DNA of 64,000 bases from Leptotrichia buccalis C-1013-b (GTDB taxonomy: Bacteria; Fusobacteriota; Fusobacteriia; Fusobacteriales; Leptotrichiaceae): NCBI RefSeq assembly GCF_000023905.1, contig NC_013192.1, positions 2,294,001 through 2,358,000 of the forward strand, given 5' to 3'. Below are positions 1-64,000 of the stretch, in pieces. Position numbers and translations under genes: made by a program. The notes under the pieces are model-generated. The model had not been told where the DNA came from. It saw only the letters and a list, made by a program, of their open reading frames with translations, and searched no databases. The first letter of the stretch is position 1. Each line of letters opens with the position of its first letter.

Positions 1-207
1 TTCTAACTTGTTTATCAAATCATATTTTTCAATATGTTCTTGTAAGCAAAGATATATAAATCTGTGTTCTCTTTTAGGTTTTATATTATTTGTAACATAT
101 TGTATCATCGGTTTATCATGAACCATTATTAATGGTTTTGGCAATTTATATCCTGCATTTGCAAATCGACTTCCTCTTCCTGCCATAGGAACTACTATAT
201 TTAACAT
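1..207 (-). CDS. Sugar-phosphate nucleotidyltransferase-like protein, 3' part cut by window edge
   Basis: The reverse strand opens with ATG at 207 and stays open to the window edge, giving 69 codons of an incomplete protein. The N-terminus VVPMAGRGSRF followed by KLPKPLIMVHDKPM is the nucleotide-binding signature of the NTP_transferase family (G-x-G-x-R-F, then the P-K-P-L/M segment). It would activate a sugar or alditol phosphate with CTP, UTP or GTP in the cytoplasm; the substrate cannot be told. It is the last visible gene of a leftward cluster of cupin, second nucleotidyltransferase, HAD phosphatase and GDPD-like genes, 16 bp downstream of the cupin gene. The family is secure; the specific reaction is unknown. 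Confidence 0.8.
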   Translation of the reverse strand, partial: MLNIVVPMAGRGSRFANAGYKLPKPLIMVHDKPMIQYVTNNIKPKREHRFIYLCLQEHIEKYDLINKLE

Positions 208-223
208 ATTTCTTATCTCTCCT

Positions 224-544
224 TTAACCAGTATACTTATCGTTATTTACTCCTGGAACCTTTACAACAACTGTTATCGTATCTGTTGCTGCTAAAAAAT
301 CTGTTTTTTCTCCTGGTTCCATAACTATGATACTTCCCTCAGTATATTCGATATCATTCATTTTTACAATACCTCTAACTATCACTGTTAATTCTGTTGC
401 TATTTTATGATAATGTTTTTCTCCGTAATCTCCAGCTTTATATTCTTTAACTGCAATTTCTGCATCATTGGTTTTATAAAGTGTCGGTTCAAAATTTCCT
501 ACAAACCATCCACCTTTCATTTTACTAATGTGTGATACCTTCAC
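224..544 (-). CDS. Small cupin-fold protein
   Basis: This 106-aa protein has the shape of a single-domain cupin: GDYGEKHYHKIATELTVIVRG contains the G(X)5HXH-like metal motif (His44 and His46 region) followed by the glutamate, and EGSIIVMEPGEKTDF is the second, less conserved motif. Cupins of this size bind a sugar, alditol or nucleotide-linked metabolite, or act as small isomerases. The start codon overlaps the stop of the upstream nucleotidyltransferase gene by one base (ATG/TAA type coupling), so the two are almost surely translated together. The role in the pathway is not known; a sugar-binding or epimerase role is only a guess from the neighbours. Confidence 0.7.
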   Translation of the reverse strand: MKVSHISKMKGGWFVGNFEPTLYKTNDAEIAVKEYKAGDYGEKHYHKIATELTVIVRGIVKMNDIEYTEGSIIVMEPGEKTDFLAATDTITVVVKVPGVNNDKYTG

Positions 545-1266
545 TATTTTTCTCCTTTTAAATAATCTTCATATTCTTCTCTTCCACTTTGCTTTTTCAA
601 ATTAAAGTAATTTGATTTATCAACTCTGTATACACCAATTTTTTTCTGTTTCAAAACCATTTCATTTAATGAAGGTGCAACATAATAAATGCCGTTTACA
701 CTAGCTCCTTTTTTTATCATAGCAGTTGCTGAATCAAGAAAATCCTTTGCCTTTCTATAATAATAAAATCCTGTTGTTGCATTTTTACTTATTGGTCTTT
801 TTTCCGCTGCCTGTATAACAAAACCATTTTCATCTAATTTCACATAAGACCATTTAGGATGAATATCTTCAAAAATAATAGTTCCAGCATCATAATCATT
901 TTTAATAAAGTTATTTACAACTTCATTTAAATTAATATTCAACACTTGATCAACGCCAACAATAATTAATGGTTCTTCATCATTAATTCCATCAATAGCC
1001 AATAAACAAGTACATACCGATCCTTTTGTTTCTCCTTCGGCTATAATTACTTTAACATTAGGTACTAATAACTTTAGCATATCATCTACATGATATTTAT
1101 AAACATCTTCTCTTTTTACAATAAATATAAACTCAGCATTATCTATTACTGATAAATGTTCATAAACATGTTGTAATACTGTCTTCTTTTCTATTTCATA
1201 CAATGAACGCATATACTGCGTTGTAATACTTTCATTATCTCCACCCATGGGAACTATTATTTTCAC
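544..1266 (-). CDS. Nucleotidyltransferase-like protein of a polysaccharide locus
   Basis: A 240-aa protein beginning with KIIVPMGGDNES, a version of the NTP_transferase glycine-rich loop in which the usual G-x-G-x-R is changed to G-G-D-N-E. The middle contains PLIIVGVDQVLN (the metal-binding Asp position), and the later part ATTGFYYYRKAKDF matches the substrate-side strand and helix of these enzymes. It probably transfers or once transferred a nucleotide to a sugar phosphate. The altered loop, lacking the usual arginine, makes catalysis less certain; it might be a paralogue specialised for another substrate or a binding protein. It abuts the HAD gene upstream with no gap and overlaps the cupin gene by one base. 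Confidence 0.7.
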   Translation of the reverse strand: MKIIVPMGGDNESITTQYMRSLYEIEKKTVLQHVYEHLSVIDNAEFIFIVKREDVYKYHVDDMLKLLVPNVKVIIAEGETKGSVCTCLLAIDGINDEEPLIIVGVDQVLNINLNEVVNNFIKNDYDAGTIIFEDIHPKWSYVKLDENGFVIQAAEKRPISKNATTGFYYYRKAKDFLDSATAMIKKGASVNGIYYVAPSLNEMVLKQKKIGVYRVDKSNYFNLKKQSGREEYEDYLKGEK

Positions 1267-1896
1267 TTATATTACCCCCTCTTCTGCTTTTTTTATATGT
1301 GTCTTTATATTTTCATAATTTACATCATAAACTGTTTCCACTTCCATAACATGTGCTCCTGAGGCTTTTGCAGCAGCAATACCATTAAAATTATCTTCTA
1401 TAATCATGCATTCTTCTGGCTTTAACTGCAATTTTTCTATTGCCTTATTGTAAATTTCAGGATCCGGTTTTCCTTTCTTAACGTCTTGATTGCTCAAAAA
1501 GAAATCCAAATATTCTTTTAAATTACTTTTTTGCATCATCAAATCTATTGTGTTTCTTATTGAATTAGACCCAACAGCTAATTTATATCCTTCACTTTTT
1601 AATTTTGCCAAAGCATACTCATGGTGAAACATAGGAAAGCAATTTGTAAAAATTTTATCTACTGTATATTGTTGTTTTAATTCATTTATAAATTTATGTA
1701 ATTTCCTTGGCAATCCTCTTTCCATACTCAGCATTTCAAGTTTCTTTGATGTTGGTAAACCATCATAAGTAACTAAATGGTCATATCTACTTATTTCATA
1801 TCCGAAAAGAGATAAAGCTTTATTTAAAGCTTCATAATGCCAATCTTTAGCTTCTATAAGCACTCCATCCATATCAAAAATAATAGCTTTTATCAT
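1267..1896 (-). CDS. HAD-IA family phosphatase (beta-phosphoglucomutase-like)
   Basis: The 209-aa protein shows all HAD motifs: IIFDMDGVL (residues 5-13, nucleophile Asp8 and acid Asp10), VGSNS (motif II Ser/Thr), KKGKPDPEIY (motif III Lys) and MIIEDNFNGIAAA (motif IV acidic residue). An alpha-helical cap sits between motifs I and II, as in the phosphoglucomutase/phosphatase subgroup. It would remove or move a phosphate on a small sugar or polyol. Its stop overlaps nothing but the next gene starts directly at 1266, and its ATG overlaps the stop of the GDPD-like gene by one base, so the block from 224 to 2540 looks like one tightly coupled translation unit. Substrate unknown. Confidence 0.85.
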   Translation of the reverse strand: MIKAIIFDMDGVLIEAKDWHYEALNKALSLFGYEISRYDHLVTYDGLPTSKKLEMLSMERGLPRKLHKFINELKQQYTVDKIFTNCFPMFHHEYALAKLKSEGYKLAVGSNSIRNTIDLMMQKSNLKEYLDFFLSNQDVKKGKPDPEIYNKAIEKLQLKPEECMIIEDNFNGIAAAKASGAHVMEVETVYDVNYENIKTHIKKAEEGVI

Positions 1897-2540
1897 TACT
1901 TAACCAACTCCTCATTAAAAAAATCGTTTGCATCATCAGGTACATCTGTACATAATATAATTTTTGAATAATCTATATTAAAACCTTTTAATTTCTTCCA
2001 AAAATCTAAATATGACTGTGAATGTAATTCTGGAGATACTAGACATATTTTTTTCCCATTTTTTATATGTTTTAAAATCAATTCTTCTGTTATCCAACTA
2101 TCATCATAAAAAGCATCTATCCAAACTCCTTGAGATTCTTTATACAATAATAAAGGCTCAACTTCATATTCGCTTTGCCTAGTAAACACATTAAAATCAT
2201 TTTCACAATAATATATCATTTGGGGAGCAGACATATCAAAGCAGAAATAATTTGTTATATTATTTTCCTTCAAAAGTTTTGATAATTTTTCTCCTAATCC
2301 ATCCGCTTTTATATTTATAGCAAAACAAAGATTATTATTATACTTTGCAAGTTCTTTAAAAAGTTCTTCTGCGAGCATACAATTTTTATTTGCTGGATCA
2401 TGGGATATAACTAATTTTCCAACGTAATCACGTATATCTGATTCTATTCCATAACCTTTTACAAATGCCTTTTTTAAAGCTGATTCAGTATTTTTTTCTG
2501 ATACTTTTTTCCAATATCCTCTATGAGCTAGTATTATCAT
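1896..2540 (-). CDS. Glycerophosphodiester phosphodiesterase-family protein
   Basis: This 214-aa protein starts ILAHRGYWKKVSEKNTESAL and continues GIESDIRDYVGKLVISHD. That is the HR(X)nEXD(X)nH signature of the GDPD TIM-barrel family: His6-Arg7 in strand 1, Glu and Asp of the ESD motif near residues 33-35, and the His of ISHD near residue 47. There is no signal peptide, so it acts in the cytoplasm. In a polysaccharide locus it could act on a glycerophospho- or other phosphodiester-linked intermediate rather than in lipid turnover. It is shorter than typical GlpQ (about 240-330 aa). Family call is firm; substrate is inference from context. Confidence 0.85.
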   Translation of the reverse strand: MIILAHRGYWKKVSEKNTESALKKAFVKGYGIESDIRDYVGKLVISHDPANKNCMLAEELFKELAKYNNNLCFAINIKADGLGEKLSKLLKENNITNYFCFDMSAPQMIYYCENDFNVFTRQSEYEVEPLLLYKESQGVWIDAFYDDSWITEELILKHIKNGKKICLVSPELHSQSYLDFWKKLKGFNIDYSKIILCTDVPDDANDFFNEELVK

Positions 2541-2558
2541 TCTTATTTTACCTCTTTT

Positions 2559-3263
2559 TTATTTTATATTTCGTCTTTTTAAATTTTTACTAAATTCTAA
2601 TGTTCTTTTTGATAATTTTATTTTTGATTTCAATCCTGTATTCCAACTTGATTTTCCATAAAGTCTTTTAGGAAAAATAACATTTATTCTTCTAATTTTT
2701 AGTTTTAATTTTTTTGCCATATATAGAGCATACAAATCCAATGAAAAATCTTTTGGTGGATTTTTCCATTCTTTAAAAAAGTTTTTATGAAAAATATTTG
2801 GCTGTGCATTTATTTCTGTCAATATCTTTCCTAAATAAAAAGTTTCAAATATGGACATACCCATTGAAAAAAATTTATCTCCTAATTTTCTCTTTCTTCT
2901 TCTTCCTTTAATATAAATATTTTTATTCCAATTATTTTCTTCTAATAATTTATAAGCTTTTAAAGCATCATTAGGATCTGTTTGTAAATCAGCATGTAAC
3001 CAACCTATAAATTCCCCTTTTGCTTCTTTTAATCCTTGCACAATTCCGTAACCATATCCCTGATTTACATCAACATTGACATTTCTAGCAAATTCATAAT
3101 TAGGAAGTAATTCTTTTAAAACTTCAGCCGAATTATCTGTAGAACCATTATTTACTAATATTATTTCGATATCTTCTGTTTTTATAATTTTTTTAAATTT
3201 CTCAAGAATCAATGGTATATTTTTTTCCTCATTATAACAAGGTATAATTATTGACATTTTCAT
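2559..3263 (-). CDS. Family 2 glycosyltransferase
   Basis: A GT-A glycosyltransferase. SIIIPCYNEEKNI at the N-terminus is the GT2 opening strand, ILVNNGSTDNS the nucleotide-binding segment, and GWLHADLQTDP the DxD-like metal site. I place the start at 3263 (ATG AAA ATG) because AAGGAG lies 7 bases upstream there; the longer frame to 3305 has no ribosome site and would overlap the next gene. The size (234 aa) and lack of C-terminal membrane helices suggest a dolichol-phosphate-mannose-synthase-like or soluble transferase. Directly upstream is a GtrA-type membrane gene, the classic partner of bactoprenol-linked sugar transferases, so the pair may load a sugar onto undecaprenyl phosphate and flip it. 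Confidence 0.9.
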   Translation of the reverse strand: MKMSIIIPCYNEEKNIPLILEKFKKIIKTEDIEIILVNNGSTDNSAEVLKELLPNYEFARNVNVDVNQGYGYGIVQGLKEAKGEFIGWLHADLQTDPNDALKAYKLLEENNWNKNIYIKGRRRKRKLGDKFFSMGMSIFETFYLGKILTEINAQPNIFHKNFFKEWKNPPKDFSLDLYALYMAKKLKLKIRRINVIFPKRLYGKSSWNTGLKSKIKLSKRTLEFSKNLKRRNIK

Positions 3264-3283
3264 AACTTTCTCCTTTTCTCTAT

Positions 3284-3685
3284 TTACTTTATAAATATAA
3301 ACCATTTATTTAATACAAAAGTTACCAGAATCATAACAGTTGTTAATATCAATCTACTCCAATAAACTGGAAATCCAAATATACTAACAGCTATATAGAA
3401 TAACAATGTGTCAACTATTAGTGATAGTACTCTCATAACTAAAAACTTTAGAAATTGTTTTTTTGCTTCTGTGGTATTTCCTCTAGCTGATTCTAAAAAA
3501 ACATATCTTTGATTTAAAATATAATTAACAATCACACTAATTGTATATGAAATAATATTAGCCAAAACATAATATATTCCAAAATCAATAAAAATTTTTA
3601 ATAAATATAAATTTACAACTGTCGTAATAGTTCCAGAGATTCCATATTTAAATATTTCTACTATTTGTTTTTTCAAACATTTCAT
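3284..3685 (-). CDS. GtrA-like four-helix membrane protein
   Basis: The 133-aa protein has four predicted membrane helices and the family hallmark FKYGISGTITTVVNL near the N-terminus, VNYILNQRYVF after helix 2 and FVLNKWFIF at the end, all typical of GtrA/DPMS-flippase-like proteins. Members flip bactoprenol-linked glucose or arabinose across the inner membrane. The adjacent downstream GT2 gene (2559-3263) would make the lipid-linked sugar. Together with the large membrane protein at 3897-6185 it resembles a three-part serotype-modification cassette (flippase, loading transferase, membrane-bound transferase), although a 154-bp transposon-like element now separates that gene. Confidence 0.9.
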   Translation of the reverse strand: MKCLKKQIVEIFKYGISGTITTVVNLYLLKIFIDFGIYYVLANIISYTISVIVNYILNQRYVFLESARGNTTEAKKQFLKFLVMRVLSLIVDTLLFYIAVSIFGFPVYWSRLILTTVMILVTFVLNKWFIFIK

Positions 3686-3740
3686 CCTTTCACATTTTTT
3701 AAGATATCATTTATTTCATTATTTCACAAAATTTCTAATT

Positions 3741-3894
3741 TTATTAGGCTATGTCTGAAAACTCAAAATCTATGTTATTTTTAATGTTTTTTTGATTTTA
3801 TAAATTACGATAAAATCAGTAATTATTATTTTTGATTTTAGAAAAATTTGTTAAAACTTTATCATTTGGAGAGTTTTCAGACGCGCCCTAATAA
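3741..3894. mobile_element. MITE-like element with 24-bp imperfect terminal inverted repeats
   Basis: The left end (3741-3764) and the reverse complement of the right end (3871-3894) agree at 20 of 24 positions: both read TTATTAGG, four variable bases, then GTCTGAAAACTC. The interior is about 106 bp, non-coding, and contains a small palindrome of GATTTTAT with ATAAAATC near 3793-3816. The size, shared ends and lack of a reading frame fit a miniature inverted-repeat element or a deleted insertion sequence. It sits between the GtrA and the large membrane-protein genes, both leftward. No clear target duplication is visible because the flanks are themselves AT-rich and partly palindromic. Confidence 0.55.
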
Positions 3895-3896
3895 AT

Positions 3897-6185
3897 TTAT
3901 TTTAAAGCTATTCCATACAATACAGTAGGAAAAACATATGCTTCTTGAGAATCTTCTGTAAATATTTCAATTTTTGATATCTTCACTCTTTTGTAATTTC
4001 TAAACCCTATATTTTTTCTAGCTTTATCATTCAGTTGATTTAATTCAACTACAACATTTCCATTACTATCATAACCTCTAACTTTTAACTTATTAAAATT
4101 ATCAGCTCTTAATCTTGTCAAATATAAATGTGTTAAATATATTGGAGATTCAAAATTTATTTCATGAATTTGTTTAATTATATAAGGGTTTATAAACATT
4201 TTTTTTATTTTAGTATCATCTCTAATTATTGGATGAATGTCTCTATATCCTGTATAATGAACATCTACATTTTTAGAAGTACTCCAAAAACTTGGTTCTA
4301 TTGGTATTAAATATTCATTCTCATTATAAAATTTTGAATATATACTCCAATCTGAATATGATTCTTTTAAATTTGGTAACAATGAATTATCAAATATTAA
4401 AAATCTTGTAAACAGTAATAATCCTATGAGTGTATATACCCTACTTTTCTTTCTATCATCTTTTTCTTCTTTTAAATAATTATAAATAAATAAAATTCCA
4501 AAAAATATGATAGGTATTAGTATAAAAAATGAATGTCTATTCTCAATTATTCCTGATGTACTTTTCCAACTAATTTTATCATTTGAAATTTTCGATACTA
4601 TATTGAGTAAAGTTGCTCCAAAAGTAATCATTATTAAAGCAACAGAAATAATACTCTCCTTATTTCTATATCTATATAAATAATAGATACCTGAAATTAT
4701 TCCTAAAATAGTTATTATTGAAAATATAAGATTCATATTTAAAATATTGGAACTAGTAATATTAGGATAAAATAAATATCTTACATTTTGAAAAATTGGA
4801 TAAAATATATTATTGACTATATCTATAAAATTAAGATTTACATCAGAATTTGAATAAACTTTCCATCCATCTTTATTAAAGTACATATACATTACTTGAA
4901 ATAACGCTGATAATCCTAACAAAAATAGATATATTTTTTGCCTTCTATATATTTTTTTCCAAAAAATAATAGAAATTAATACAGATATTGGCAAAAAAAG
5001 TAAAAAATACGATTTTGAAAAGCACAAAATTGGTACTGATATCATCAGTAATATAAATTTTTTCTTACTTAAAGATTCAAAATCTAACAATGAAATCAGT
5101 ATTATCGCCACTAAATTAAAATAAGGAAGATCTACAAAAACATGTGTTTCAAAAAATGGAAATATTGAAAAATTTCCTAAAATCAAGCTGACTGTAAATC
5201 TAAAAAATATACTTCCATATTTTTTATAATTGTTTAATATAAATACTGAATTTATAGATAACATTAATAACATAGCAAAATTCTGCATTAATATAACTGA
5301 TATTCGAGGTGACATTCTTAGACCTTTGACTACTATTAATGTTATTAATCTCAAATATAAGGGCAGATATCCTGCATCCATACTAAATAAATTCTTTATG
5401 GTACCCATAGTCGTCACATTAACAAAATAATTAGTAACTATCTCAGCAAAAGGTTCTGTGAATATTGTTACTGTTGGAGCTTTTATTGTTATTAAAAAAT
5501 ATATTAACACTATTGTTGTAAAATACAATTTTTTATCCTTTTCTCTCTCCATTAATCTATCTATATATAAAAGCAAAAAAAATATAAATATAGTTAAAGC
5601 AATCTGAACTCTAGTCATACTATTTACTTCTCTATATTCCATTTTTTGTAAAATACCTTTTCCTGTATTTTGGTTATTTACAACCATTTTACCCAAAGAA
5701 ACATCTTCTGATTTATACACAGTAACAGCATTTCCAGCTACCCCGTCTATACCCTCTATTACTAACCGAGCCATACCTTTCTTAAATGCCTTATAATTTA
5801 AATTGATATATCTTACATCATTATCTTTTAATTTCGATATATCTATCAATTCTTCTTTTTCAACAGAATTTTGAACTATCTTTACTCTTATTTTACCTGT
5901 ATTTTTTCTAGCATAGGTTGCAAATATAATACCATATTTTTTCATATTTTTTGGAATATATATGTCCTGGTATATTTGAGTTCCCTTTAAAATCTCGCTT
6001 TCAGCTTCTACATTAATATCATTTGTAGAAATTTTAACTTCTGTATCTGAAATTATATAACTTATACAAGAAATTAAAATCCCTATAGCTAAAAACAAAA
6101 ACGGTAATTTTTTTCTCAATTTTTTTATTGCTATCATAATATAACTTTGTATGATAAATATATAATTAATTATATAAAATAACAT
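3897..6185 (-). CDS. Large polytopic membrane protein of the polysaccharide locus
   Basis: The 762-aa protein starts at the ATG at 6185, which has AAAGGAG just upstream; the internal ATG used by some callers lacks one. A first membrane helix (residues about 25-45) is followed by a beta-rich periplasmic stretch (about 50-185), then some ten membrane helices (about 190-590) and a C-terminal soluble part of roughly 150 residues. This plan is that of membrane-bound glycosyltransferases or GtrC-like serotype-conversion proteins that take sugars from a polyprenyl carrier at the outer face. No catalytic motif can be named with confidence. The GtrA and GT2 genes downstream support the same idea. Function is inference. 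Confidence 0.6.
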   Translation of the reverse strand: MLFYIINYIFIIQSYIMIAIKKLRKKLPFLFLAIGILISCISYIISDTEVKISTNDINVEAESEILKGTQIYQDIYIPKNMKKYGIIFATYARKNTGKIRVKIVQNSVEKEELIDISKLKDNDVRYINLNYKAFKKGMARLVIEGIDGVAGNAVTVYKSEDVSLGKMVVNNQNTGKGILQKMEYREVNSMTRVQIALTIFIFFLLLYIDRLMEREKDKKLYFTTIVLIYFLITIKAPTVTIFTEPFAEIVTNYFVNVTTMGTIKNLFSMDAGYLPLYLRLITLIVVKGLRMSPRISVILMQNFAMLLMLSINSVFILNNYKKYGSIFFRFTVSLILGNFSIFPFFETHVFVDLPYFNLVAIILISLLDFESLSKKKFILLMISVPILCFSKSYFLLFLPISVLISIIFWKKIYRRQKIYLFLLGLSALFQVMYMYFNKDGWKVYSNSDVNLNFIDIVNNIFYPIFQNVRYLFYPNITSSNILNMNLIFSIITILGIISGIYYLYRYRNKESIISVALIMITFGATLLNIVSKISNDKISWKSTSGIIENRHSFFILIPIIFFGILFIYNYLKEEKDDRKKSRVYTLIGLLLFTRFLIFDNSLLPNLKESYSDWSIYSKFYNENEYLIPIEPSFWSTSKNVDVHYTGYRDIHPIIRDDTKIKKMFINPYIIKQIHEINFESPIYLTHLYLTRLRADNFNKLKVRGYDSNGNVVVELNQLNDKARKNIGFRNYKRVKISKIEIFTEDSQEAYVFPTVLYGIALK

Positions 6186-6201
6186 ACTCTCCTTTCTCTA
6201 A

Positions 6202-7313
6202 ATACAATAGTTATTTGTAAAAGTCGAAAAAATCTAAAAAGATTCAAGACTTTTTCAATATATAATAATGATTTTTCTAAAATCTTAGAGGTATAATTTA
6301 TTACCGCATAAATTATCCAAAGGAAGAATTATCATGCCTAAATTTAATCCAAAAATATCTCTTTCTGACATTTACAATAATCTTATACCTCTCCAACGAG
6401 TTTCGTATTTTCTGACGTTTTAATAACAAATCCCTGACGCTTCCTAGTTTTCTAGATTCAGAACCAATTATTATGACAATCTTGCCGTCATGTTCAAAAA
6501 TCTAGTTGATATTACTGAACCTATATGCCATAAAATCAATAAAAAAAATTTAAATATTTTATTTATGACACTTCCGGAATTGAACTGCCTGTCAAGAAAA
6601 GCAACCCAAAATTTCTTGAAACTAAACTTGATAAAGTTAAAAAATTTTCTAGCAGCAATAAGGATAATTCTGACTTCAACCCGATGCCATTGCCTATTCC
6701 AAGCTTCCTGAGTCTGTCTCTGCCAACCCTGATACAAACACGGACATTTCTGTTATATCCTCAAGTTTGAAATCCTTATCAATGAATTGGATATTCCAAG
6801 ATTTGTTTTCTTTTTTAATGATAATTTAAAATCAGCATACTCTGATAAGTCTGACATTGACAAGAAAGTCACGATTACAAAGTTCCTAAAACTATGGAAG
6901 ATTGTCTATACAACCGTTAAAAAAATTTCAAACTCTATCCGAGAATGCAAAGAGATACTGAACATTGGAAAAACCTATACAGATACAGAGTTCAAATTGA
7001 ACGGACAATTAACTTGATAAAAGATACCTTCTCTATAAATTACAGGAAATCCTACCGTATCGTTCCCTACTGTTATAAGCTTATCGGAATCATTCTGATA
7101 AATGATATACATCAGTAAAAAAAATTCAAGGAGAATACGTAAATTGACTATTTCTTAAACAACAGTTCATAATTTTTTTAACTGGAGCATTCCATCCTAT
7201 TTTTTAGTATCTATTTTCAAAATTCAACTTTTATCATTAATTTTTTTATTTTATGTTTTTTTGTTGTGACTTTTACAATTGCTTATTAAATACAATTAGT
7301 CATTTATAAAAGT
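6202..7313. repeat. Imperfect direct repeats flanking a decayed transposase
   Basis: A 23-base stretch at 6202-6224 (ATACAAT, AGTTATTTGTAAAAGT) recurs with three differences at 7290-7313 (ATACAATTAGTCATTTATAAAAGT) in the same orientation. In addition TTGTAAAAGTC at 6215-6225 has its reverse complement GACTTTTACAA at 7269-7279. The repeats bracket the decayed transposase at 6334-7118, so they are probably the remains of element ends or of an older nested insertion. Outside the pseudogene, 7119-7513 shows no gene; it is AT-rich spacer leading to the prs stop. Confidence 0.4.
6334..7118 (+). pseudogene. Decayed DDE transposase (IS1182/IS4-type)
   Basis: Fragments of a transposase can be read on the plus strand in several frames. 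It opens with ATG at 6334 (MPKFNPKISLSDIYNNL), continues after stops with a KINKK segment, then TSGIELPVKKSNPKFLETKL, then LPESVSANPDTN, and ends with ERTINLIKDTFSINYRKSY (from 6999) and a stop at 7116-7118. The order and wording (DTSGIE near the first catalytic Asp, PES-SANPD, and the R-T-I-N-L-I-KDTF tail) are those of a DDE transposase family common in fusobacteria. At least three frameshifts or stops and a missing middle part make it non-functional. Family name is recalled, not searched. Confidence 0.65.
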
Positions 7314-7513
7314 TTAAAATCTCTAATAATATAGTGTTTTTTTAAGTTTTAACACTTTTTACCAGTAGTTTTATAATAAATTCGTTATTTAAAGGGGGTT
7401 AGTATAAAATCTCACTATCAAATAATTCTGTATAATAATTTAAAATCTTTTTTTATTTAAACAAAAAACTACACCTTTTATTTTATATTAAAAACTTTAG
7501 GTGCAATCCTTTA

Positions 7514-8494
7514 CTAATTTTCTGTTGGAATTTCAAATAAATCACTTATTGCTTCATTTGTTGCTATTCTTTTTATTATTTCAGCAAACATCTTACTCGC
7601 TGTAAGTACTCTTAATTTATTAAAAATTTTATCTTTAGGCAATTCTATACTATCTGTTATTACAACTTCTGTAAATGCTGAATTTTTCAATCTTTCAATT
7701 GCTGGTCCTGAGAAGACTGCATGTGTTGCACATCCGTAAACTTTTGTTGCACCTTTGTCTATCAATGCCTGAGCTGCATTACAAATTGTTCCTGCTGTAT
7801 CAATCATATCATCTATCAAAATTGCTTTCTTACCTTTTATATCTCCAATTATGTTCATAACTTCTGATACATTTGCTTTTGCCCTTCTCTTATCAATTAT
7901 TGCTAGTGGTGTATGCAACCAGTTTGCTAATCCTCTAGCTCTTTTTACTCCTCCAACGTCAGGCGATACTACAACTGTATCTTCTGGGCTGAATCTGTAT
8001 TTTATAAAGTGTTTTGCTAAAATTGGTAACGCTTCCATATGGTCTACTGGAATATCAAAGAACCCTTGAATTTGTCTTGCATGTAAATCCATTGTAATTA
8101 CTCTTGTCGCTCCTGCTACTGTCAATAAATTTGCCACTAATTTTGATGTAATTGGCTCTCTTGGGCTTGCTTTTCTGTCTTGCCTTGCATATCCATAATA
8201 TGGAATTACTGCTGTTATTTCTTTTGCTGATGCTCTTCTCAATGCATCAATAAATATTAATAATTCCATCAAACTTTCATTTACTGGTTTCGAAATTGAT
8301 TGAATAACAAATACTTTACAACCTCTAATACTTTCATTTGATTTTACAAAAGTCTCACCATCTGCAAATTTTACTATCTGATTTGAAGATAAGTCTATTT
8401 CAAGATATTCTGCTATTTTTTTTGCTAGTTCTTTACTTGATAACCCCGCAAAAATTCTTATTTTTTCTTTATCTTCTTTACTCAAAGATATCAT
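7514..8494 (-). CDS. prs: Ribose-phosphate pyrophosphokinase (PRPP synthetase)
   Basis: Full-length (326 aa) class I PRPP synthetase, which makes PRPP from ribose-5-phosphate and ATP for nucleotide, His and Trp synthesis. Visible motifs: SGLSSKELA-type N-terminus, YYGYARQDRK (ATP-binding flexible loop), TMDLHARQIQGFF (metal and ATP site), VVSPDVGGVKRAR, and ILIDDMIDTAGTI, the PRPP-binding loop. It lies 4 bp downstream of the 674-aa HAD-type gene, so it is apparently transcribed as the promoter-distal gene of the polysaccharide operon. A decayed transposon follows it. The placement suggests either chance fusion of operons or a need for ribose-5-phosphate chemistry in this cluster. Assignment is secure. 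Confidence 0.97.
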   Translation of the reverse strand: MISLSKEDKEKIRIFAGLSSKELAKKIAEYLEIDLSSNQIVKFADGETFVKSNESIRGCKVFVIQSISKPVNESLMELLIFIDALRRASAKEITAVIPYYGYARQDRKASPREPITSKLVANLLTVAGATRVITMDLHARQIQGFFDIPVDHMEALPILAKHFIKYRFSPEDTVVVSPDVGGVKRARGLANWLHTPLAIIDKRRAKANVSEVMNIIGDIKGKKAILIDDMIDTAGTICNAAQALIDKGATKVYGCATHAVFSGPAIERLKNSAFTEVVITDSIELPKDKIFNKLRVLTASKMFAEIIKRIATNEAISDLFEIPTEN

Positions 8495-8498
8495 TTTA

Positions 8499-10523
8499 TT
8501 ATCCTTTCTTCTTTGTCTTCTTTAATTTTGACAATAATCTAAAAATTCTCATGGGTATTCCTATACCTCTAAGTCTATAATATTTTATATATCCTTGTGT
8601 CCACGAAGTATGACTATAAATCAATCTAAATGTTCCACCAAGATTTCTCATAATTTCTCTAATAAATCCTAGTTGACTTTTATCCATTTCAACTATTTTA
8701 ATTTTTTTAAAATCTACAAATCCTGTATCAAAAGTTATATTTCCTAAAACTGAAACTTCATTTCTTTTTGGTTTATTTATTAATCTTGTTATTTCAAATC
8801 TAACTACCTTATCAAAGTATTCTTTGGGATTACTTTGTCTTTTTTTAAAAAAATCAATCCCATCTAAAAAACCTATCTTTATTTGTTCCAATCTAGCATA
8901 ATCCTCTTCAAATTGTGGTTTGCTTGTAAATGGATATTCCCAAATAACAGGATTCCATAATTTCATATCACGTTTATCATAAACATTCGGAATCAGATAT
9001 CCTAAACTTTTTAACGGTTTGATAGGAAATCTACTAACTGGCTCTTTTCCTAAATATAACCCATCTACTTCTATTTTTTTCCCTCTTAATTTTAAAAATT
9101 CAGAAAATAAATTTTGAATTGTTCCTCCCCATCCTATATCAACTATTACTATTTTTTTTGTTTCATCTGGTACAAATTTTAATGCATATTTATGTGCTTC
9201 TCGTAGATGTTTTGTATACTTTAAATCACAAGCTTTTATTTCTTTTAGAAAAGTTTTAAAGAAATTTTCTTCTGTTCTTTGATTTATATTTAATTCACTA
9301 TAAGGATATTCTTCTCCAAAAAAGAACTCATAAATTTCTCTTCGAGTACCTCCAATTTCTCCAAAATTTATAGTTTGATAAATAGATTCCAAATTGTATC
9401 TTTTATTTTCATTTTGTGATAATTCCCAAACAAAAGCTCTTAATATACATTTTCTATTTAATTTATTCGCTATAAAAATATTTTCTAATTCCCCAAAATC
9501 TGAGAATAACATCTTCCCATATTCTTCCAGTACTCTAGCTTCACTTGAAACAAATGTAAAATCTATTTTTGGCATTTCTCTTGCAACATTTACCACATGA
9601 ATTAAATAGCTATACAAAGCTTGTGAAAATAAAAATCCAAAGTTTCTCCAAGTCTTATTGATTAATTTTTTTTCATTAACCAACTCTTTTTTCAATGCTT
9701 TTCTATCTTTCTTTTGAACTTCTTTTTTTATTTTATTCAACTTCATTGTATTTAAATTAGTTCTTAATCTTCTTAATCTCATAGGATTATAGAATATTGC
9801 ATTACTTCCTGACGCCTTAGCCATTTTCACATCTGAATTCAAACTATCTCCTATATGTAAATTATTAAAAATATCATATTCTTTACCAAAAACTTTTTCA
9901 TTATGAATATAATTAAACAAACTTCCATTATATTTGGCATGACCCACATCTGTTGAACTTAGACCATCTTCAAAAATATCTACTTTAAAATACTCTAATA
10001 ATTCTCTGATTTCTACTGCAGTCAAGTACATATCTGACAGAAAGAATACTTTTATATTCTTATATTTCTTTTTTATTTTTTGAATCGCTTCTATTAATTC
10101 AGCATTAGGTATTAATTCTTCTTTTTCAGTATCAATTTCTAATTGTATCATTTTTTGTACTAATTTTTCTATCTCTTCTCTACGTAATTTAATACTATAT
10201 TTCATACTTAATTGTTCTAAAATTGATTTAAACCATATTTTTAAATTTACATCATATTCTTTCTCTCTATCCGTATCATATGTATAATTTATATTTAATA
10301 ACTCTTTTCTAGTATACATTCTTAAAGAATATAGTTCATATTCTTGAATATTATTTGAAAAAACTTCCCTTAATTCTGGAATCCATTTTCTGCTAACTTT
10401 AAGAAATTGCATATCCTCTGGCCATATTTTTCTAAGTAGTACTGTATCAAAAATATCAAGCGTTATTGTTTCAATTCCTTTTTCTTTTATTTCATTTTCA
10501 ATTATCCTATATAAATTTCTCAT
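8499..10523 (-). CDS. Large HAD-type protein of polysaccharide loci (COG5610-like)
   Basis: This 674-aa protein has an N-terminal HAD phosphatase-like domain: TLDIFDTVLLRK (about residues 20-31, motif I with nucleophile Asp22), VFFLSDMYLT (motif II, Ser/Asp), and LHIGDSLNSDVKMAKASG (motif IV, near 220-240). After an Arg/Lys-rich linker (about 255-290) comes a second domain of about 380 residues with KIVIVDIGWGGTIQNL and no recognised fold. The combination is that of the predicted HAD hydrolases found beside glycosyltransferases and ABC exporters in capsule and O-antigen loci. It probably dephosphorylates or modifies a glycan intermediate. No signal peptide is seen. The domain order is visible; the enzymatic role is unknown. 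Confidence 0.75.
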   Translation of the reverse strand: MRNLYRIIENEIKEKGIETITLDIFDTVLLRKIWPEDMQFLKVSRKWIPELREVFSNNIQEYELYSLRMYTRKELLNINYTYDTDREKEYDVNLKIWFKSILEQLSMKYSIKLRREEIEKLVQKMIQLEIDTEKEELIPNAELIEAIQKIKKKYKNIKVFFLSDMYLTAVEIRELLEYFKVDIFEDGLSSTDVGHAKYNGSLFNYIHNEKVFGKEYDIFNNLHIGDSLNSDVKMAKASGSNAIFYNPMRLRRLRTNLNTMKLNKIKKEVQKKDRKALKKELVNEKKLINKTWRNFGFLFSQALYSYLIHVVNVAREMPKIDFTFVSSEARVLEEYGKMLFSDFGELENIFIANKLNRKCILRAFVWELSQNENKRYNLESIYQTINFGEIGGTRREIYEFFFGEEYPYSELNINQRTEENFFKTFLKEIKACDLKYTKHLREAHKYALKFVPDETKKIVIVDIGWGGTIQNLFSEFLKLRGKKIEVDGLYLGKEPVSRFPIKPLKSLGYLIPNVYDKRDMKLWNPVIWEYPFTSKPQFEEDYARLEQIKIGFLDGIDFFKKRQSNPKEYFDKVVRFEITRLINKPKRNEVSVLGNITFDTGFVDFKKIKIVEMDKSQLGFIREIMRNLGGTFRLIYSHTSWTQGYIKYYRLRGIGIPMRIFRLLSKLKKTKKKG

Positions 10524-10616
10524 ACTTTTTTACAAAACTATTTAATTTTGTAACTCCTTTCTTCATTTTTCTAAATATTTATCCTCAGTTAGTTTTTTAT
10601 TATTAACTTATCATCC

Positions 10617-11345
10617 TTAGCTATTTTTATATGCTTCACAAACCTTTTCTGTATCTCCAACCATCTTCAATTTCCCTTTTTCTAACCAAACAACTCGATT
10701 ACATAATTCCTCTATTTGTTCAATTGAATGTGATACAAACAATATACTTGTACCTTCTGCCATCATTTCTTTTATCTTTCGTTCACATTTTTCTTGAAAG
10801 TGAAAATCTCCTACTGCAAGGATTTCATCAGCTATCAATATATCTGGTCTAACTACTGTTGCTATTGCGAATCCCAACCTCGCATACATTCCTGAAGAGA
10901 AATTCTTTAATGGCGTATCTAAAAATTCTCCTAATTCAGAAAACTCCACTATTTCATCAAATTTTTCTTCCATAAACTTTTTATTGTATCCTAACACAGC
11001 GCCATTCAAAAATATATTTTCTCTAGCAGTTAAATCAGGATCAAATCCTGCTCCCAATTCTATTAAAGGTGCAACTTTTCCAATAACTTCTATACTTCCT
11101 GTAGTTGGTTCTAGTACTCCTGCTACTACTTTTAATATTGTACTTTTTCCAGAACCATTAAAACCAACTATTCCTAATATTTCTCCTTTTTTTAAAGAAA
11201 ACGAGACGTTCTTTAAAGCCCAAAATTCTTTAAAAAAAAGTTGTCGTTTCAATAATTTTATTATATATTCTTTAAAAGAGTGAATTATTTCTGAACTCAT
11301 ATTAAATCGCATAGAAACATTCTTTATTCTTACTATTTCTTCCAC
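10617..11345 (-). CDS. Polysaccharide ABC exporter ATP-binding subunit (Wzt/TagH-like)
   Basis: A 242-aa ABC ATPase: Walker A GFNGSGKST (about residue 62-70), Q-loop region with LIELGAGFDPDLTAREN, the signature FSSGMYARLGFA and Walker B ILIADEILAVGD, then the switch His in VSHS. The ELGAGF and GMYARL variants are diagnostic of the O-antigen/teichoic-acid exporter subfamily. It stops soon after the nucleotide-binding domain, so it lacks the C-terminal glycan-cap-recognition domain of the long Wzt proteins. It lies 10 bp downstream of the permease gene (11356-12123). Together they would export a complete lipid-linked polysaccharide across the inner membrane. Confidence 0.93.
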   Translation of the reverse strand: MEEIVRIKNVSMRFNMSSEIIHSFKEYIIKLLKRQLFFKEFWALKNVSFSLKKGEILGIVGFNGSGKSTILKVVAGVLEPTTGSIEVIGKVAPLIELGAGFDPDLTARENIFLNGAVLGYNKKFMEEKFDEIVEFSELGEFLDTPLKNFSSGMYARLGFAIATVVRPDILIADEILAVGDFHFQEKCERKIKEMMAEGTSILFVSHSIEQIEELCNRVVWLEKGKLKMVGDTEKVCEAYKNS

Positions 11346-11355
11346 TATATTCCTC

Positions 11356-12123
11356 CTATATATGAAGTATAAATTTTTTCTTATTCATGTTAAATGTCAC
11401 TACCCCAATAAAAAGCGCAATTATGATAATAAATATACAATTTAAATGTTCATTTAATGTTGGTATTTTCCCATAATACACCATATCTCTAAATAAATCA
11501 ACAAAATAAACCATAGGATTTAACTCTAATAAAAACATGTATTTTTTTGGAACTATCTCTTTTGGATAAAACAATGGTGTTAAATAGGTCATAGCTGTTA
11601 AAAGAACTCCATATAAATGAAACATATCTCTAAAATAGACAGCTACTGATGCTAATAACAAACCTATTCCAAGACAAAAGAAAAGAACATACATCACGGG
11701 TATTATTGAAAACAATATCGAAATTTTTATTGGAGCTTTCGTTATGATTATTACTAAAATTAATCCTGGTAATGACAATACAAAGTTAACACAACTCGAC
11801 AATACTCTAGCTATCGGAAAAATATGTTTAGGAACGTATACTTTCTTTATTAAAGATGCATTTTCCAATATTGAACCCATCGCAGTACTTGTTGCCTCTG
11901 AATAAAAATTGAATATCAATTGTCCTGTCAATAGATACACAGGGAAATTTACAATTGCAAATTTAAAAAAATTCGAGAATACCATTGCCATGATTAACAT
12001 TATTAAAAATGGATTTAACATACTCCACATTATTCCTAATATAGATCTTCTATATTTTTTCTTTATATCTCTTTTTACCAATTCTATTAAAAGTGCTCTA
12101 TACTCAAATATTTCCTTCATCAT
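11356..12123 (-). CDS. Polysaccharide ABC exporter permease (Wzm/TagG-like)
   Basis: 255-aa ABC-2 type permease with six predicted membrane helices. The N-terminal amphipathic segment LVKRDIKKKYRRSILGIMW followed by LNPFLIMLIM is the recognised start of the TagG/Wzm/KpsM group, and TPLFYPKEIVPKKYMFLLELNPMVYFVDLFRD is the conserved loop before the last helices. It forms the membrane part of the exporter with the ATPase encoded just downstream. A 286-bp gap upstream (12124-12409) contains no gene that I can see, and may hold the promoter of this operon. Confidence 0.93.
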   Translation of the reverse strand: MMKEIFEYRALLIELVKRDIKKKYRRSILGIMWSMLNPFLIMLIMAMVFSNFFKFAIVNFPVYLLTGQLIFNFYSEATSTAMGSILENASLIKKVYVPKHIFPIARVLSSCVNFVLSLPGLILVIIITKAPIKISILFSIIPVMYVLFFCLGIGLLLASVAVYFRDMFHLYGVLLTAMTYLTPLFYPKEIVPKKYMFLLELNPMVYFVDLFRDMVYYGKIPTLNEHLNCIFIIIIALFIGVVTFNMNKKKFILHI

Positions 12124-12409
12124 ATTCCTTTCTATTTAAATAAATAAAAAAATAAAGTACTTCTCTTTATTTTTTACTTATATTTTTTGTAACTTTCAAA
12201 TACTCAATAAAAGATAATACTATCCTCGATACGCATATTACAGAACTATCTTTAAACATATTTTCTTTTACCTTTTTTTATGTCTCTTTTAATTTCCTAA
12301 AGTTATTTTTATCATTATTTCTTATTTGATAATTGTTTTACAACAGAGTTTAATAGATTTGAAAATTTTATTAATATAAATATCCGTTAATATTTCTATT
12401 TTCATATTT

Positions 12410-13276
12410 TCAACTTTTTAATAAATCAACTAAATATCGTCCATATTCTGTTTTTATTATGAATTTAGTCAATTTTTTCACTTTTTCTTTATCTATCCAC
12501 CCCTTCTGATAAGCAATTTCTTCAATGCAAGCAATGTATAATCCTTGTCTCTTCTGAATTACTTCCACATAATTAGCAGCTTCCAACAAAGCCTCGTGAG
12601 TCCCAGTATCAAGCCACGCTATCCCTCTTCCAAGATTTTTAACATTTAACTTTCCTTCAGATAAATACATTTCGTTTACAGCTGTTATTTCTAGTTCACC
12701 TCTTACCGAAGGTTTTACATTTTTTGCTTTTTCTACAACTGTATTATCATAAAAATATAGTCCAGGTATTGCATAATTTGATTTTGGGTTTTCAGGTTTT
12801 TCCTCTAGAGAAATAGCTTTTCCAGTTTCATCAAATTCTACGACACCATAAGCTTTTGGATCTTTTACAGGATAACCAAATATGACAGCTCCTTCTGTTA
12901 ATTTAGCAGCTTGTTCAACTAAACCTGTAAATCCACTACCGTAGAATATATTATCTCCTAAAATTAAAGCTACGTTATCATTACCGATAAATTCTTCTCC
13001 AACTATAAAAGCTTCTGCAAGTCCATTGGGTTTTTCTTGCACTTTATATTTCAATGTCATTCCTAAATCACTTCCATCTCCTAAAAGATCTTTAAATAAA
13101 GGCAAATCTCTTGGGGTTGAAATAATTAAAATATCCCTTATATTTGCAAGCATTAGTACTGATAATGGATAATAAATCATAGGTTTATCATAAATTGGCA
13201 TAATTTGCTTTGAGATTGATTTTGTAAGTGGATACAATCTAGTCCCACTTCCTCCTGCTAAAATAATTCCTTTCAT
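12410..13276 (-). CDS. rfbA: Glucose-1-phosphate thymidylyltransferase
   Basis: 288 aa, the usual length of RfbA/RmlA. The start [18 protein letters not shown] carries the G-G-x-G-T-R-L pyrophosphorylase loop, [16 protein letters not shown] the substrate lysine, and [10 protein letters not shown] the metal aspartate. It joins dTTP and glucose-1-phosphate, the first step of dTDP-L-rhamnose. It lies 24 bp downstream of the sugar-transferase gene in the same direction, while the later pathway genes rfbC and rfbB are about 44 kb away in this window. Assignment is secure. Confidence 0.97.
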
Positions 13277-13300
13277 AAAGTCCCTCCTTTTTAAATTAGT

Positions 13301-14596
13301 TTACTTCCCCTTTCCAAATAAAACAGCCTTTACTGTTTTCATAACAACAAGTACATCAAGTATTAAATCCTGATGTTTTAAATAGTATAAATCGTATTCA
13401 AGTTTTTTTTTCGCATCTTCTAAATTTTCTCCATATGGGAACATAACTTGAGCCCATCCAGTTATTCCTGGTTTTATAAGATGCCGTAAATTATAATAAT
13501 TTATCTGCTTTTCATATTCTTTAGCTAATATGTCCCATTCTGGACGCGGACCTACAAAACTCATTGTTCCTTTTAATATGTTCCAAAGTTGAGGCAGTTC
13601 ATCAATTCTTGTTTTTCTCATAAATTTTCCAAATTTTGTTACTCTAATATCGTTGTCTAAAGTATATTTTGAATATTTACTTGCATCGTGCATCTTCATA
13701 CTTCGAAATTTATAAACTTTAAAAGGTTGCATATTCTCACCTATTCTTACCTGCTTAAATATTACTGGTCCTTTGGATTCAAATTTAATAATTATTGCAG
13801 TTATTAATGCTACTGGGGAAAAAATTATTATTAAAAGTAAAGCTAATATTAAATCCATTCCACGTTTTATATTTTTTTGCATTTCATTATTTAAAATATC
13901 AAATCCATTCGATTCAAGCAACCACTCTTCGTTTATTTTATCTATATCAATTTTCTTTTGAATATCTTCATTAAACTCTTCATAATTTATTATTTTCAAA
14001 CCATTTATTTTTAAATCAAAAAGTCGTTTTAAATATTTCTTAAAATCTGGACTGTTCATATCTTTTACAATCACTAAAATATCAATACTTTTTTCAGAAA
14101 TTATTTTCTCCATTTCATCATAATTTCCAATTAGATATTTTGTTACTCTACTTTTATTGTTGGAAATGTACCCAATATAGTTATAATCAAGAGTATTTAT
14201 AATATCTTCCTGAATATTGTTTTTAATATGATTTGAGCCAAATATTAATACATTTCGCTTTTTCATATAAAGGGAACACATAATTCTTCTAAAAATTACT
14301 TGAAAAAAGAATAATAATGCAAACACAAAAAAAACATTGATACGTTTCCAGAAAGCATAAAGCATTATGGAAAAAATTACGTCAATTCCTAAATTTATAA
14401 ACATATCTTTTAGTCTGAAGCGTTCAGCATAAAAATCTAACTGTCCAAATATAAAATTTATGAATATGAATAAAATAAATATGAAATTTGTTAGATATTT
14501 TATTACATAATCATATTTATCCAACAAAAAGCTATAGATTATATACAGGATAAATATATATAATAAACGTATATAAATATTCTTATTTAATTTCAT
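13301..14596 (-). CDS. Polyprenyl-phosphate sugar-phosphate transferase (initiating enzyme)
   Basis: 431 aa. Four or five membrane helices occupy residues 8-115, followed by a CoA-binding-like Rossmann region (LIFGSNHIKNN) and a C-terminal bacterial sugar-transferase domain from about residue 235: KRGMDLILALLLIIIFSP (re-entrant helix), FKVYKFRSM, TRIDELPQLWN and FVGPRPEW with the catalytic Asp-Glu pair. Such proteins (WbaP/EpsE/CpsE group) put the first sugar phosphate onto undecaprenyl phosphate at the cytoplasmic face of the membrane. It is the first gene of the leftward RfbA-containing part of the locus. Sugar specificity (glucose, galactose or others) cannot be read from sequence. Confidence 0.93.
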   Translation of the reverse strand: MKLNKNIYIRLLYIFILYIIYSFLLDKYDYVIKYLTNFIFILFIFINFIFGQLDFYAERFRLKDMFINLGIDVIFSIMLYAFWKRINVFFVFALLFFFQVIFRRIMCSLYMKKRNVLIFGSNHIKNNIQEDIINTLDYNYIGYISNNKSRVTKYLIGNYDEMEKIISEKSIDILVIVKDMNSPDFKKYLKRLFDLKINGLKIINYEEFNEDIQKKIDIDKINEEWLLESNGFDILNNEMQKNIKRGMDLILALLLIIIFSPVALITAIIIKFESKGPVIFKQVRIGENMQPFKVYKFRSMKMHDASKYSKYTLDNDIRVTKFGKFMRKTRIDELPQLWNILKGTMSFVGPRPEWDILAKEYEKQINYYNLRHLIKPGITGWAQVMFPYGENLEDAKKKLEYDLYYLKHQDLILDVLVVMKTVKAVLFGKGK

Positions 14597-14751
14597 AATT
14601 ATTCACCCTCACTTGGCAAATTATATTGCAATTATTTTAATTTTTTAATAAAATTAAATTAAAAAGTATATCTTATTTTTAAATAATTATAAACATTGAC
14701 ATCACGAGTATAACACATTTCAATATCAAATTCAAGTAAGTTTTAAAATTC

Positions 14752-15902
14752 GACAGAGTAAAAAAATAGGGGCAGTCATTAAATACCACAACAAACTTTT
14801 TTGACTGCTTTTTTTAAAATATTTTACTTTGTGATATTTCTTTTAAAACTTCCCTAATAGGACATTCTCCTCCTCTCAAATATGGAATGTTTGTGCTTTT
14901 CTCTGCTTCATTAACAATTTCTGGTAAGCATTCCATCTCTATTACCTTTTCTAGTGAACTCGTTCTTTTGCCGCTAAAGTACAATTAATACGCCTTTTCC
15001 CTGTCTTTTCCATAGTTTGCAAGGAAAGTGTGGTATAACGCTCTTGCTTTTATCTTTCTTCTTGAAAATGCTTTTGGCCTGCTTGATAGAAATCTTGAGC
15101 ATTCGTGGGGATACTAGGGCTTCCGTCCTTGAGCCTATGTAGTCATCCTCTGTATATATTCTTCTTATCTTCTCATACTGGTTAAGCAGCATCTTCATCT
15201 GCTCCTTTCTTCTCTGGCTCACATTCTCCTTTTCCTTGAAATTCTCATAAAAATTTTCAAGTTCTTTAAAATCGTCTCCCTTTAGCCATTTGTAAAGATT
15301 TTTTGATATTTCCTTGTCCCTTTTAGAAATTTCAGCTATGGCTTTTACTAAATGGAACTTGTCATAAATGTGTATTGGCTTGTAAATTCCAAGCTCTCTT
15401 ACAAAGCTGTCTATCCATATTCCTCCATCAGAGTTCACAAATAGTAAAAATCATCTTCTCAGAAAGCCGTCTATACCGCTTAAGTCCAATTTTTTCATCA
15501 ATATAGTAGTGAATGCCTGTTTTTTTGTCTACATATTTTCGACGTTCAAAAGTTACATCCCCGAAGGCAGTGATAACAGTTCTTTTAACAAATCCTTTGC
15601 TTTTAAACTTATTTTTTCTTTCGTTGGAATGAAAGAAGTAATCATCAACTCTTTTGACATAAACTCTAAACAGCGTTTCAAAAGCTTTTGTGACAAACAG
15701 CTTAAACTGCTGCTCAAACGGAAGTCTGAAGGAAAAAATATTTTTAAAAAAAGTCTTTACAAGTGAAGAAAAATTTGATATTCTAATCATAGAGGGAACC
15801 ACCTTTCAATAGGATTTAGCGATTATATTGTAACTGGTTTCCTCTTTTTTGTTAATTTGAAATTTAATTAAATTTATTTGCCCCTATTTTTTTTACTCTG
15901 TC
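14752..15902. mobile_element. Deleted ISLre2-type insertion sequence
   Basis: The element is bounded by near-perfect terminal inverted repeats: 14752-14774 (GACAGAGTAAAAAAATAGGGGCA) read as two parts GACAGAGTA and AGGGGCA with an A-run, and its reverse complement at 15879-15902, differing only by one A. The 9-bp sequence TTAAAATTC abuts the left end (14743-14751) and recurs at 15906-15914, three bases from the right end, consistent with a target duplication. Inside is a broken UPF0236-type transposase. At about 1.15 kb it is shorter than full elements of this family (about 1.5-2 kb as I recall), so an internal part has been lost. It separates the main leftward locus from a rightward glycosyltransferase gene. 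Confidence 0.8.
14814..15802 (-). pseudogene. Broken UPF0236 (ISLre2-family) transposase
   Basis: The 5' part (15802 to 15428) encodes 124 aa with TVITAFGDVTFERRKYVD and DEKIGLKRYRRLSEKM, the N-terminal zinc-less region of UPF0236 proteins. It ends in a stop, and the next piece (15438 to 14974) resumes with NSDGGIWIDSF and IYDKFHLVKAIAEISKR, the central catalytic region (D-G-x-x-W and the F-H-x-x-K motif). A third piece to the stop at 14814-14816 in yet another frame carries SSLEKVIEMEC and RGGECPIREVLKEIS, the family C-terminus. A missing internal segment plus at least one frameshift make the gene inactive. Confidence 0.8.
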
Positions 15903-15914
15903 GTCTTAAAATTC

Positions 15915-15943
15915 TTGTCTATTCAAATTTAAAATGATATAAT
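15915..15943 (+). promoter_or_regulatory. Sigma-70-type promoter for the rightward glycosyltransferase gene
   Basis: TTGTCT (15915-15920) and TATAAT (15938-15943) are spaced by exactly 17 bases, and transcription would start about 30 bases before the ATG at 15975. The promoter lies directly outside the right end of the deleted ISLre2-type element, so the element did not separate it from its gene. Confidence 0.65.
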
Positions 15944-15974
15944 TTAGTAAGCAAATAAAGAATAGAGGATTTTT

Positions 15975-16808
15975 ATGTATGATTTTACAGCCTGTATAGT
16001 AACTTATAATACGGAACAAGAAGAATTAAATAGAATTTTAAACTGTTTTAAAAAGATAAAATTGAAGTTTAAATTGTGGATTTCTGATAATTCTGAAAAG
16101 GATATATTAAGAAATTTTATAGAAAATTTTTCAGATGATCGGATTAAATATATCTTTAATAATTCAAATAAAGGATTTGGAGCAGGACATAACATTGTAT
16201 TACAAAAATTAATTGAAGAGAATGAAAAATCTGAATTTCATTTAATGATAAATGCAGATGTTTTTTTTGAAGAGAATACAATTGAAAAGATTATTGCTTA
16301 TATGAGGAAAAATTCTGATATTGGACAGATAGGACCTAGAATATATGAATCTAATGGGGAAATTAACAGATCATGTAGATTACTTCCAACACCGTTAAAT
16401 TTAATATTTAGAAGATTTTTTCCAGTAAAATCAATTGTAGAAAAAATGGACTACAGCTATGAAATGAAATGGTATAATTATAAATCAATAATAGAAGTTC
16501 CGATTTTATCAGGATGTTTTATTTTTGTACGAACAGATATTTTAAAAGATATTGGTGTATTTGATGAAAGATACTTTATGTATATGGAAGATTATGATTT
16601 ATGCAGAAGAATTGGAAAAAAATACAAAGTAGTATTTTATCCAAAAGTAAACATAGTTCATAAACATGGAAAAGCATCTTATAAATCACGAAAAATGATG
16701 ATAATACATATAAAATCAGCAATAAAGTATTTCAATAAGTGGGGATGGATTTTTGATAAAGAACGAAAAATAAAAAATAGAAAATGTATACAAGAATATA
16801 ATAAATAA
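15975..16808 (+). CDS. Family 2 glycosyltransferase (rhamnosyltransferase-like)
   Basis: A 277-aa GT-A enzyme. ACIVTYNTEQEEL is the opening strand, LWISDNSE the nucleotide site, FGAGHNI the conserved glycine region, LMINADVFFEE the DxD-like metal motif and GCFIFVRTDIL followed by FMYMEDYDLCRRI the acceptor-side E-D-x-D signature typical of WbbL/RfbF-type rhamnosyltransferases. It acts in the cytoplasm on a lipid-linked acceptor. It is the only rightward gene of the locus and has its own promoter. Rhamnose as donor is suggested by the family resemblance and by the presence of dTDP-rhamnose genes in the window, but is not proven. Confidence 0.9.
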   Translation: MYDFTACIVTYNTEQEELNRILNCFKKIKLKFKLWISDNSEKDILRNFIENFSDDRIKYIFNNSNKGFGAGHNIVLQKLIEENEKSEFHLMINADVFFEENTIEKIIAYMRKNSDIGQIGPRIYESNGEINRSCRLLPTPLNLIFRRFFPVKSIVEKMDYSYEMKWYNYKSIIEVPILSGCFIFVRTDILKDIGVFDERYFMYMEDYDLCRRIGKKYKVVFYPKVNIVHKHGKASYKSRKMMIIHIKSAIKYFNKWGWIFDKERKIKNRKCIQEYNK

Positions 16809-16844
16809 ATTTCTTTTATATTAATCTTAAATACTACATTAAAA

Positions 16845-16891
16845 CATGGGCTATTTTTCTTTTTTTTTAAGATACCAGCCCATGCTTTTTT
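16845..16891. terminator. Bidirectional terminator between convergent genes
   Basis: CATGGGCT (16845-16852) pairs with AGCCCATG (16877-16884); a T-run follows on the plus strand (16886-16891). It separates the glycosyltransferase (rightward) from pth (leftward) and overlaps the pth stop region. Confidence 0.7.
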
Positions 16892-17456
16892 ATTTTATAT
16901 TATACTTATTCATTAATTTTGAAATTGTCATATCATCTTTTATATCGTCTATCAAATTAAACATTCTTTCTCTTGAATCTTTTACAATTTCCTTTTCTTC
17001 TGGTGAGAATTTTCCCAATACAAATCCAATTGTTTCTTCTTTTGTTTTGGGCTTTCCAATTCCAAACTTTATTCTCACAAATTCATTTCCCACGTGAGAA
17101 ATAATCGATTTTATTCCATTATGTCCGCCAGCACTTCCAGTTTGCTTAATTTTTAATTTGCCAAATGGCATATCCATGTCGTCATAAATCACAAAAAGCT
17201 CTGTTTTAGGGTCAATCTTAAAAAATCTAATCGCTTCTCCAACAGCTTCTCCGCTCAAATTCATAAAAGTTGCAGGTTTTTGGTAAAAAACCTTGTCTCC
17301 GTTGTAATTAGTCTGTACAAAAATCGATTTGAACTTTTCTCTAATATCTGCTATATTTTTTTCTTTCAAATATTCATCTATAAAAATAAATCCTATGTTA
17401 TGTCTAGTCAATTTATACTGTTCTCCTGGATTTCCCAAGCCTACTATTAGTTTCAT
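16890..17456 (-). CDS. pth: Peptidyl-tRNA hydrolase
   Basis: 188-aa Pth. LIVGLGNPGEQYKLTRHNIGF carries the substrate Asn and the catalytic His near residue 20; FMNLSGEAVG, YDDMDMPFGKLKIK and GSAGGHNGIKSI are the other active-site segments (Asp and the GGHNG motif). It frees tRNA from peptidyl-tRNA that dropped off stalled ribosomes. The protein is full length and monocistronic-looking, with a ribosome site AAAGGAG just upstream of the ATG at 17456. No unusual features. Confidence 0.97.
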   Translation of the reverse strand: MKLIVGLGNPGEQYKLTRHNIGFIFIDEYLKEKNIADIREKFKSIFVQTNYNGDKVFYQKPATFMNLSGEAVGEAIRFFKIDPKTELFVIYDDMDMPFGKLKIKQTGSAGGHNGIKSIISHVGNEFVRIKFGIGKPKTKEETIGFVLGKFSPEEKEIVKDSRERMFNLIDDIKDDMTISKLMNKYNIK

Positions 17457-17649
17457 TAAATTTTTCTCCTTTTTCTTTGTTAAATTTTCTTTTCAAATTA
17501 TATCAAATTTATAAATGAAATACAAAGATATAATTTTTAAATATACTCAAACTTCTTTAAAATTGAACTAACAAAAAACAAATTTAGAATTCAATAGAAT
17601 AATTATCATTTTTAAATTTAATTTTAAAGTAATTAGCCTTGTATATTCA

Positions 17650-18300
17650 CTATTGTTCAATGTTCAATATTATTATCAGCTTTCCCTTTGCAAATTCCAC
17701 ATTAGCTTCATTTTGACAAATCACATTGCTTACAAGCCTAGAACTTTCCCTTTTCACATCAATCTTATCTGTTTCAAATTTAAACCCTTTCAATGTTAAT
17801 TTTTCGACTTTTTCACTAATTGGAATAATAGAAAATCCATATCCTTTTTTATTTTCTAGAGCAAAAGGCTTTTCGGCATAAAAAATTTCTTCATTTTCTT
17901 CCAAAAATACTAAATTTTTATGCTTTTCCATTAAAAATAAGTTACTTAATGTCATATCAATTCTTTTTCCGAGCCCACCAACAACAAATATTTTTTTCAA
18001 ATAATTTCTATTTTTCTCAATTTTACTGATTTCTTCCAAAATCAATTCAAAATCCGTAAAATCCTTATCTTTTGGGAACTTTTTCATCAAAACATTCTTT
18101 TTTTCATAATGTTCTAAAACTCCTTTTTCAATTGAATCCAGATCCCCAATAATAACTTCTGGCATTTTCCCATATTTAAAGGCAAAATTCGCTCCGCCAT
18201 CTGCACAAAAGCAAACTGCATTTTCCGAAACTAATTTATCCATAAATTCCTGCGAATACTTATATTCACCATTTAAAAAAATTACATATTTTTTCTCCAT
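17650..18300 (-). CDS. thiN: Thiamine pyrophosphokinase
   Basis: 216 aa. FCADGGANFAFKYGKMPEVIIGDLDSI contains the conserved D-G-G-A-N and G-D-(L/F)-D-S motifs that bind thiamine and magnesium, KFPKDKDFTDFELIL is the T-D-x-E/D segment, and the C-terminal half forms the beta-rich thiamine-binding domain with VSNVI. It converts thiamine and ATP to thiamine diphosphate in the cytosol. It stands alone, with short AT-rich spacers on both sides. No riboswitch is visible upstream. Confidence 0.93.
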   Translation of the reverse strand: MEKKYVIFLNGEYKYSQEFMDKLVSENAVCFCADGGANFAFKYGKMPEVIIGDLDSIEKGVLEHYEKKNVLMKKFPKDKDFTDFELILEEISKIEKNRNYLKKIFVVGGLGKRIDMTLSNLFLMEKHKNLVFLEENEEIFYAEKPFALENKKGYGFSIIPISEKVEKLTLKGFKFETDKIDVKRESSRLVSNVICQNEANVEFAKGKLIIILNIEQ

Positions 18301-18485
18301 TTTTCTCCCTTCAAATCAAGAAATATACTCAAACCTATTTTAAATTAAACTGCTAAAATTATATAAATTTAAGGTTTGAGTAAAATAGTCATAGCTTTTG
18401 AGTTTGGTTTAAAATAAGTTTTACTATACAATATATTTATTATACTGTTTTATCTGATTATTTACAAGATTATAAAAAAATCCCT

Positions 18486-19874
18486 TCAAATTTTAGGAAT
18501 CTCCAAAACAACCTTAAATCCTCCATATTCACTATGTTTCATCATAACTTTACCATTATGGACATCAATAATTTGCTTTACGATAAGAAGTCCCAAACCG
18601 TGCCGCTGTTCTGTCGTATTTTTATCACAAACCATATAATGTGGGGCATTATTGAGTTTTTCCAGCTCTTTGTCAGAAACTCCTGTTCCATTATCTTCAA
18701 CACAAATTATGCAATTTTTTTCATCTTCTTTTACTGAGATATAAATTATACATCCATTTTCGTTGTGATTGATGCTATTTTGAATTAAGTTCGCTAGAGC
18801 TCGTTTTATCAAATTACTATCGATATTGGCAAAGCAAGATACAAGTTCATTTTTCGTCTTCCACTCTATCGGAAATTTTTCATCGATATTCATATTCAAA
18901 AAATCAACGACAACTTGCCTAACTACTGCTACTAGATTTTCTTTTTTCTGCTCAAAAGGCTGCATATTATATTCTAACTTTGAAGCAAGGTTCAAATCAT
19001 TTATTAAATTTTTTATACGCTCACTTTGTTTCAAAATGACGGAAAGCTTTTTATCCGTTTCATCTGATAAATTCAAAGATGTTTTCAATTGACTTGTGTA
19101 ACCCATTATCATTGATAGTGGAGTACGAATATCGTGAGAAACTCCTGCAATCCAGTTGGCTCGTGCCGTGTCTTTATTTCGCAATTGTTCCCTTTGATTT
19201 TGCAAAATTTCAGAAGTTTTATTTATACTTTTTGCAAGTTCTGACAAAACGCCTTTTTCTTTCACATGTACAGGCGTATCTTTAGGCAAATTTTGTATGC
19301 CTTTTATTATTGGATTTACAGAACCTAAAAGTTTAGAGTTGGAAATAATGTATATTAAAAATACAAAAATTATGTTTAGACAAAAAAGTATAAGTAAAAA
19401 TTTTGGAATATTTTTGACAAGTCCGTATTTCCAGTTGGCTACTGGGTATTTCCAATAACTATTTTTAGGATAGCCTAGCACGAGTAAATTATTTTCAACT
19501 TTGGAAGTGAAAACAGGATAGTTTTTTATATAGGCATGTGAAAATATGGCAATATCAGATATTGAGTATTCTTTTGGAATATCATCAGGTAAATTGTCTG
19601 TTTGCCATATAACTTTCTTTGAATCGTTGTCAATCAAGATTGCCCATATATTTTGTTTTTTTAAGTCAGCAGTCATTTCGTCAGGCAAAGTGTATTTACC
19701 ATTTTCAAATTTTAACATATCTGCTACTTTAAAAGTATAGTTCATGGGAGGATTTTTTGATACATATTTAAGAATCCATAATCCGTATAGAAAAATATTT
19801 AAGAATAGAAGTAGGACAAAACTTAATATTAAGGTTATTATAAAACGACGTATTAGTTTTAGTATGCTTTTCAT
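18486..19874 (-). CDS. Membrane sensor histidine kinase
   Basis: The start is set at 19874 because GGAGGG lies just before that ATG and it couples to the stop of the regulator gene (TGATATG); the longer frame would overlap further. The 462-aa protein has two membrane helices (about residues 10-32 and 155-175) flanking an extracytoplasmic sensor of about 120 residues, a short HAMP-like linker, a dimerisation helix with GVSHDIRTPLSMIMGYTSQL (phosphorylated His), and a HATPase domain with NLIQNSINHNENG (N box), VEDNGTGVSD (G1) and HGLGLLIVK (G2). Its cognate regulator is the upstream overlapping gene. The signal is unknown. The architecture resembles VanS-type kinases of Firmicutes. Confidence 0.93.
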   Translation of the reverse strand: MKSILKLIRRFIITLILSFVLLLFLNIFLYGLWILKYVSKNPPMNYTFKVADMLKFENGKYTLPDEMTADLKKQNIWAILIDNDSKKVIWQTDNLPDDIPKEYSISDIAIFSHAYIKNYPVFTSKVENNLLVLGYPKNSYWKYPVANWKYGLVKNIPKFLLILFCLNIIFVFLIYIISNSKLLGSVNPIIKGIQNLPKDTPVHVKEKGVLSELAKSINKTSEILQNQREQLRNKDTARANWIAGVSHDIRTPLSMIMGYTSQLKTSLNLSDETDKKLSVILKQSERIKNLINDLNLASKLEYNMQPFEQKKENLVAVVRQVVVDFLNMNIDEKFPIEWKTKNELVSCFANIDSNLIKRALANLIQNSINHNENGCIIYISVKEDEKNCIICVEDNGTGVSDKELEKLNNAPHYMVCDKNTTEQRHGLGLLIVKQIIDVHNGKVMMKHSEYGGFKVVLEIPKI

Positions 19875-19875
19875 A

Positions 19876-20580
19876 TCATTTTCCCTCCACAATTAGTTTG
19901 TAGCCTAATCCTTTCATTGTTATTAATGACACAGGATGGGAAGGGTTAATTTCAATTTTTTCTCTAATACGTCTTATATGTGTCATCAGTGAATTTGTAT
20001 AAACATAGGCATTTTCGCCCCATACAGCTTCACACAATGTATCAATGGTTACAATACGTCCTGCGTTTCGGTAAAGAGTCTGTAATAATTCATATTCCTT
20101 TGCAGTTAACGGTATATTTTTATTATCTTTTACAATTTCTCCACATGAAAAATCAATTTGACAGCCATTCAAATTTACAATTGGGCTTTCTTTTTTGTAA
20201 GTTCGCCGCAAAATTGCTGTAATTCTAAACAAAAGTTCTTTTGGCAAAAAAGGCTTTACAATATAGTCATCCGCCCCTAATCCAAAGCCTTTGAATTTAT
20301 CCTCATCTTCTCCACGTGCTGTAAGAAATAATATTGGATAATTACTGGTTTTTCTCAACTTTTCCAGTAATTCAAAACCGTTTCCATCTGGAAGCATAAC
20401 ATCCAATATCGCTAAATCAGGCTGTTTTTCTTCAACGCATTTCATAGTTTCCTTCACACTTTTTGCAGTCTGTATATTTTTATACCCGTAATCAGCTAAA
20501 ATTGATATAGTCATATCTAAAATTTCCTGCTCATCATCAACAATTAAAATACATTTATTTGTCAAATATTTTTCAATCAT
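19876..20580 (-). CDS. OmpR/PhoB-family response regulator
   Basis: 234 aa with a receiver domain (residues about 8-120): ILIVDDEQEILD has the acidic pair, LAILDVMLPDGNG the phosphorylated Asp, FLTARGEDEDK the conserved Thr, DDYIVKPF the Lys. The winged-helix DNA-binding domain follows (about 135-232) with LTAKEYELLQTL, VWGENAYVYTNSLMTHIRRIREKI and GLGYKL. The gene precedes and overlaps the kinase gene, forming a two-gene operon. A divergent small membrane-protein gene starts at 20789 and shares the 208-bp upstream region; it may be a target, which is a guess from position. Confidence 0.95.
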   Translation of the reverse strand: MIEKYLTNKCILIVDDEQEILDMTISILADYGYKNIQTAKSVKETMKCVEEKQPDLAILDVMLPDGNGFELLEKLRKTSNYPILFLTARGEDEDKFKGFGLGADDYIVKPFLPKELLFRITAILRRTYKKESPIVNLNGCQIDFSCGEIVKDNKNIPLTAKEYELLQTLYRNAGRIVTIDTLCEAVWGENAYVYTNSLMTHIRRIREKIEINPSHPVSLITMKGLGYKLIVEGK

Positions 20581-20788
20581 TTCAAAATCTCCTTTTATTG
20601 CTATTTAAAATTTTATCAATTAATTATAGCATATAAATTAATTTCAGTTTTTTATTTTTTAAAAAAGTAAGGTAAATGTAAAGTAGAGAGAATGTTATCG
20701 TAAGGTTGATGTGGTAATATATGAGTGTAGGAAAGGAAGGAAGTATAAAATAAATATAAAAAATTTAATAGATGAGAGGAAGATTATT

Positions 20789-21133
20789 ATGAAAATGGAA
20801 CTAATAAAAAAATTAAGCGATGATGTTTTTGCAGATAAAAAACAACATTTAATGGCTAGCAGAATAGCATTAATTATGAGCGTAGTACCTATTTTAAGTC
20901 AAGTTATGTCAATATTTAAGGTAAATTATGTAATAGCGCATATGTTTGGTGCAGTAAATGCCTTGTGTATTCTAGGTTCTTTCGTGTTGTCTGTTTTATG
21001 CATAAAAAATCAAAAAAATCGTAATTTTATGAATGTTTGCTCAATAATAATAAGTGGATTTTTTATGCTTGTTGTTGCAGTGTTGATGGTTATAGGTTTA
21101 ATTTATACTATTGCCTATGTGGTAAAACATTAA
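20789..21133 (+). CDS. Small three-helix membrane protein
   Basis: An ATG at 20789 has GAGGAAG 7 bases upstream, so I prefer it over a longer frame reaching 20711. The 114-aa product has three hydrophobic helices: about residues 26-45, 50-75 and 80-110, with a charged N-terminus (KMELIKKLSDDVFADKKQH). No family motif is recognised. It is divergent from the response regulator gene, which makes it a candidate target or partner of that two-component system. Confidence 0.6.
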   Translation: MKMELIKKLSDDVFADKKQHLMASRIALIMSVVPILSQVMSIFKVNYVIAHMFGAVNALCILGSFVLSVLCIKNQKNRNFMNVCSIIISGFFMLVVAVLMVIGLIYTIAYVVKH

Positions 21134-21208
21134 AAGAATTAGGAATTTTTGTATAATATTGTTTCAGATATTTGAATTTCATATTATAAGTGAAAAATCT
21201 GATTAGAT

Positions 21209-21248
21209 AAAAAAGGCTGTCTCATAAGGTTCATTTTATGAAACAGCC
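21209..21248 (-). terminator. Terminator of the leftward HRDC gene
   Basis: On the reverse strand, GGCTGTTTCATAA (21236-21248) pairs with TTATGAGACAGCC (21215-21227) with one mismatch, followed by a run of six T. It lies downstream of the HRDC gene and 75 bp past the convergent membrane-protein gene. Confidence 0.75.
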
Positions 21249-21340
21249 AATTTTATAAAAAAAACATAATTCAAAAATTTTCCAATTCTTAAATTTATGT
21301 TTTATAAATTTCTTTAAAAAAATCTTAATATCTCAAAAAC

Positions 21341-21835
21341 TCAACTTTTCATATCATAAAAATTTTCCAAAATCAGCAAAAGCTCTTCTCCATAATCTCT
21401 AATTTTCCGTTTTCCCATTCCCTTTAACTGTGAAAGTTCTTCAATATTTTTAGGATTAGTTTTTGCAATATTCGCCAAAAGCTGGTTTGAAGCAATAATA
21501 TATGGTGGATAGCCCAAAAGCTGTGCTTCTCCTGCCCGCCATTCTTTTAATATCTTGTATAGTTCCATTTCATCTTCTGTCAAATATTCCATATAATTTT
21601 TGTTAGTCTCTTTAAATTCTTTTCCATCTTGTGTAAAATTATCTTTTCCAGAATTTTTATTAAATTTATCTGCTTTTTCACACTCAACAAAAGCCGTCCA
21701 GTAATATTTCCCCTCCATTTTCACCAGTTCAGCCTGATACTTCACAATTTGCACATTCCCCAGCACTCTTTCCAATTTTTCCTGCTCAAATTCCCCTATA
21801 TTTTCATTAAATGGTAATGTTACTATTTTTAACAC
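21341..21835 (-). CDS. HRDC-domain protein
   Basis: 164 aa. Residues about 83-160 form an HRDC domain (LYKILKEWRAGEAQLLGYPPYIIASNQLLANIAKTNP is its first half and LSQLKGMGKRKIRDYGEELL the second), the nucleic-acid-binding helical bundle found at the end of RecQ helicases and RNase D. The N-terminal 80 residues include ITLPFNE and a VKMEGKYYWTAFVE strand, resembling a small domain that often precedes HRDC in stand-alone proteins. It probably binds DNA or RNA; no enzymatic motif is present. Confidence 0.8.
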   Translation of the reverse strand: MLKIVTLPFNENIGEFEQEKLERVLGNVQIVKYQAELVKMEGKYYWTAFVECEKADKFNKNSGKDNFTQDGKEFKETNKNYMEYLTEDEMELYKILKEWRAGEAQLLGYPPYIIASNQLLANIAKTNPKNIEELSQLKGMGKRKIRDYGEELLLILENFYDMKS

Positions 21836-21871
21836 CTCAATTTCCCCCTCTTTATTTAAAATTTGTAACTT

Positions 21872-22339
21872 TTATTCATTTAAATATTTCACAAATTCCT
21901 TTTCATTCATCCCAATTTCTTTAGTATTTTTATTCACTTCAGCCTTTAAGTAATTATCAACTTCATTTCTAGTAAATTCGGCTATAATTTTATTATTTGA
22001 AATATCTTCATATTTCACAAATGATAAATTTTCAATTAAAGCAAATAACAAAGCCGAATTCTTAAGAAACTCATTTTTTTCAGGAATTTTTCCAGAATTT
22101 ATATTTAATTTCACAAGTATTCCATAAGGCTCTTTTTCTGAAAGAATTTGTACCGAATTATAACTTGCTTCTTTGGGATATTTTAAATTTGATAAAATAT
22201 TTATTACTTTAGAATTGTCGCCTACATATTTTGTTTTGTATTCGTAAATATTTTTTTCTGAATTTTGTGATTTACCACACGCTGTAAAAATAATACATAC
22301 AGTTAATAAAATTATTATTTTTAATTTTTTATTTTTCAT
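21872..22339 (-). CDS. Small lipoprotein of unknown function
   Basis: The start is set at 22339, where GAGGTGAT precedes ATG by five bases. The 155-aa protein begins with a signal peptide (KNKKLKIIILLTVCIIFTAC) whose FTAC is a lipobox, so it would be lipid-anchored. The mature part is polar with no recognised domain. It lies 30 bp downstream of pheT in the same direction and may be co-transcribed with it. Confidence 0.7.
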   Translation of the reverse strand: MKNKKLKIIILLTVCIIFTACGKSQNSEKNIYEYKTKYVGDNSKVINILSNLKYPKEASYNSVQILSEKEPYGILVKLNINSGKIPEKNEFLKNSALLFALIENLSFVKYEDISNNKIIAEFTRNEVDNYLKAEVNKNTKEIGMNEKEFVKYLNE

Positions 22340-22369
22340 AGCGATCACCTCATAAATTCATGATAATTT

Positions 22370-24766
22370 TTATTGTCTTAAAACCGCCCCATAATCTTTC
22401 TCAACTTTAGCCACAATCTTGTTGGAAATGTCTACAATTTCTTTTTCTTCAAGTGTTTTACTCTTATCTCTTAGAACTACGCTGATTGCCACACTCTTCA
22501 TTCCTGGCAGTACTCCTACACCTTGATAAATATCGAATAATTCCACTTTTTCTATTTTCTTGTCAACTTTCTGGATTGTTTTTAAGACATCTCCAACTAG
22601 GATTTCTTCCTTCATAACGAATGCAAAATCTCTTGGCACGGCAGGATATTTTACAATTCCCTGATAATTTGCCTTTTTACCGATATATTTCTGAATCAAG
22701 TCAATGTTAAATTCTCCAACTAGAACAGATGTTTTCCCTAAGTCAAAGTTTTCTAGCACATCTGGATGAATTTCTCCAAAACTTCCAATTAATTCACGTC
22801 CCACAAACACGTCAACTGAACGTCCAGGGTGGAACTGACTTTGCTCAGAACGTTTTATCATATAGTTATTAAATTTAAGCTGTGTAAAGATTTCTTCTAC
22901 AATTCCCTTTAAATCGTAAAAATCGTAAGGAACAGGTTTTGGATTCCACAATGTCTTGTCGTTTTCTCCAGCCAGAATTATTCCCAATTTCACTTCTTCT
23001 TTTGCCAATTCTTCGGCTTTTTCAAAAGTTCTGCTCACTTCAAAGAATCTGATATTTGAAACATTTCTGTTAATGTTGTCCTTTGCGTTTTTGATAAGGC
23101 TGTAAAGCAATGTCGGACGCAATGTTACAAAATCCTCTGTAATTGGTTTTAACACATCAATCAGTTTTTCCTGTGCAACTGTATATTTTATTTTTTCCAT
23201 TGCATCTTTTGGAACAAAGCTGTAGTTGATAACTTCCTTAAGTCCTGCATTTGCTGCAATAAGTTTTACTTGCGTAGAAAGTTTTGTTGTGTCAATAACT
23301 GGCTGTTCGCTAATATCCAGTTTTGGTAAAATGTTTTCGATATTGTCAAAACCATACATTCTGATAATTTCTTCAAAGTAGTCCTGCTCATTTTCCAAAT
23401 CGTCACGGTAACTTGGTGCAGTTAATGTCAAAGTTTCTCCATTATCTATAACTTCGATTTCAAGTCTAGTTAAAATTCCAACAACAGTTTCACGAGGAAT
23501 TGCTTTCCCAACGAAACGGTTCAGTCTTTCAAAATTAAGTTCAGCAGACTTTTTCTCATAAGGAACAGGATAATTGTCAACAGCTCCAGCCAATATTTCT
23601 CCACCTGCTACTTCCTGAATCAAATTCGCAAGTCTATTTATCACATTAATCGCATTTTCCTCGTCCACTCTTCTTTCAAATCTGTATGAAGAATCACTTG
23701 ATAAAGTCAATCTTCTTGACGTTTTTCTCACATTTTGCGAGTTAAAGTTCGCCACTTCTAAAAGGATATTTTTTGTATTTTCAGTAATTTGTGAATTTTC
23801 TCCGCCCATTACACCACCAAGTGCTACGGCTTTCACTGCATCTGAAATTACAATATCATCACTATTTAATTCTCTTTCGTGTTCATCAAGCGTAACCAGT
23901 TTTTCATTTTCAAGCCCTGCTCTCACAACAATCTTTCCACCTTCAATTTTATCCAGATCAAAAGCGTGATTAGGCTGATTAAGTTCCATCATAACAAAAT
24001 TTGAAGCATCTACAATATTATTAATACTTCTAATTCCAATGGATTCTACTCTTTCCTTAAGCCATTTTGGACTTTCCTTAACAGTTACATTTTTAATAAT
24101 TCTAGCCACATATCTTTTTGCCAAATTACTGTCTGAAATTTCAACCGAAATATTGTCGGCAGTTTTTTCGCTACTTTCAGTATTTATCACAAAACTAGGA
24201 TATTTAACTTCCTTTCCGTAATAAGCCCCCAGTTCTCTTGCAATCCCAATATGCGATAAACAATCAGGACGATTTGGCGTAATTTCCAGCTCAAACACAG
24301 TATCATTAATTCCCAAATATTCCTTCATTGGTATTCCGGCAGGTGTATCTTGAGGTAAAATCATAATCCCGTCAGAATCCTTACCAATATTCAGTTCTTC
24401 TTCTGAACAAAGCATTCCATTTGATTCTACACCTCTTATCTTCCCTTTTTTAATAACAAAGTCTTCAGCCAGTTTTGCTCCAACCTGTGCTAAAACAACC
24501 TTATCCCCAGCCTTATGATTAGACGCACCACATACAACCTGCAAAATTTCCTTCCCATTATCCACTTTACAAATCGTCAAATGATCCGAATCAGGATGCA
24601 TCTCCTTTTCAACAATATGTGCCGTTACAACATTTTCCAAGTTTTCCCCCAGCACCTCAATTTTTTCCACTTCCTGCCCAATCATAGTAAGGGCATTTTC
24701 CATTTCATTTATTTCTATTCCATCTAAATCTATATACTGCTTTAACCAGTTTAACGAAATCAGCAT
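22370..24766 (-). CDS. pheT: Phenylalanyl-tRNA synthetase beta subunit
   Basis: 798 aa, full length. In order: tRNA-binding (EMAP-like) domain in residues 40-155 with HPDSDHLTICKVD and VVCGASNHKAGDKV; B3/4 editing domain (about 210-385); B5 domain (about 405-475); catalytic-like core (480-680); and the C-terminal FDX-ACB anticodon-binding domain (about 705-798) starting at YQGIVKYPAVPRDFAFV. It forms the alpha2-beta2 enzyme with PheS. Unusually its partner pheS (28103-29122) is not adjacent: five genes lie between them in the same direction. Confidence 0.97.
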   Translation of the reverse strand: MLISLNWLKQYIDLDGIEINEMENALTMIGQEVEKIEVLGENLENVVTAHIVEKEMHPDSDHLTICKVDNGKEILQVVCGASNHKAGDKVVLAQVGAKLAEDFVIKKGKIRGVESNGMLCSEEELNIGKDSDGIMILPQDTPAGIPMKEYLGINDTVFELEITPNRPDCLSHIGIARELGAYYGKEVKYPSFVINTESSEKTADNISVEISDSNLAKRYVARIIKNVTVKESPKWLKERVESIGIRSINNIVDASNFVMMELNQPNHAFDLDKIEGGKIVVRAGLENEKLVTLDEHERELNSDDIVISDAVKAVALGGVMGGENSQITENTKNILLEVANFNSQNVRKTSRRLTLSSDSSYRFERRVDEENAINVINRLANLIQEVAGGEILAGAVDNYPVPYEKKSAELNFERLNRFVGKAIPRETVVGILTRLEIEVIDNGETLTLTAPSYRDDLENEQDYFEEIIRMYGFDNIENILPKLDISEQPVIDTTKLSTQVKLIAANAGLKEVINYSFVPKDAMEKIKYTVAQEKLIDVLKPITEDFVTLRPTLLYSLIKNAKDNINRNVSNIRFFEVSRTFEKAEELAKEEVKLGIILAGENDKTLWNPKPVPYDFYDLKGIVEEIFTQLKFNNYMIKRSEQSQFHPGRSVDVFVGRELIGSFGEIHPDVLENFDLGKTSVLVGEFNIDLIQKYIGKKANYQGIVKYPAVPRDFAFVMKEEILVGDVLKTIQKVDKKIEKVELFDIYQGVGVLPGMKSVAISVVLRDKSKTLEEKEIVDISNKIVAKVEKDYGAVLRQ

Positions 24767-24895
24767 TCTTTTTTTCTCCTTATTTTTCTTTTTTTTATTT
24801 CAAATATATTATACAATCTATTTTATTAATAAATGGTAATCCAAGTTTTTTGATTAGTAATTATTTTTTCTTTTTATTTATCATAAGTTTTTCTA

Positions 24896-25080
24896 AGCAG
24901 GGAGATCAAACGCCATCTCCCTGCACCCACGCTTTACGCAAAACTTTCTTATAAAAGAAAAAGAAAACTCGATTTTTAATAAAGATTATTTCATTTCTTT
25001 AAGTAATTACAATTTAAATTACATTCAAAAATCTCAAACAGTTCTTTTTCTTTTAACGAAATTTTACTTATTATTTTTTA
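24896..25080. repeat. Interspersed hairpin repeat, copy A
   Basis: GCAGGGAGAT (24897-24906) and ATCTCCCTGC (24915-24924) form a perfect 10-bp stem around an 8-base loop CAAACGCC. The hairpin and the following stretch to about 24968 match copy B at 46340 with one difference in the first 65 bases, and a looser similarity continues for about 110 bases more. The conservation of a non-coding stretch at two distant intergenic sites marks it as a dispersed repeat family. Confidence 0.75.
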
Positions 25081-25188
25081 GTATTACAATTGGTATTATT
25101 AAATTAAAAATGTCGTGATTTTTTGGAAATAAAAATTACTGTTTGAGCGAAGCGAGTTTCAATTTTGTTTTCAAAAAATTCTTAGACA

Positions 25189-25218
25189 AGCCAGGGATAG
25201 TGCGTAGCACTTTCGCCA
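25189..25218. repeat. 30-bp hairpin motif, copy A
   Basis: A 30-base segment beginning AGCCAGGG and ending TTCGCCA contains AGTGC-GTA-GCACT (25199-25211), a 5-bp stem with a GTA loop. It matches 23 of 30 bases with a segment at 37060-37089. One stem position changes from G-C here to T-A there, so pairing is kept. Confidence 0.55.
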
Positions 25219-25273
25219 TTCTCTTTAATATGCTATTATTTAAATATGTTAAAATAACTATTATTGCGAAATA

Positions 25274-25299
25274 AAGGGAAATGGCGATTGATTTCCCTT
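25274..25299. repeat. Hairpin with loop complementary to the 24.9-kb hairpin
   Basis: AAGGGAAAT (25274-25282) pairs perfectly with ATTTCCCTT (25291-25299) around GGCGATTG. This is an inverted, diverged relative of the repeat at 24897-24924 and 46341-46368 (loop CAATCGCC in the latter is its exact complement). Confidence 0.55.
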
Positions 25300-25369
25300 G
25301 CGTTTAGAAAAAGAAAAAACATAGAATTTATAAAAAGATATATATTAAATCAATATTCATACTATAAAA

Positions 25370-26203
25370 TTAAATAAAAATATTTTTTACTACTTTTATA
25401 AATAATTCAGGTTTTTCTATATACTTCATATTTTTTGAAAAAATAATTTCTCCTGTTTTCTTCTCAATTTGTATATTTTTATTGTTCTTATTTTCTAAAA
25501 CCGTAATTTTTCCAATTTCCTTCCAAAAATAATTTTCCAAAATCTTGTCTTTTTGATTTTCCATTCTAATTCCATTTTTATCTAAAAAAATATATTCAGA
25601 AATTTTGACTTTTTCCAAATTTTTATCCATATTCAAGCTAAGAATCTTATCTTTCGCAGAATCAATTTCTTCAATAATTCCAAACTTAAATTCAAAATCA
25701 TCTTGATTTTTAACTTTTTTATCAAATTCATTTTTCAAAACAAATTCAACATAATTTTTTACAAATAATTTTGAAGCCAATTTGTTTAATTTTAAATTTA
25801 TTGTAATTTTTTCTAATTTTTTTTGATTTTCTATTTCAATAACGAGAAATTCAACATTATCAGAACCATTTTTTAAATTTAAATAAAAATAATTTTTCAC
25901 ATCTTCAAAAAATATTTTTTTCTTTTTCAAGACATCTTCAAAGCCATTTTCATAAAAAATATATTTCCCAACAGAACTTTCATCCATTTTCAGCCGTAAA
26001 AACTGAATTGGCACAAATGCCACAACAAAAATTCCAATCCAGAATAAAAACTCAAAATAATTTTTTCCCCAGTTCACAAGCGATGAAATTATAAGGAAAA
26101 ATCCCAAAATAATGCAAATTGCCATAATAAATGTAGTTTTTATAATCAAAACTTGTGAAATTCCAGCTTTTCCAACTGTTTTTCCTAATATTTTTTCTTT
26201 CAT
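25370..26203 (-). CDS. Membrane protein of unknown function
   Basis: 277 aa with two membrane helices close together (about residues 22-45 and 53-70), then a Lys-rich cytoplasmic domain of about 200 residues. The alternation of short hydrophobic strands (YFYLNLKNGSDNVEFLVIEI and later KIGKITVLENKNN) suggests two PH-like beta domains, an impression not a match. It lies in the block between pheT and pheS and is followed after a 27-bp gap by the DUF1963 gene upstream, so it is likely co-transcribed. Function unknown. Confidence 0.6.
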   Translation of the reverse strand: MKEKILGKTVGKAGISQVLIIKTTFIMAICIILGFFLIISSLVNWGKNYFEFLFWIGIFVVAFVPIQFLRLKMDESSVGKYIFYENGFEDVLKKKKIFFEDVKNYFYLNLKNGSDNVEFLVIEIENQKKLEKITINLKLNKLASKLFVKNYVEFVLKNEFDKKVKNQDDFEFKFGIIEEIDSAKDKILSLNMDKNLEKVKISEYIFLDKNGIRMENQKDKILENYFWKEIGKITVLENKNNKNIQIEKKTGEIIFSKNMKYIEKPELFIKVVKNIFI

Positions 26204-26229
26204 TTTCCAAAATTATCCTATTTTTATTT

Positions 26230-27084
26230 TTAACTGCAATCCCAGTTATAAAGAATTTCTGAAAAATCTTTATTTTTCAACTTTTCACGATTTATAAAAA
26301 AGTTTATTACGCCAGCATCTCCGATACAAACTTTCCATTTTCCTTTGGTTTTATCATGTTCACTGTCAAGCTGAAACAGCAATGTATCATATTTTTGGTA
26401 TTTTTCCTCATATTTTCTTGGATCTTCCTGTGTAAAATATGGAAAACCTTCACATTGTGAGTGATAATCATCTGAATAATCTATTAAGTTCTGCAACTTT
26501 TCATAAAGTTTCAATTCTTGTGCTGAGTCTAAACTTTTCTCTTCACAAATTTCGTCAAATATATCTTCAAAAAAATCTTCAAATCTTTCTTTTTCAGTTT
26601 GTAATTCAAAATTCATTTTATAACTTTGATTATCTTCTGTAACACCATATTCTTCAAATTTTTGTGGATTATAAATATCTTTTAACTTTTCTGTATTGTA
26701 AAATTTCCCAATTTCTTCATGATAAATCACTCTAAATCCATTTTGAACAGTTTGCCCCAAATTAAGTCCCATAAGACTATCGTTAGCTACAAAAAATTGT
26801 AAAATTCCTTTTTTGGGAAAATCCTTCAATCCTCTCAAATTTTCACAATTAATCTGTGCAACCAAAAACATCTCATTTCCATCGGACGTTTCTGGAATTT
26901 TTTTTCCTATCGGAACATAGGGTAATCCCATAACTTTACTATCTGTTATTTTTAGTTCATCTTTCGCCAATGTAATTTTTGTAAAAGCCTTTGTTTGCGC
27001 AGTTTTTTGATATTTATCCCAAATTTCATCATAAACTTTTTTGGCAAATTCATCATCAATTTTTATTTCTAATTCATTTTCCAT
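26230..27084 (-). CDS. DUF1963 (YwqG-like) protein
   Basis: 284 aa. LPYVPIGKKIPETSDGNEMFLVAQINCENL, then PKKGILQFFVANDSLMGLN is the N-terminal signature of the YwqG/DUF1963 fold (the P-x-G-G-x-P and L-A-Q-I-N-x-x-x-L motifs, here slightly degenerate). Later PYFTQEDPR and LLFQLDSEHD fit the family's C-terminal part, including the WKVCIGDAGVINFFI strand near the end. The family is widespread and of unknown biochemical role, often with immunity or SMI1-like neighbours. It belongs to the accessory block splitting pheS and pheT. Confidence 0.85.
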   Translation of the reverse strand: MENELEIKIDDEFAKKVYDEIWDKYQKTAQTKAFTKITLAKDELKITDSKVMGLPYVPIGKKIPETSDGNEMFLVAQINCENLRGLKDFPKKGILQFFVANDSLMGLNLGQTVQNGFRVIYHEEIGKFYNTEKLKDIYNPQKFEEYGVTEDNQSYKMNFELQTEKERFEDFFEDIFDEICEEKSLDSAQELKLYEKLQNLIDYSDDYHSQCEGFPYFTQEDPRKYEEKYQKYDTLLFQLDSEHDKTKGKWKVCIGDAGVINFFINREKLKNKDFSEILYNWDCS

Positions 27085-27114
27085 TTTTAACCTTCCAATT
27101 AAATTAGTAATTTA

Positions 27115-27594
27115 TTATCTAAATTTTTCCATTCTTACAATTCCTTCATCATCTGCTTTATTTACTTCATTTTTGCAACTATATCCCATTTTTTTGTAAA
27201 ATTGTACAGCTGTAATAGATGCAGGTACCTCGATTCTTTTGGCTCTTAAAAAATATTCATCTTTTTCCAATGTTTCAATAATTTTTCGTCCTATTCCCTT
27301 TCCCTGATGTTCAGGCGATATAAAAATAGTAAATAAAGAACTCTCATCAATTTTATTCCAATATGGTGCAATTGCTCCACATCCAATAATATTTCCCTTT
27401 TCTTCGGCAACATAAAAATGTGTCCACGAGGCTCTTTTAAGAACATTTTCAGGCTGGAAATTATTTACGTGATTTTCTATTGAATCAGTAGAATAATCTT
27501 TTATATTCGTTTTCCGCAATGTCTCAATAATCAATTTAGATACTTTTTTAGCGTCTTTTTCCTCAAATCTGCGTATTCTCATATTTTTCTCCAC
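27115..27594 (-). CDS. GNAT-family N-acetyltransferase
   Basis: 159 aa. MRIRRFEEKDAKKVSKLI is the GNAT motif C/D start, and FTIFISPEHQGKGIGRKIIETLE contains motif A (Q-x-x-G-x-G/A) that binds acetyl-CoA; VQFYKKMGY is motif B. It acetylates a small amine or a protein N-terminus; the substrate is not apparent. It follows the RelE-type toxin gene after 9 bp, so it appears to be read in the same transcript as the toxin-antitoxin pair. This is not the long GNAT toxin subfamily paired with DUF1778 antitoxins, because its upstream partner is a RelE-type toxin. Confidence 0.9.
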   Translation of the reverse strand: MEKNMRIRRFEEKDAKKVSKLIIETLRKTNIKDYSTDSIENHVNNFQPENVLKRASWTHFYVAEEKGNIIGCGAIAPYWNKIDESSLFTIFISPEHQGKGIGRKIIETLEKDEYFLRAKRIEVPASITAVQFYKKMGYSCKNEVNKADDEGIVRMEKFR

Positions 27595-27603
27595 TTTTTA
27601 AAT

Positions 27604-27870
27604 TTATTTATAAATCTCTTTCCTATGTCCAATATCAAAAATATAAATTGTTATTTTTTCATCAATAATTATAGCTAAAATTCTGTAATTTCCAACTCTA
27701 TATCGCCATTTTCCCTTATATTTACCTTGTAGTGCTTTTCCCTGACTACGTGGATTTTCAAGTTTTTCAATTATTTCCTTGATATAAGTTTTTATTTGTT
27801 TTTGGGATTTTTTATCCAATTTTAATATACTCTTTAATGCTCTTCTATCATATTCTACAATATAAGCCAT
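27604..27870 (-). CDS. RelE/ParE-type toxin
   Basis: 88 aa, start at the ATG of TAATG that overlaps the antitoxin stop by one base; a longer frame would reach back into the antitoxin. AYIVEYDRRALKSILKLDKK, then RSQGKALQGKYKGKWRYRVGNYRILAII and the Arg/Lys-rich strands are the RelE fold. RelE proteins cut mRNA on the ribosome; here the conserved Arg in the YRVGNYRIL strand and a C-terminal Tyr (EIYK) are the usual catalytic positions. It pairs with the upstream 70-aa antitoxin. Confidence 0.92.
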   Translation of the reverse strand: MAYIVEYDRRALKSILKLDKKSQKQIKTYIKEIIEKLENPRSQGKALQGKYKGKWRYRVGNYRILAIIIDEKITIYIFDIGHRKEIYK

Positions 27871-28082
27871 TATACACCTACTAAATCCCAAAATTCATCA
27901 CTAGAATAAAATTCTCCATCACTTTCCTCAATTGCCTTATCCAAATCTTCGGAATCTTTCAAATCTTCCAGATATTCCTGTAACAAAGCAGATAATACTT
28001 CATTTTCATTTTTTCCAATTTTTTTGACTTCTTTTTTAAATTCATTTATCAAATTTGAATTAACATCAACCTTATATATCAT
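27870..28082 (-). CDS. RelB-type antitoxin
   Basis: 70 aa, acidic at the C-terminus (DKAIEESDGEFYSSDEFWDLVGV), preceding and overlapping the toxin gene in the canonical antitoxin-first order. The N-terminal half is short and helical (VDVNSNLINEFKKEVKKIG), consistent with a small DNA-binding domain, while the acidic tail would wrap the toxin. The start has GGGAG upstream and lies 20 bp downstream of the pheS stop codon, so the pair rides on the pheS transcript or has an internal promoter. Confidence 0.85.
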   Translation of the reverse strand: MIYKVDVNSNLINEFKKEVKKIGKNENEVLSALLQEYLEDLKDSEDLDKAIEESDGEFYSSDEFWDLVGV

Positions 28083-28102
28083 TTTTTCTCCCCCAATACT
28101 AA

Positions 28103-29122
28103 TTAAAATTGATTCAAAAACCTCTCATCATTTTCAAAAAATGCTCTCAAATCATCAATTCCATATTTAAGCATTGTAATTCTTTCAAGCCCTAGCCCAA
28201 ATGCAAAACCTTGATATTTTTTCGGATCAATTCCAACACCTTCCAGAACTTTCGGATTTACCATTCCACTTCCTAAAATTTCAAGCCATCCAGTTCCTTT
28301 ACAAACTCTACATCCAGCTCCTTTACAAACTCCACATTCTACATCCATTTCAGCAGATGGCTCTGTGAATGGGAAAAAATGCGGACGGAATCTTACTTTT
28401 CTGTCTTCTCCAAATATTTTTTTCACGATATTTTCCAAAATCGCTTTAAAATTAGCAAAAGAAACGTCTTCTCCAATCATAAGTCCTTCCATCTGATGGA
28501 ACATTGGCGTGTGGGACACATCGTAGTCTGGACGATAAACTTTCCCAATCGAAATCATTCTAAATGGCGGTTTTCTGTCTTCCATATATCTAATTTGCAT
28601 ACCAGAAGTCTGTGTTCTTAGCACAACATTTTCTTCTTCGATGTAAAATGTATCTGAAATTTCACGTGACGGATGTGTTTTTGGAATGTTTAATGCGTCA
28701 AAATTGTATTTTACATATTCCACTTCTGGTCCATCCACAATGTCAAATCCCATTGTAGAAACAATGTCCTTTATTTCCATAACTGTCTTTGTAAGCGGAT
28801 GAAGCGAACCCACGTTAGCCTTTCTTCCTGGCAAAGTCACATCTATAGTTTCATTTTTCAGTCTTTGCTGTTTTGCAATTTCCTTCAAGTCAGTATTTAC
28901 TTCTTCAAATCTATTTTGCAGTACATTTTTTATTTCATTCGTAACTTTCCCAAATTCAGCCCGCTTTTCAGCCGCAATCCCAGCCATTCCCTTCATAATA
29001 GCTGTAAATTCCCCTTTTTTCCCCAATATTTTAACTCTCAAGTCATTCAATTCCTCAAGGTTTTCCACCTCTTTAAGTTTTGCTAACACTTCTTCTCTCA
29101 AGTGTGCCAATTTGTCTAACAT
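28103..29122 (-). CDS. pheS: Phenylalanyl-tRNA synthetase alpha subunit
   Basis: 339 aa, normal length. The N-terminal coiled coil (residues 1-90) is followed by the class II core: THPSREISDTFYIE is motif 1, VYRPDYDVSHTPMFHQMEGLMI motif 2, and GFAFGLGLERITMLKYGI motif 3. The Cys-rich loop ECGVCKGAGCRVCKGTGW is seen in many bacterial PheS. It charges tRNA-Phe with PheT. It is the first gene of a leftward operon that reaches pheT only after five accessory genes. Confidence 0.97.
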   Translation of the reverse strand: MLDKLAHLREEVLAKLKEVENLEELNDLRVKILGKKGEFTAIMKGMAGIAAEKRAEFGKVTNEIKNVLQNRFEEVNTDLKEIAKQQRLKNETIDVTLPGRKANVGSLHPLTKTVMEIKDIVSTMGFDIVDGPEVEYVKYNFDALNIPKTHPSREISDTFYIEEENVVLRTQTSGMQIRYMEDRKPPFRMISIGKVYRPDYDVSHTPMFHQMEGLMIGEDVSFANFKAILENIVKKIFGEDRKVRFRPHFFPFTEPSAEMDVECGVCKGAGCRVCKGTGWLEILGSGMVNPKVLEGVGIDPKKYQGFAFGLGLERITMLKYGIDDLRAFFENDERFLNQF

Positions 29123-29178
29123 TTTTCCTCCTATTTTACTTCATTTTGTAATATGCTTAAATTTATTTTCATAAAAGT

Positions 29179-29208
29179 ATTATAGCATATTTATTATTAA
29201 AAAGTAAA
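29179..29208 (-). promoter_or_regulatory. Promoter of the pheS operon
   Basis: On the reverse strand TTTACT (29203-29208) and TATAAT (29179-29184) are 18 bases apart, followed by the pheS start 57 bases downstream. No T-box or leader peptide could be seen in this short leader. Confidence 0.6.
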
Positions 29209-29317
29209 AATTTTAGTTTTGATAATATAAATTTTTCTAAAAATTATACGTTCTTGTTTTAATTTAAATATTTGGTATGATATAATGTAGTGTATAATTT
29301 TAAATCTGGAGGAAAAA

Positions 29318-29689
29318 ATGGCTATAAAAGAAGAAGAAAATACAACTTATGAAACAAAAGCCATTCATAAAGATGTTGTTAAAAGAGTGGAAAAAACTAT
29401 GCCAAAAGAAGAAATCATATATGATTTAGCTGATTTTTTTAAAATATTGGGAGATACAACTAGAATGAGAATTTTAAGCGCCCTTTTTCAAGAGGAGATG
29501 TGTGTTTATGATATTGCAAATTTATTGAAAATGACACAGTCTGCGATTTCTCATCAGCTGAGAGTATTAAAACAGGGAAGGTTTGTAAAACATAGAAAAG
29601 AAGGAAAAATTGTATACTATTCTCTAGAAGATGAACATATAAAACATATCGTAGAGCAAGGAATGATACATATTTTAGAAAAAAGATAA
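29318..29689 (+). CDS. ArsR/SmtB-family metal-sensing repressor (CzrA/SmtB-like)
   Basis: 123 aa. The winged helix is clear: LADFFKILGDTTRMRILSAL, EEMCVYDIANLLKMTQSAISHQLRVLKQ (recognition helix) and GRFVKHRKEGKIVYYSL (wing). The C-terminal helix reads DEHIKHIVEQGMIHILE, which keeps D, H two residues on, H eleven after that and E three after that, the exact alpha-5 zinc-ligand spacing D-x-H...H-x-x-E of SmtB and CzrA. The CVYD motif in helix 3 resembles the other metal box. It would sense Zn or a similar divalent ion and repress an efflux gene not seen in this window. Confidence 0.92.
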   Translation: MAIKEEENTTYETKAIHKDVVKRVEKTMPKEEIIYDLADFFKILGDTTRMRILSALFQEEMCVYDIANLLKMTQSAISHQLRVLKQGRFVKHRKEGKIVYYSLEDEHIKHIVEQGMIHILEKR

Positions 29690-29741
29690 TTTTTTAAATT
29701 TTATGGCTATATATTATTAAGGCATGTTAATTGTATCAAAC

Positions 29742-29786
29742 AAAAAAGGCTTTCCTATTTAATATTAATAGAAAAGTCTTTTTTTA
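29742..29786. terminator. Terminator between convergent ArsR and gdhA genes
   Basis: AAAAAAGGCTTTCCTATT pairs imperfectly with AATAGAAAAGTCTTTTTT, with T-runs on both strands. It separates the ArsR gene from gdhA. Confidence 0.65.
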
Positions 29787-29802
29787 ATTAGTTAATTATA
29801 AA

Positions 29803-31056
29803 TTAATACCATCCTCTTAATTTCATTGCTTTTGAAATTCTTTCGATACTCTTCATATAAGCTGCATTTCTTAAGTCTACTTTATATTCATCTGCTAAAG
29901 CCCATACATCTTCAAATGCTGTTGATAATAATGCATCTTCTTTTTGTTGAACTTCTTCAAATGACCAGTAGTAGCTTTGTAGGTTTTGTACCCACTCAAA
30001 GTATGAAACTACAACTCCACCTGAATTTGCTAAAATGTCAGGGATAACTACGATTCCTTTTTTGAATAAGATTTCATCAGCTTCTGGAGTAGTTGGTCCG
30101 TTTGCTCCTTCTGTAATTACTTTTGCTTTAATTCTATCAGCATTTTCAGAAGTGATTTGGTTTTCTAAAGCACATGGTGCTAAAACGTCAACTTCCAATT
30201 CTAATAATTCAGCATTTGTAATATCTTTTCCGTAACCTTTGTTTGTTAAAATACGTCCATTTTCTTCAAAATCTTTGATTACAGCTTCCATGTCAATTCC
30301 ATTTTCATTGTAAATTGCAACATGAGAATTTGAGAAAGCTATAATTTTTGCACCATCTTTATGTGCATAGTAAGCTGTGTAGAATCCTACATTTCCAAAT
30401 CCTTGTACAGCATAAGTTGCTCCTTTAACATCCATGTTCAATTTTGCCAATGCTTTTTTAGCTGTTAAATGAACTCCGTATCCAGTTGCTTCTGTTCTTG
30501 CTAATGATCCTCCAAATTCTAATGGTTTACCTGTAAATACACCTTTTGTTGATTTTCCTGCAACTTTTTCATAAGCCTCTACCATCCAAGACATAATTTG
30601 TCCGTTTGTGTTCACGTCTGGAGCTGGTATATCAACTTTTTCTCCAATGATTGGTGAAATTGCTGTTGCAAAACCTTTAGAGATTCTTTCTAACTCAGCT
30701 TTAGAATAATCTTTAGGATCAATTGCCATTCCACCTTTTCCACCACCATAAGGGATTCCTGCTACTGAACATTTGAATGTCATCCAAGTAGACAATGCTT
30801 TTACTTCATCCTTAGTTACATCTGGATGGAATCTAAGTCCACCTTTGAAAGGTCCTACTGCATTGTTGTGTTGTGATCTGTATCCTATAAATGTTTTAAC
30901 TGTTCCGTCGTCTAGTCTTACTGGGAACGATACTTCAAGCACTCTCATAGGATTTTTTAGGATTTCATAAACAGCTGGATCTGCATTTAATTTATCACAA
31001 GCTGATTTTACTTGTTTTTGTGCAATCTCAAATGGATTTAATGTTTCTCTTGCCAT
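29803..31056 (-). CDS. gdhA: Glutamate dehydrogenase
   Basis: 417 aa, hexameric-type GDH. FKGGLRFHPDVTKDEVKALSTWMTFKCSVAGIPYGGGKGG has the substrate-binding Lys residues and the PYGGGKGG motif; PAPDVNTNGQIMSWMV the catalytic-site Asp region; YAVQGFGNVG the dinucleotide-binding glycine loop. It interconverts glutamate and 2-oxoglutarate plus ammonia, a central step for an amino-acid fermenting organism. The 417-aa length matches NAD-linked bacterial enzymes; cofactor choice is not settled from sequence alone. Confidence 0.96.
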   Translation of the reverse strand: MARETLNPFEIAQKQVKSACDKLNADPAVYEILKNPMRVLEVSFPVRLDDGTVKTFIGYRSQHNNAVGPFKGGLRFHPDVTKDEVKALSTWMTFKCSVAGIPYGGGKGGMAIDPKDYSKAELERISKGFATAISPIIGEKVDIPAPDVNTNGQIMSWMVEAYEKVAGKSTKGVFTGKPLEFGGSLARTEATGYGVHLTAKKALAKLNMDVKGATYAVQGFGNVGFYTAYYAHKDGAKIIAFSNSHVAIYNENGIDMEAVIKDFEENGRILTNKGYGKDITNAELLELEVDVLAPCALENQITSENADRIKAKVITEGANGPTTPEADEILFKKGIVVIPDILANSGGVVVSYFEWVQNLQSYYWSFEEVQQKEDALLSTAFEDVWALADEYKVDLRNAAYMKSIERISKAMKLRGWY

Positions 31057-31128
31057 CTTTTTTACCTCACTTTTCTCTAGTCTATTCTGATTTTTAAATC
31101 TCTCATTAAAAATCTTCCCTACCGTTAC

Positions 31129-31158
31129 ATCATACTACAATTTTATATAAAATTGCAA
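31129..31158 (-). promoter_or_regulatory. Promoter of gdhA
   Basis: On the reverse strand TTGCAA (31153-31158) and TATGAT (31129-31134) are spaced by 18 bases, with the gdhA start about 70 bases downstream. An inverted AT-rich stretch in the spacer may be coincidental. Confidence 0.55.
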
Positions 31159-31247
31159 GTATTTTTTGCAGAACACCTGTTATTTTTAGTATCGTGAAGT
31201 TTTACAATCATACATTTTACCGTACAAAACAAATATCAAAAAAATTT

Positions 31248-32846
31248 TTATTTTTTAGCATTTTTTGTCTGAAAATTCATCCATTCAAATATATTTTCAA
31301 ATGTTTTTCCCTTAACAACAGCCTTTTCGCTTCCACCTCTTCCAGCATTGCTTGGCTCAAATCCAAAAGTCTCTGTATCTCTGGAATTTTTTATTTTATT
31401 CCTGTCTTGTACCCCTTCCACTTGGTTATTCAAGAAATATATCCACGAAAAATGTCCAGGAAATCTTGAATTTGATACATCTGTTCCAACTACGTTTTCA
31501 TAATATGAAAACCATGCATTGTCTGCTCCTGCTTTTAATAAATCTTGATACGTTGGAAGTGAGAATTTGTTTGGTATAACAATTTTATCATCGGCTGCCG
31601 CAATAAACCACACTGGCGTTTTTTTCATTTTTTGAATTTTTTCTCTCGTTACCCATAATTTATTTGTTTCAATAAATTTTGAAATTATACTGTTGTTTCC
31701 ATTTATTGTAACTTTAATGTTATTTTTCTTGTAGGTTCCATCGGAATTTTTTTCATATTCGCGGTAAGCATACGCTTCGCAAATCGGTACAGCTGCAGCG
31801 AAATAATTTGGATAAGTAATTATCATATTTACAGTCATATATCCGCCGTTTGAATCTCCAGCAAGATAAATTCTGTCTGTATCAACATACGGATTATGTT
31901 TTACGTATTCCTTAATTGTGTCCATCAAAATTTGAGTATATCTGGAAATTCCACTTCCATTTCCGTTAGTTCCATCTCCTTCGTCCATCCAGTACGTTGG
32001 CGACTGCACAGCTAGCACAAATGCACCTTTCGTATCAGTTCCTCCAGAAGTAAAATATTTCTGAATTTCCTCTTTTGCAAGTGCCGAAGTTTCTGTTCCC
32101 AAAATATCAATATCAGGATCTGTTCCCCCTTCTCCTTGTCCATGAAGCCAAATAATTAAAGGTTTTTTTACTCCTGATTTTAGACTTTTAGGCTCATAAG
32201 CTGCCATTTCCAGTTTCAGATTTTCCATTTTTTTTGTAATCGGATTTTTGTAATTTCCACTAAATGAACTTCTATAATTGAATAATTCTGTATCAGTTGA
32301 GACTCTATTATTAATTACATTTTCTTTTTTATTAACTAAGTAATCTTTCCCATTAACTGTAACTTTTCCTTCAATTTCCACAATATATTCTTTTGCCCAT
32401 TCATTAAAAAATTTTTCTCTATTATACATAAATGGTGTCCCTTCATACTTCAAAGTTTTTGTATCAAACTTATTTTCCAGCTCAAGCGTAATAATTCCTG
32501 TGTCAAATGCTTTTTCCCCTTTTCTATCAGACACATAAATATTTTCTACTTTTCGTTCAAATCCATTCGTTTTCACTTTCCAGCCATCTTTATTTAAATT
32601 TGTTATTCTGTAATCATTCATTTCTAAAATAATTTTGCTAACAGCAGGTCCACTCTCAAACCCTTGTACAAAAATACTGACTTTCTTCACACCAACATAA
32701 TTCGATAAATTCACAGTTTTTCCACTCACTTTCCCACTATCAGTTCTTTTTCTTCTCACTTTTTTCCTGTTCCCACGTGTCGCACCATTTCCGATTACTC
32801 CAGCAATTAGCATAATAAACAAAATCATTGCTAAACTTTTTTTCAT
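31248..32846 (-). CDS. Secreted alpha/beta-hydrolase esterase
   Basis: 532 aa with a signal peptide (KKSLAMILFIMLIAGVIGNG) and an N-terminal Ig-like beta domain (about residues 45-180). The hydrolase domain starts near 215: LIIWLHGQGEGGTD is the oxyanion strand, YLAGDSNGGYMTVNM the G-x-S-x-G nucleophile elbow (Ser near 335), WFIAAADDKIV the acid strand and GHFSWIYF the catalytic His. The plan (Ig-like plus PHB-depolymerase/esterase) is that of secreted EstA-type carboxylesterases. It probably degrades ester substrates outside the cytoplasm. Substrate unknown. Confidence 0.85.
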   Translation of the reverse strand: MKKSLAMILFIMLIAGVIGNGATRGNRKKVRRKRTDSGKVSGKTVNLSNYVGVKKVSIFVQGFESGPAVSKIILEMNDYRITNLNKDGWKVKTNGFERKVENIYVSDRKGEKAFDTGIITLELENKFDTKTLKYEGTPFMYNREKFFNEWAKEYIVEIEGKVTVNGKDYLVNKKENVINNRVSTDTELFNYRSSFSGNYKNPITKKMENLKLEMAAYEPKSLKSGVKKPLIIWLHGQGEGGTDPDIDILGTETSALAKEEIQKYFTSGGTDTKGAFVLAVQSPTYWMDEGDGTNGNGSGISRYTQILMDTIKEYVKHNPYVDTDRIYLAGDSNGGYMTVNMIITYPNYFAAAVPICEAYAYREYEKNSDGTYKKNNIKVTINGNNSIISKFIETNKLWVTREKIQKMKKTPVWFIAAADDKIVIPNKFSLPTYQDLLKAGADNAWFSYYENVVGTDVSNSRFPGHFSWIYFLNNQVEGVQDRNKIKNSRDTETFGFEPSNAGRGGSEKAVVKGKTFENIFEWMNFQTKNAKK

Positions 32847-33007
32847 AAGTAATCACTCTCCTCATTTTTTATATTTTTAAAAAAAGCAGGAGATATAAAC
32901 TCCTGCCAAATTTTACTATTTATCAAGTTTTACAAACATATACGTTAATGCAAAACTCACTCTTGCTCCTACTATTATTGAAATTAGATATAAAGGCATT
33001 TGCGCAT

Positions 33008-33200
33008 GTGAACTACTCCCGCTTTTAGAAGCGGGAGCTTCTTGGGAAGTATCTGCTTTTGCTAGCCAAAATATATTTACCAAGCTCTTCGGATAGTTCC
33101 TACCCTGCTTTCTTTTATTTTCCTAATATTCCATCATTTCTTTTACAATGTTTTTTATATTCAATGCCGCATTATAATCTCTATCAATCTCAATTCCACA
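33008..33200 (-). ncRNA. Predicted omega RNA / right-end guide RNA of TnpB (extent approximate)
   Basis: For TnpB-type elements the RNA scaffold overlaps the 3' end of tnpB and runs to the right end, with the guide read from the DNA beyond that end. Here the region from about 33200 to 33008 contains the tnpB tail and the conserved 115-bp downstream segment including the GCGGGAG hairpin, almost identical in the second copy. The guide would be the sequence beginning at 33007 (ATGCGCAAATGCC on the reverse strand). The exact 5' end and folding are inferred from the family, not seen. Confidence 0.5.
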
Positions 33201-34220
33201 GCACTCACATTTATAACTTCTTTCTGATAATTTCAGTTCCTCTTTAACGTTTCCACATTTACTACAAGTTTTCGATGATGGAAACCACTTATCTATCTTC
33301 AAAAATTGTTTCCCTGAAAATATCAGTTTATACTCAAGCATTCTCAAAAACATTCCCCATCCATTATCTCCTACACTTTTCCCAAAATTTAATGCCTGGC
33401 TCATCCCTTTCATATTCAAATCTTCAACAGCCACAGCATTATACGCTTCAGACAATTTTTTCGATAATTTATGTAAAAAATCTCTTCGACAATTCTTGAT
33501 ATACTCATGTAATTTTGATATTTTCACTTTTTGCTTATACCAATTTTTAGAAAATTTCACTTTTCTTGATAATGATTTCTGCAATTTTTTCAATTCTTCT
33601 TCCAACATCCTAAAATATCTTGGATAATCAGCCCTTTGGTTTTCAGAACTGACAAATAATTCAGACATTGAAAAATCAAGCCCAATTACTTTATCGCTAC
33701 TTGGTATTTTTTGAATTTCTTTTTCAAATTCTGTCAAAACAGAAACATAGTAATTTCCATTACTGTTTGTTAGTGTTACCGACTTTATTCTATAATTCTT
33801 TGGTATTTCTCTATGATATTTCAATTTCACTCTTTTCAATTTTGGCAAAACCAAATATTTATTTTCCTCAATTCGTATCGAATTATTCACACAATTTGTC
33901 GTGTAACTTTTAACACTAGTCTTTTTAGATTTGAACCTCGGAAACTTCGCTCTCTTCTGAAAGAAATTCGTAAACGATCGTTTTACATTTAATTGAGCAT
34001 TTGAAAGTGCCAGACTGTCTACTTCTTTCAAAAATTGATTTTCACTTTTCAAACTGGCAGGTGTAATTATTTTATTTTTTCCAGTTTCTTCATAAATTTT
34101 ATTCGCAGTGTACAAAATTGTATTGTAAACAAAACGAACACATCCAAAAGTCTTGTTTATCAATAATTTTTGATCTTTATTTGGATAAATTCTGTATTTG
34201 AATGCTAAATTATATTTCAT
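33123..34220 (-). CDS. tnpB: TnpB RNA-guided nuclease (IS605 OrfB)
   Basis: 365 aa, intact. The N-terminal HTH_OrfB region begins KYNLAFKYRIYPNKDQ. The RuvC-like residues are present: Asp182 in VIGLDFSMSEL, Glu266 in VEDLNMKGM and Asp346/Asp348 in EIDRDYNAALN. A zinc ribbon C-x2-C...C-x2-C is formed by Cys319, Cys322, Cys338 and Cys341. TnpB proteins cut DNA guided by the element's RNA, aiding element retention. All catalytic positions are kept, so it is predicted active. The upstream leader between 34220 and 34415 lacks a tnpA gene. Confidence 0.95.
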   Translation of the reverse strand: MKYNLAFKYRIYPNKDQKLLINKTFGCVRFVYNTILYTANKIYEETGKNKIITPASLKSENQFLKEVDSLALSNAQLNVKRSFTNFFQKRAKFPRFKSKKTSVKSYTTNCVNNSIRIEENKYLVLPKLKRVKLKYHREIPKNYRIKSVTLTNSNGNYYVSVLTEFEKEIQKIPSSDKVIGLDFSMSELFVSSENQRADYPRYFRMLEEELKKLQKSLSRKVKFSKNWYKQKVKISKLHEYIKNCRRDFLHKLSKKLSEAYNAVAVEDLNMKGMSQALNFGKSVGDNGWGMFLRMLEYKLIFSGKQFLKIDKWFPSSKTCSKCGNVKEELKLSERSYKCECCGIEIDRDYNAALNIKNIVKEMMEY

Positions 34221-34419
34221 GAAATTACACCTCCTTTTGATTTTGAATATTATTTTTAATTATTTCTTTAGAAATTCTATTATTAATGATTTCTCTTCGA
34301 TATTTTATACAAAAATTGTATCATAGACGTATCCTTTTTTCAATTTTTTTACAAAAAAAGCAATTCATCTCCCACTTATAGAAAGCCTACGACTTCTTGC
34401 TATCTTTTTGTTAAATATA

Positions 34420-35481
34420 CTAATCCATTTCAAATTCAATATAAACTGTTTTTGAAATATTTAGTTTTTTTGGAGAAATCACGATATTTCTTCTTGTCGC
34501 ATTGTCAATGATTTCCTTATCACTTTTTTTCAATTGCATCATATTAGTTGCGTAATTTGCTTCATTGTAATAATTGTAGTTATAATCATAGTATGGCTGA
34601 ATAACTCCGTTTGATTTATCTGTTATTGTGACAGGGTTCTTTAAATTTAAATCTGTTTTTCCAAGAATAACTTGAGCTTTTTTCAGAGCTTCCTTGTAGG
34701 CATTTTCATAAAGTTCATTTTCTAGCTGTTGCTTGTTGTCAATATCGTAGTCAATTTGCCCTGTTGTCCCAATTCCAAGAGAACTTGCTAGATTTATTAT
34801 ATTTCCTAGATTTTTCAAATCACGTGTTTCAATTTCCAATTTATGTGATACAACTTGAATATTTTTTTTCTTATTTACTTGCTTTTCAAGACTTATTTCC
34901 TTGTTGTCATATCCTGAAATCTTTACAAGGTTTTGAGAAATTCCAGCTCTTCCCAATTTTTGCTGTATTTCATTAAATTTTGCCATTGCATTCTGATATG
35001 CAATTTTATTTGTTGCTTCTTGAGATTCGATGTAAAAAACATATGTTCCATTTTTATTTCTGTTTAAAGAATAAATTTTTTCATTTGCAAGTACACTCAT
35101 AAAATTTTTTAATGCATCAAGTGAAATGCTGCCTACTTCTACAGAAAGTTTTGTTTTGTATTCCTTTTTCCCTTTATTTTCTATAACTGTATCCCAGTTA
35201 TATGATTCGTACGTTGAATACCCTGTAGACGAAATTTTATTATATTTTGTTCCTGTTTGAGCAAGAAGTTTTTTGTATCGTTCCAATATTTGAGAATTTT
35301 CTGCACCAGCTTTATCCAGACTTTCATTTTCAGTTTGAATTACAAGTCCAATTTTTGCAGAATTTGGAGCAATTTCTCTTTTTGCAACGCCTCTGACTTG
35401 TATTCTTTTTCCAGTAATTTCACCATCTGCAAATGACAATACTGAAAAAACTACCATAAGTAATACTATTATTTTTTTCAT
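34420..35481 (-). CDS. SIMPL-domain (DUF541) secreted protein, copy 1
   Basis: 353 aa with a signal peptide (KKIIVLLMVVFSVLSFADG). The mature part has ITGKRIQVRGVAKREIAPNSAKIGLVI, the opening of the SIMPL/DUF541 domain, and EKALKKAQVILGKTDLNL near the end. Family members (for example the BP26/OmpX-like periplasmic proteins of Gram-negatives) are envelope proteins of unclear role, linked to oxidative-stress or toxin-release phenotypes. It lies 65 bp downstream of a paralogue, so the pair is a tandem duplication. The stop is only five bases from the left end of the IS605 element. Confidence 0.85.
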   Translation of the reverse strand: MKKIIVLLMVVFSVLSFADGEITGKRIQVRGVAKREIAPNSAKIGLVIQTENESLDKAGAENSQILERYKKLLAQTGTKYNKISSTGYSTYESYNWDTVIENKGKKEYKTKLSVEVGSISLDALKNFMSVLANEKIYSLNRNKNGTYVFYIESQEATNKIAYQNAMAKFNEIQQKLGRAGISQNLVKISGYDNKEISLEKQVNKKKNIQVVSHKLEIETRDLKNLGNIINLASSLGIGTTGQIDYDIDNKQQLENELYENAYKEALKKAQVILGKTDLNLKNPVTITDKSNGVIQPYYDYNYNYYNEANYATNMMQLKKSDKEIIDNATRRNIVISPKKLNISKTVYIEFEMD

Positions 35482-35546
35482 TTTAAAATCCTTTCTTTAC
35501 ATAGCACGCTAAACTATTATTTTAGTTTTCTATGAAATTAAATTTT

Positions 35547-36668
35547 TTATTTCATTTCATACATAACCGATATATTCTGTGTCAATTTTAACGGTTTTGG
35601 AGTATAGTCAACTGCGGCTCTTCCTGCTGCTTTCAACTTTCTCGCGTCCATACTATTAGTAGAATATGCCTCCATTGAAGGTGATGGTGCCGCCATCGCA
35701 TCATAAGTCACTTCCCAATCCTGATCAATCCTGTCAATCATTTTTTGCTGAAATTCCACATCTTCACTTACAATAATCGGTGCCCCCAGCTTCATCTTAC
35801 TTGAACGTAAAATACTTTCAGCTTTCTGTTTTGACTGATTATAAGCATCGTTATACATTTCTGACTCAATTTTATCCTTATTTGACAAATCAAAATTAAT
35901 TGAACCGTTTATATTTATTTTATTATCGTTTGCAATTGAAATTATTGTATTTAAGTCTTTTATGTTCTTTGTTGTAATCACAAATTCATCTGTTACAAAA
36001 TACACATCTTTTTTGTTTCTTTTATTCTCTGAATAATTTTCTTTAATTCTATAATCACTTAAAATAATATCCTTTTCAGGAATTCCAGCTGAAACTAATT
36101 TTCTTCTTGAAGTATTAAGTTTGTTAAATACTTTATCTAAAGCTCTTTCAACCGTTGTATCATTTTCATTTATACTAAACGCAAAAGAATCTTCATCAAA
36201 ATTTTTCTGAATACTTTGAAGGTTATTTCCATCTTCCAGGTCAATTAATGTAGAAATTTTATTAAAATCTGTATTTTTTATGAGCATTGACATTTGGACA
36301 TCATATGAAGTTGGCTTTTTGTCAGTTTTTTTCACATTTTTATTAGGCACTGTCTTTACATCGAGTATATCTTCATCATCATAATCTATTCCTTTTCTGT
36401 TATAAAAAGCTGTTGTTTCCAAATTTTCTAATGATATTTTCTTAGCTCTTAAATCATTTTTAAACTTTTCCACTTTTTTATTAACTTCATCCGTTGTCTT
36501 ACTTAAATTTTCTCCTTTTTCTTCAATTTTAAAATTAATTCTTGCCAGATCGGGCATAATTTCTCTTTCCGAATTACCTGTAACACTTATTTTTCTCACA
36601 ATATTCTCATTCGCCGCAAATGACAATATATTGACTAAAGAAAAAAGTGCAATTGCTATTCTTTTCAT
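35547..36668 (-). CDS. SIMPL-domain (DUF541) secreted protein, copy 2
   Basis: 373 aa with a signal peptide (KRIAIALFSLVNILSFAA). NIVRKISVTGNSEREIMPDLARINFKI marks the SIMPL domain and AYNQSKQKAESILRSSKMKLG the conserved C-terminal helix. It resembles copy 1 in architecture (both begin with a short leader, S/G-x-A-x-R-E-I, then alternating strands) but has low identity, so the duplication is old. Probably periplasmic or outer-surface. It carries a Met-rich, Asn-rich stretch near residues 325-350 of no known meaning. Confidence 0.85.
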   Translation of the reverse strand: MKRIAIALFSLVNILSFAANENIVRKISVTGNSEREIMPDLARINFKIEEKGENLSKTTDEVNKKVEKFKNDLRAKKISLENLETTAFYNRKGIDYDDEDILDVKTVPNKNVKKTDKKPTSYDVQMSMLIKNTDFNKISTLIDLEDGNNLQSIQKNFDEDSFAFSINENDTTVERALDKVFNKLNTSRRKLVSAGIPEKDIILSDYRIKENYSENKRNKKDVYFVTDEFVITTKNIKDLNTIISIANDNKININGSINFDLSNKDKIESEMYNDAYNQSKQKAESILRSSKMKLGAPIIVSEDVEFQQKMIDRIDQDWEVTYDAMAAPSPSMEAYSTNSMDARKLKAAGRAAVDYTPKPLKLTQNISVMYEMK

Positions 36669-37059
36669 ATCTTTCCTCCATTAACTTTAATTTATTATTT
36701 TTAAATTTTACATCCTTCGTATTAAGTATAGCATACATAAATTAAAAGTAAATGAGAGTTTTTATTTTTATTTCAAAATAAAATTAATCAAAAGAATTAA
36801 AACTTTTTATCCTTAATACCGTTTCTATTTTATAATGCGATTTAGTATTAGATTATTTTATTTAATTTATACTAAACCCCATTTAAATAATGAATTTATT
36901 ACAAACTTTTCCAATAAAGGATAAAACCTAGTATTTCTAAAGAATTAAAATATAATTTTTTTGTTTTAATAAACCGACGGAGCTTTTATTTGTTCAACTA
37001 CGACTGTTTGACGACTATAAGGAGGAGTTTCGGAGTTGGGCAAATAAAAGTCGTAGTCT

Positions 37060-37089
37060 AGCCATAGGTATTGCGTAGCAATCTTGCCA
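37060..37089. repeat. 30-bp hairpin motif, copy B
   Basis: AGCCATAGGTATTGCGTAGC, then AATCTTGCCA, 23 of 30 bases matching 25189-25218. The stem ATTGC-GTA-GCAAT (37070-37082) differs from copy A at one pair (T-A instead of G-C), conserving the fold. Confidence 0.55.
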
Positions 37090-37168
37090 CAATTTTAATT
37101 ATTAGGATAAACCTTTACTGCAAGATAAGGATTTGCGGCAATGAGCAATCCTGCGAAAAAAAAGCAAT

Positions 37169-37197
37169 TTGTATTCCAGATTAAAATATTGTATAAT
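37169..37197 (+). promoter_or_regulatory. Promoter of the small lipoprotein gene
   Basis: TTGTAT (37169-37174) and TATAAT (37192-37197) are separated by 17 bases, leading into the small gene at 37286 with an approx. 80-base leader. Confidence 0.6.
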
Positions 37198-37285
37198 AAA
37201 AATATAAAAAGAACACAAATAGTTAATACATAAAACAGAATAAATATCTGACATAGATATTTAAAACAGAAGGAGATGATATGCA

Positions 37286-37465
37286 ATGTTTAAGAAAATT
37301 TTACTTATGATTATACTTACTGTGGCAATTATAGGATGCAGTGCACGTGATATTGCCCTATGGAAAGAAGCGGAACAGGAGAGAAGAGAAGAAGGTAGAA
37401 GATGTTTTAAGAGGGCTAATGGTGAGTATTACTGCAAGGATAGATACGGAAACAGAGTCTATTAG
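37286..37465 (+). CDS. Small lipoprotein (59 aa)
   Basis: The frame from ATG at 37286 has AAGGAG about ten bases upstream and encodes 59 residues, MFKKILLMIILTVAIIGC then a charged mature part of about 42 residues (SARDIALWKEAEQERREEG and RRCFKRANGEYYCKDRYGN). AIIGC is a lipobox, giving a 17-residue signal peptide. It has two more cysteines (at CFKR and YYCKD) that could form a disulfide. A promoter lies upstream and a terminator follows at 37532-37577, so it is an independent unit. No family is recognised; small lipoproteins of this kind include entericidin-like and stress lipoproteins. Confidence 0.7.
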   Translation: MFKKILLMIILTVAIIGCSARDIALWKEAEQERREEGRRCFKRANGEYYCKDRYGNRVY

Positions 37466-37820
37466 ATACATGTGACATGGAAAAGATAAGATGGATGAAA
37501 ATGGTTTAAAAGCTATGAAATATATACAGAGAGGCAGGGGCTTCCCATACAGGGGAATGTACTCCTGTCTTTTTTTGAGTGAATATTCTATTTCTATGTC
37601 TATCTGATACTATTTCCCATTTAAATAATGAATTTATTACAAACTTTTCTAATTAATAAAGTATATAAACCTAATTTTTCAAGTAATTTAAGATATAATT
37701 TTCACCTTAAAAAATATAAAAGACGAATTACAATCTAAAAAAATAAATTTATATCATTTTTTCAATATTTATGATATTATATAGAGTAAAGAATCAACAA
37801 TAAAAATAACGAGGTGAAAA
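37466..37820. other. Intergenic region downstream of the small lipoprotein
   Basis: This 355-bp stretch holds a terminator (37532-37577), the second copy of the 34-bp direct repeat (37616-37649) and the leader of the PASTA gene with GAGGTG before the ATG at 37821. I see no gene in it. Confidence 0.55.
37532..37577 (+). terminator. Terminator of the small lipoprotein gene
   Basis: GGCAGG pairs with CCTGTC (one G-T pair), with a second short stem CCC/GGG inside, followed by eight T at 37570-37577. Confidence 0.5.
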
Positions 37821-38771
37821 ATGGCCACAAAATATAAATTTAATTATGGTAAATTTTTTAGAACTATTATTGTACTGCTTTGTTTAGTGACGTTGGCAAT
37901 ATTTGGAAAAGATGTTTTTGAGCGTCATTTTTTTAACACTAGGCTTACAGTAATACCAAATGTCGTAAACCTTGATAAAAAGGATGCGATAAAATATCTG
38001 AAGGAGGCTGGACTAAAAGTTAAAGTTATTAACTCCAAGACAGAAAAAGTTCCATTGGACACTGTTTATAATCAGGATCCACGTCCAGGAAAGGAAGTAA
38101 AGGTAAACAGGGTTATTAGAATATGGGTAAACAATGGAGAAGATGTAAAAGTACCTAATATAGTTGGACTGGAACTATTAGAAGCAAGATCTCGGTTAAA
38201 AGGACAGAATATTCAAATTGAAACAATTGATTATTTTCCATCTAACCAAAAATACAACACAATTTTAGGAGTCTATCCAAAACCTGGTACAAAACTTGAA
38301 GTCAATCAAAAGATTTCAATATTAGTGTCTTCACAGCAAATGATAGATCCATCAGTTATGCCAAATATAACTGGACTTGATGTAAATGATGCCAGAGAAT
38401 TGTTAAAACAGATTGGACTTGAAATTGGCTCTGTATCTCAAACAAGTGATCCAACATTACCAGTAAATACAATTATTTCCACAAATCCTGCGGCTGGAAC
38501 GAAAATACAGCGTGGACAAAAAGTATCCGTTGTGGTAAATAGTGGAGCGGCTGTAAGAAAACGAGAAAGATCGACTGAAGAAATTATCAAGCGTTCACAA
38601 CAAAATATAAATGAAAGGGAAATTGAGAGAACTATTGATGACACAATAAATCAAATAGATAGACAAAATAGTAATCCTGGAAATTCTCAGCAACAAGGTG
38701 GCGAACGACGGAATAATGATGATACATCAACTTCTCCACCAGGCGACAGCAATGCTGATGACGATGAGTAA
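37821..38771 (+). CDS. Membrane-anchored PASTA-repeat protein
   Basis: 316 aa: an N-terminal membrane helix (residues about 12-30, FRTIIVLLCLVTLAIFG), three PASTA domains (about 37-108, 109-174 and 178-243; each with a P-N-V/I-x-x-L start and D-x-P-x-x-G-x-x-x turn) and a low-complexity, Asn/Asp/Ser-rich tail rich in acidic residues and prolines (about 255-316). PASTA domains bind peptidoglycan or beta-lactam-like ligands. No kinase domain is present, unlike PrkC/StkP-type proteins. It is followed by rsgA and rpe, a neighbourhood in which many bacteria have the PASTA kinase (prkC-rsgA-rpe), suggesting the kinase domain was lost or replaced. Confidence 0.9.
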   Translation: MATKYKFNYGKFFRTIIVLLCLVTLAIFGKDVFERHFFNTRLTVIPNVVNLDKKDAIKYLKEAGLKVKVINSKTEKVPLDTVYNQDPRPGKEVKVNRVIRIWVNNGEDVKVPNIVGLELLEARSRLKGQNIQIETIDYFPSNQKYNTILGVYPKPGTKLEVNQKISILVSSQQMIDPSVMPNITGLDVNDARELLKQIGLEIGSVSQTSDPTLPVNTIISTNPAAGTKIQRGQKVSVVVNSGAAVRKRERSTEEIIKRSQQNINEREIERTIDDTINQIDRQNSNPGNSQQQGGERRNNDDTSTSPPGDSNADDDE

Positions 38772-38856
38772 GACTTATTATTTACAATGACAAAAAAATT
38801 AGAAAGGAGATGGGAGTTATTTTGAATGTTATTTTGAAATTTCTCCCAAATATTTT

Positions 38857-39750
38857 ATCAAAGGAAAAGTTATTAGAAAAATAAAAGGATTTTACTATGT
38901 TTTAGACGAAAATTCAAAAAATTTGAATGAAGAAAATATTTATGAATGTAAGTTACGTGGAACATTAAAAGTAAAAAATGATAAAATGAACTGTATTATC
39001 GGGGATATTGTAGAATTTGACGAAAAGGAAAAAGTTATTGAAAAAATTGAAAAAAGAAAAAACTTTTTATATCGTCCACTAATTGCAAATATTGATTTTA
39101 TTGGTATTCTATTTGCAATAAAAAGTCCAAATTTTGATTTTACAAATTTTCAGAAAATGCTGTTAAACGCAAATTCTCAAAATATTCCAGCTGTACTCAT
39201 ATTATCTAAAATTGACTTAGTTTCAAAAGAAGAACTGGAGGAATTCTTTAATAAATTTAAACAAATTTTTAAAGAAACAATTTCTATTTTCCCAATTTCA
39301 ACTGAAACGAATACTGGAATTACCGAATTACAGCAATATATAAATAAAAAATCAGTTGTAATTTCAGGACCATCGGGAGCTGGAAAATCCACGCTTATAA
39401 ACACTCTAATTGGCGAAGAAGTACTAGCTACAAATGATGTCAGCCAGAAAACCAAAAAAGGGCGGCATACAACAATAGAAAGCCGATTTTTTATGTCAGC
39501 ACCGCATTCATATATAATAGACACTCCAGGATTTTCAACATTGGACTTTCCAAAACTGGAAGAAAAAAAAGAACTGGAAAAATTATTTCCAGAATTTCTA
39601 GAATTTATCCCTAACTGCAAATTTCGAAACTGTATTCATGTAAATGAGCCAAACTGTGCAATAAAAGAAAATGTGGAAAATAGTAATATTTCGCAAGAAC
39701 GATATGATTTTTATCTATATTCATTACAAAATATAAGATTTAATAAATAA
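38857..39750 (+). CDS. rsgA: Ribosome small subunit-dependent GTPase A, start codon uncertain
   Basis: RsgA (circularly permuted GTPase) helps late 30S maturation. Motifs in order: OB-fold region ending ECKLRGTLK, LSKIDLV (G4), SGPSGAGKST (G1), TTIESRFF (G2-like Thr), DTPGF (G3) and the zinc motif C-x5-C-x-H-x5-C in NCKFRNCIHVNEPNC. The frame is open from 38803; the conserved N-terminal strand GKVIRKIKGFYYVLDE starts at 38863 but there is no ATG, GTG or TTG between the in-frame stop (38800-38802) and TTG at 38923. I place the start at ATC 38857, where homologues have Met; ATT at 38839 is an alternative. The function is secure; the start is not. Confidence 0.85.
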   Translation: MKGKVIRKIKGFYYVLDENSKNLNEENIYECKLRGTLKVKNDKMNCIIGDIVEFDEKEKVIEKIEKRKNFLYRPLIANIDFIGILFAIKSPNFDFTNFQKMLLNANSQNIPAVLILSKIDLVSKEELEEFFNKFKQIFKETISIFPISTETNTGITELQQYINKKSVVISGPSGAGKSTLINTLIGEEVLATNDVSQKTKKGRHTTIESRFFMSAPHSYIIDTPGFSTLDFPKLEEKKELEKLFPEFLEFIPNCKFRNCIHVNEPNCAIKENVENSNISQERYDFYLYSLQNIRFNK

Positions 39751-39783
39751 TTTAAAAATAAAAAATGGAAAGAGTTGATTTTT

Positions 39784-40422
39784 ATGATTAAAGAAAAAAG
39801 GACAATAATCGCACCTTCACTGCTTACTGCAGATTTTAGCAAATTAAAAGAAGAAATTACGGAAGTGGAAAAACTAGGAGCAGAATATCTACATTTGGAT
39901 GTTATGGATGGAAATTTTGTACCAAATATCAGCTTTGGAGCTCCTGTTATTTCATCTTTACGAAAACATAGCAACCTTGTATTTGATGTTCATCTGATGG
40001 TAAACGAACCAGATTACTTAATAGAAGGTTTTGCACAATTTTCAGACATAATCACAGTTCATGCTGAAGCTACAAAACACTTAAACAGAACAATCCAGCT
40101 AATAAAATCTTTTGGAAAAAAAGTAGGAGTTGCATTAAATCCTTCTACTCCACTGGATGTTATAAAATATGATCTGGATAACATTGATATGGTGTTAATT
40201 ATGACAGTAAATCCAGGATTTGGCGGACAGAAGTTCATTCCTGAAATGCTTCAAAAAATAAAAGACTTGAGAAAAATTAATGAAAATATTGATATTGAAG
40301 TGGATGGCGGAATCAATGCTGAAACTGCAAAACTGGTAAAAGAAGCTGGAGCAAATGTGCTAGTTGCAGGTTCATATATTTTTAGCGGAAATTATAAAGA
40401 AAAAATCGAATCTTTAAAATAA
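39784..40422 (+). CDS. rpe: Ribulose-phosphate 3-epimerase
   Basis: The start ATG at 39784 has GGAAAGAG about nine bases upstream; a TTG nine bases earlier is less likely. The 212-aa TIM barrel has the metal ligands and signatures IIAPSLLTADFSKL, LHLDVMDGNFVPNISFG, HLMVNEPDYLI, VNPGFGGQKFI and DIEVDGGINAET. It interconverts ribulose-5-phosphate and xylulose-5-phosphate in the pentose phosphate pathway. It follows rsgA by 33 bp in one operon with the PASTA gene and probably the MarR-like regulator. Confidence 0.97.
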   Translation: MIKEKRTIIAPSLLTADFSKLKEEITEVEKLGAEYLHLDVMDGNFVPNISFGAPVISSLRKHSNLVFDVHLMVNEPDYLIEGFAQFSDIITVHAEATKHLNRTIQLIKSFGKKVGVALNPSTPLDVIKYDLDNIDMVLIMTVNPGFGGQKFIPEMLQKIKDLRKINENIDIEVDGGINAETAKLVKEAGANVLVAGSYIFSGNYKEKIESLK

Positions 40423-40486
40423 TAATTTAAAAAAATAAATAAAGTTATGAAAAAGTCAGAAAGAAAGTAAGAAAGGAACAATTAAA

Positions 40487-41149
40487 ATGTATGAAAAAAT
40501 AGAAACTCTATTAGACAAATTTTACAAAACATATTATAAAATTGAAGAAATAAATTTAAATCAGGTAATTAAATGCTTGACTACATCTGAACTTCATGTT
40601 ATTGAAGCGATTGGGGAAAATGAAATCACAATGAATGAACTGTCTGACAAACTAGGCATTACAATGGGAACAGCCTCAGTCGCCGTAAACAAATTAACCG
40701 ATAAGCAATTTCTGAAGCGTTCCCGGTCGGACGTTGACAGGCGTAAAGTTTTTGTAAAACTGACTTCAAAAGGAAAAGTTGCATTAAACTATCATGGAGA
40801 TTTTCACTCAAATATTCTTGAAAAAATTACAGATGACATTCCATCAAAAAAATTAGAAACATTTATCGAAGTTTTTGAAACTATTGTAAAAAATTTGGAT
40901 AAAGTTAAAAAGGATATTCAGCCTGAATCAATATTAAATTTTGAAAAAGATGATTTGGTACAGGTTTCTTCAATAAAAGGAAGCGTAGCAATCAGAAAAT
41001 ACTTAAATGAAAAAGGCGTTATGATAAAATCTCTTATAAAAATTCTGAATATTGATAAATATTTGATAACTTTGCTTGTGGATGGGGATGAGAAGATACT
41101 AAATATTGAAGATGCAGAAAATATTATGGTTAGAAAAAATGCTCTTTAA
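40487..41149 (+). CDS. MarR-type regulator with C-terminal FeoA/SH3-like domain
   Basis: 220 aa. Residues about 25-130 are a MarR winged helix (LTTSELHVIEAIGENEITMNELSDKLGITMGTASVAVNKLTDK with RSRSDVDRRKVFVKLTSKG as the wing containing the D-x-R motif). The C-terminal 75 residues (LVQVSSIKGSVAIRKYLNEKGVM, then ILNIDKYLITLLVDGDEKILNIEDAENIMV) have the beta pattern and length of a FeoA/SH3-like domain, like that of DtxR-type regulators. So this is a MarR-DNA-binding, metal- or ligand-sensing fusion. It would be autoregulated; targets are unknown. Confidence 0.8.
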   Translation: MYEKIETLLDKFYKTYYKIEEINLNQVIKCLTTSELHVIEAIGENEITMNELSDKLGITMGTASVAVNKLTDKQFLKRSRSDVDRRKVFVKLTSKGKVALNYHGDFHSNILEKITDDIPSKKLETFIEVFETIVKNLDKVKKDIQPESILNFEKDDLVQVSSIKGSVAIRKYLNEKGVMIKSLIKILNIDKYLITLLVDGDEKILNIEDAENIMVRKNAL

Positions 41150-41251
41150 GAAAGTCCACTATTACAAAATCATTGAATAAGATAATAATAAAACAACATA
41201 AGAACAATGACAATTAAATACAGTAACTGTGATAAATTTTTTGATTTTTTA

Positions 41252-41280
41252 TTGACAATTTTATAAAAATAGAGTAGAAT
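41252..41280 (+). promoter_or_regulatory. Strong promoter driving the Abi-linked small RNA
   Basis: Consensus -35 TTGACA (41252-41257), a 17-base spacer, and -10 TAGAAT (41275-41280). Transcription would begin about 41287, only 80 bases before the Abi gene start and directly at the structured RNA. Confidence 0.8.
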
Positions 41281-41286
41281 TAATTA

Positions 41287-41350
41287 TATCAAACCCCCTG
41301 CAGTATTTTAAATAATACAAGGTTAGCATACCTACGCAGGGCTTTTTTTT
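41287..41350 (+). ncRNA. Structured, terminator-ended small RNA upstream of the Abi gene
   Basis: After the promoter, CCCTGC (41296-41301) pairs with GCAGGG (41336-41341), closing a three-way junction with two inner hairpins: GTATT/AATAC (41303-41307 with 41314-41318) and GGT/ACC (41321-41323 with 41330-41332). A C and a run of eight T follow the closing stem (41343-41350), so the transcript looks like a compact RNA of about 60-65 bases ended by its own terminator, with read-through needed for the Abi mRNA. AbiF-type Abi_2 proteins are known to have a partner small RNA just upstream; the position and form here fit. Folding was done by eye. Confidence 0.6.
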
Positions 41351-41366
41351 AGGAGAATTTAAGAAA

Positions 41367-42272
41367 ATGATGGCAAGAGATGAATTTCTGACTTTTAGAG
41401 AACAAGTAAAACTCTTTAAAGATAGAGGAATGATTATTACTGATGAAGAAAAAGCTGAAAAAATATTGCAATTTATAAATTACTATAAACTAAAAGAATG
41501 CTCGTTACCTTATTTTAAAAATGGACAATACACACAAGACATTACTTTTGATGAAATATTAACTAGATTTTATGAAAATAAAAATTTAAGAATCAATTTA
41601 TTAAGATTAACCGAAAAAGTCGAAATTTCATTAAAAACTAAATTTTCTTATTTAATAGGTGAAAAATTTGGAGCTTATGGATACCTAGATTTCTATAAGT
41701 GGGTAGATAAAACAGAATATTGTAGACATTTCCGAGCATTTAAAGAAAAAGATTTTAAAAAAAGAATAGATAGAAGTTTAGGAAATAGTAAAAATGAATT
41801 ACTTGAAACATACAAACAAAATCACAATAAAATACCAATATGGCTAGTAACAGATATTTTGACATTTGGGGAAATATTAGATTTATATAAATTGTTATAT
41901 AAAAAATATCAGAATAAAATAGCTAAAGAGCATAATTTATCTGGAATTATATATTTATCTTGGTTGGAAAATATCAATTTAATTAGAAACTTGTCAGCTC
42001 ATAATTCAAATATTGTAGATATAAAATTTTCCACAAAACCCAAAATATTAGATAAATTTAAAAACAAATTATATTTTGTTAATAGTAAAATATCCAATAG
42101 AATAGGAGTGTCAATTTTAATATTAGAATATTTAATTTTTGTAATTAATTTAAAATACCCAGGTGGAGCTATCAGAAAAAGTTTAAAAAAATTATGCCGT
42201 AACAAAACAGATGAAGAAGCTCAAAAATTAGGTTTTAAAGATTTTGAAATAATTAAAAATTTAAAGATATAA
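41367..42272 (+). CDS. Abi_2 (AbiF/AbiD-like) HEPN protein
   Basis: 301 aa, an Abi_2 family protein. [21 protein letters not shown] and [17 protein letters not shown] are the family's N-terminal motifs, [17 protein letters not shown] the central helix. The catalytic HEPN motif R-x4-H is [10 protein letters not shown], Arg207 to His212 (the family norm is RN-x-C-A-H-H, so the Cys is replaced by Ser). Such proteins are RNases of phage-abortive infection and, in work I recall, are controlled by an adjacent antitoxin RNA and related to the ancestors of Cas13. AGGAG lies 11 bases before the ATG at 41367; a second ATG follows at 41370. Cytoplasmic. Its upstream RNA and promoter form one unit. Confidence 0.85.
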
Positions 42273-42303
42273 TCACAGTTATTAATCTAATTGTGATTTT
42301 TTT
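42271..42303 (+). terminator. Terminator after the Abi gene
   Basis: AATCACA (42271-42277) pairs with TGTGATT (42292-42298) followed by seven T to 42303. It overlaps the Abi stop codon, so the stem forms as translation ends. Confidence 0.75.
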
Positions 42304-42331
42304 GATAAAAATAAAATATCAAGGAGGGAAT

Positions 42332-43963
42332 ATGCTTTATTTAGATGGAATCGGTATTTCATTTTTAATAAAAGAGATAAAAGAAAAAATATTACGATAC
42401 AAACTAACAAAAATTTTTCAATATGATAGAGTTTCATTTTCACTTTTTTTTGGAAAGAATAACTTGATTTTTCAAGTAAAGGACAATTCAACAATTTTTT
42501 ACTTAAAAGATGAAAAAGATCCAAATACTGATTTTCAGTCAAAATTTTTATTGTCATTAAAAAAACATTTACAAAATTCAATTTTGATAAATATTCATCA
42601 GGAAGGTTTTGACAGGATTGTATATTTTGATTTTGAGAAGTTAAATCAGTTTGGAGATGTGGAAAAATATACGTTAATTATTGAAATTATGGGAAAAGCA
42701 AGCAATATCTTTTTGACAAGCAAAGGAAAAATCCTATCTGCCCTTTATTTTACTTCGATTGACGTTGGAAACCGTGTTATTATGACTGGTGCCAAATATA
42801 CGTTGCCATTTGAAGAAAAAAAGATTTCGCCACTTTATCTGGAAGCTGAGAATTTTCCGTTTGAAACAGAAACTTTTATGGAAAAAATTGAAGGTGTGGG
42901 ACGTGCCTTTGCATTGCAATGTTCACAGGATTATGACACTTTCAAAAAATATTTATCTGGCTACAAGCCCGTAATGTATGAAATATTAAATCGTGGAAAA
43001 ATCCACAAAGTATTAACTTACAACGAATTTTCTGAATTTAGCCAAAAAGAAAATACAAAGTTAGAAAATGGAAGAAGATATTTTGAAACTTTAAACGAAG
43101 GACTGAACAAGTATTTTAAGGTTACTGTTACTTCCAATGTAATTAGTGAAAAAAAGAAAAATCTACTAAAATATGTGGATTCTCAAATAAAAAAATTCAA
43201 AAAAATTCAAAAAAATATAAAAGTTGATTTGAAAAAAAATGAAAATTTTGAAAAATACAAAAATATGGGGGATATTCTGGCTGCAAATATGCATCAGATA
43301 AAATACGGAATGAAAAAAATTACAGCTTTTGACTTTTATAACAATCAGGACATTACGATAAATCTAGACCCACTTTTATCTCCAAATGATAATTTAAATT
43401 TTTACTATAATAAATATAACAAGGGAAAACGTACTATTTCAGCCTTAAATTCCAGATTTTTAGACATTCAGAATGAAATAAAATATTTTGAAGAAATAAA
43501 AATGTTCATTGAAAAGGAAAATGATTTTATTGGAATTGAAGAAATTGAAAATGAACTGAATTTAGCAAATAACGGAAATAAATCGAAAAATAAAATCAGA
43601 TTGAACAAACCGAAAAAACGTGAATTATTGTCATTTGACTATAAAGGCTTTCAAATTTTCGTTGGGAGAAATAATAAGGAAAATGAAGAAATTTCCTTTT
43701 CCAAAGGGCAGCCCAACGATATCTGGATGCACATAAAGGATATTCCAGGCAGCCACGTTCTTATTTTACGAAACAATCAGGAAGTGCCAGATGATGTTCT
43801 CCTGCACGCTGCAAATCTCGCCTGTGAATATTCTAAAGCCAAAGAAGGTGACAAAGTTACAGTTGATTACTGTGAAAGAAAATTTGTAAAAAAAATAAAA
43901 AATAGTAAACCAGGAAATGTAATTTACACAAACTTTCACACGCTGTTAATCGAAGTTCAATAA
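42332..43963 (+). CDS. rqcH: RqcH/NFACT family ribosome-quality-control protein
   Basis: The start is set at ATG 42332, preceded by AAGGAGGGAAT; a longer frame has no ribosome site. The 543-aa protein has NFACT-N (residues 1-210; YLDGIGISFLIKEIKEKIL, and the Asp-Arg pair of GFDRIVYFDFEK), helical coiled coil (about 260-395) and NFACT-R (from about 430; FQIFVGRNNKENEE, NDIWMHIKDIPGSHVLI, VTVDYCERKFVKKIKNSKPGNVIYTN). RqcH binds split 50S subunits carrying stalled chains and adds alanine tails. It is alternatively annotated as fibronectin-binding protein. It lies between an Abi gene and ptsH, an unremarkable location. Confidence 0.93.
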   Translation: MLYLDGIGISFLIKEIKEKILRYKLTKIFQYDRVSFSLFFGKNNLIFQVKDNSTIFYLKDEKDPNTDFQSKFLLSLKKHLQNSILINIHQEGFDRIVYFDFEKLNQFGDVEKYTLIIEIMGKASNIFLTSKGKILSALYFTSIDVGNRVIMTGAKYTLPFEEKKISPLYLEAENFPFETETFMEKIEGVGRAFALQCSQDYDTFKKYLSGYKPVMYEILNRGKIHKVLTYNEFSEFSQKENTKLENGRRYFETLNEGLNKYFKVTVTSNVISEKKKNLLKYVDSQIKKFKKIQKNIKVDLKKNENFEKYKNMGDILAANMHQIKYGMKKITAFDFYNNQDITINLDPLLSPNDNLNFYYNKYNKGKRTISALNSRFLDIQNEIKYFEEIKMFIEKENDFIGIEEIENELNLANNGNKSKNKIRLNKPKKRELLSFDYKGFQIFVGRNNKENEEISFSKGQPNDIWMHIKDIPGSHVLILRNNQEVPDDVLLHAANLACEYSKAKEGDKVTVDYCERKFVKKIKNSKPGNVIYTNFHTLLIEVQ

Positions 43964-44024
43964 CTTTTTTCTAAATAAAAAATATTGTTTGACTGGCTAA
44001 TAGAAAAAATGTTTTCCACACTTA

Positions 44025-44053
44025 TTGACAAATATCAAAAACTGTTGTAAAAT
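44025..44053 (+). promoter_or_regulatory. Promoter of ptsH
   Basis: TTGACA (44025-44030), a 17-base spacer and TAAAAT (44048-44053), with AAGGAGG before the HPr start at 44087. Confidence 0.75.
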
Positions 44054-44086
44054 TAAAGTAGAGATATAATTAAGGAGGATAAATAA

Positions 44087-44347
44087 ATGGCAAGTAAAAC
44101 AATTACTATGACAAATCCTACAGGATTACATACAAGACCAGGTGGAGTATTTGTTGCTAAAGCAAAAGAATTTGAAAGTAAAGTTGAAGTTGAAAACGAA
44201 GGGAAAAAAGTAAACGGAAAATCTTTACTAAAATTATTATCAATTGGAATCAAAAATGGTTCAGAAGTTACAGTTCACGCTGAAGGACCTGATGCTGACC
44301 AAGCAGTTGAAGTTTTAGGAGAATTATTAGCAACAATCAGAGACTAA
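44087..44347 (+). CDS. ptsH: Phosphocarrier protein HPr
   Basis: 86 aa. The active-site His15 lies in the segment TNPTGLHTRPGG and the regulatory Ser46 in NGKSLLKLLSIG, matching the two phosphorylation sites of HPr. It passes phosphate from enzyme I to sugar permeases; the intact Ser46 environment suggests HPr kinase control, as in Gram-positives and fusobacteria. Monocistronic with its own promoter and terminator. Enzyme I is not in this window. Confidence 0.96.
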   Translation: MASKTITMTNPTGLHTRPGGVFVAKAKEFESKVEVENEGKKVNGKSLLKLLSIGIKNGSEVTVHAEGPDADQAVEVLGELLATIRD

Positions 44348-44424
44348 TAAATTGTGGTAATTAAGTGAAATAAAGGCGTTGTTTTTTATAGATTTGTTAT
44401 AGAAAATATGTTTTATTGAACTAG

Positions 44425-44464
44425 AAAAAAGACTTTCTTATTTTTAAGATTGTCTTTTTTATTT
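44425..44464 (+). terminator. Terminator of ptsH
   Basis: AAAAAAGAC (44425-44433) pairs with GTCTTTTTT (44452-44460), with CTTA/TAAG extending the stem. The T-run follows. It also lies downstream of the convergent pyrG. Confidence 0.7.
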
Positions 44465-44541
44465 TACAAAACAAAAAAAGCAGAAAAAGCTTCTAATTAA
44501 TAAAAGTCCTTCTGCCCAAATTATTTTTCAATCAATATTTA

Positions 44542-46155
44542 TTACTTTTCATTTCGTTTCTTTAATGCCGCTTTTATCCAGCCTGTAAATAATGGATGTG
44601 GACGGTTTGGACGGCTTTTGAATTCTGGATGGTATTGTGAAGCTATGAAGTACGGATGATCTTTTATTTCGATTACTTCCACATAATTTCCGTCTGGAGA
44701 TAATCCTACAATATCCATTCCAGCTTTTTCAAATTCTTCTCTGTAAGCATTGTTAAATTCATATCTATGTCTGTGTCTTTCAGCAATTTCAGTTTTTCCA
44801 TAAACTTTTGCCGCTAGACTATCATCTTTTAATATGCAAGGATATGCTCCTAAACGCATTGTTCCACCCATATCCTTTAATCCTTTTTGTTCTTCCATCA
44901 AACTGATAACTGGATAAAATGTATCTTTTTCAAATTCTGTTGAAGTAGCGTCTTTATGACCAAGAACATTTCTTGCAAACTCTACGCATGCCATTTGCAT
45001 TCCAAGACAAATTCCAAAAAATGGAATATTATTTTCTCTCGCAAATTTAATCGCTTCAACTTTCCCATCCACTCCTCTGTCACCAAATCCTCCTGGCACT
45101 AAAATTCCATCATAATCAGCCAGTTTTTTCACATCAAATTCTCCAGCCTTAAAATAGTTAATCTCAACTTTTGTATCAAGATTAAATCCAGCGTGTTCAA
45201 TTGACTCATGAATACTGATATAAGCGTCCTTTAACTCAATATATTTTCCGACAACTGCCACTTTTACAAGTTTTTTAGGATTTTTGAATTTTTCAACCAT
45301 ATTTGTCCATTCAGTTAATAACGGCTTTTCATTTTTTATTTTAAAATGTTTACAAATTACATCGGCAAGTCCTAATTTTTCCATAGTTAATGGAATTTCA
45401 TAAAGACTTTCTGCATCAAGTGATTCAATAACCGCTTCTTCGTCAATATCACAGAAAAGTGATATTTTTTTCTTAATGCTTTGGTCAACGGGATGTTCAC
45501 TTCTCACTACAATCACATCTGGCGATATTCCAAGCCCTTGGAGCATTTTTACGCTATGTTGCGTAGGTTTTGTCTTAAGCTCCCCAGCGGCTTTCAAATA
45601 CGGTAATAACGTTACATGGATGTACGCAATATTTTTTCTTCCAACTTCCCTTTTCAACTGACGAATCGCTTCAATAAACGGATCACTTTCAATATCCCCA
45701 ATTGTTCCGCCAATTTCAGTAATTACAATATCCGAATCATTTTCTTCAGCCGCTTTTATAACATTATACTTAATTTCATCTGTCATGTGAGGTACAGTTT
45801 GCACAGTTCCGCCTAAAAACTCTCCACGACGCTCTTTCGCAATGATTTTCGACATAATTTTCCCAGTTGTCAAATTATTATACTTTGTTAAATTTTCATT
45901 GATGAATCTTTCATAATGCCCCAAATCCAAGTCAGTTTCCGCTCCATCCTCAGTCACAAAAACTTCCCCATGCTGATAAGGACTCATAGTTCCTGGATCC
46001 ACATTTATATATGGATCAAATTTCTGAATTGTAACCTTATATCCTCTTTCTTTCAATAATCTTCCTAGCGAAGAAGCAACAATTCCCTTTCCAAGTGACG
46101 AAACAACTCCGCCTGTAACAAATATATATTTTGTCGTATTAATCTGTTTATCCAT
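44542..46155 (-). CDS. pyrG: CTP synthase
   Basis: 537 aa, full length. The synthetase half begins [17 protein letters not shown] (P-loop) and shows [14 protein letters not shown] and [20 protein letters not shown]. The glutaminase domain has [27 protein letters not shown] with the nucleophile Cys, and YHPEF with the His-Glu pair. It makes CTP from UTP, ATP and glutamine. It stands alone between two long intergenic regions; no attenuator was detected by eye. Confidence 0.97.
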
Positions 46156-46339
46156 TTTTCCTCCTATTTTTTATTCCTATTTATTCAATTTTAAATATTT
46201 TGGCAAATTTATAAAATATCACTTAATTTAGTAAGCTATTATTTTTTAAACTATTCTATTAAATCTCTTTTTTCAATTTTGATATATTATGATTAATAAC
46301 TGTTTTTTCTCAATTTTATTTATGTTCAAGTTTATTTTA

Positions 46340-46515
46340 AGCAGGGAGATCAATCGCCATCTCCCTGCACCCACGCTTTACGCAAAACTTTCTTATAAAA
46401 GAAAAATAGAACTCACTTTTGAATATAGATTATTTCAATTTATATAACTTTATTTTATGTAAAGTCTATTCCAAAAGCTCAGACAGCTATTTTTCTTCTA
46501 ACGAAATTTTGCTTA
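46340..46515. repeat. Interspersed hairpin repeat, copy B
   Basis: GCAGGGAGAT (46341-46350), loop CAATCGCC, ATCTCCCTGC (46359-46368): a perfect 10-bp stem. It matches copy A (24896-24968) with one base difference in the first 65; similarity then fades over about 110 bases. Both copies lie in gene-free regions next to leftward genes. Confidence 0.7.
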
Positions 46516-46644
46516 AAAAAAAGAAAAAATATTTATTAAAATATTTCATTTCACAAATTTTTAAAAATTTATTTTGTTGTTTTTCCCACAAAAAAAGAGG
46601 AAAAAAAAAATTTTCACCTCTTTTAAACAAATTTTATTTATGTA

Positions 46645-46693
46645 AAACTTAAAAGGAATATCCCAAGTTTCAAAATAAACTTGAGATAGTTCC
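46645..46693 (-). terminator. Terminator of fba
   Basis: On the reverse strand GGAACTATCTCAAGTTT pairs with AAACTTGGGATATTCC across a short loop (46655-46693), followed by TTTT and further T-rich sequence. Confidence 0.7.
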
Positions 46694-46717
46694 AAATTTA
46701 ATTTTCTTTTTTATTTG

Positions 46718-47704
46718 TTATTTTCTTGCAGCTCCAGCTTTGTAAGCTCCATTTGATCCGAATACGTTTCTGATTTTATCTTTGTAGTATTCTTTCATGT
46801 AGTCTTTTGCAGGTCCTACATATTTTCTTGGGTCAAATTCTCCAGGTTTTTTAGCGAATACTTCTCTAATTCCTGCTGTGAAAGCTAATCTTCCGTCAGT
46901 ATCTACGTTAATTTTAGCTACTGCTGATTTAGCGGCTTTTCTTAATTCTGAATCAGGGATACCAATTGCGTCTGCAATTTGTCCACCATATTGGTTAATC
47001 ATTTCAACAAATTGGTGTGGTACTGCTGATGAACCGTGTAATACGATTGGGAATCCAGGGATTCTTTTTTCAATTTCTGCTAGGATATCTAATCTTAATT
47101 TAGGATCGTCTCCTGGTTTGAATTTATGAGCTCCGTGAGAAGTTCCGATTGCGATTGCTAATGAATCAACTCCTGTTTTTGATACGAAGTCTTCAACTTC
47201 ATCAGGTTGAGTGTAAACGTGTTCTGCTGCTACTACATCATCTTCAATTCCAGCTAAAACTCCTAATTCAGCTTCAACTGTTACATCGTGTTCGTGAGCG
47301 AAGTCAGCAACTTGTTTTGCTTCTGCAACATTTTCATCGTATGGGTGATGAGAACCATCATACATTACTGATGAGAATCCATATTCGATACAGTCTTTTG
47401 CTTCAGCATAATTTGGACCATGATCCAAGTGCAATGCTACTGGAATGTCTGATCCAGATGCTTCTACATAAGCTGTTGCAGCTTTTGCAAGCCAAGGTAA
47501 CATTTCCTTACCAATATATTTTCTTGCACCTGTTGAAACTTGAAGAATTACTGGCGAACCTTCTTCAACACATGCTTCAATAATTCCTTGTAATTGTTCC
47601 ATGTTGTTAAAGTTAAAGGCAGGTACCGCATAACCTTCTTTGTTTGCTTTAGCAAACATTTCTTTAGTGTTTACTAATCCTAAATCTTTGTAATGATATT
47701 TCAT
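46718..47704 (-). CDS. fba: Class II fructose-bisphosphate aldolase
   Basis: 328 aa zinc-dependent aldolase. The zinc ligands and signature segments are VALHLDHGPNYAEAK (H83-like region), YDGSHHPYDENV, VEAELGVLAGIEDD, LAIAIGTSHGAHKF and VLHGSSAVPHQFVE, which places the second His/Gly motif near residue 210. It cleaves fructose-1,6-bisphosphate in glycolysis. Leftward, single gene, with its own terminator. No unusual residue was noticed. Confidence 0.97.
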   Translation of the reverse strand: MKYHYKDLGLVNTKEMFAKANKEGYAVPAFNFNNMEQLQGIIEACVEEGSPVILQVSTGARKYIGKEMLPWLAKAATAYVEASGSDIPVALHLDHGPNYAEAKDCIEYGFSSVMYDGSHHPYDENVAEAKQVADFAHEHDVTVEAELGVLAGIEDDVVAAEHVYTQPDEVEDFVSKTGVDSLAIAIGTSHGAHKFKPGDDPKLRLDILAEIEKRIPGFPIVLHGSSAVPHQFVEMINQYGGQIADAIGIPDSELRKAAKSAVAKINVDTDGRLAFTAGIREVFAKKPGEFDPRKYVGPAKDYMKEYYKDKIRNVFGSNGAYKAGAARK

Positions 47705-47839
47705 TTTACGCCTCCTAATATTTATTAATTAGATTAACTTCTTTAATTATATGTTACCAAATTTTTGTATAAAAATCAATAGAAAATCCAAAATAATAGA
47801 TAAAAATAAAATATTTTTTTCATGCAGTAAAATAATCTA

Positions 47840-48559
47840 TTATTTCAGCTTATTTTTATTTATCAAATCTTCTACTGTCAACCCTTTTCTAAGTACATTT
47901 TTATCTGTAAATCCTGGAATACCATCAATTCTTCCACGTCTTGACACTTGCCAGATTACCCATCTGTTATCTTCCGCTATTTTAGGAAAATATTTATAAT
48001 CTGTAATCCAAATTTTGTTTTCAAGAAATTCACCTTTTATATATGCATTATAAGTGTTATAGTTTACATAGAAAATTACTCTTTTCTTGTAATGTCTTTC
48101 CAGTTTTTCAACCATATCTTTTAAATGTTTCATTACATCTGATTTTTTATATTTTTTTGTAGATATTTCCAAATCAATCATTGGTGGCAATGTTTTATCA
48201 GAATCAGGCACTTTACTTATGTAAAAATCAGCTTGTGCTTCTCCGCTACTCGTCATTGTAAAAAAATGATATGCTCCCACTACAAAGCCATTTAATCTGG
48301 CATTATTCCAGTTGTATAAAAAATCTGTATCAAGGAAATTCTGCCCTTCTGTCGCCTTCAAAATAATAAATTTGTACTTTTTATCCACACGAGTCCAGTT
48401 CACTTTTTCCTGATGATGGGAAATATCCAGTCCTTGAACCTTGTATCCGGCTAACTTCGCTAAAACATCATTATGATACAAATATCCGTTAAATTCCAAA
48501 AACCCTGCTATACCTCCAAAAATTACCATAATTATCAAAAATTTTATAAATTTTCCCAT
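47840..48559 (-). CDS. Glycosyl hydrolase family 25 lysozyme
   Basis: 239 aa with one N-terminal membrane helix (KFIKFLIIMVIFGGIAGF), then a GH25 muramidase fold: VQGLDISHHQEKVNWTRV carries the first catalytic Asp, KFIILKATEGQNFLDTDFLYNW, GFVVGAYHFF, and LPPMIDLEIS supplies the D-x-E pair. It hydrolyses the beta-1,4 bond of peptidoglycan. The membrane anchor suggests periplasmic wall remodelling rather than a phage lysin; no phage genes are nearby. Confidence 0.9.
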   Translation of the reverse strand: MGKFIKFLIIMVIFGGIAGFLEFNGYLYHNDVLAKLAGYKVQGLDISHHQEKVNWTRVDKKYKFIILKATEGQNFLDTDFLYNWNNARLNGFVVGAYHFFTMTSSGEAQADFYISKVPDSDKTLPPMIDLEISTKKYKKSDVMKHLKDMVEKLERHYKKRVIFYVNYNTYNAYIKGEFLENKIWITDYKYFPKIAEDNRWVIWQVSRRGRIDGIPGFTDKNVLRKGLTVEDLINKNKLK

Positions 48560-48724
48560 ATTCTCTCCATTCAGTTATTTTTAATAACAAAATTGTTTTC
48601 AAAATCGCTCAAAATTTTAAATAGTTTATTTTTATTATTGAACTTAATTTTAGAGTGGTTTTTTAACAGTTTATGAAAAAATCGGATTAATTTGATAGTC
48701 GGTTATTTGGTTATAACGATTTTA

Positions 48725-49996
48725 TTATTTTATAACTGTCATTCCACCCATATAAGGCACTAATACTTCTGGAACTTTTATAGTTCCGTCATCCTGCTGA
48801 TAATTTTCCATAATTGCAAGCAATGTTCGTCCTACAGCAAGCCCAGATCCATTCAGAGTATGTACAAAATGGCTCTTTCCTGTTTCTTTTTCCCTGTATT
48901 TAATCATTGCACGTCTAGCTTGAAAGTCCTCTGTATTTGAGCAAGAAGAAATTTCTCTGTATTTTCCTTGACTTGGAACCCAAACTTCCAAATCATAAGT
49001 TTTTGCCGCACTAAATCCTAAATCTCCACTGCAAAGTGCGAGCACTCTATATGGCAATTCCAATTTTTGTAATATTTTTTCTGCACAGTTTACCATTTTT
49101 TCAAGTTCATCATAAGAAGTTTCGGGTTTTACAATTTTTACCATTTCCACTTTATTAAACTGGTGCTGTCTTATAAGCCCTTTTAAGTCACGTCCTCCAG
49201 AACCTGCTTCCTTTCTGAAGCAAGCTGTATATCCGCAGTAATATTTAGGCAATTCCTCTTCATCCAGAATTTCGCTGTTATGTAAATTTGTAAGTGTAAC
49301 TTCTGCCGTTGGAATCAAATACATTTCATCGCCTTCAATTTTATAGGCATCATCAGCAAATTTTGGAAGTTGTCCTGTCCCCACCATCATTTCCCGTCTA
49401 ACTAATTGTGGCGTAAAAATCTCCTCAAATCCATGTTCCCCAGTATGAACATCAATCATAAACGCAATCAACGCTCTTTCCAGTCTTGCCGCCGCATTTT
49501 TATAAACTGTAAATCTTGAACCACCAAGTTTTGCCCCTCTTTCAAAGTCCAAAATCCCTAATTCTACTCCTAGTTCATCATGTGATTTTATTTCAAAGTC
49601 AAACTCTCTTGGAGTTCCCCATTTTCTAACTTCCACATTATCATCTTCATCTTTTCCAACTGGAGTCGTATCACTTAATTTGTTTGGAATCGTATAAGCA
49701 AGTTCCAGCTGCTTTTCATCAATTTCTGCTACCTTTTGATCAAGTTCCTTAATCTTTGCACTGACAGTCTGCATTCTCGCAAGTAATTCAGCAGGATCTT
49801 TTCCTTCCTGTTTATATTTTCCTATCAATGCACTTGACTCATTTCTTTCCTTCTTCAGCATTTCCACTTCCTGAAGTAAATTTCTTCTATCCTCATCAAA
49901 TTTCAGTAATGAATCCAAATCAAAGTCACTATTTCTATTTTTTAAATATTCTCTGACTTTATCAGCATTTTCTCTTATGTATCTCATTTCCAACAT
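48725..49996 (-). CDS. serS: Seryl-tRNA synthetase
   Basis: The start is set at 49996 (ATG TTG GAA ATG), downstream of AAAGGA; a longer frame to 50053 overlaps the upstream gene. The 423-aa enzyme has the N-terminal antiparallel coiled coil (residues about 25-105), motif 1 near [31 protein letters not shown], motif 2 [22 protein letters not shown] and motif 3 [17 protein letters not shown]. It charges tRNA-Ser. A fresh start after the upstream 262-aa gene suggests the two share an operon. Confidence 0.97.
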
Positions 49997-50018
49997 AATT
50001 TTTTTATTTCCTTTCTTT

Positions 50019-50807
50019 TTATATATATTTATATAGTATTTTTTTACTTTCACTTAAATTTTCAAAATCATAATTTTTACTAAATTCTATTTTTTTCACA
50101 TTTTGAATATTATACTTTTCCACAATTTTATCATAGTTTTCCACATAAATTTTTTTGTAAAGTTCATCAGCTTGATTTTCCACAAAATAGTTTAAGTTTT
50201 CCACATTTTCAAAATTTAGGAAAGCTGAATCAGATTTTGTGAAATAATTTATGATATTTTTTATTATCTCATCTATTTTATCACGAATTTCGTTAAATTT
50301 TGAACCATTTTCAGTTTCAATTTTTTCTATCATTTTTTTTGCAAAAAAGGTTTTTACAAGTTTATTTGTATCTGTTGAAATTAATGAATAGTTGTATAAA
50401 ATTTCAAAAAATTTATCTTTATCCCGATACAGCAGTTCATTTCCTAGTTTTACAGCATAAATTGATTCTTTGTTAAAAATACTTCTTCTGAATCCGTCTA
50501 TTAATTTGGGAAGTTCAACTTTGCTTAACCGTTCTATTTTTTTGTCTTTTTCCTTAAATGTTTCCAAAAATTGTTTACTTATGATTTGTTTTATATTTTC
50601 ATTTTTTTCATTTTTTTCATTTTCACTAAAATAAATGTATCCCAATTCCAGTATAAATGATGGTTCTTTAGTTGTTATTTTAAAATTTTTGCCAAGCTGG
50701 AAGTATTTTCGCTTTTCAAAATGATTTTTATATTTCAAAATAAATTGTGAAAAATTTTCTGTATTTAAAAATATATCTTCACTTTCCAGCTTTTTATTTT
50801 CAGTCAA
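50019..50807 (-). CDS. Hypothetical protein of 262 aa
   Basis: A full-length, Lys/Glu/Asn-rich protein with no signal peptide, membrane helix or recognised motif. The start has GGAGG nearby on the reverse strand just beyond 50807. It lies 22 bp upstream of the serS start, so the two are likely co-transcribed. Composition (long helices, few glycines) suggests an all-helical fold. I cannot name a family. Confidence 0.5.
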
Positions 50808-50944
50808 AATTTAATTCCTCCCTTCTGCTTTATTTTCTAATCTTTGTAAAAAGCCTAAAATTTTTAATAATTACAATATTTTTATATTTGATTTTATAAC
50901 TTTTATTTGTAAAATTTTGATTTCACCAAAACCTTAAATTCAAT

Positions 50945-51958
50945 TTATTTTTCAACAATTTTAAATTGCATTTTCAAAATCATTAAATTTTCTATATTTT
51001 TATCAATTTTCACAATATCCTTTTCCGTTGTCAAAACATAATCGTAATTTTGAGATTTTTCCTTTATTTTCAAAATTTCTTCATTTGTGTAAACGTGATG
51101 ATCTGTAAATTTTATTTCATCAATATTACTTGGATTTAATTTTTTTATTGTCTGATAAAATACAGCTGGATTTGCTATCGAAGAAAAAATCAGAACATTT
51201 TTATTTTTAATAATTTCCAATGGAAATTTTTCATTTCTTATATTGTTTTCATTATTTATTTTACCAAACTTTTTCCTATTTTCAAAATTTAATTTATAAA
51301 AATAACTTTCTTCAAAAGAAGCAACAGAAATCGGTTTTTGATATTTTGCGAGTCTTTCCTTAATTTTCGCAATTTCTTCTCTCGAAACATAGTTACTTTT
51401 TGTAATAATAATTTCATCAGCCCGCTTCAAAGCATCTAGTGACTCCCGCAATCGTCCCTTTGGCAAATAATCGTCCATTCCAAAAGGATTTGTTGCATCA
51501 ATCAGAATTATATTTTTATCCTTTTTCAGTTTTCTATGCTGAAATCCGTCATCCATAATAATTGTTTCCACACCGCATTTTTCATTTAGAAAAGTTGCAC
51601 CTTCATAACGATTTTTACAAACTACGACAGGAATTTGAAAATTTAAGGCATGCAAATAGGCTTCATCTCCTGATTCCTTTGAAGTGGCATAAATCTTTTT
51701 TTCATCCCGTACAAGCAGTAAATCAGTTTCCCGTTTTCCCTTGTAGCCTCGACTCAGAATTCCAACTTTTTTATTCTTTTCTAAATATTTTTGCACAAAA
51801 TACTGCACAGCTGGTGTTTTCCCAGCCCCACCTGCCACGATATTTCCAATGCAAATTATTTCCACTCCATCAACCTTTTTTTCTTTAAAAATATTCAAAT
51901 CATAAAGTTTATTTCGTAAAAATACGATAAATCCATATATAATCGACAATAATTTCAT
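50945..51958 (-). CDS. lpxK: Tetraacyldisaccharide 4'-kinase
   Basis: 337 aa. GNIVAGGAGKTPAVQYFVQ is the LpxK Walker A (G-G-A/S-G-K-T-P), ILSRGYKGK the conserved second segment, DEAYLHALNFQIPVVVCKNR, and MDDGFQHRKLKKDKNI the D-D-G-F-Q-H motif. It phosphorylates the 4' position of the lipid A disaccharide at the inner membrane. It is good evidence that the organism makes lipopolysaccharide. It precedes whiA by 28 bp in the same direction. Confidence 0.95.
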   Translation of the reverse strand: MKLLSIIYGFIVFLRNKLYDLNIFKEKKVDGVEIICIGNIVAGGAGKTPAVQYFVQKYLEKNKKVGILSRGYKGKRETDLLLVRDEKKIYATSKESGDEAYLHALNFQIPVVVCKNRYEGATFLNEKCGVETIIMDDGFQHRKLKKDKNIILIDATNPFGMDDYLPKGRLRESLDALKRADEIIITKSNYVSREEIAKIKERLAKYQKPISVASFEESYFYKLNFENRKKFGKINNENNIRNEKFPLEIIKNKNVLIFSSIANPAVFYQTIKKLNPSNIDEIKFTDHHVYTNEEILKIKEKSQNYDYVLTTEKDIVKIDKNIENLMILKMQFKIVEK

Positions 51959-51986
51959 TAATTCTTCCTCAGCTTAACTTTCTTAA

Positions 51987-52889
51987 TTAGTTTTCTATCA
52001 GTCCTTTGTAAATTGTTTCTAGCCGTCTAAATCTGTTTTTTATTCCAGATTTGGAAATTTCCATTAAGTCTGCCAGTTCCTGCAGGGACATTTCTTGATT
52101 TTCCATTCGGACTCTCGCAGTTTTACTTAGCACATCTGTTAATTCTGAAAGCCCCATTTTTTCATCAATTACTTTTATCATGCGAATCTGCTTTTCAGAA
52201 GCGGACAGTTTTTTAGTTTCATTTGCTATTTCCCAGTTCATGTTTCTATTAATTTTATTCCGAATTTCCTTATTTATCGTAACTTCTTCAAATTCAAAAA
52301 ACGAATTTATTCCCCCAATTAAAAAAATTATATCTAAAATGTCTTCTGAATTTCTTAAATAAACAAGGCTCTTATTTTTTTTCTCTGTCTGAAAAACCTT
52401 TTTCCCCATCTGTTTAAACAAATAATACAAATAAGTGGCAGAATCTTCAGTATCCACAAAAAAATCCATTGCATAAGCCTTTTCTGGAGACTTTATATAT
52501 CCACAACTAAGAAAAAAGCCTCTAATTATACCCGATAGCTGTTTTTCATTCTCCACAACTGAAAAATTTTTGTGAAAATAGATTTTTTTTAAAAATGATT
52601 TGTATTCCTTCTGATTGTGCTGAGTGGGAAAAAGTATCACTTCATACATTTTGTGTGTTCCAAGGCGTTTACTAATAACGTATTTTAGTTGAATTGGGAT
52701 ATTTGTTACTGCCCTTAAATTTGAATAAATTCTTTTAGCAAGCGAGACATTTTCAGTGCTGAAATAAATTCCATGTTCTGTAATTACATTCTTTGCAATA
52801 AAAATTCCAAAAAGTTCTGCATAAACAGCATCCTTATCTGAATTTTCCAAGTTGAAGATTTCTCTTTTTACATTTGCTGAATACGACAT
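51987..52889 (-). CDS. whiA: WhiA-family DNA-binding protein
   Basis: 300 aa. The start SYSANVKREIF (the S-x-x-x-K-x-E-L/I family opening), then LFGIFIAKNVI leads into the LAGLIDADG-homing-endonuclease-like domain (residues about 10-195), and the C-terminal helix-turn-helix is LSKTARVRMENQEMSLQELADLMEISKSGIKNRFRRL. WhiA controls sporulation in actinomycetes and cell division or metabolism in Firmicutes. Its occurrence beside lpxK in a lipopolysaccharide-making organism is characteristic of Fusobacteriota. Targets unknown. Confidence 0.93.
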   Translation of the reverse strand: MSYSANVKREIFNLENSDKDAVYAELFGIFIAKNVITEHGIYFSTENVSLAKRIYSNLRAVTNIPIQLKYVISKRLGTHKMYEVILFPTQHNQKEYKSFLKKIYFHKNFSVVENEKQLSGIIRGFFLSCGYIKSPEKAYAMDFFVDTEDSATYLYYLFKQMGKKVFQTEKKNKSLVYLRNSEDILDIIFLIGGINSFFEFEEVTINKEIRNKINRNMNWEIANETKKLSASEKQIRMIKVIDEKMGLSELTDVLSKTARVRMENQEMSLQELADLMEISKSGIKNRFRRLETIYKGLIEN

Positions 52890-52929
52890 TTTTCCCCCTC
52901 CTTCTTTATATTTTTATTTTTCTCTGTTC

Positions 52930-53815
52930 GTGAACTACTCCCGCTTTTAAAAGCGGGAGCTTCTTGGGAAGTATCTGCTTTTGCTAGCCAAAATATATTT
53001 ACCAAGCTCTTCGGGCAGTTCCTACCCTGCTTTCTTTTATTTTCCTAATATTCCATCATTTCTTTTCCAATGTTTTTTATATTCAATGCCGCATTGTAAT
53101 CTCTATCAATTTCAATTCCGCAACACTCACATTTATAACTTCTTTCTGATAATTTAAGTTCCTCTTTAACGTTTCCACATTTACTACAAGTTTTCGATGA
53201 TGGAAACCATTTATTTATCCTCAAAAATTGTTTCCCTAAAAACATCAGTTTATACTCAAACATTCTCAAAAACATTCCCCATCCATTATCTCCTACACTT
53301 TTCCCAAAATTTAATGCCTGAATCATCCCTTTCATATTCAGATCCTCAACAACCACAGCATTATATGCTTCAGACAATTTTTGATATATTCATGCAATTT
53401 TGATATTTTCGCTTTTTGCTTATACAAATTTTTAGAAAATTTCACTTTTCTTGACAATGACTTTTGTAATTTTTTAAACTCTTCTTCCAACATCCTAAAA
53501 TATCTTGGATAATCAGCCCTTTGGTTTTCAGAACTGACAAATAATTCAGATATTGAAAAGTCAAGCCCAATTACTTTATCATTACTTGGTATTTTTTGAA
53601 TTTCTTTTTCAAATTCTGTCAAAACAGAAACATAGTAATTTCCATTACTGTTTGTTAGTGTTACCGACTTTATCTTGTAATCTTCTAGTATTTCTCTTCG
53701 ATATTTTATACAAAAATTGTATCATAGACGTATCCTTTTTTAATTTTTTTACAAAAAAAGCAATTCATCTCCCACTTATAGAAAGCCTACGACTTCTTGC
53801 TGTCTTTTTGTTAAA
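52930..53815 (-). mobile_element. IS605-type element, internally deleted copy
   Basis: Both ends match the intact copy at 33008-34415 nearly base for base: right-end hairpin CTCCCGCTT...AAGCGGGAG near 52936-52961 and left end to TTTAAC at 53815. Inside, tnpB is broken. The C-terminal zinc ribbon and RuvC-III part survive (about 53045-53377) and a middle part (53338-53622), but about 480 bp covering the N-terminal 130 codons are missing and a deletion of about 40 bp shifts the frame. It lies between whiA and the MORN-type gene. Confidence 0.85.
53045..53720 (-). pseudogene. Inactivated tnpB, second copy
   Basis: The remains read VIGLDFSISELFV (RuvC-I Asp kept) and, after the frameshift, VVEDLNMKGM and the zinc ribbon with EIDRDYNAALN. 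The deletion between two AATTGTC-type repeats joins HEYIKNC to a frameshifted CLKHI, which breaks the catalytic core. The N-terminal fusion to the left-end region is a deletion between similar ATTTCTCT-GATATTT segments. Confidence 0.8.
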
Positions 53816-53827
53816 ACTAGAACAAAC

Positions 53828-54643
53828 CTAATAATTTACTGTTCTGGCATTTCCTGATTTATCATAATAAGTCCAAGTTCCTGTTCTTTTTCTTCCCCTA
53901 ATGCTTCCATCAAATCCAAGATTTCCATTTGTGTAATAACCTTTTACTGTTCCAGTTTCTCCACTCATATTTGCTTCATACAAAAGTCTTCCATTTTCGT
54001 AGTAAACGTTCATTTTCCCATTTATTTCATCATTTACATAGTTAATTTCAGATTTTTTTGTTCCATTCGAATTCCATTCAGTAAATAATCCATTTTTTTG
54101 ATTATCTGAATAATTTCCTTGTGATTTTCTTGCACCGTTTTCATAGTATTCTGTCCAAGTTCCAGTCATTTTTCCGTCAATATAGCTTCCTACGACTTCC
54201 TGAGCTCCTGTTTTGGCATAATATGATGTATAATTTCCACTTAGCTGGTCATTTTTATACTGATATTTTTTCCATAATTTTCCATTTTCAGTATAGACCA
54301 TCCAGTCTCCTTCTTTTTTTCCATTATTGTAATTTCCTAGTGTAAATCTTGTTCCGTTGGCATAATATTCATCATATTTTCCGTTTAATGTTCCGTTGTT
54401 TAGATTGACAACAAGTTTTCTTTTACCTTCATCTGTTATTCTGTATTCTCCACTTCCTGTAAGCTGATAAGTATTCGAGTCAATTCTTTTTGCATCTTCT
54501 GGACTTATAGAGCTTACTTTTGATAAATTGACTTTTCCAAAACTTGTTCCATAATTTGCAAATATATCTTTTCCGTAAGAAACTGCTGACAATACTATCA
54601 TTCCAGCGATTAATAATATTTTTTTGTTACTTATTTTTTTCAT
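53828..54643 (-). CDS. Secreted MORN-type repeat protein (YwqK-like)
   Basis: 271 aa with a signal peptide (KKISNKKILLIAGMIVLSAVSYG). From about residue 60 it consists of MORN_2-type repeats of about 22-24 residues, such as NGTLNGKYDEYYANGTRFTLG, NGKKEGDWMVYTENGKLWKKY and DGKMTGTWTEYYENGARKSQG, seven or eight in all. Such proteins are often called YwqK-family antitoxins, but many are exported envelope proteins. It follows an IS605 remnant by 13 bp and stands alone. Function unknown. Confidence 0.8.
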   Translation of the reverse strand: MKKISNKKILLIAGMIVLSAVSYGKDIFANYGTSFGKVNLSKVSSISPEDAKRIDSNTYQLTGSGEYRITDEGKRKLVVNLNNGTLNGKYDEYYANGTRFTLGNYNNGKKEGDWMVYTENGKLWKKYQYKNDQLSGNYTSYYAKTGAQEVVGSYIDGKMTGTWTEYYENGARKSQGNYSDNQKNGLFTEWNSNGTKKSEINYVNDEINGKMNVYYENGRLLYEANMSGETGTVKGYYTNGNLGFDGSIRGRKRTGTWTYYDKSGNARTVNY

Positions 54644-54740
54644 TTTTCCATCTCCTAAATTTTTTATCTTGTTAATTTTATTAACACCTTTGTATATTAT
54701 AACAAATTTTCTTTGTTTTTTAAACTAAATTTTCCTTATT

Positions 54741-56036
54741 TTACATTATTAGCAAACTTGGCTTCAATAACAATATCAATCCTAAAATTATCATTAGAAT
54801 TCCACCAAATAAATTTACCCATTTTGAATATTTTGTAGTTAATTGTAATTGATTTACACTTAGTAACGCCAGTCCAAAAACAATTATATCATCAATCATA
54901 TATCCAATTATATAAATAATTGTGTAAAATTGTCTTGCCCAAAAAGATACATCGTTTATTTGTAAAATTTTTGTATAAGTTTGAGGAATCCCAACTGAAC
55001 AGGCAAATTCTATTACATTTACAGACAATGCCAATCCGATTATTCCCAGTGCGGTTAGCAATGTAAATGGCTTGTTAGCTATATCCTTTATTTTTCTGGA
55101 AATTTTGGCTCTTTGTTCCAAGTTTGTCACTTCACATTCCAATGTATCGCCTTTTTTCAAATAATTTTTTATAAAGAAAATTCCGCCGATAATTCCAACA
55201 ATTCCGACAATTGGAGTTACCCATTTATCCAGACCTACAAAATCCCACGTGTAAATCCACGCATTCAAAATCAAAAAATACATTATAGCTTCTGCAAAAA
55301 TAAACAGTCCAGCCACTCTAAACATTTTCACTTTATTTCCAACTGCAATTAATGCCGTCAAAAATAAAACAAGAACCCACATTGCACAAGGATTGAATCC
55401 ATCAATTGTTCCTAATATTATTGACATTGTCAATAAGGAGTAATTTGTTAAGTCAATTGTTTTGTTAATAATCGGAATATTTACAAGCACCTGATTTTCA
55501 GCACCTTTTGTAAGTCCTGGAATTTCACAGACGGAATCTCCAGTACATACTGCACCGTTGCTGCTCACATTCCCATTTTCAGCCTGTCCGCTTTTTAAAT
55601 ATTCTTTCAAGCTCAGAACTTTATCTTTTGTCTTTCCAGAATTTATAAGATTTTCAATTTCCTTTCCAGTAGTTTCCGCCGTATTAAATCCTTGAATGAT
55701 ATGTCCGTCAATATAAATAATTGGAGTCCCTTTGACGAGTTTCAGCTTGGACGTAGTTTCATCAAAAAATGCCTTATTTTCCTTACTTTCATCAATTTTA
55801 TGCTCCACATATTCAAAATCGTCTCTTTTTGTTGACAATTCTTTCAGAAATTTCTCTAAGTTTACACAATTTTTACAGTCTTTTCTCCCAAAATACTCAA
55901 TTTTTACTTTTTTTGCCTGATTATTTCCAGCAGAATAATTAATCTGGCTTACAAAAAATACACCCAAAATTATAATTACTAGCCCGAAAATTTTATTCGT
56001 TACCGCTCCAGCCTTAAAACCATTTCTCCAAAACAT
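54741..56036 (-). CDS. Thioredoxin/glutaredoxin-CcdA fusion protein
   Basis: 431 aa. A membrane helix near residues 12-33 is followed by a thioredoxin-like domain (about 45-135) with the CKNC redox motif (DCKNCVNL), and from about residue 180 by the CcdA-like transmembrane domain with GFNPCAMWVLVLFLTALI (the conserved P-C) and VIEFACSVGIPQ (the second membrane Cys). The plan is that of a thiol-disulfide transporter moving reducing power to the periplasm, with the thioredoxin domain fused. It likely reduces cytochrome c or periplasmic thiols. Confidence 0.85.
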   Translation of the reverse strand: MFWRNGFKAGAVTNKIFGLVIIILGVFFVSQINYSAGNNQAKKVKIEYFGRKDCKNCVNLEKFLKELSTKRDDFEYVEHKIDESKENKAFFDETTSKLKLVKGTPIIYIDGHIIQGFNTAETTGKEIENLINSGKTKDKVLSLKEYLKSGQAENGNVSSNGAVCTGDSVCEIPGLTKGAENQVLVNIPIINKTIDLTNYSLLTMSIILGTIDGFNPCAMWVLVLFLTALIAVGNKVKMFRVAGLFIFAEAIMYFLILNAWIYTWDFVGLDKWVTPIVGIVGIIGGIFFIKNYLKKGDTLECEVTNLEQRAKISRKIKDIANKPFTLLTALGIIGLALSVNVIEFACSVGIPQTYTKILQINDVSFWARQFYTIIYIIGYMIDDIIVFGLALLSVNQLQLTTKYSKWVNLFGGILMIILGLILLLKPSLLIM

Positions 56037-56093
56037 ACTTTTTCACACCTTTCCTTTTCTATTTAATTTAAAAATTACTATTTTTAATAATTT

Positions 56094-56462
56094 TTATTTT
56101 TTGTAAATCATAACTGTACTGACCGCATATTCCCTGCTATGCGAAATACTAATCTGTATTACCAAGCCTTGTGCCTTTTCCTCTATCGCATTATACAGCG
56201 TAACATAAGGCTTTCCCCTCTCATCATTCAAAATCTCAATATCACTTAGCGAAAAACCATAAACTCCTGTTCCAAATGCTTTGGAAACAGCTTCTTTTGC
56301 CGCAAATCTGCCTGCATAACTGGCATATGGATTTTTCTTTTTCTCAATATGCTCAATTTCCTTTTCAGTATAAACTTTTTTCTTAAACAAAGCTGTCTGA
56401 TTAATTGCCTTTTCAATTCGTGATATTTCGATAATATCCGTTCCTATCCCATAAATTTCCAT
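56094..56462 (-). CDS. acpS: Holo-acyl-carrier-protein synthase
   Basis: 122 aa, the standard size. IYGIGTDIIEISRIEKAI holds the magnesium Asp of the F/Y-G-x-G-x-D motif and FAAKEAVSKAFGTG the Glu-Lys motif of phosphopantetheinyl transferases. It transfers phosphopantetheine from CoA to acyl carrier protein. Stands alone; ATG at 56462. Confidence 0.95.
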   Translation of the reverse strand: MEIYGIGTDIIEISRIEKAINQTALFKKKVYTEKEIEHIEKKKNPYASYAGRFAAKEAVSKAFGTGVYGFSLSDIEILNDERGKPYVTLYNAIEEKAQGLVIQISISHSREYAVSTVMIYKK

Positions 56463-56637
56463 ATTTTCCCTTTCCAGCTAATTTCATTTTTTACTGTATT
56501 TCTAAATTATACTACAATTTTAGAAAAATATCGACAATGATTTTAGAATTTTTATTTAAATTTTAAACTTTCTTCTCTTACTTTATTTGTTCTTTCTAAT
56601 CAAAAAGGCAGCATTAAAAATTACTGCCTGTTAAAAT

Positions 56638-57210
56638 CTATTCAAAATAATCTTTGTTTAAATCAAATTTCTGTTGAGCTTTATCCTTTTCGGAAATTGT
56701 CAGTTCATCATGATTTATCCCAAATTCTTCAAATTTCCAGTCAATATTAATTGTTTCATCATTCCATAAAAGTCCGCTGTCATATTCAGGTGCATATAAA
56801 TCTGTACATCTGTAAACAAATTCCGTTTCATCTTCAAGAGTTAAAAAACCGTGTGCAAAGCCTTCTGGAACATAAAACATCAATTTATTTTCAGCGGATA
56901 ATTTTATTGCGTACCATTTTCCAAAAGTATCGCTTCCTTTTCTTAAATCAACTGCCACATCGTAAACACTTCCTTTTATTACACGTACTAATTTCCCTTG
57001 AGTGTGCTTTGTCTGAAAGTGAAGTCCACGTAAAACGCCTTTTTTGGATTTTGAATGGTTGTCTTGGACGAAGCTCATTGTAAGTCCTAATTCTTCAAAG
57101 GATTTTTGGTTGTAAGTTTCCATAAAAAATCCTCTTTCATCGCCAAATACTTTTGGTTCAATTATTACTAAGTCTTTTATTGGGGTTTCTTTTACTATAA
57201 AATTGTTCAT
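56638..57210 (-). CDS. rfbC: dTDP-4-dehydrorhamnose 3,5-epimerase
   Basis: The start is set at 57210, downstream of AAGGAG; a longer frame lacks a site. The 190-aa cupin-type enzyme has LVIIEPKVFGDERGFFMETYNQ, NHSKSKKGVLRGLHFQTK (catalytic His) and LVRVIKGSVYDVAVDLRKGSDTFGKW, then FVPEGFAHGF-like sequence (FYVPEGFAHGFLTL). It makes dTDP-6-deoxy-L-lyxo-4-hexulose for rhamnose. The rfbB gene lies 1.2 kb upstream in the same direction, with a 334-aa secreted protein gene between. Confidence 0.97.
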   Translation of the reverse strand: MNNFIVKETPIKDLVIIEPKVFGDERGFFMETYNQKSFEELGLTMSFVQDNHSKSKKGVLRGLHFQTKHTQGKLVRVIKGSVYDVAVDLRKGSDTFGKWYAIKLSAENKLMFYVPEGFAHGFLTLEDETEFVYRCTDLYAPEYDSGLLWNDETINIDWKFEEFGINHDELTISEKDKAQQKFDLNKDYFE

Positions 57211-57319
57211 TGAATTTCTCCTTATACAATATTTACTCAAATTTGTAAAATTAAATAAATTTAGAGTTTGAGCAGATTTGATTTTTGTTCATTTTATTTT
57301 TTATATTTTTTTATTGTTT

Positions 57320-58324
57320 TCACTGTAAACTTGGATTGTCCAATACAATATCTCTTTGCCAATTCAAAGTATCAGGTACCCGAAGCGATCCAGAAATTGT
57401 TACTTTTTTATTAACATATCGTGTGTATCTACCATCATTATTAATAATATTTAACTGAATTTGCTTGGCACTCATATTATCTACAGTTATTGAATTTGGA
57501 AGCTCCAAAACATAAAAATCTATTCTCTGTCCCGAAAATGCACCAAATTTCTTAATTTCTGAAAAATGTCTCAAAGTTCCTGTTAAAGTGGCATTATCAC
57601 CACCTGAATATGAAGAACGCATTCTATTTTTGCTATAATTTACATTAGAGTCATAGCCACCGTATCCATAATTTCCACCTGAAATTCCTGATGAAACGTA
57701 TGCTCCACCACTTCTTTCTATATATCCGTAATTTTCATTTGTAAAATTTGGATAATTTGTTTTTATAGTTGTAATTAACCAATTTAATCTATTTTTGAAT
57801 TTTTCTGGGGAAAGTAGAATATGTGTATTTTTACTTCTCAAAAGGGACTGCACCTCATTCAATGAATATGTTTGATAGTTTTCTCTCTTATATTTTTTCC
57901 CATTTTTTACATATGAACCTGCTCCAACTATTATTTCCGTATCTTTGAATTCAATATAATAGAACTGATTATCATCTTTTTTATATCCTATATCAGGATA
58001 GCCATCTGAAGTTCTTTTGTTACTTTCAAAAGCCGTATAAGCTACTGCAAACTCCCTTTCTCCAACACGAACTACATGCATAACAAAATTTAAATATTCA
58101 CATTTTTCTCGATTAGTGTTATTTTCTGTATAGCAGAACCAGTCTTTCTGATCTGATATAAAAATCAGCGAATGATTATTAAAATCTATAATCGAAGATG
58201 AATTTAACCTATTTCTATTAGAATATAGCGGAAGTCCTAGAAATGATACATTGACTACATTTTGTTGTGCACTCGATAACATACTTCCTAAAAGAAGTGC
58301 CAGCAAAAAAATAATTTTTTTCAT
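57320..58324 (-). CDS. Secreted protein of unknown function between rfbC and rfbB
   Basis: 334 aa with a signal peptide (KKIIFLLALLLGSMLSSAQQ). The central part has Gly/Ser/Tyr-rich sequence (SGGAYVSSGISGGNYGYGGY), suggesting a flexible, possibly surface-exposed linker; the N-terminal part contains VGEREFAVAYTAF strands. No family is recognised. It interrupts what looks like a rhamnose operon (rfbB-unknown-rfbC). Confidence 0.6.
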   Translation of the reverse strand: MKKIIFLLALLLGSMLSSAQQNVVNVSFLGLPLYSNRNRLNSSSIIDFNNHSLIFISDQKDWFCYTENNTNREKCEYLNFVMHVVRVGEREFAVAYTAFESNKRTSDGYPDIGYKKDDNQFYYIEFKDTEIIVGAGSYVKNGKKYKRENYQTYSLNEVQSLLRSKNTHILLSPEKFKNRLNWLITTIKTNYPNFTNENYGYIERSGGAYVSSGISGGNYGYGGYDSNVNYSKNRMRSSYSGGDNATLTGTLRHFSEIKKFGAFSGQRIDFYVLELPNSITVDNMSAKQIQLNIINNDGRYTRYVNKKVTISGSLRVPDTLNWQRDIVLDNPSLQ

Positions 58325-58400
58325 AATAAATTATCACCTTTCTTTATCAATTTTTTTTATATTAAACAAAATTCGTATATACTCGAACTTTTTTATTGAA

Positions 58401-59606
58401 TTATTTATTTCCGTACATCTCTTCATAATATTTTTGATAATCTCCTGAAACTACTTCGTTTACCCAGTCCTGATGTTCCAAGTACCATTTTACAGTTTTT
58501 CTGATACCTGTTTCAAAATCAGTTTCTGGATACCATCCTAAATCCCTTGCAATTTTTGAAGGGTCGATGGCATATCTCATATCGTGTCCAAGTCTATCCT
58601 GAACATAAGTAATTAAATCATAATTTATATTTTGCAAGTCAGTTTTTAGAACTTTTTTGTATTCATCGTTACTTTCAATTTCTTCTTTTAAAATGTCGAT
58701 AACCAGTTTTACAATGTTAATATTTTGCTCCTCGTTAAAGCCTCCAATATTGTAAATTTGATAAGCATCAGCATTTCTTAAAACTAGTTCGATTCCTTTG
58801 CAGTGATCTTCTACGTAAAGCCAGTCTCTTACATTGTCACCTTTTCCGTAAACTGGCAACTTTTTACCTTCCAGTACGTTTTTAATCATAAGTGGAATTA
58901 ATTTTTCTGGAAAATGGTAAGGACCGTAGTTGTTTGAACATCTTGTAATGTTTATTGGCATTTTGTAAGTTTCACCATAGGCGATTACAATGTGGTCGGC
59001 ACTTGCTTTGGAAGCTGAATATGGGCTTCTTGGGTCAAGTGAAGTTTTTTCTGTGAAGAAATTTTTTCCGTAAGTTTTTAAATTTGTCCTATTTTTTACA
59101 ACTTTTTTCACTTCTTTATCGTCAATTACTAAGTCAATAGCTGTGTCGTAATCTTTTGACAAGCTTCCGTAAACTTCATCTGTGGAAACTTGTAAATATT
59201 TTACTCCGTTTTTGTAAACTGGATAGCCATTTTCATCTTTTACAATAGTCCATGCTTTTTTAGCGTTTTCCAAAAGATTTTGCGTACCAAGAATATTTGT
59301 TTCTAAAAATATTTGCGGATTTTCAATGGAACGGTCAACGTGTGATTCTGCCGCAAAATTTACAACAAAATCGATTTCATTTTCAGAAAAAATTCTATCA
59401 ATTTCCTTCTGATCACGAATATTAACTTTTTCAAATGTAACTCTTTCATCCTTAATTTCCTCAGCAATCGTTCCTAAATTTCCCGCATAAGTCAGTATAT
59501 CAACAACAATTACTTTAATCTCTTCATTTTTGTATTTGCTTAAAATGTACTTTAAATAATTTGCACCGATAAAACCTGCGGCACCTGTCACTAAATATGT
59601 CTTCAT
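58401..59606 (-). CDS. rfbB: dTDP-glucose 4,6-dehydratase
   Basis: 401 aa, about 50 longer than the usual 340-350. TYLVTGAAGFIGANYLKYIL is the NAD loop, NFAAESHVDRSIENP the conserved active-site region, QVSTDEVYGSL the Thr motif and PYSASKASAD the Tyr-x3-Lys. Two insertions explain the length: one of about 15 residues before QVSTDEVYG (DENGYPVYKNG) and one of about 35 between that motif and FFTEKTSLDP. It forms dTDP-4-keto-6-deoxyglucose, the second rhamnose step. RfbA is 45 kb away and RfbD absent from this window. Confidence 0.96.
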   Translation of the reverse strand: MKTYLVTGAAGFIGANYLKYILSKYKNEEIKVIVVDILTYAGNLGTIAEEIKDERVTFEKVNIRDQKEIDRIFSENEIDFVVNFAAESHVDRSIENPQIFLETNILGTQNLLENAKKAWTIVKDENGYPVYKNGVKYLQVSTDEVYGSLSKDYDTAIDLVIDDKEVKKVVKNRTNLKTYGKNFFTEKTSLDPRSPYSASKASADHIVIAYGETYKMPINITRCSNNYGPYHFPEKLIPLMIKNVLEGKKLPVYGKGDNVRDWLYVEDHCKGIELVLRNADAYQIYNIGGFNEEQNINIVKLVIDILKEEIESNDEYKKVLKTDLQNINYDLITYVQDRLGHDMRYAIDPSKIARDLGWYPETDFETGIRKTVKWYLEHQDWVNEVVSGDYQKYYEEMYGNK

Positions 59607-59799
59607 TTTTCCTCCTAAATAATTTACTAATTTAAAATTTTATTATTTATCATCACCAAATAAATTATACAATTTTTTAACAATTTTTCCAATAAAAATT
59701 ATTAAATTATATGGCTTATATTAAAGAAAAGAGTGTATTATCAAGTCACCTGCAACAAGAAATAAAAATAATATAAAACTAAAACGTTTTTTAAATTTC

Positions 59800-59965
59800 T
59801 ATTTTTTTTAACTTTGCTATGTCCATCAGTTTTCTCTCTGAAATTAAATTTTATTATTCTTGGAAATATAAAGGACTTAATTCCCTTAATTTTGTTTCTA
59901 TGAATCATCTCATAGACAGTTTTAGTGGAAGCGCTTTCAGAACGCTTATGCAAAAAATGAGAAAA
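59800..59965 (-). pseudogene. Short fragment of an IS30-type transposase (tentative)
   Basis: The reverse strand reads KRSESASTKTVYEMIHRNKIKGI then RIIKFNFREKTDGHSKVKKN. This resembles the N-terminal region of IS30-type transposases (S-x-K-T-V/I-Y-x-x-I-H-R/N-x-x-I). It lacks start, core and termini and runs into a Phe-rich stretch. The family is a guess from wording alone. Confidence 0.35.
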
Positions 59966-59979
59966 TATAAAAAAAAGTG

Positions 59980-60008
59980 TTGACAATAAAAATTAATTAT
60001 GATATACT
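59980..60008 (+). promoter_or_regulatory. Promoter of the tRNA cluster
   Basis: TTGACA (59980-59985) with a 17-base spacer and TATACT (60003-60008), about 44 bases before the first tRNA gene. It is the only strong promoter visible before the cluster. Confidence 0.85.
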
Positions 60009-60051
60009 AACCGAGTACTTGTAAGTTGAAACAATAAACACTTATAAAAAT

Positions 60052-60139
60052 GCCTTGGTGGCGAAATCGGTAGACGCACAGGACTTAAAATCCTGTGGGA
60101 ATTTATCCCGTGCCGGTTCAAGTCCGGCCCGAGGCACCA
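60052..60139 (+). tRNA. tRNA-Leu (anticodon UAA)
   Basis: GCCTTGG pairs with CCGAGGC, variable arm present (class II), anticodon stem CAGGA/TCCTG, loop CTTAAAA giving anticodon TAA. CCA is encoded. First of eight tRNA genes in tandem. Confidence 0.97.
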
Positions 60140-60153
60140 TAAAATCATATTAT

Positions 60154-60229
60154 GCGGGAGTAGCTCAGTTGGTAGAGCGTCAGCCTTCCAAGCTGAATGT
60201 CGCGAGTTCGACCCTCGTCTCCCGCTCCA
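60154..60229 (+). tRNA. tRNA-Gly (anticodon UCC)
   Basis: GCGGGAG acceptor with CTCCCGC, anticodon loop CTTCCAA, CCA encoded. Fourteen bases after the Leu tRNA. Confidence 0.97.
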
Positions 60230-60235
60230 AAATAT

Positions 60236-60311
60236 GAGCCATTAGCTCAGTCGGTAGAGCACTTGACTTTTAATCAAGGTGTCACTGGTTCGATCCCAGT
60301 ATGGCTCACCA
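60236..60311 (+). tRNA. tRNA-Lys (anticodon UUU)
   Basis: GAGCCAT pairs with ATGGCTC, anticodon loop CTTTTAA, CCA encoded. Confidence 0.97.
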
Positions 60312-60328
60312 TTTAATTTAAACCATAT

Positions 60329-60405
60329 GTGCCTGTAGCTCAGTTGGATAGAGCAACGGCCTTCTAAGCCGTGGGCCAGGAGTTCGAATCTCTTCAGGCA
60401 CGCCA
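60329..60405 (+). tRNA. tRNA-Arg (anticodon UCU)
   Basis: GTGCCTG/CAGGCAC acceptor, anticodon loop CTTCTAA, CCA encoded. Confidence 0.97.
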
Positions 60406-60408
60406 TAT

Positions 60409-60485
60409 GGATCCATAGCTCAGCTGGTTAGAGCACTCGGCTCATAACCGAGCGGTCGCTGGTTCAAGTCCAGCTGGATCCACCA
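60409..60485 (+). tRNA. tRNA-Met (anticodon CAU, elongator-type)
   Basis: GGATCCA/TGGATCC acceptor with a paired 1-72 position, unlike the initiator; anticodon loop CTCATAA. An Ile (lysidine) tRNA also has CAU, so Met is the likely but not the only reading. Confidence 0.85.
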
Positions 60486-60498
60486 TTGAAAAACTTGT

Positions 60499-60573
60499 GC
60501 GGCCTTCGTCTAGTGGTTAGGACCTCGGGTTTTCATCCCGGTAACAGGGGTTCGATCCCCCTAGGCCGTACCA
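60499..60573 (+). tRNA. tRNA-Glu (anticodon UUC)
   Basis: GCGGCCT with AGGCCGT (a G-U pair at position 1-72), anticodon loop TTTTCAT, CCA encoded. Confidence 0.95.
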
Positions 60574-60654
60574 TTATTTTTTTAGAACCATAATTTAAAA
60601 TTGTGGTATTTTTTTTAGAAAATTTGCAGTGTTTAATTATTTTATTAAAGTTGT

Positions 60655-60740
60655 GGGTGGATGTCCGAACGGTAAGGGACCGGTCTTGAAAACCGGCGAA
60701 ATCGCAAGATGTCTGGGTTCGAATCCCAGTTCACCCGCCA
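60655..60740 (+). tRNA. tRNA-Ser (anticodon UGA)
   Basis: Acceptor GGGTGGA pairs with TTCACCC (one G-U), long variable arm (class II), anticodon loop CTTGAAA. CCA encoded. Confidence 0.95.
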
Positions 60741-60744
60741 TTAT

Positions 60745-60820
60745 GCCCAGATAGCTCAGTCGGTAGAGCAAGGGACTGAAAATCCCTGTGTCCGTGGTTC
60801 GATTCCGCGTCTGGGCACCA
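60745..60820 (+). tRNA. tRNA-Phe (anticodon GAA)
   Basis: GCCCAGA/TCTGGGC acceptor, anticodon loop CTGAAAA, CCA encoded. Last of the cluster. Confidence 0.97.
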
Positions 60821-61222
60821 TTTTTTAAATAGTTAATTTACAATTCAATTTCATGAATTGTTTTTTTATTTAATAAAACTATTGTATTTTAAAGAAAAAA
60901 ATGTTTCAAAACAAAGCAAATTATAAGAAATTTGGGGTATACTATATTTGCATAGGAGATAATAAAGTTTGAGATACAAAATTTGATTTAGTAAGTAAAA
61001 ATAAAATAGGAGTTGGTATTTAAAGAAATCAAAAAATGTACTAGAGTAATTAATTATTCTATGCAGGAGTTATTGAGGACTGATTTAGAAAGTTTAGAAA
61101 GTAATGCTATGGAGAGTAAATTTCGTGATTAAAGTGCTTGAAATAGCAAAGAATATAATGTATTTGATAATACATTATTTCTCTTAGGTAACAGATTTTT
61201 TTAAAAAGAAAGGTGATTGACT
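60821..61222. other. Intergenic region after the tRNA cluster
   Basis: About 400 bp of AT-rich sequence. The only visible frame (61063-61131, 22 codons) lacks a ribosome site and is probably noise. A TATACT at about 60941 could be a promoter -10 for the outer-membrane gene but no clear -35 accompanies it. AAAGGTGA precedes the ATG at 61223. Confidence 0.45.
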
Positions 61223-61807
61223 ATGAAAAAAACATTAATTGGATTATTTTTAGTTTTAGGTGCAACTTCGTTTGCAAATTACGGAAAAGTTGAAGTTAGA
61301 GGTGGTTTAGATCTAGGTGGTAAATATCGTTATGGTAAGAATTATAGAGATCAAAAAACAAAGAATACTTCTGGTGAAGTTGGAGTAGAATATAGATATG
61401 AAGTACTTCCAGGATTAGAATTAGGTACAGGTACAGCATTCCAATTTCATAAAGATTTGAAAGATAAAGGTCCTGACAGACAAAACTATAAGAACTATAA
61501 CTCAATACCTGTTTATGGAACTGCTAAATATACATTTGATACACCAACAGCTATCAGACCTTATATTAAAGGTGATTTAGGATATTCAGTTAATAATGGA
61601 AACCATGATTTTGGAATAGATGGAAAATTTAAAGCTAAAAATGGACTTTATTATGGTGCAGGAATTGGAGCAAATTACAATAATGTTAATTTCGAACTTA
61701 TGTATAAAGAAAATAAAGGTAGATATCAACACAATAATCTTAAATATGATGCTAATTATAGAAGAGTATCACTTGGTGTAGGTTATGACTTCAATTTAGG
61801 AGACTAA
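61223..61807 (+). CDS. Outer-membrane beta-barrel protein
   Basis: The ATG at 61223 has AAAGGTGA upstream; a TTG six bases earlier is not preferred. The 194-aa protein starts with a signal peptide (KKTLIGLFLVLGATSFAN) and is built of alternating strands (VEVRGGLDLGGKYRYG, then VEYRYEVLPGLELGTGTAF, AKYTFDTPTAIRPYIKGDLGYSV) ending in the C-terminal strand RVSLGVGYDFNLGD with an aromatic near the end, as in eight-stranded OmpW/OmpA-like barrels. It sits in the outer membrane, likely as a small porin or adhesin. Family not named. Confidence 0.75.
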   Translation: MKKTLIGLFLVLGATSFANYGKVEVRGGLDLGGKYRYGKNYRDQKTKNTSGEVGVEYRYEVLPGLELGTGTAFQFHKDLKDKGPDRQNYKNYNSIPVYGTAKYTFDTPTAIRPYIKGDLGYSVNNGNHDFGIDGKFKAKNGLYYGAGIGANYNNVNFELMYKENKGRYQHNNLKYDANYRRVSLGVGYDFNLGD

Positions 61808-62126
61808 TTTTAAAATTTTGAATAATTAAAAATAAGATTTTTTAAGCTGTTTTATATCAAATTAGCATATGCATTGATTGCAGCTAGTAATTAAAATTAT
61901 AATTTATAGAGTTGTTTCTAATTTATGAAACAGCTCTTTTTTTGTTATAAATTTTAAAAATAATTTCATTTCTTTAACCTTTTGTGATATAATATTAAAC
62001 ATAAACTAAGTAGTAGCCTATGATAGTCAAATAATAAATAATATTTTTATTAAAAATATTTATGTATTTTTATTTTTTAGCTATACTTTGGCACTAAAAT
62101 ATTTTGATATAGAAAGGATGAACAGT
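61808..62126. other. Intergenic region with a terminator
   Basis: 319 bp holding the outer-membrane gene's terminator (61909-61943) and the leader of the next gene; TATAAT near 61991 is a candidate -10. No gene. Confidence 0.5.
61909..61943 (+). terminator. Terminator of the outer-membrane gene
   Basis: GAGTTGTTTC (61909-61918) pairs with GAAACAGCTC (61927-61936; one mismatch) and seven T follow. Confidence 0.8.
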
Positions 62127-63239
62127 ATGAAAAAATTATTCTTAACGGTTTTGCTAATTATAATATTTGTAGTTAGCTGCGGTAAAAAGACTGCTGACAC
62201 TAACGTTATAAAAATCGGAGTCATTGCACCGCTTACTGGGAACTATGCACAATATGGGACTGCAGTAAAAGAAGGTGTTGAACTAAAAGTTGATGCTATC
62301 AACAATGCTGGTGGGATTAATGGAAAAAAAATCGAACTTATTATTGCAGATAGTAAAGGTGATGTTCAGGAATCGGTGAATGCATTTAAGAAAATGGTTT
62401 CGCAGGATAAGGTGAATGTTGTGATTGGAGAAGTTGTATCGGCTACTTCACAGGCTATTTCTGGACTTGCTCAAAGTGCAAAAGTACCTTTAATTTCAGC
62501 AACTGCTACAAGCCTTGATGTTACAAAAGGAAAAGATTTTGTATTTAGAACCACATTTACGGATCCTTATCAAGGAACTGCAACTGCAAAATATGCAAAA
62601 TCTAAAGGCGTAAAATCAATTGCAATTTTAACTAACTCTTCAAACGATTATTCTGTAGGAATTGCAAATGCATTTAAAGAACAGGCTGCAAAAGATGGAA
62701 TAACTATTACTGAAGAAAAATATACAAATGACGATAAAGATTTTAAAGCAATTTTGACAAAAGTAAAAGGGCAAAATCCACAGGCTATCTTCATACCTGA
62801 TTACTACAATACAATTGGATTGATTATTTCTCAGGCAAAAGATTTGGGAATAAATGCTCAATATTTTGGTGGAGATGGATGGGATGGTATTCAGACTAAT
62901 TTTGGAGCAGTTGCGGAAGGAGCTATTTTTGCAAGTCAATTTTCTCCAGAGGATAAGGCTGAAAACGTTCAGAAATTTATAAAGGATTACAAATCTAAAT
63001 TTAATAAAGAACCAATAATGTTTGCGGCACTTGGATATGATACAGTAGAAATTGTAGAAGCTGCATTAAAATCTGCAAAAGATTTGACAGGACCATCTAT
63101 AAAAGAAGCTATGAATGCAGTTAGCGGTATTGATTTAATTACTGGAAAATTAAAATTTGATGCTAACAGAAATCCTGAAAAAGCAGTTACATTTATTGAA
63201 GTAAAAGGTGGAAAACTTACATTGAAGGAAAAATTTTAA
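62127..63239 (+). CDS. livJ: Branched-chain amino-acid ABC transporter binding lipoprotein, copy 1
   Basis: The start is ATG 62127 after AAAGGATG; a longer frame to 62088 lacks a site. The 370-aa protein has a lipobox (VVSCGKK), then IKIGVIAPLTGNYAQYGTAVKEGVELKVDAIN, the hallmark of periplasmic Leu/Ile/Val-binding proteins, VVIGEVVSATSQAI and VPLISATATSLDVT. It binds branched-chain amino acids or a related ligand outside the membrane for the Liv transporter, whose membrane genes may lie beyond the window. The downstream gene is a close paralogue. Confidence 0.92.
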   Translation: MKKLFLTVLLIIIFVVSCGKKTADTNVIKIGVIAPLTGNYAQYGTAVKEGVELKVDAINNAGGINGKKIELIIADSKGDVQESVNAFKKMVSQDKVNVVIGEVVSATSQAISGLAQSAKVPLISATATSLDVTKGKDFVFRTTFTDPYQGTATAKYAKSKGVKSIAILTNSSNDYSVGIANAFKEQAAKDGITITEEKYTNDDKDFKAILTKVKGQNPQAIFIPDYYNTIGLIISQAKDLGINAQYFGGDGWDGIQTNFGAVAEGAIFASQFSPEDKAENVQKFIKDYKSKFNKEPIMFAALGYDTVEIVEAALKSAKDLTGPSIKEAMNAVSGIDLITGKLKFDANRNPEKAVTFIEVKGGKLTLKEKF

Positions 63240-63296
63240 TTTAAAAAATTAAGTAAAATAGTTATAAAAAATAAAATAGTGAGGGAGAAAATAACG

Positions 63297-64000
63297 ATGA
63301 AAAAAATATTATTTTTAGTTTCATTATTAGCATTATTCGTGCTAAGTTGTGGAGCAAAGGCGTCTAAGGACAAAAATGTTATAAAAATTGGTGTTATAGG
63401 AGCATTAACTGGAAATGTGGCACAATATGGAACAAGTACAATAAACGGATTTAAATTGAAAGTAAAAGAAATAAATGCTGCTGGTGGAATTAATGGGAAA
63501 AAAATTGAAATTGTGGAAGCAGACAGTAAAGGTGATGTTCAAGAAGCGATTAATGCGTTCAAAAAAATGGTTTCACAAGATAAAATTGACATTTTTGTAG
63601 GAGAAGTTACATCTGGACCATCTCTTGCAATTGCACCGCTTGCACAACAAGCTAAAATTCCTATGATTACAGCGACTGGAACTGCATTCGACATTACAAA
63701 GGGAAAAGATTTTGTTTATAGAACTACATTTACAGATCCTTATCAAGGTGTCGTTGTTGCGAAATATGCAAAATCAAAAGGTTATAAAAGTATTACTGTT
63801 TTGACTAATACAGGTAGTGACTATTCTGTTGGGCTTTCTAATGCATTTAAGGAACAAGCTCAAAAAGAAGGAATCCAAGTAAAAGAAGAACAATATACTG
63901 CTGATGACAAGGATTTTAGAGCATTACTTACAAAAGTAAAAGGATACAATTCTGAAGTAATTTTCGTACCAGATTATTACAATACAATTGGATTAATTTT
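63297..64000 (+). CDS. Branched-chain amino-acid ABC transporter binding lipoprotein, copy 2 (3' end cut)
   Basis: ATG at 63297 with GAGGGAG upstream opens a frame that runs off the window after 234 codons. The lipobox VLSCGAK and the body IKIGVIGALTGNVAQYGTST, VQEAINAFKKMVSQDKI and FRTTFTDPYQG-like YRTTFTDPYQG closely match copy 1. It is therefore a tandem duplicate. The remaining C-terminal part is not visible. Confidence 0.9.
   Translation, partial: MKKILFLVSLLALFVLSCGAKASKDKNVIKIGVIGALTGNVAQYGTSTINGFKLKVKEINAAGGINGKKIEIVEADSKGDVQEAINAFKKMVSQDKIDIFVGEVTSGPSLAIAPLAQQAKIPMITATGTAFDITKGKDFVYRTTFTDPYQGVVVAKYAKSKGYKSITVLTNTGSDYSVGLSNAFKEQAQKEGIQVKEEQYTADDKDFRALLTKVKGYNSEVIFVPDYYNTIGLI

Follow-up and report, generated by a model that had tools for sequence, protein, structure and literature searches.

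A putative mobile AbiF-type toxin-antitoxin cassette in Leptotrichia buccalis, with a predicted RNA antitoxin fused to its own terminator

The genome of Leptotrichia buccalis C-1013-b contains a locus that we interpret, with a probability of roughly 0.85, as a mobile cassette encoding a toxin-antitoxin pair of the AbiF (AbiD/F) type, a type III-like RNA antitoxin together with a HEPN RNase. The locus lies in the window, that is, the whole stretch of 64,000 nucleotides that was analysed (positions 2294001-2358000 of the 2,465,610-base genome, G000:C1), and its features are listed in Table 1 by their positions in the window.

Table 1. Features of the putative AbiF-type cassette of L. buccalis, in window positions
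Feature	Position	Strand	Basis
Whole inserted cassette, lying between the MarR/FeoA-domain gene and rqcH	41150-42331 (ends approximate)	+	Empty-site comparison
Sigma-70-type promoter: TTGACA (41252-41257), 17 bp, TAGAAT (41275-41280)	41252-41280	+	11 of 12 consensus matches; position kept in homologous loci
Predicted antitoxin RNA of about 64 nt, made up of the leader AUAUCAA, a closing stem, two hairpins and a U8 tail	41286-41350	+	Folding, covariation
Closing stem, 5' arm CCCUGC (partner of 41336-41341; also the terminator stem)	41296-41301	+	Folding, compensatory changes
Hairpin 1, GUAUU/AAUAC (arms 41303-41307 and 41314-41318)	41303-41318	+	Folding, near relatives
Hairpin 2, AGGU/ACCU (arms 41320-41323 and 41330-41333)	41320-41333	+	Folding, covariation
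Closing stem, 3' arm GCAGGG, then C and T8 (41343-41350): intrinsic-terminator end	41336-41350	+	Sequence, fold
Ribosome binding site AGGAG, immediately 3' of the T run	41351-41355	+	Sequence; homologues also have one
abi_2: 301-aa HEPN protein of the Abi_2 (AbiD/F) family, predicted to be an RNase toxin	41367-42272	+	Family, profile and structure matches
Terminator-like hairpin 3' of abi_2, AATCACA/TGTGATT followed by a T run	42271-42303	+	Read from sequence

We hypothesize that a single promoter would produce a short RNA folding into a three-way junction, and that the closing stem and the U tract would end most transcripts, a layout from which an excess of RNA over messenger may be expected. 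Rare read-through would then give the mRNA of a HEPN RNase which, to judge from its family and motif, has an R-N-x-x-x-H active site. By homology with RCd22/AbiF and PbAbiF, the free RNA would bind the protein dimer and block the active site; its loss or degradation, for instance in phage attack, would leave the RNase to cut RNA and growth would stop. One stem belongs to both the antitoxin fold and the terminator, and a bound protein might therefore also strengthen termination and hence limit toxin synthesis. Toxicity of this protein, its binding by the RNA and phage defence by the pair are inferred from the analogous systems, and carrying the binding mode of PbAbiF or RCd22 over to this RNA is an assumption, because the shape of the RNA differs from that of the Rfam abiF motif.

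The protein matches the Pfam Abi_2 family with 120.9 bits (cut-off 25.6; 9.9e-35) and the PADLOC AbiD model at 7.5e-51 (residues 2-292), a nearly full-length match that it has in common with lactococcal AbiD/AbiD1/AbiF. The homologues of Lactococcus phage TP712 and proPhi1 are accompanied by the same RNA type as in L. buccalis; the sequence collection searched yielded none of the founding lactococcal plasmid copies. The sole convincing solved relative is PbAbiF bound to its ncRNA (PDB 8vz6; structure as cited in PMC12373285 and PMC12737573), which was recovered by sequence (5e-21) and by profile (1.9e-32). With 21 viral homologues in the alignment, AlphaFold gave a model (pLDDT 92, pTM 0.87; another, made without an alignment, reached pLDDT 39 and was discarded) that retrieved 8vz6 in Foldseek at 1.7e-12, with no other significant match, and in VIA-align 2 with Z 23.6 over 282 residues. 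The next VIA-align 2 ranks were Cas13d chains (Z about 7) and an archaeal HEPN protein (4.7); a Z below 8 may mean a common arrangement, and the Cas13 rows are taken only as agreement with the literature. The HEPN R-phi-x3-H active site is present as R207-N-L-S-A-H212, with R207, N208 and H212 invariant in the 22-member alignment, and R207 and H212 align with R210 and H215 of PbAbiF, the double mutant of which is described as inactive, as far as PMC12373285 relates it. The Abi_2 protein with an R-x4-H HEPN motif, proposed in a first-pass annotation made from the sequence alone, is thus confirmed by family, fold and motif. The same annotation noticed that the cysteine found in most of the family before the active-site histidine is here a serine; this is correct, but it is a feature of the clade and not of the strain, being observed in the Leptotrichia-group homologues and in one further locus (L032).

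The compact RNA with a closing stem, two inner hairpins and eight T was found as the annotation had placed it. Its minimum free energy (MFE) is -15.9 kcal/mol (z -2.83), a value equalled by 4 of 200 shuffles and thus better than 196 of them. A standard terminator scan of the locus returned no hits; it misses this terminator because the stem encloses two hairpins and not a short loop. Without other loci, promoter and fold are no more than suggestive, and it is the comparative evidence that makes both real. Upstream DNA of Abi_2 homologues was collected from Fusobacteriota genomes and from phages and plasmids, and 20 upstream RNAs (Fusobacteriota and Bacillota phages) were aligned with MAFFT from sequence only (alignment A1). 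The 12 pairs tested for covariation belong to the closing stem and hairpin 2, and shuffled and slid alignments served as controls. In A1, 91.8% of the cells were paired, vs 72.3% in shuffled and 33-49% in slid alignments. Changes on both sides were observed in all 12 pairs (shuffled mean 7.0; none of 500 shuffles reached 12) and further pair types numbered 27, against 18.3 after shuffling (0 of 500 as high). Covariation of the stem among homologues, the observation on which the annotation had made its RNA depend, is therefore present, and the slid controls fail to reproduce it. In hairpin 2, 100% of the cells are paired and all four pairs changed on both sides. The closing stem CCCUGC/GCAGGG of L. 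buccalis becomes CCAUGC/GCAUGG in L029 and CCUUGC/GCAAGG in L031, and hairpin 1 varies among near relatives as GUACC/GGUAC and GUGUC/GAUAC. Folded individually, 18 of the 20 A1 RNAs give the three-way junction, and nearly all homologous RNAs have a T run of at least 5.

A conserved CAA forms the 3' end of the unpaired leader (C5 in 40, A6 in 39 and A7 in 43 of 43 RNAs; this set, unlike the 20 of A1, was partly picked by the covariance model described below and its counts are biased towards it), and the loop of hairpin 2, UAGCAU in L. buccalis, is more commonly UACGU. These elements bear on the possibility that the RNA is a cis-acting attenuator or terminator only, which would keep abi_2 expression low with no action on the protein. 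A closing stem and T8 immediately 5' of the ribosome binding site would suit such a role, as would the observation that the RCd22 region by itself strongly lowers reporter activity in Clostridioides difficile; however, two inner hairpins with compensatory changes, a conserved unpaired leader and a conserved loop would all be superfluous for a plain terminator. Furthermore, RCd22 neutralises its toxin in trans through direct binding (PMC12373285), and we consider a purely cis-acting role improbable. In the same C. difficile study AbiF is toxic and its R/H mutants are non-toxic. A riboswitch-like leader sensing a ligand or stress, in which phage infection would refold the RNA and let transcription pass into the defence RNase, is an idea also raised by the C. 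difficile authors (PMC12373285) and in agreement with the leader position and the terminator fusion. It seems unlikely here, since no competing antiterminator fold was found and the MFE and centroid structures agree; it would, moreover, add to an antitoxin role and not replace it.

An RNA antitoxin should keep company with its toxin gene, and a covariance model of the RNA (R1), in which the L. buccalis RNA scores 59.2 bits, was used outside its training set. In 74 viral Abi_2 loci retrieved by protein similarity only, 61 contained an R1 match (E at most 3e-4), always just upstream and on the strand of the gene; a further 11 had a weak score at the equivalent place and the last two come with hardly any DNA 5' of the gene or with none at all. 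Many of these loci come from phages close to one another or to the training phages, and 24 distinct RNAs among the matches are absent from A1; pair counts are above controls also in the fitted alignment of the viral matches. Across 98 Fusobacteriota genomes, all 20 matches scoring more than 39 bits are followed by an Abi_2 gene or its remains, the remnant being, in two cases (L080 and L093), a short Abi_2-like start only, judged by eye. The Abi_2 genes beside these RNAs are intact in 11 cases and broken or reduced in nine, and no intact gene without an upstream RNA was observed among the 11 examined in the clade; the intact gene of G059 has no R1 match and a different terminated stem occupies the RNA position. 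RNAs beside broken genes, and never the reverse, are the pattern expected of a toxin and its antitoxin, and partly an effect of size, since the RNA is a 14-fold smaller target and is partly expected to outlive the gene. We also noticed, in L361 and ten similar viral loci, a reduced 40-nt RNA (ATATCAAGTCCCCGGGCAATTATGTTCGGGCTTTTTTT) at the equivalent place before Abi_2 genes, which may be a minimal form of the R1-type leader and terminator.

The annotation had also pointed to a consensus promoter with a 17-bp spacer. It is present, and by itself it is weak evidence and not significant, because such sites often arise by chance in AT-rich DNA (21 comparable sites were observed, vs 16.4 expected). 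Among 20 homologous loci, 15 nevertheless keep a promoter with at least 10 of 12 consensus positions in the equivalent place, vs 1.35% of shuffles. With a conserved structured RNA, a promoter and a terminator all found, the AbiF-type layout recognised by the annotation, in which a short terminated RNA lies upstream of an RNase gene, is well borne out.

The RNA and abi_2 travel as one cassette, since the MarR/FeoA-domain gene and rqcH are separated by 26 bp in two Leptotrichia genomes (G004 and G010), which represent the empty site, and by about 1.19 kb in L. buccalis and three others (G003, G002 and G008), and since related copies are located elsewhere in other genomes. A shortened copy lies between the same two genes in G001, and the hairpin and T run 3' of abi_2 are also found after the 3' gene remnant at locus L050. 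Terminal inverted repeats were considered as the basis of this mobility and rejected, the best pair (41224-41251/42254-42281, 79%) being unconvincing and overlapping the terminator of the gene. That the cassette is a decaying, non-functional remnant in L. buccalis would fit the broken orthologues of several Leptotrichia and the second Abi_2 gene of L. buccalis, split by a frame change, but we give it little likelihood: the reading frame runs uninterrupted for 301 aa and every near-invariant residue is kept, the orthologue of G003 is intact and 97% identical, and the promoter and RNA are intact.

AbiF RNA-protein modules are a known kind (PMC12165695, PMC12373285). The C. difficile AbiF/RCd22 locus has the same succession of one SigA-type promoter, small RNA, terminator, ribosome binding site and abiF, with expression by read-through, and its toxin has a comparable R-N-x-C-A-H motif; however, RCd22 contains the abiF motif twice and has a distinct terminator further downstream, whereas in L. 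buccalis there is one three-way junction and its closing stem is the terminator stem. The Prevotellaceae PbAbiF and its ncRNA AbiFr (8vz6; Zilberzwige-Tal et al. 2025), as represented in the citing papers, resemble the L. buccalis pair in fold over nearly the whole chain, in the active-site R/H and in the presence of a short ncRNA partner, but identity is about 20% and the RNA of a Prevotella nigrescens relative (L071) has no R1 match and forms one branched stem. In the type III systems ToxIN, CptIN and TenpIN a terminator likewise separates an RNase gene from an RNA gene 5' of it, but these have tandem-repeat RNAs and another toxin fold; the L. buccalis RNA region contains no tandem repeats, its RNA being a single unit, and among the matches listed for the profile and structure comparison of the protein there are only AbiF/HEPN proteins.

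Rfam gave no true match on the locus at gathering or permissive thresholds. The abiF RNA family (RF03085) is a stem of 37 positions that contains a small inner hairpin. It was found neither in the window region, where E values up to 10 were allowed, nor in 13 Leptotrichia genomes, and a control scan detected it in C. difficile phage phiC2 (37.6 bits) and in none of the three-way-junction loci included. Judged by these scans, the L. buccalis RNA is not a member of RF03085 and no Rfam 15 family matches it. Terminator-fused stems apparently exist also in other Abi_2 RNAs (L045, L054 and L071), so that the fusion is not unique and the three-way-junction class is what Rfam 15 lacks. We tentatively suggest, as a possibility somewhat on the doubtful side, that these RNAs form a distinct antitoxin class, found in Fusobacteriota and Bacillota phages, whose closing stem would be both antitoxin fold and terminator, so that toxin binding would enforce termination and balance toxin and antitoxin. 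Our literature search found no paper that names Leptotrichia together with a protein of an Abi family.

Cas13 is proposed to derive from AbiF-type modules, the AbiD/F clade having been put forward as its ancestor (PMC12165695). The link to Cas13 made by the annotation agrees with this and with PMC12373285, and L. buccalis itself encodes a full-length Cas13a (G000:C1:1880495-1883938), so that HEPN systems of the proposed ancestor type and of the derived type coexist in one genome. The cassette shares with Cas13 the HEPN RNase, the Cas13d chains ranking next after PbAbiF, but it has no CRISPR array, one HEPN domain and no guide function. What the locus adds is an RNA form that Rfam 15 lacks and that compensatory changes support; it occurs in tens of phages as well as in a genus in which Cas13a is also found. 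Such a compact, terminator-fused RNA offers a simple test of RNA control over a HEPN RNase, a control that may have preceded guide RNAs.

Other RNAs and Abi_2 genes were noticed during the survey. L. buccalis has an orphan copy of the RNA (G000:C1:317343-317405, + strand; L097:5344-5406; 33.2 bits) with no adjoining Abi_2 gene, 22 nt 3' of a second ftsZ-like gene; its DNA is 75% identical to that of RNAs adjoining Abi_2 remnants in G011 and G012, and a remnant, a terminator and a stand-alone antitoxin are all candidates for its nature. L. buccalis further contains a second Abi_2 gene (L002, G000:C1:1628526-1632065) with its own TTGACA-TATAAT promoter and a different short leader with a terminator; the frame of this gene is broken by a frame change relative to its counterpart in G001. 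Other Leptotrichia Abi_2 subfamilies (L003, L005, L010, L012, L015, L017 and L021) each have a promoter and different terminated structured leaders, for example containing GTGANCGT, with no significant R1 match and no Rfam abiF match in these seven loci. In four Fusobacteriota loci (L045, L046, L054 and L098) we identified a second recurrent RNA before Abi_2 genes, with the motif CCACGCC...GCGUACCAGGG in a terminator-like stem, which is probably another AbiF RNA class. An RNA match in a prophage late operon of G041 (L096:6892-6953, 33.3 bits), with no toxin gene, was considered as a phage-borne decoy antitoxin and rejected as unsupported: it is absent from 46 related phage loci, no promoter or T run is evident, a DNA pattern derived from it was too unspecific, and a single such match is near chance when 98 genomes are searched at E 0.0036 per genome. 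Elsewhere in the window, positions 33123-34220 of the - strand contain a 365-aa open reading frame that, by eye, resembles an IS200/IS605-type TnpB, with a zinc-finger-like C-terminal region.
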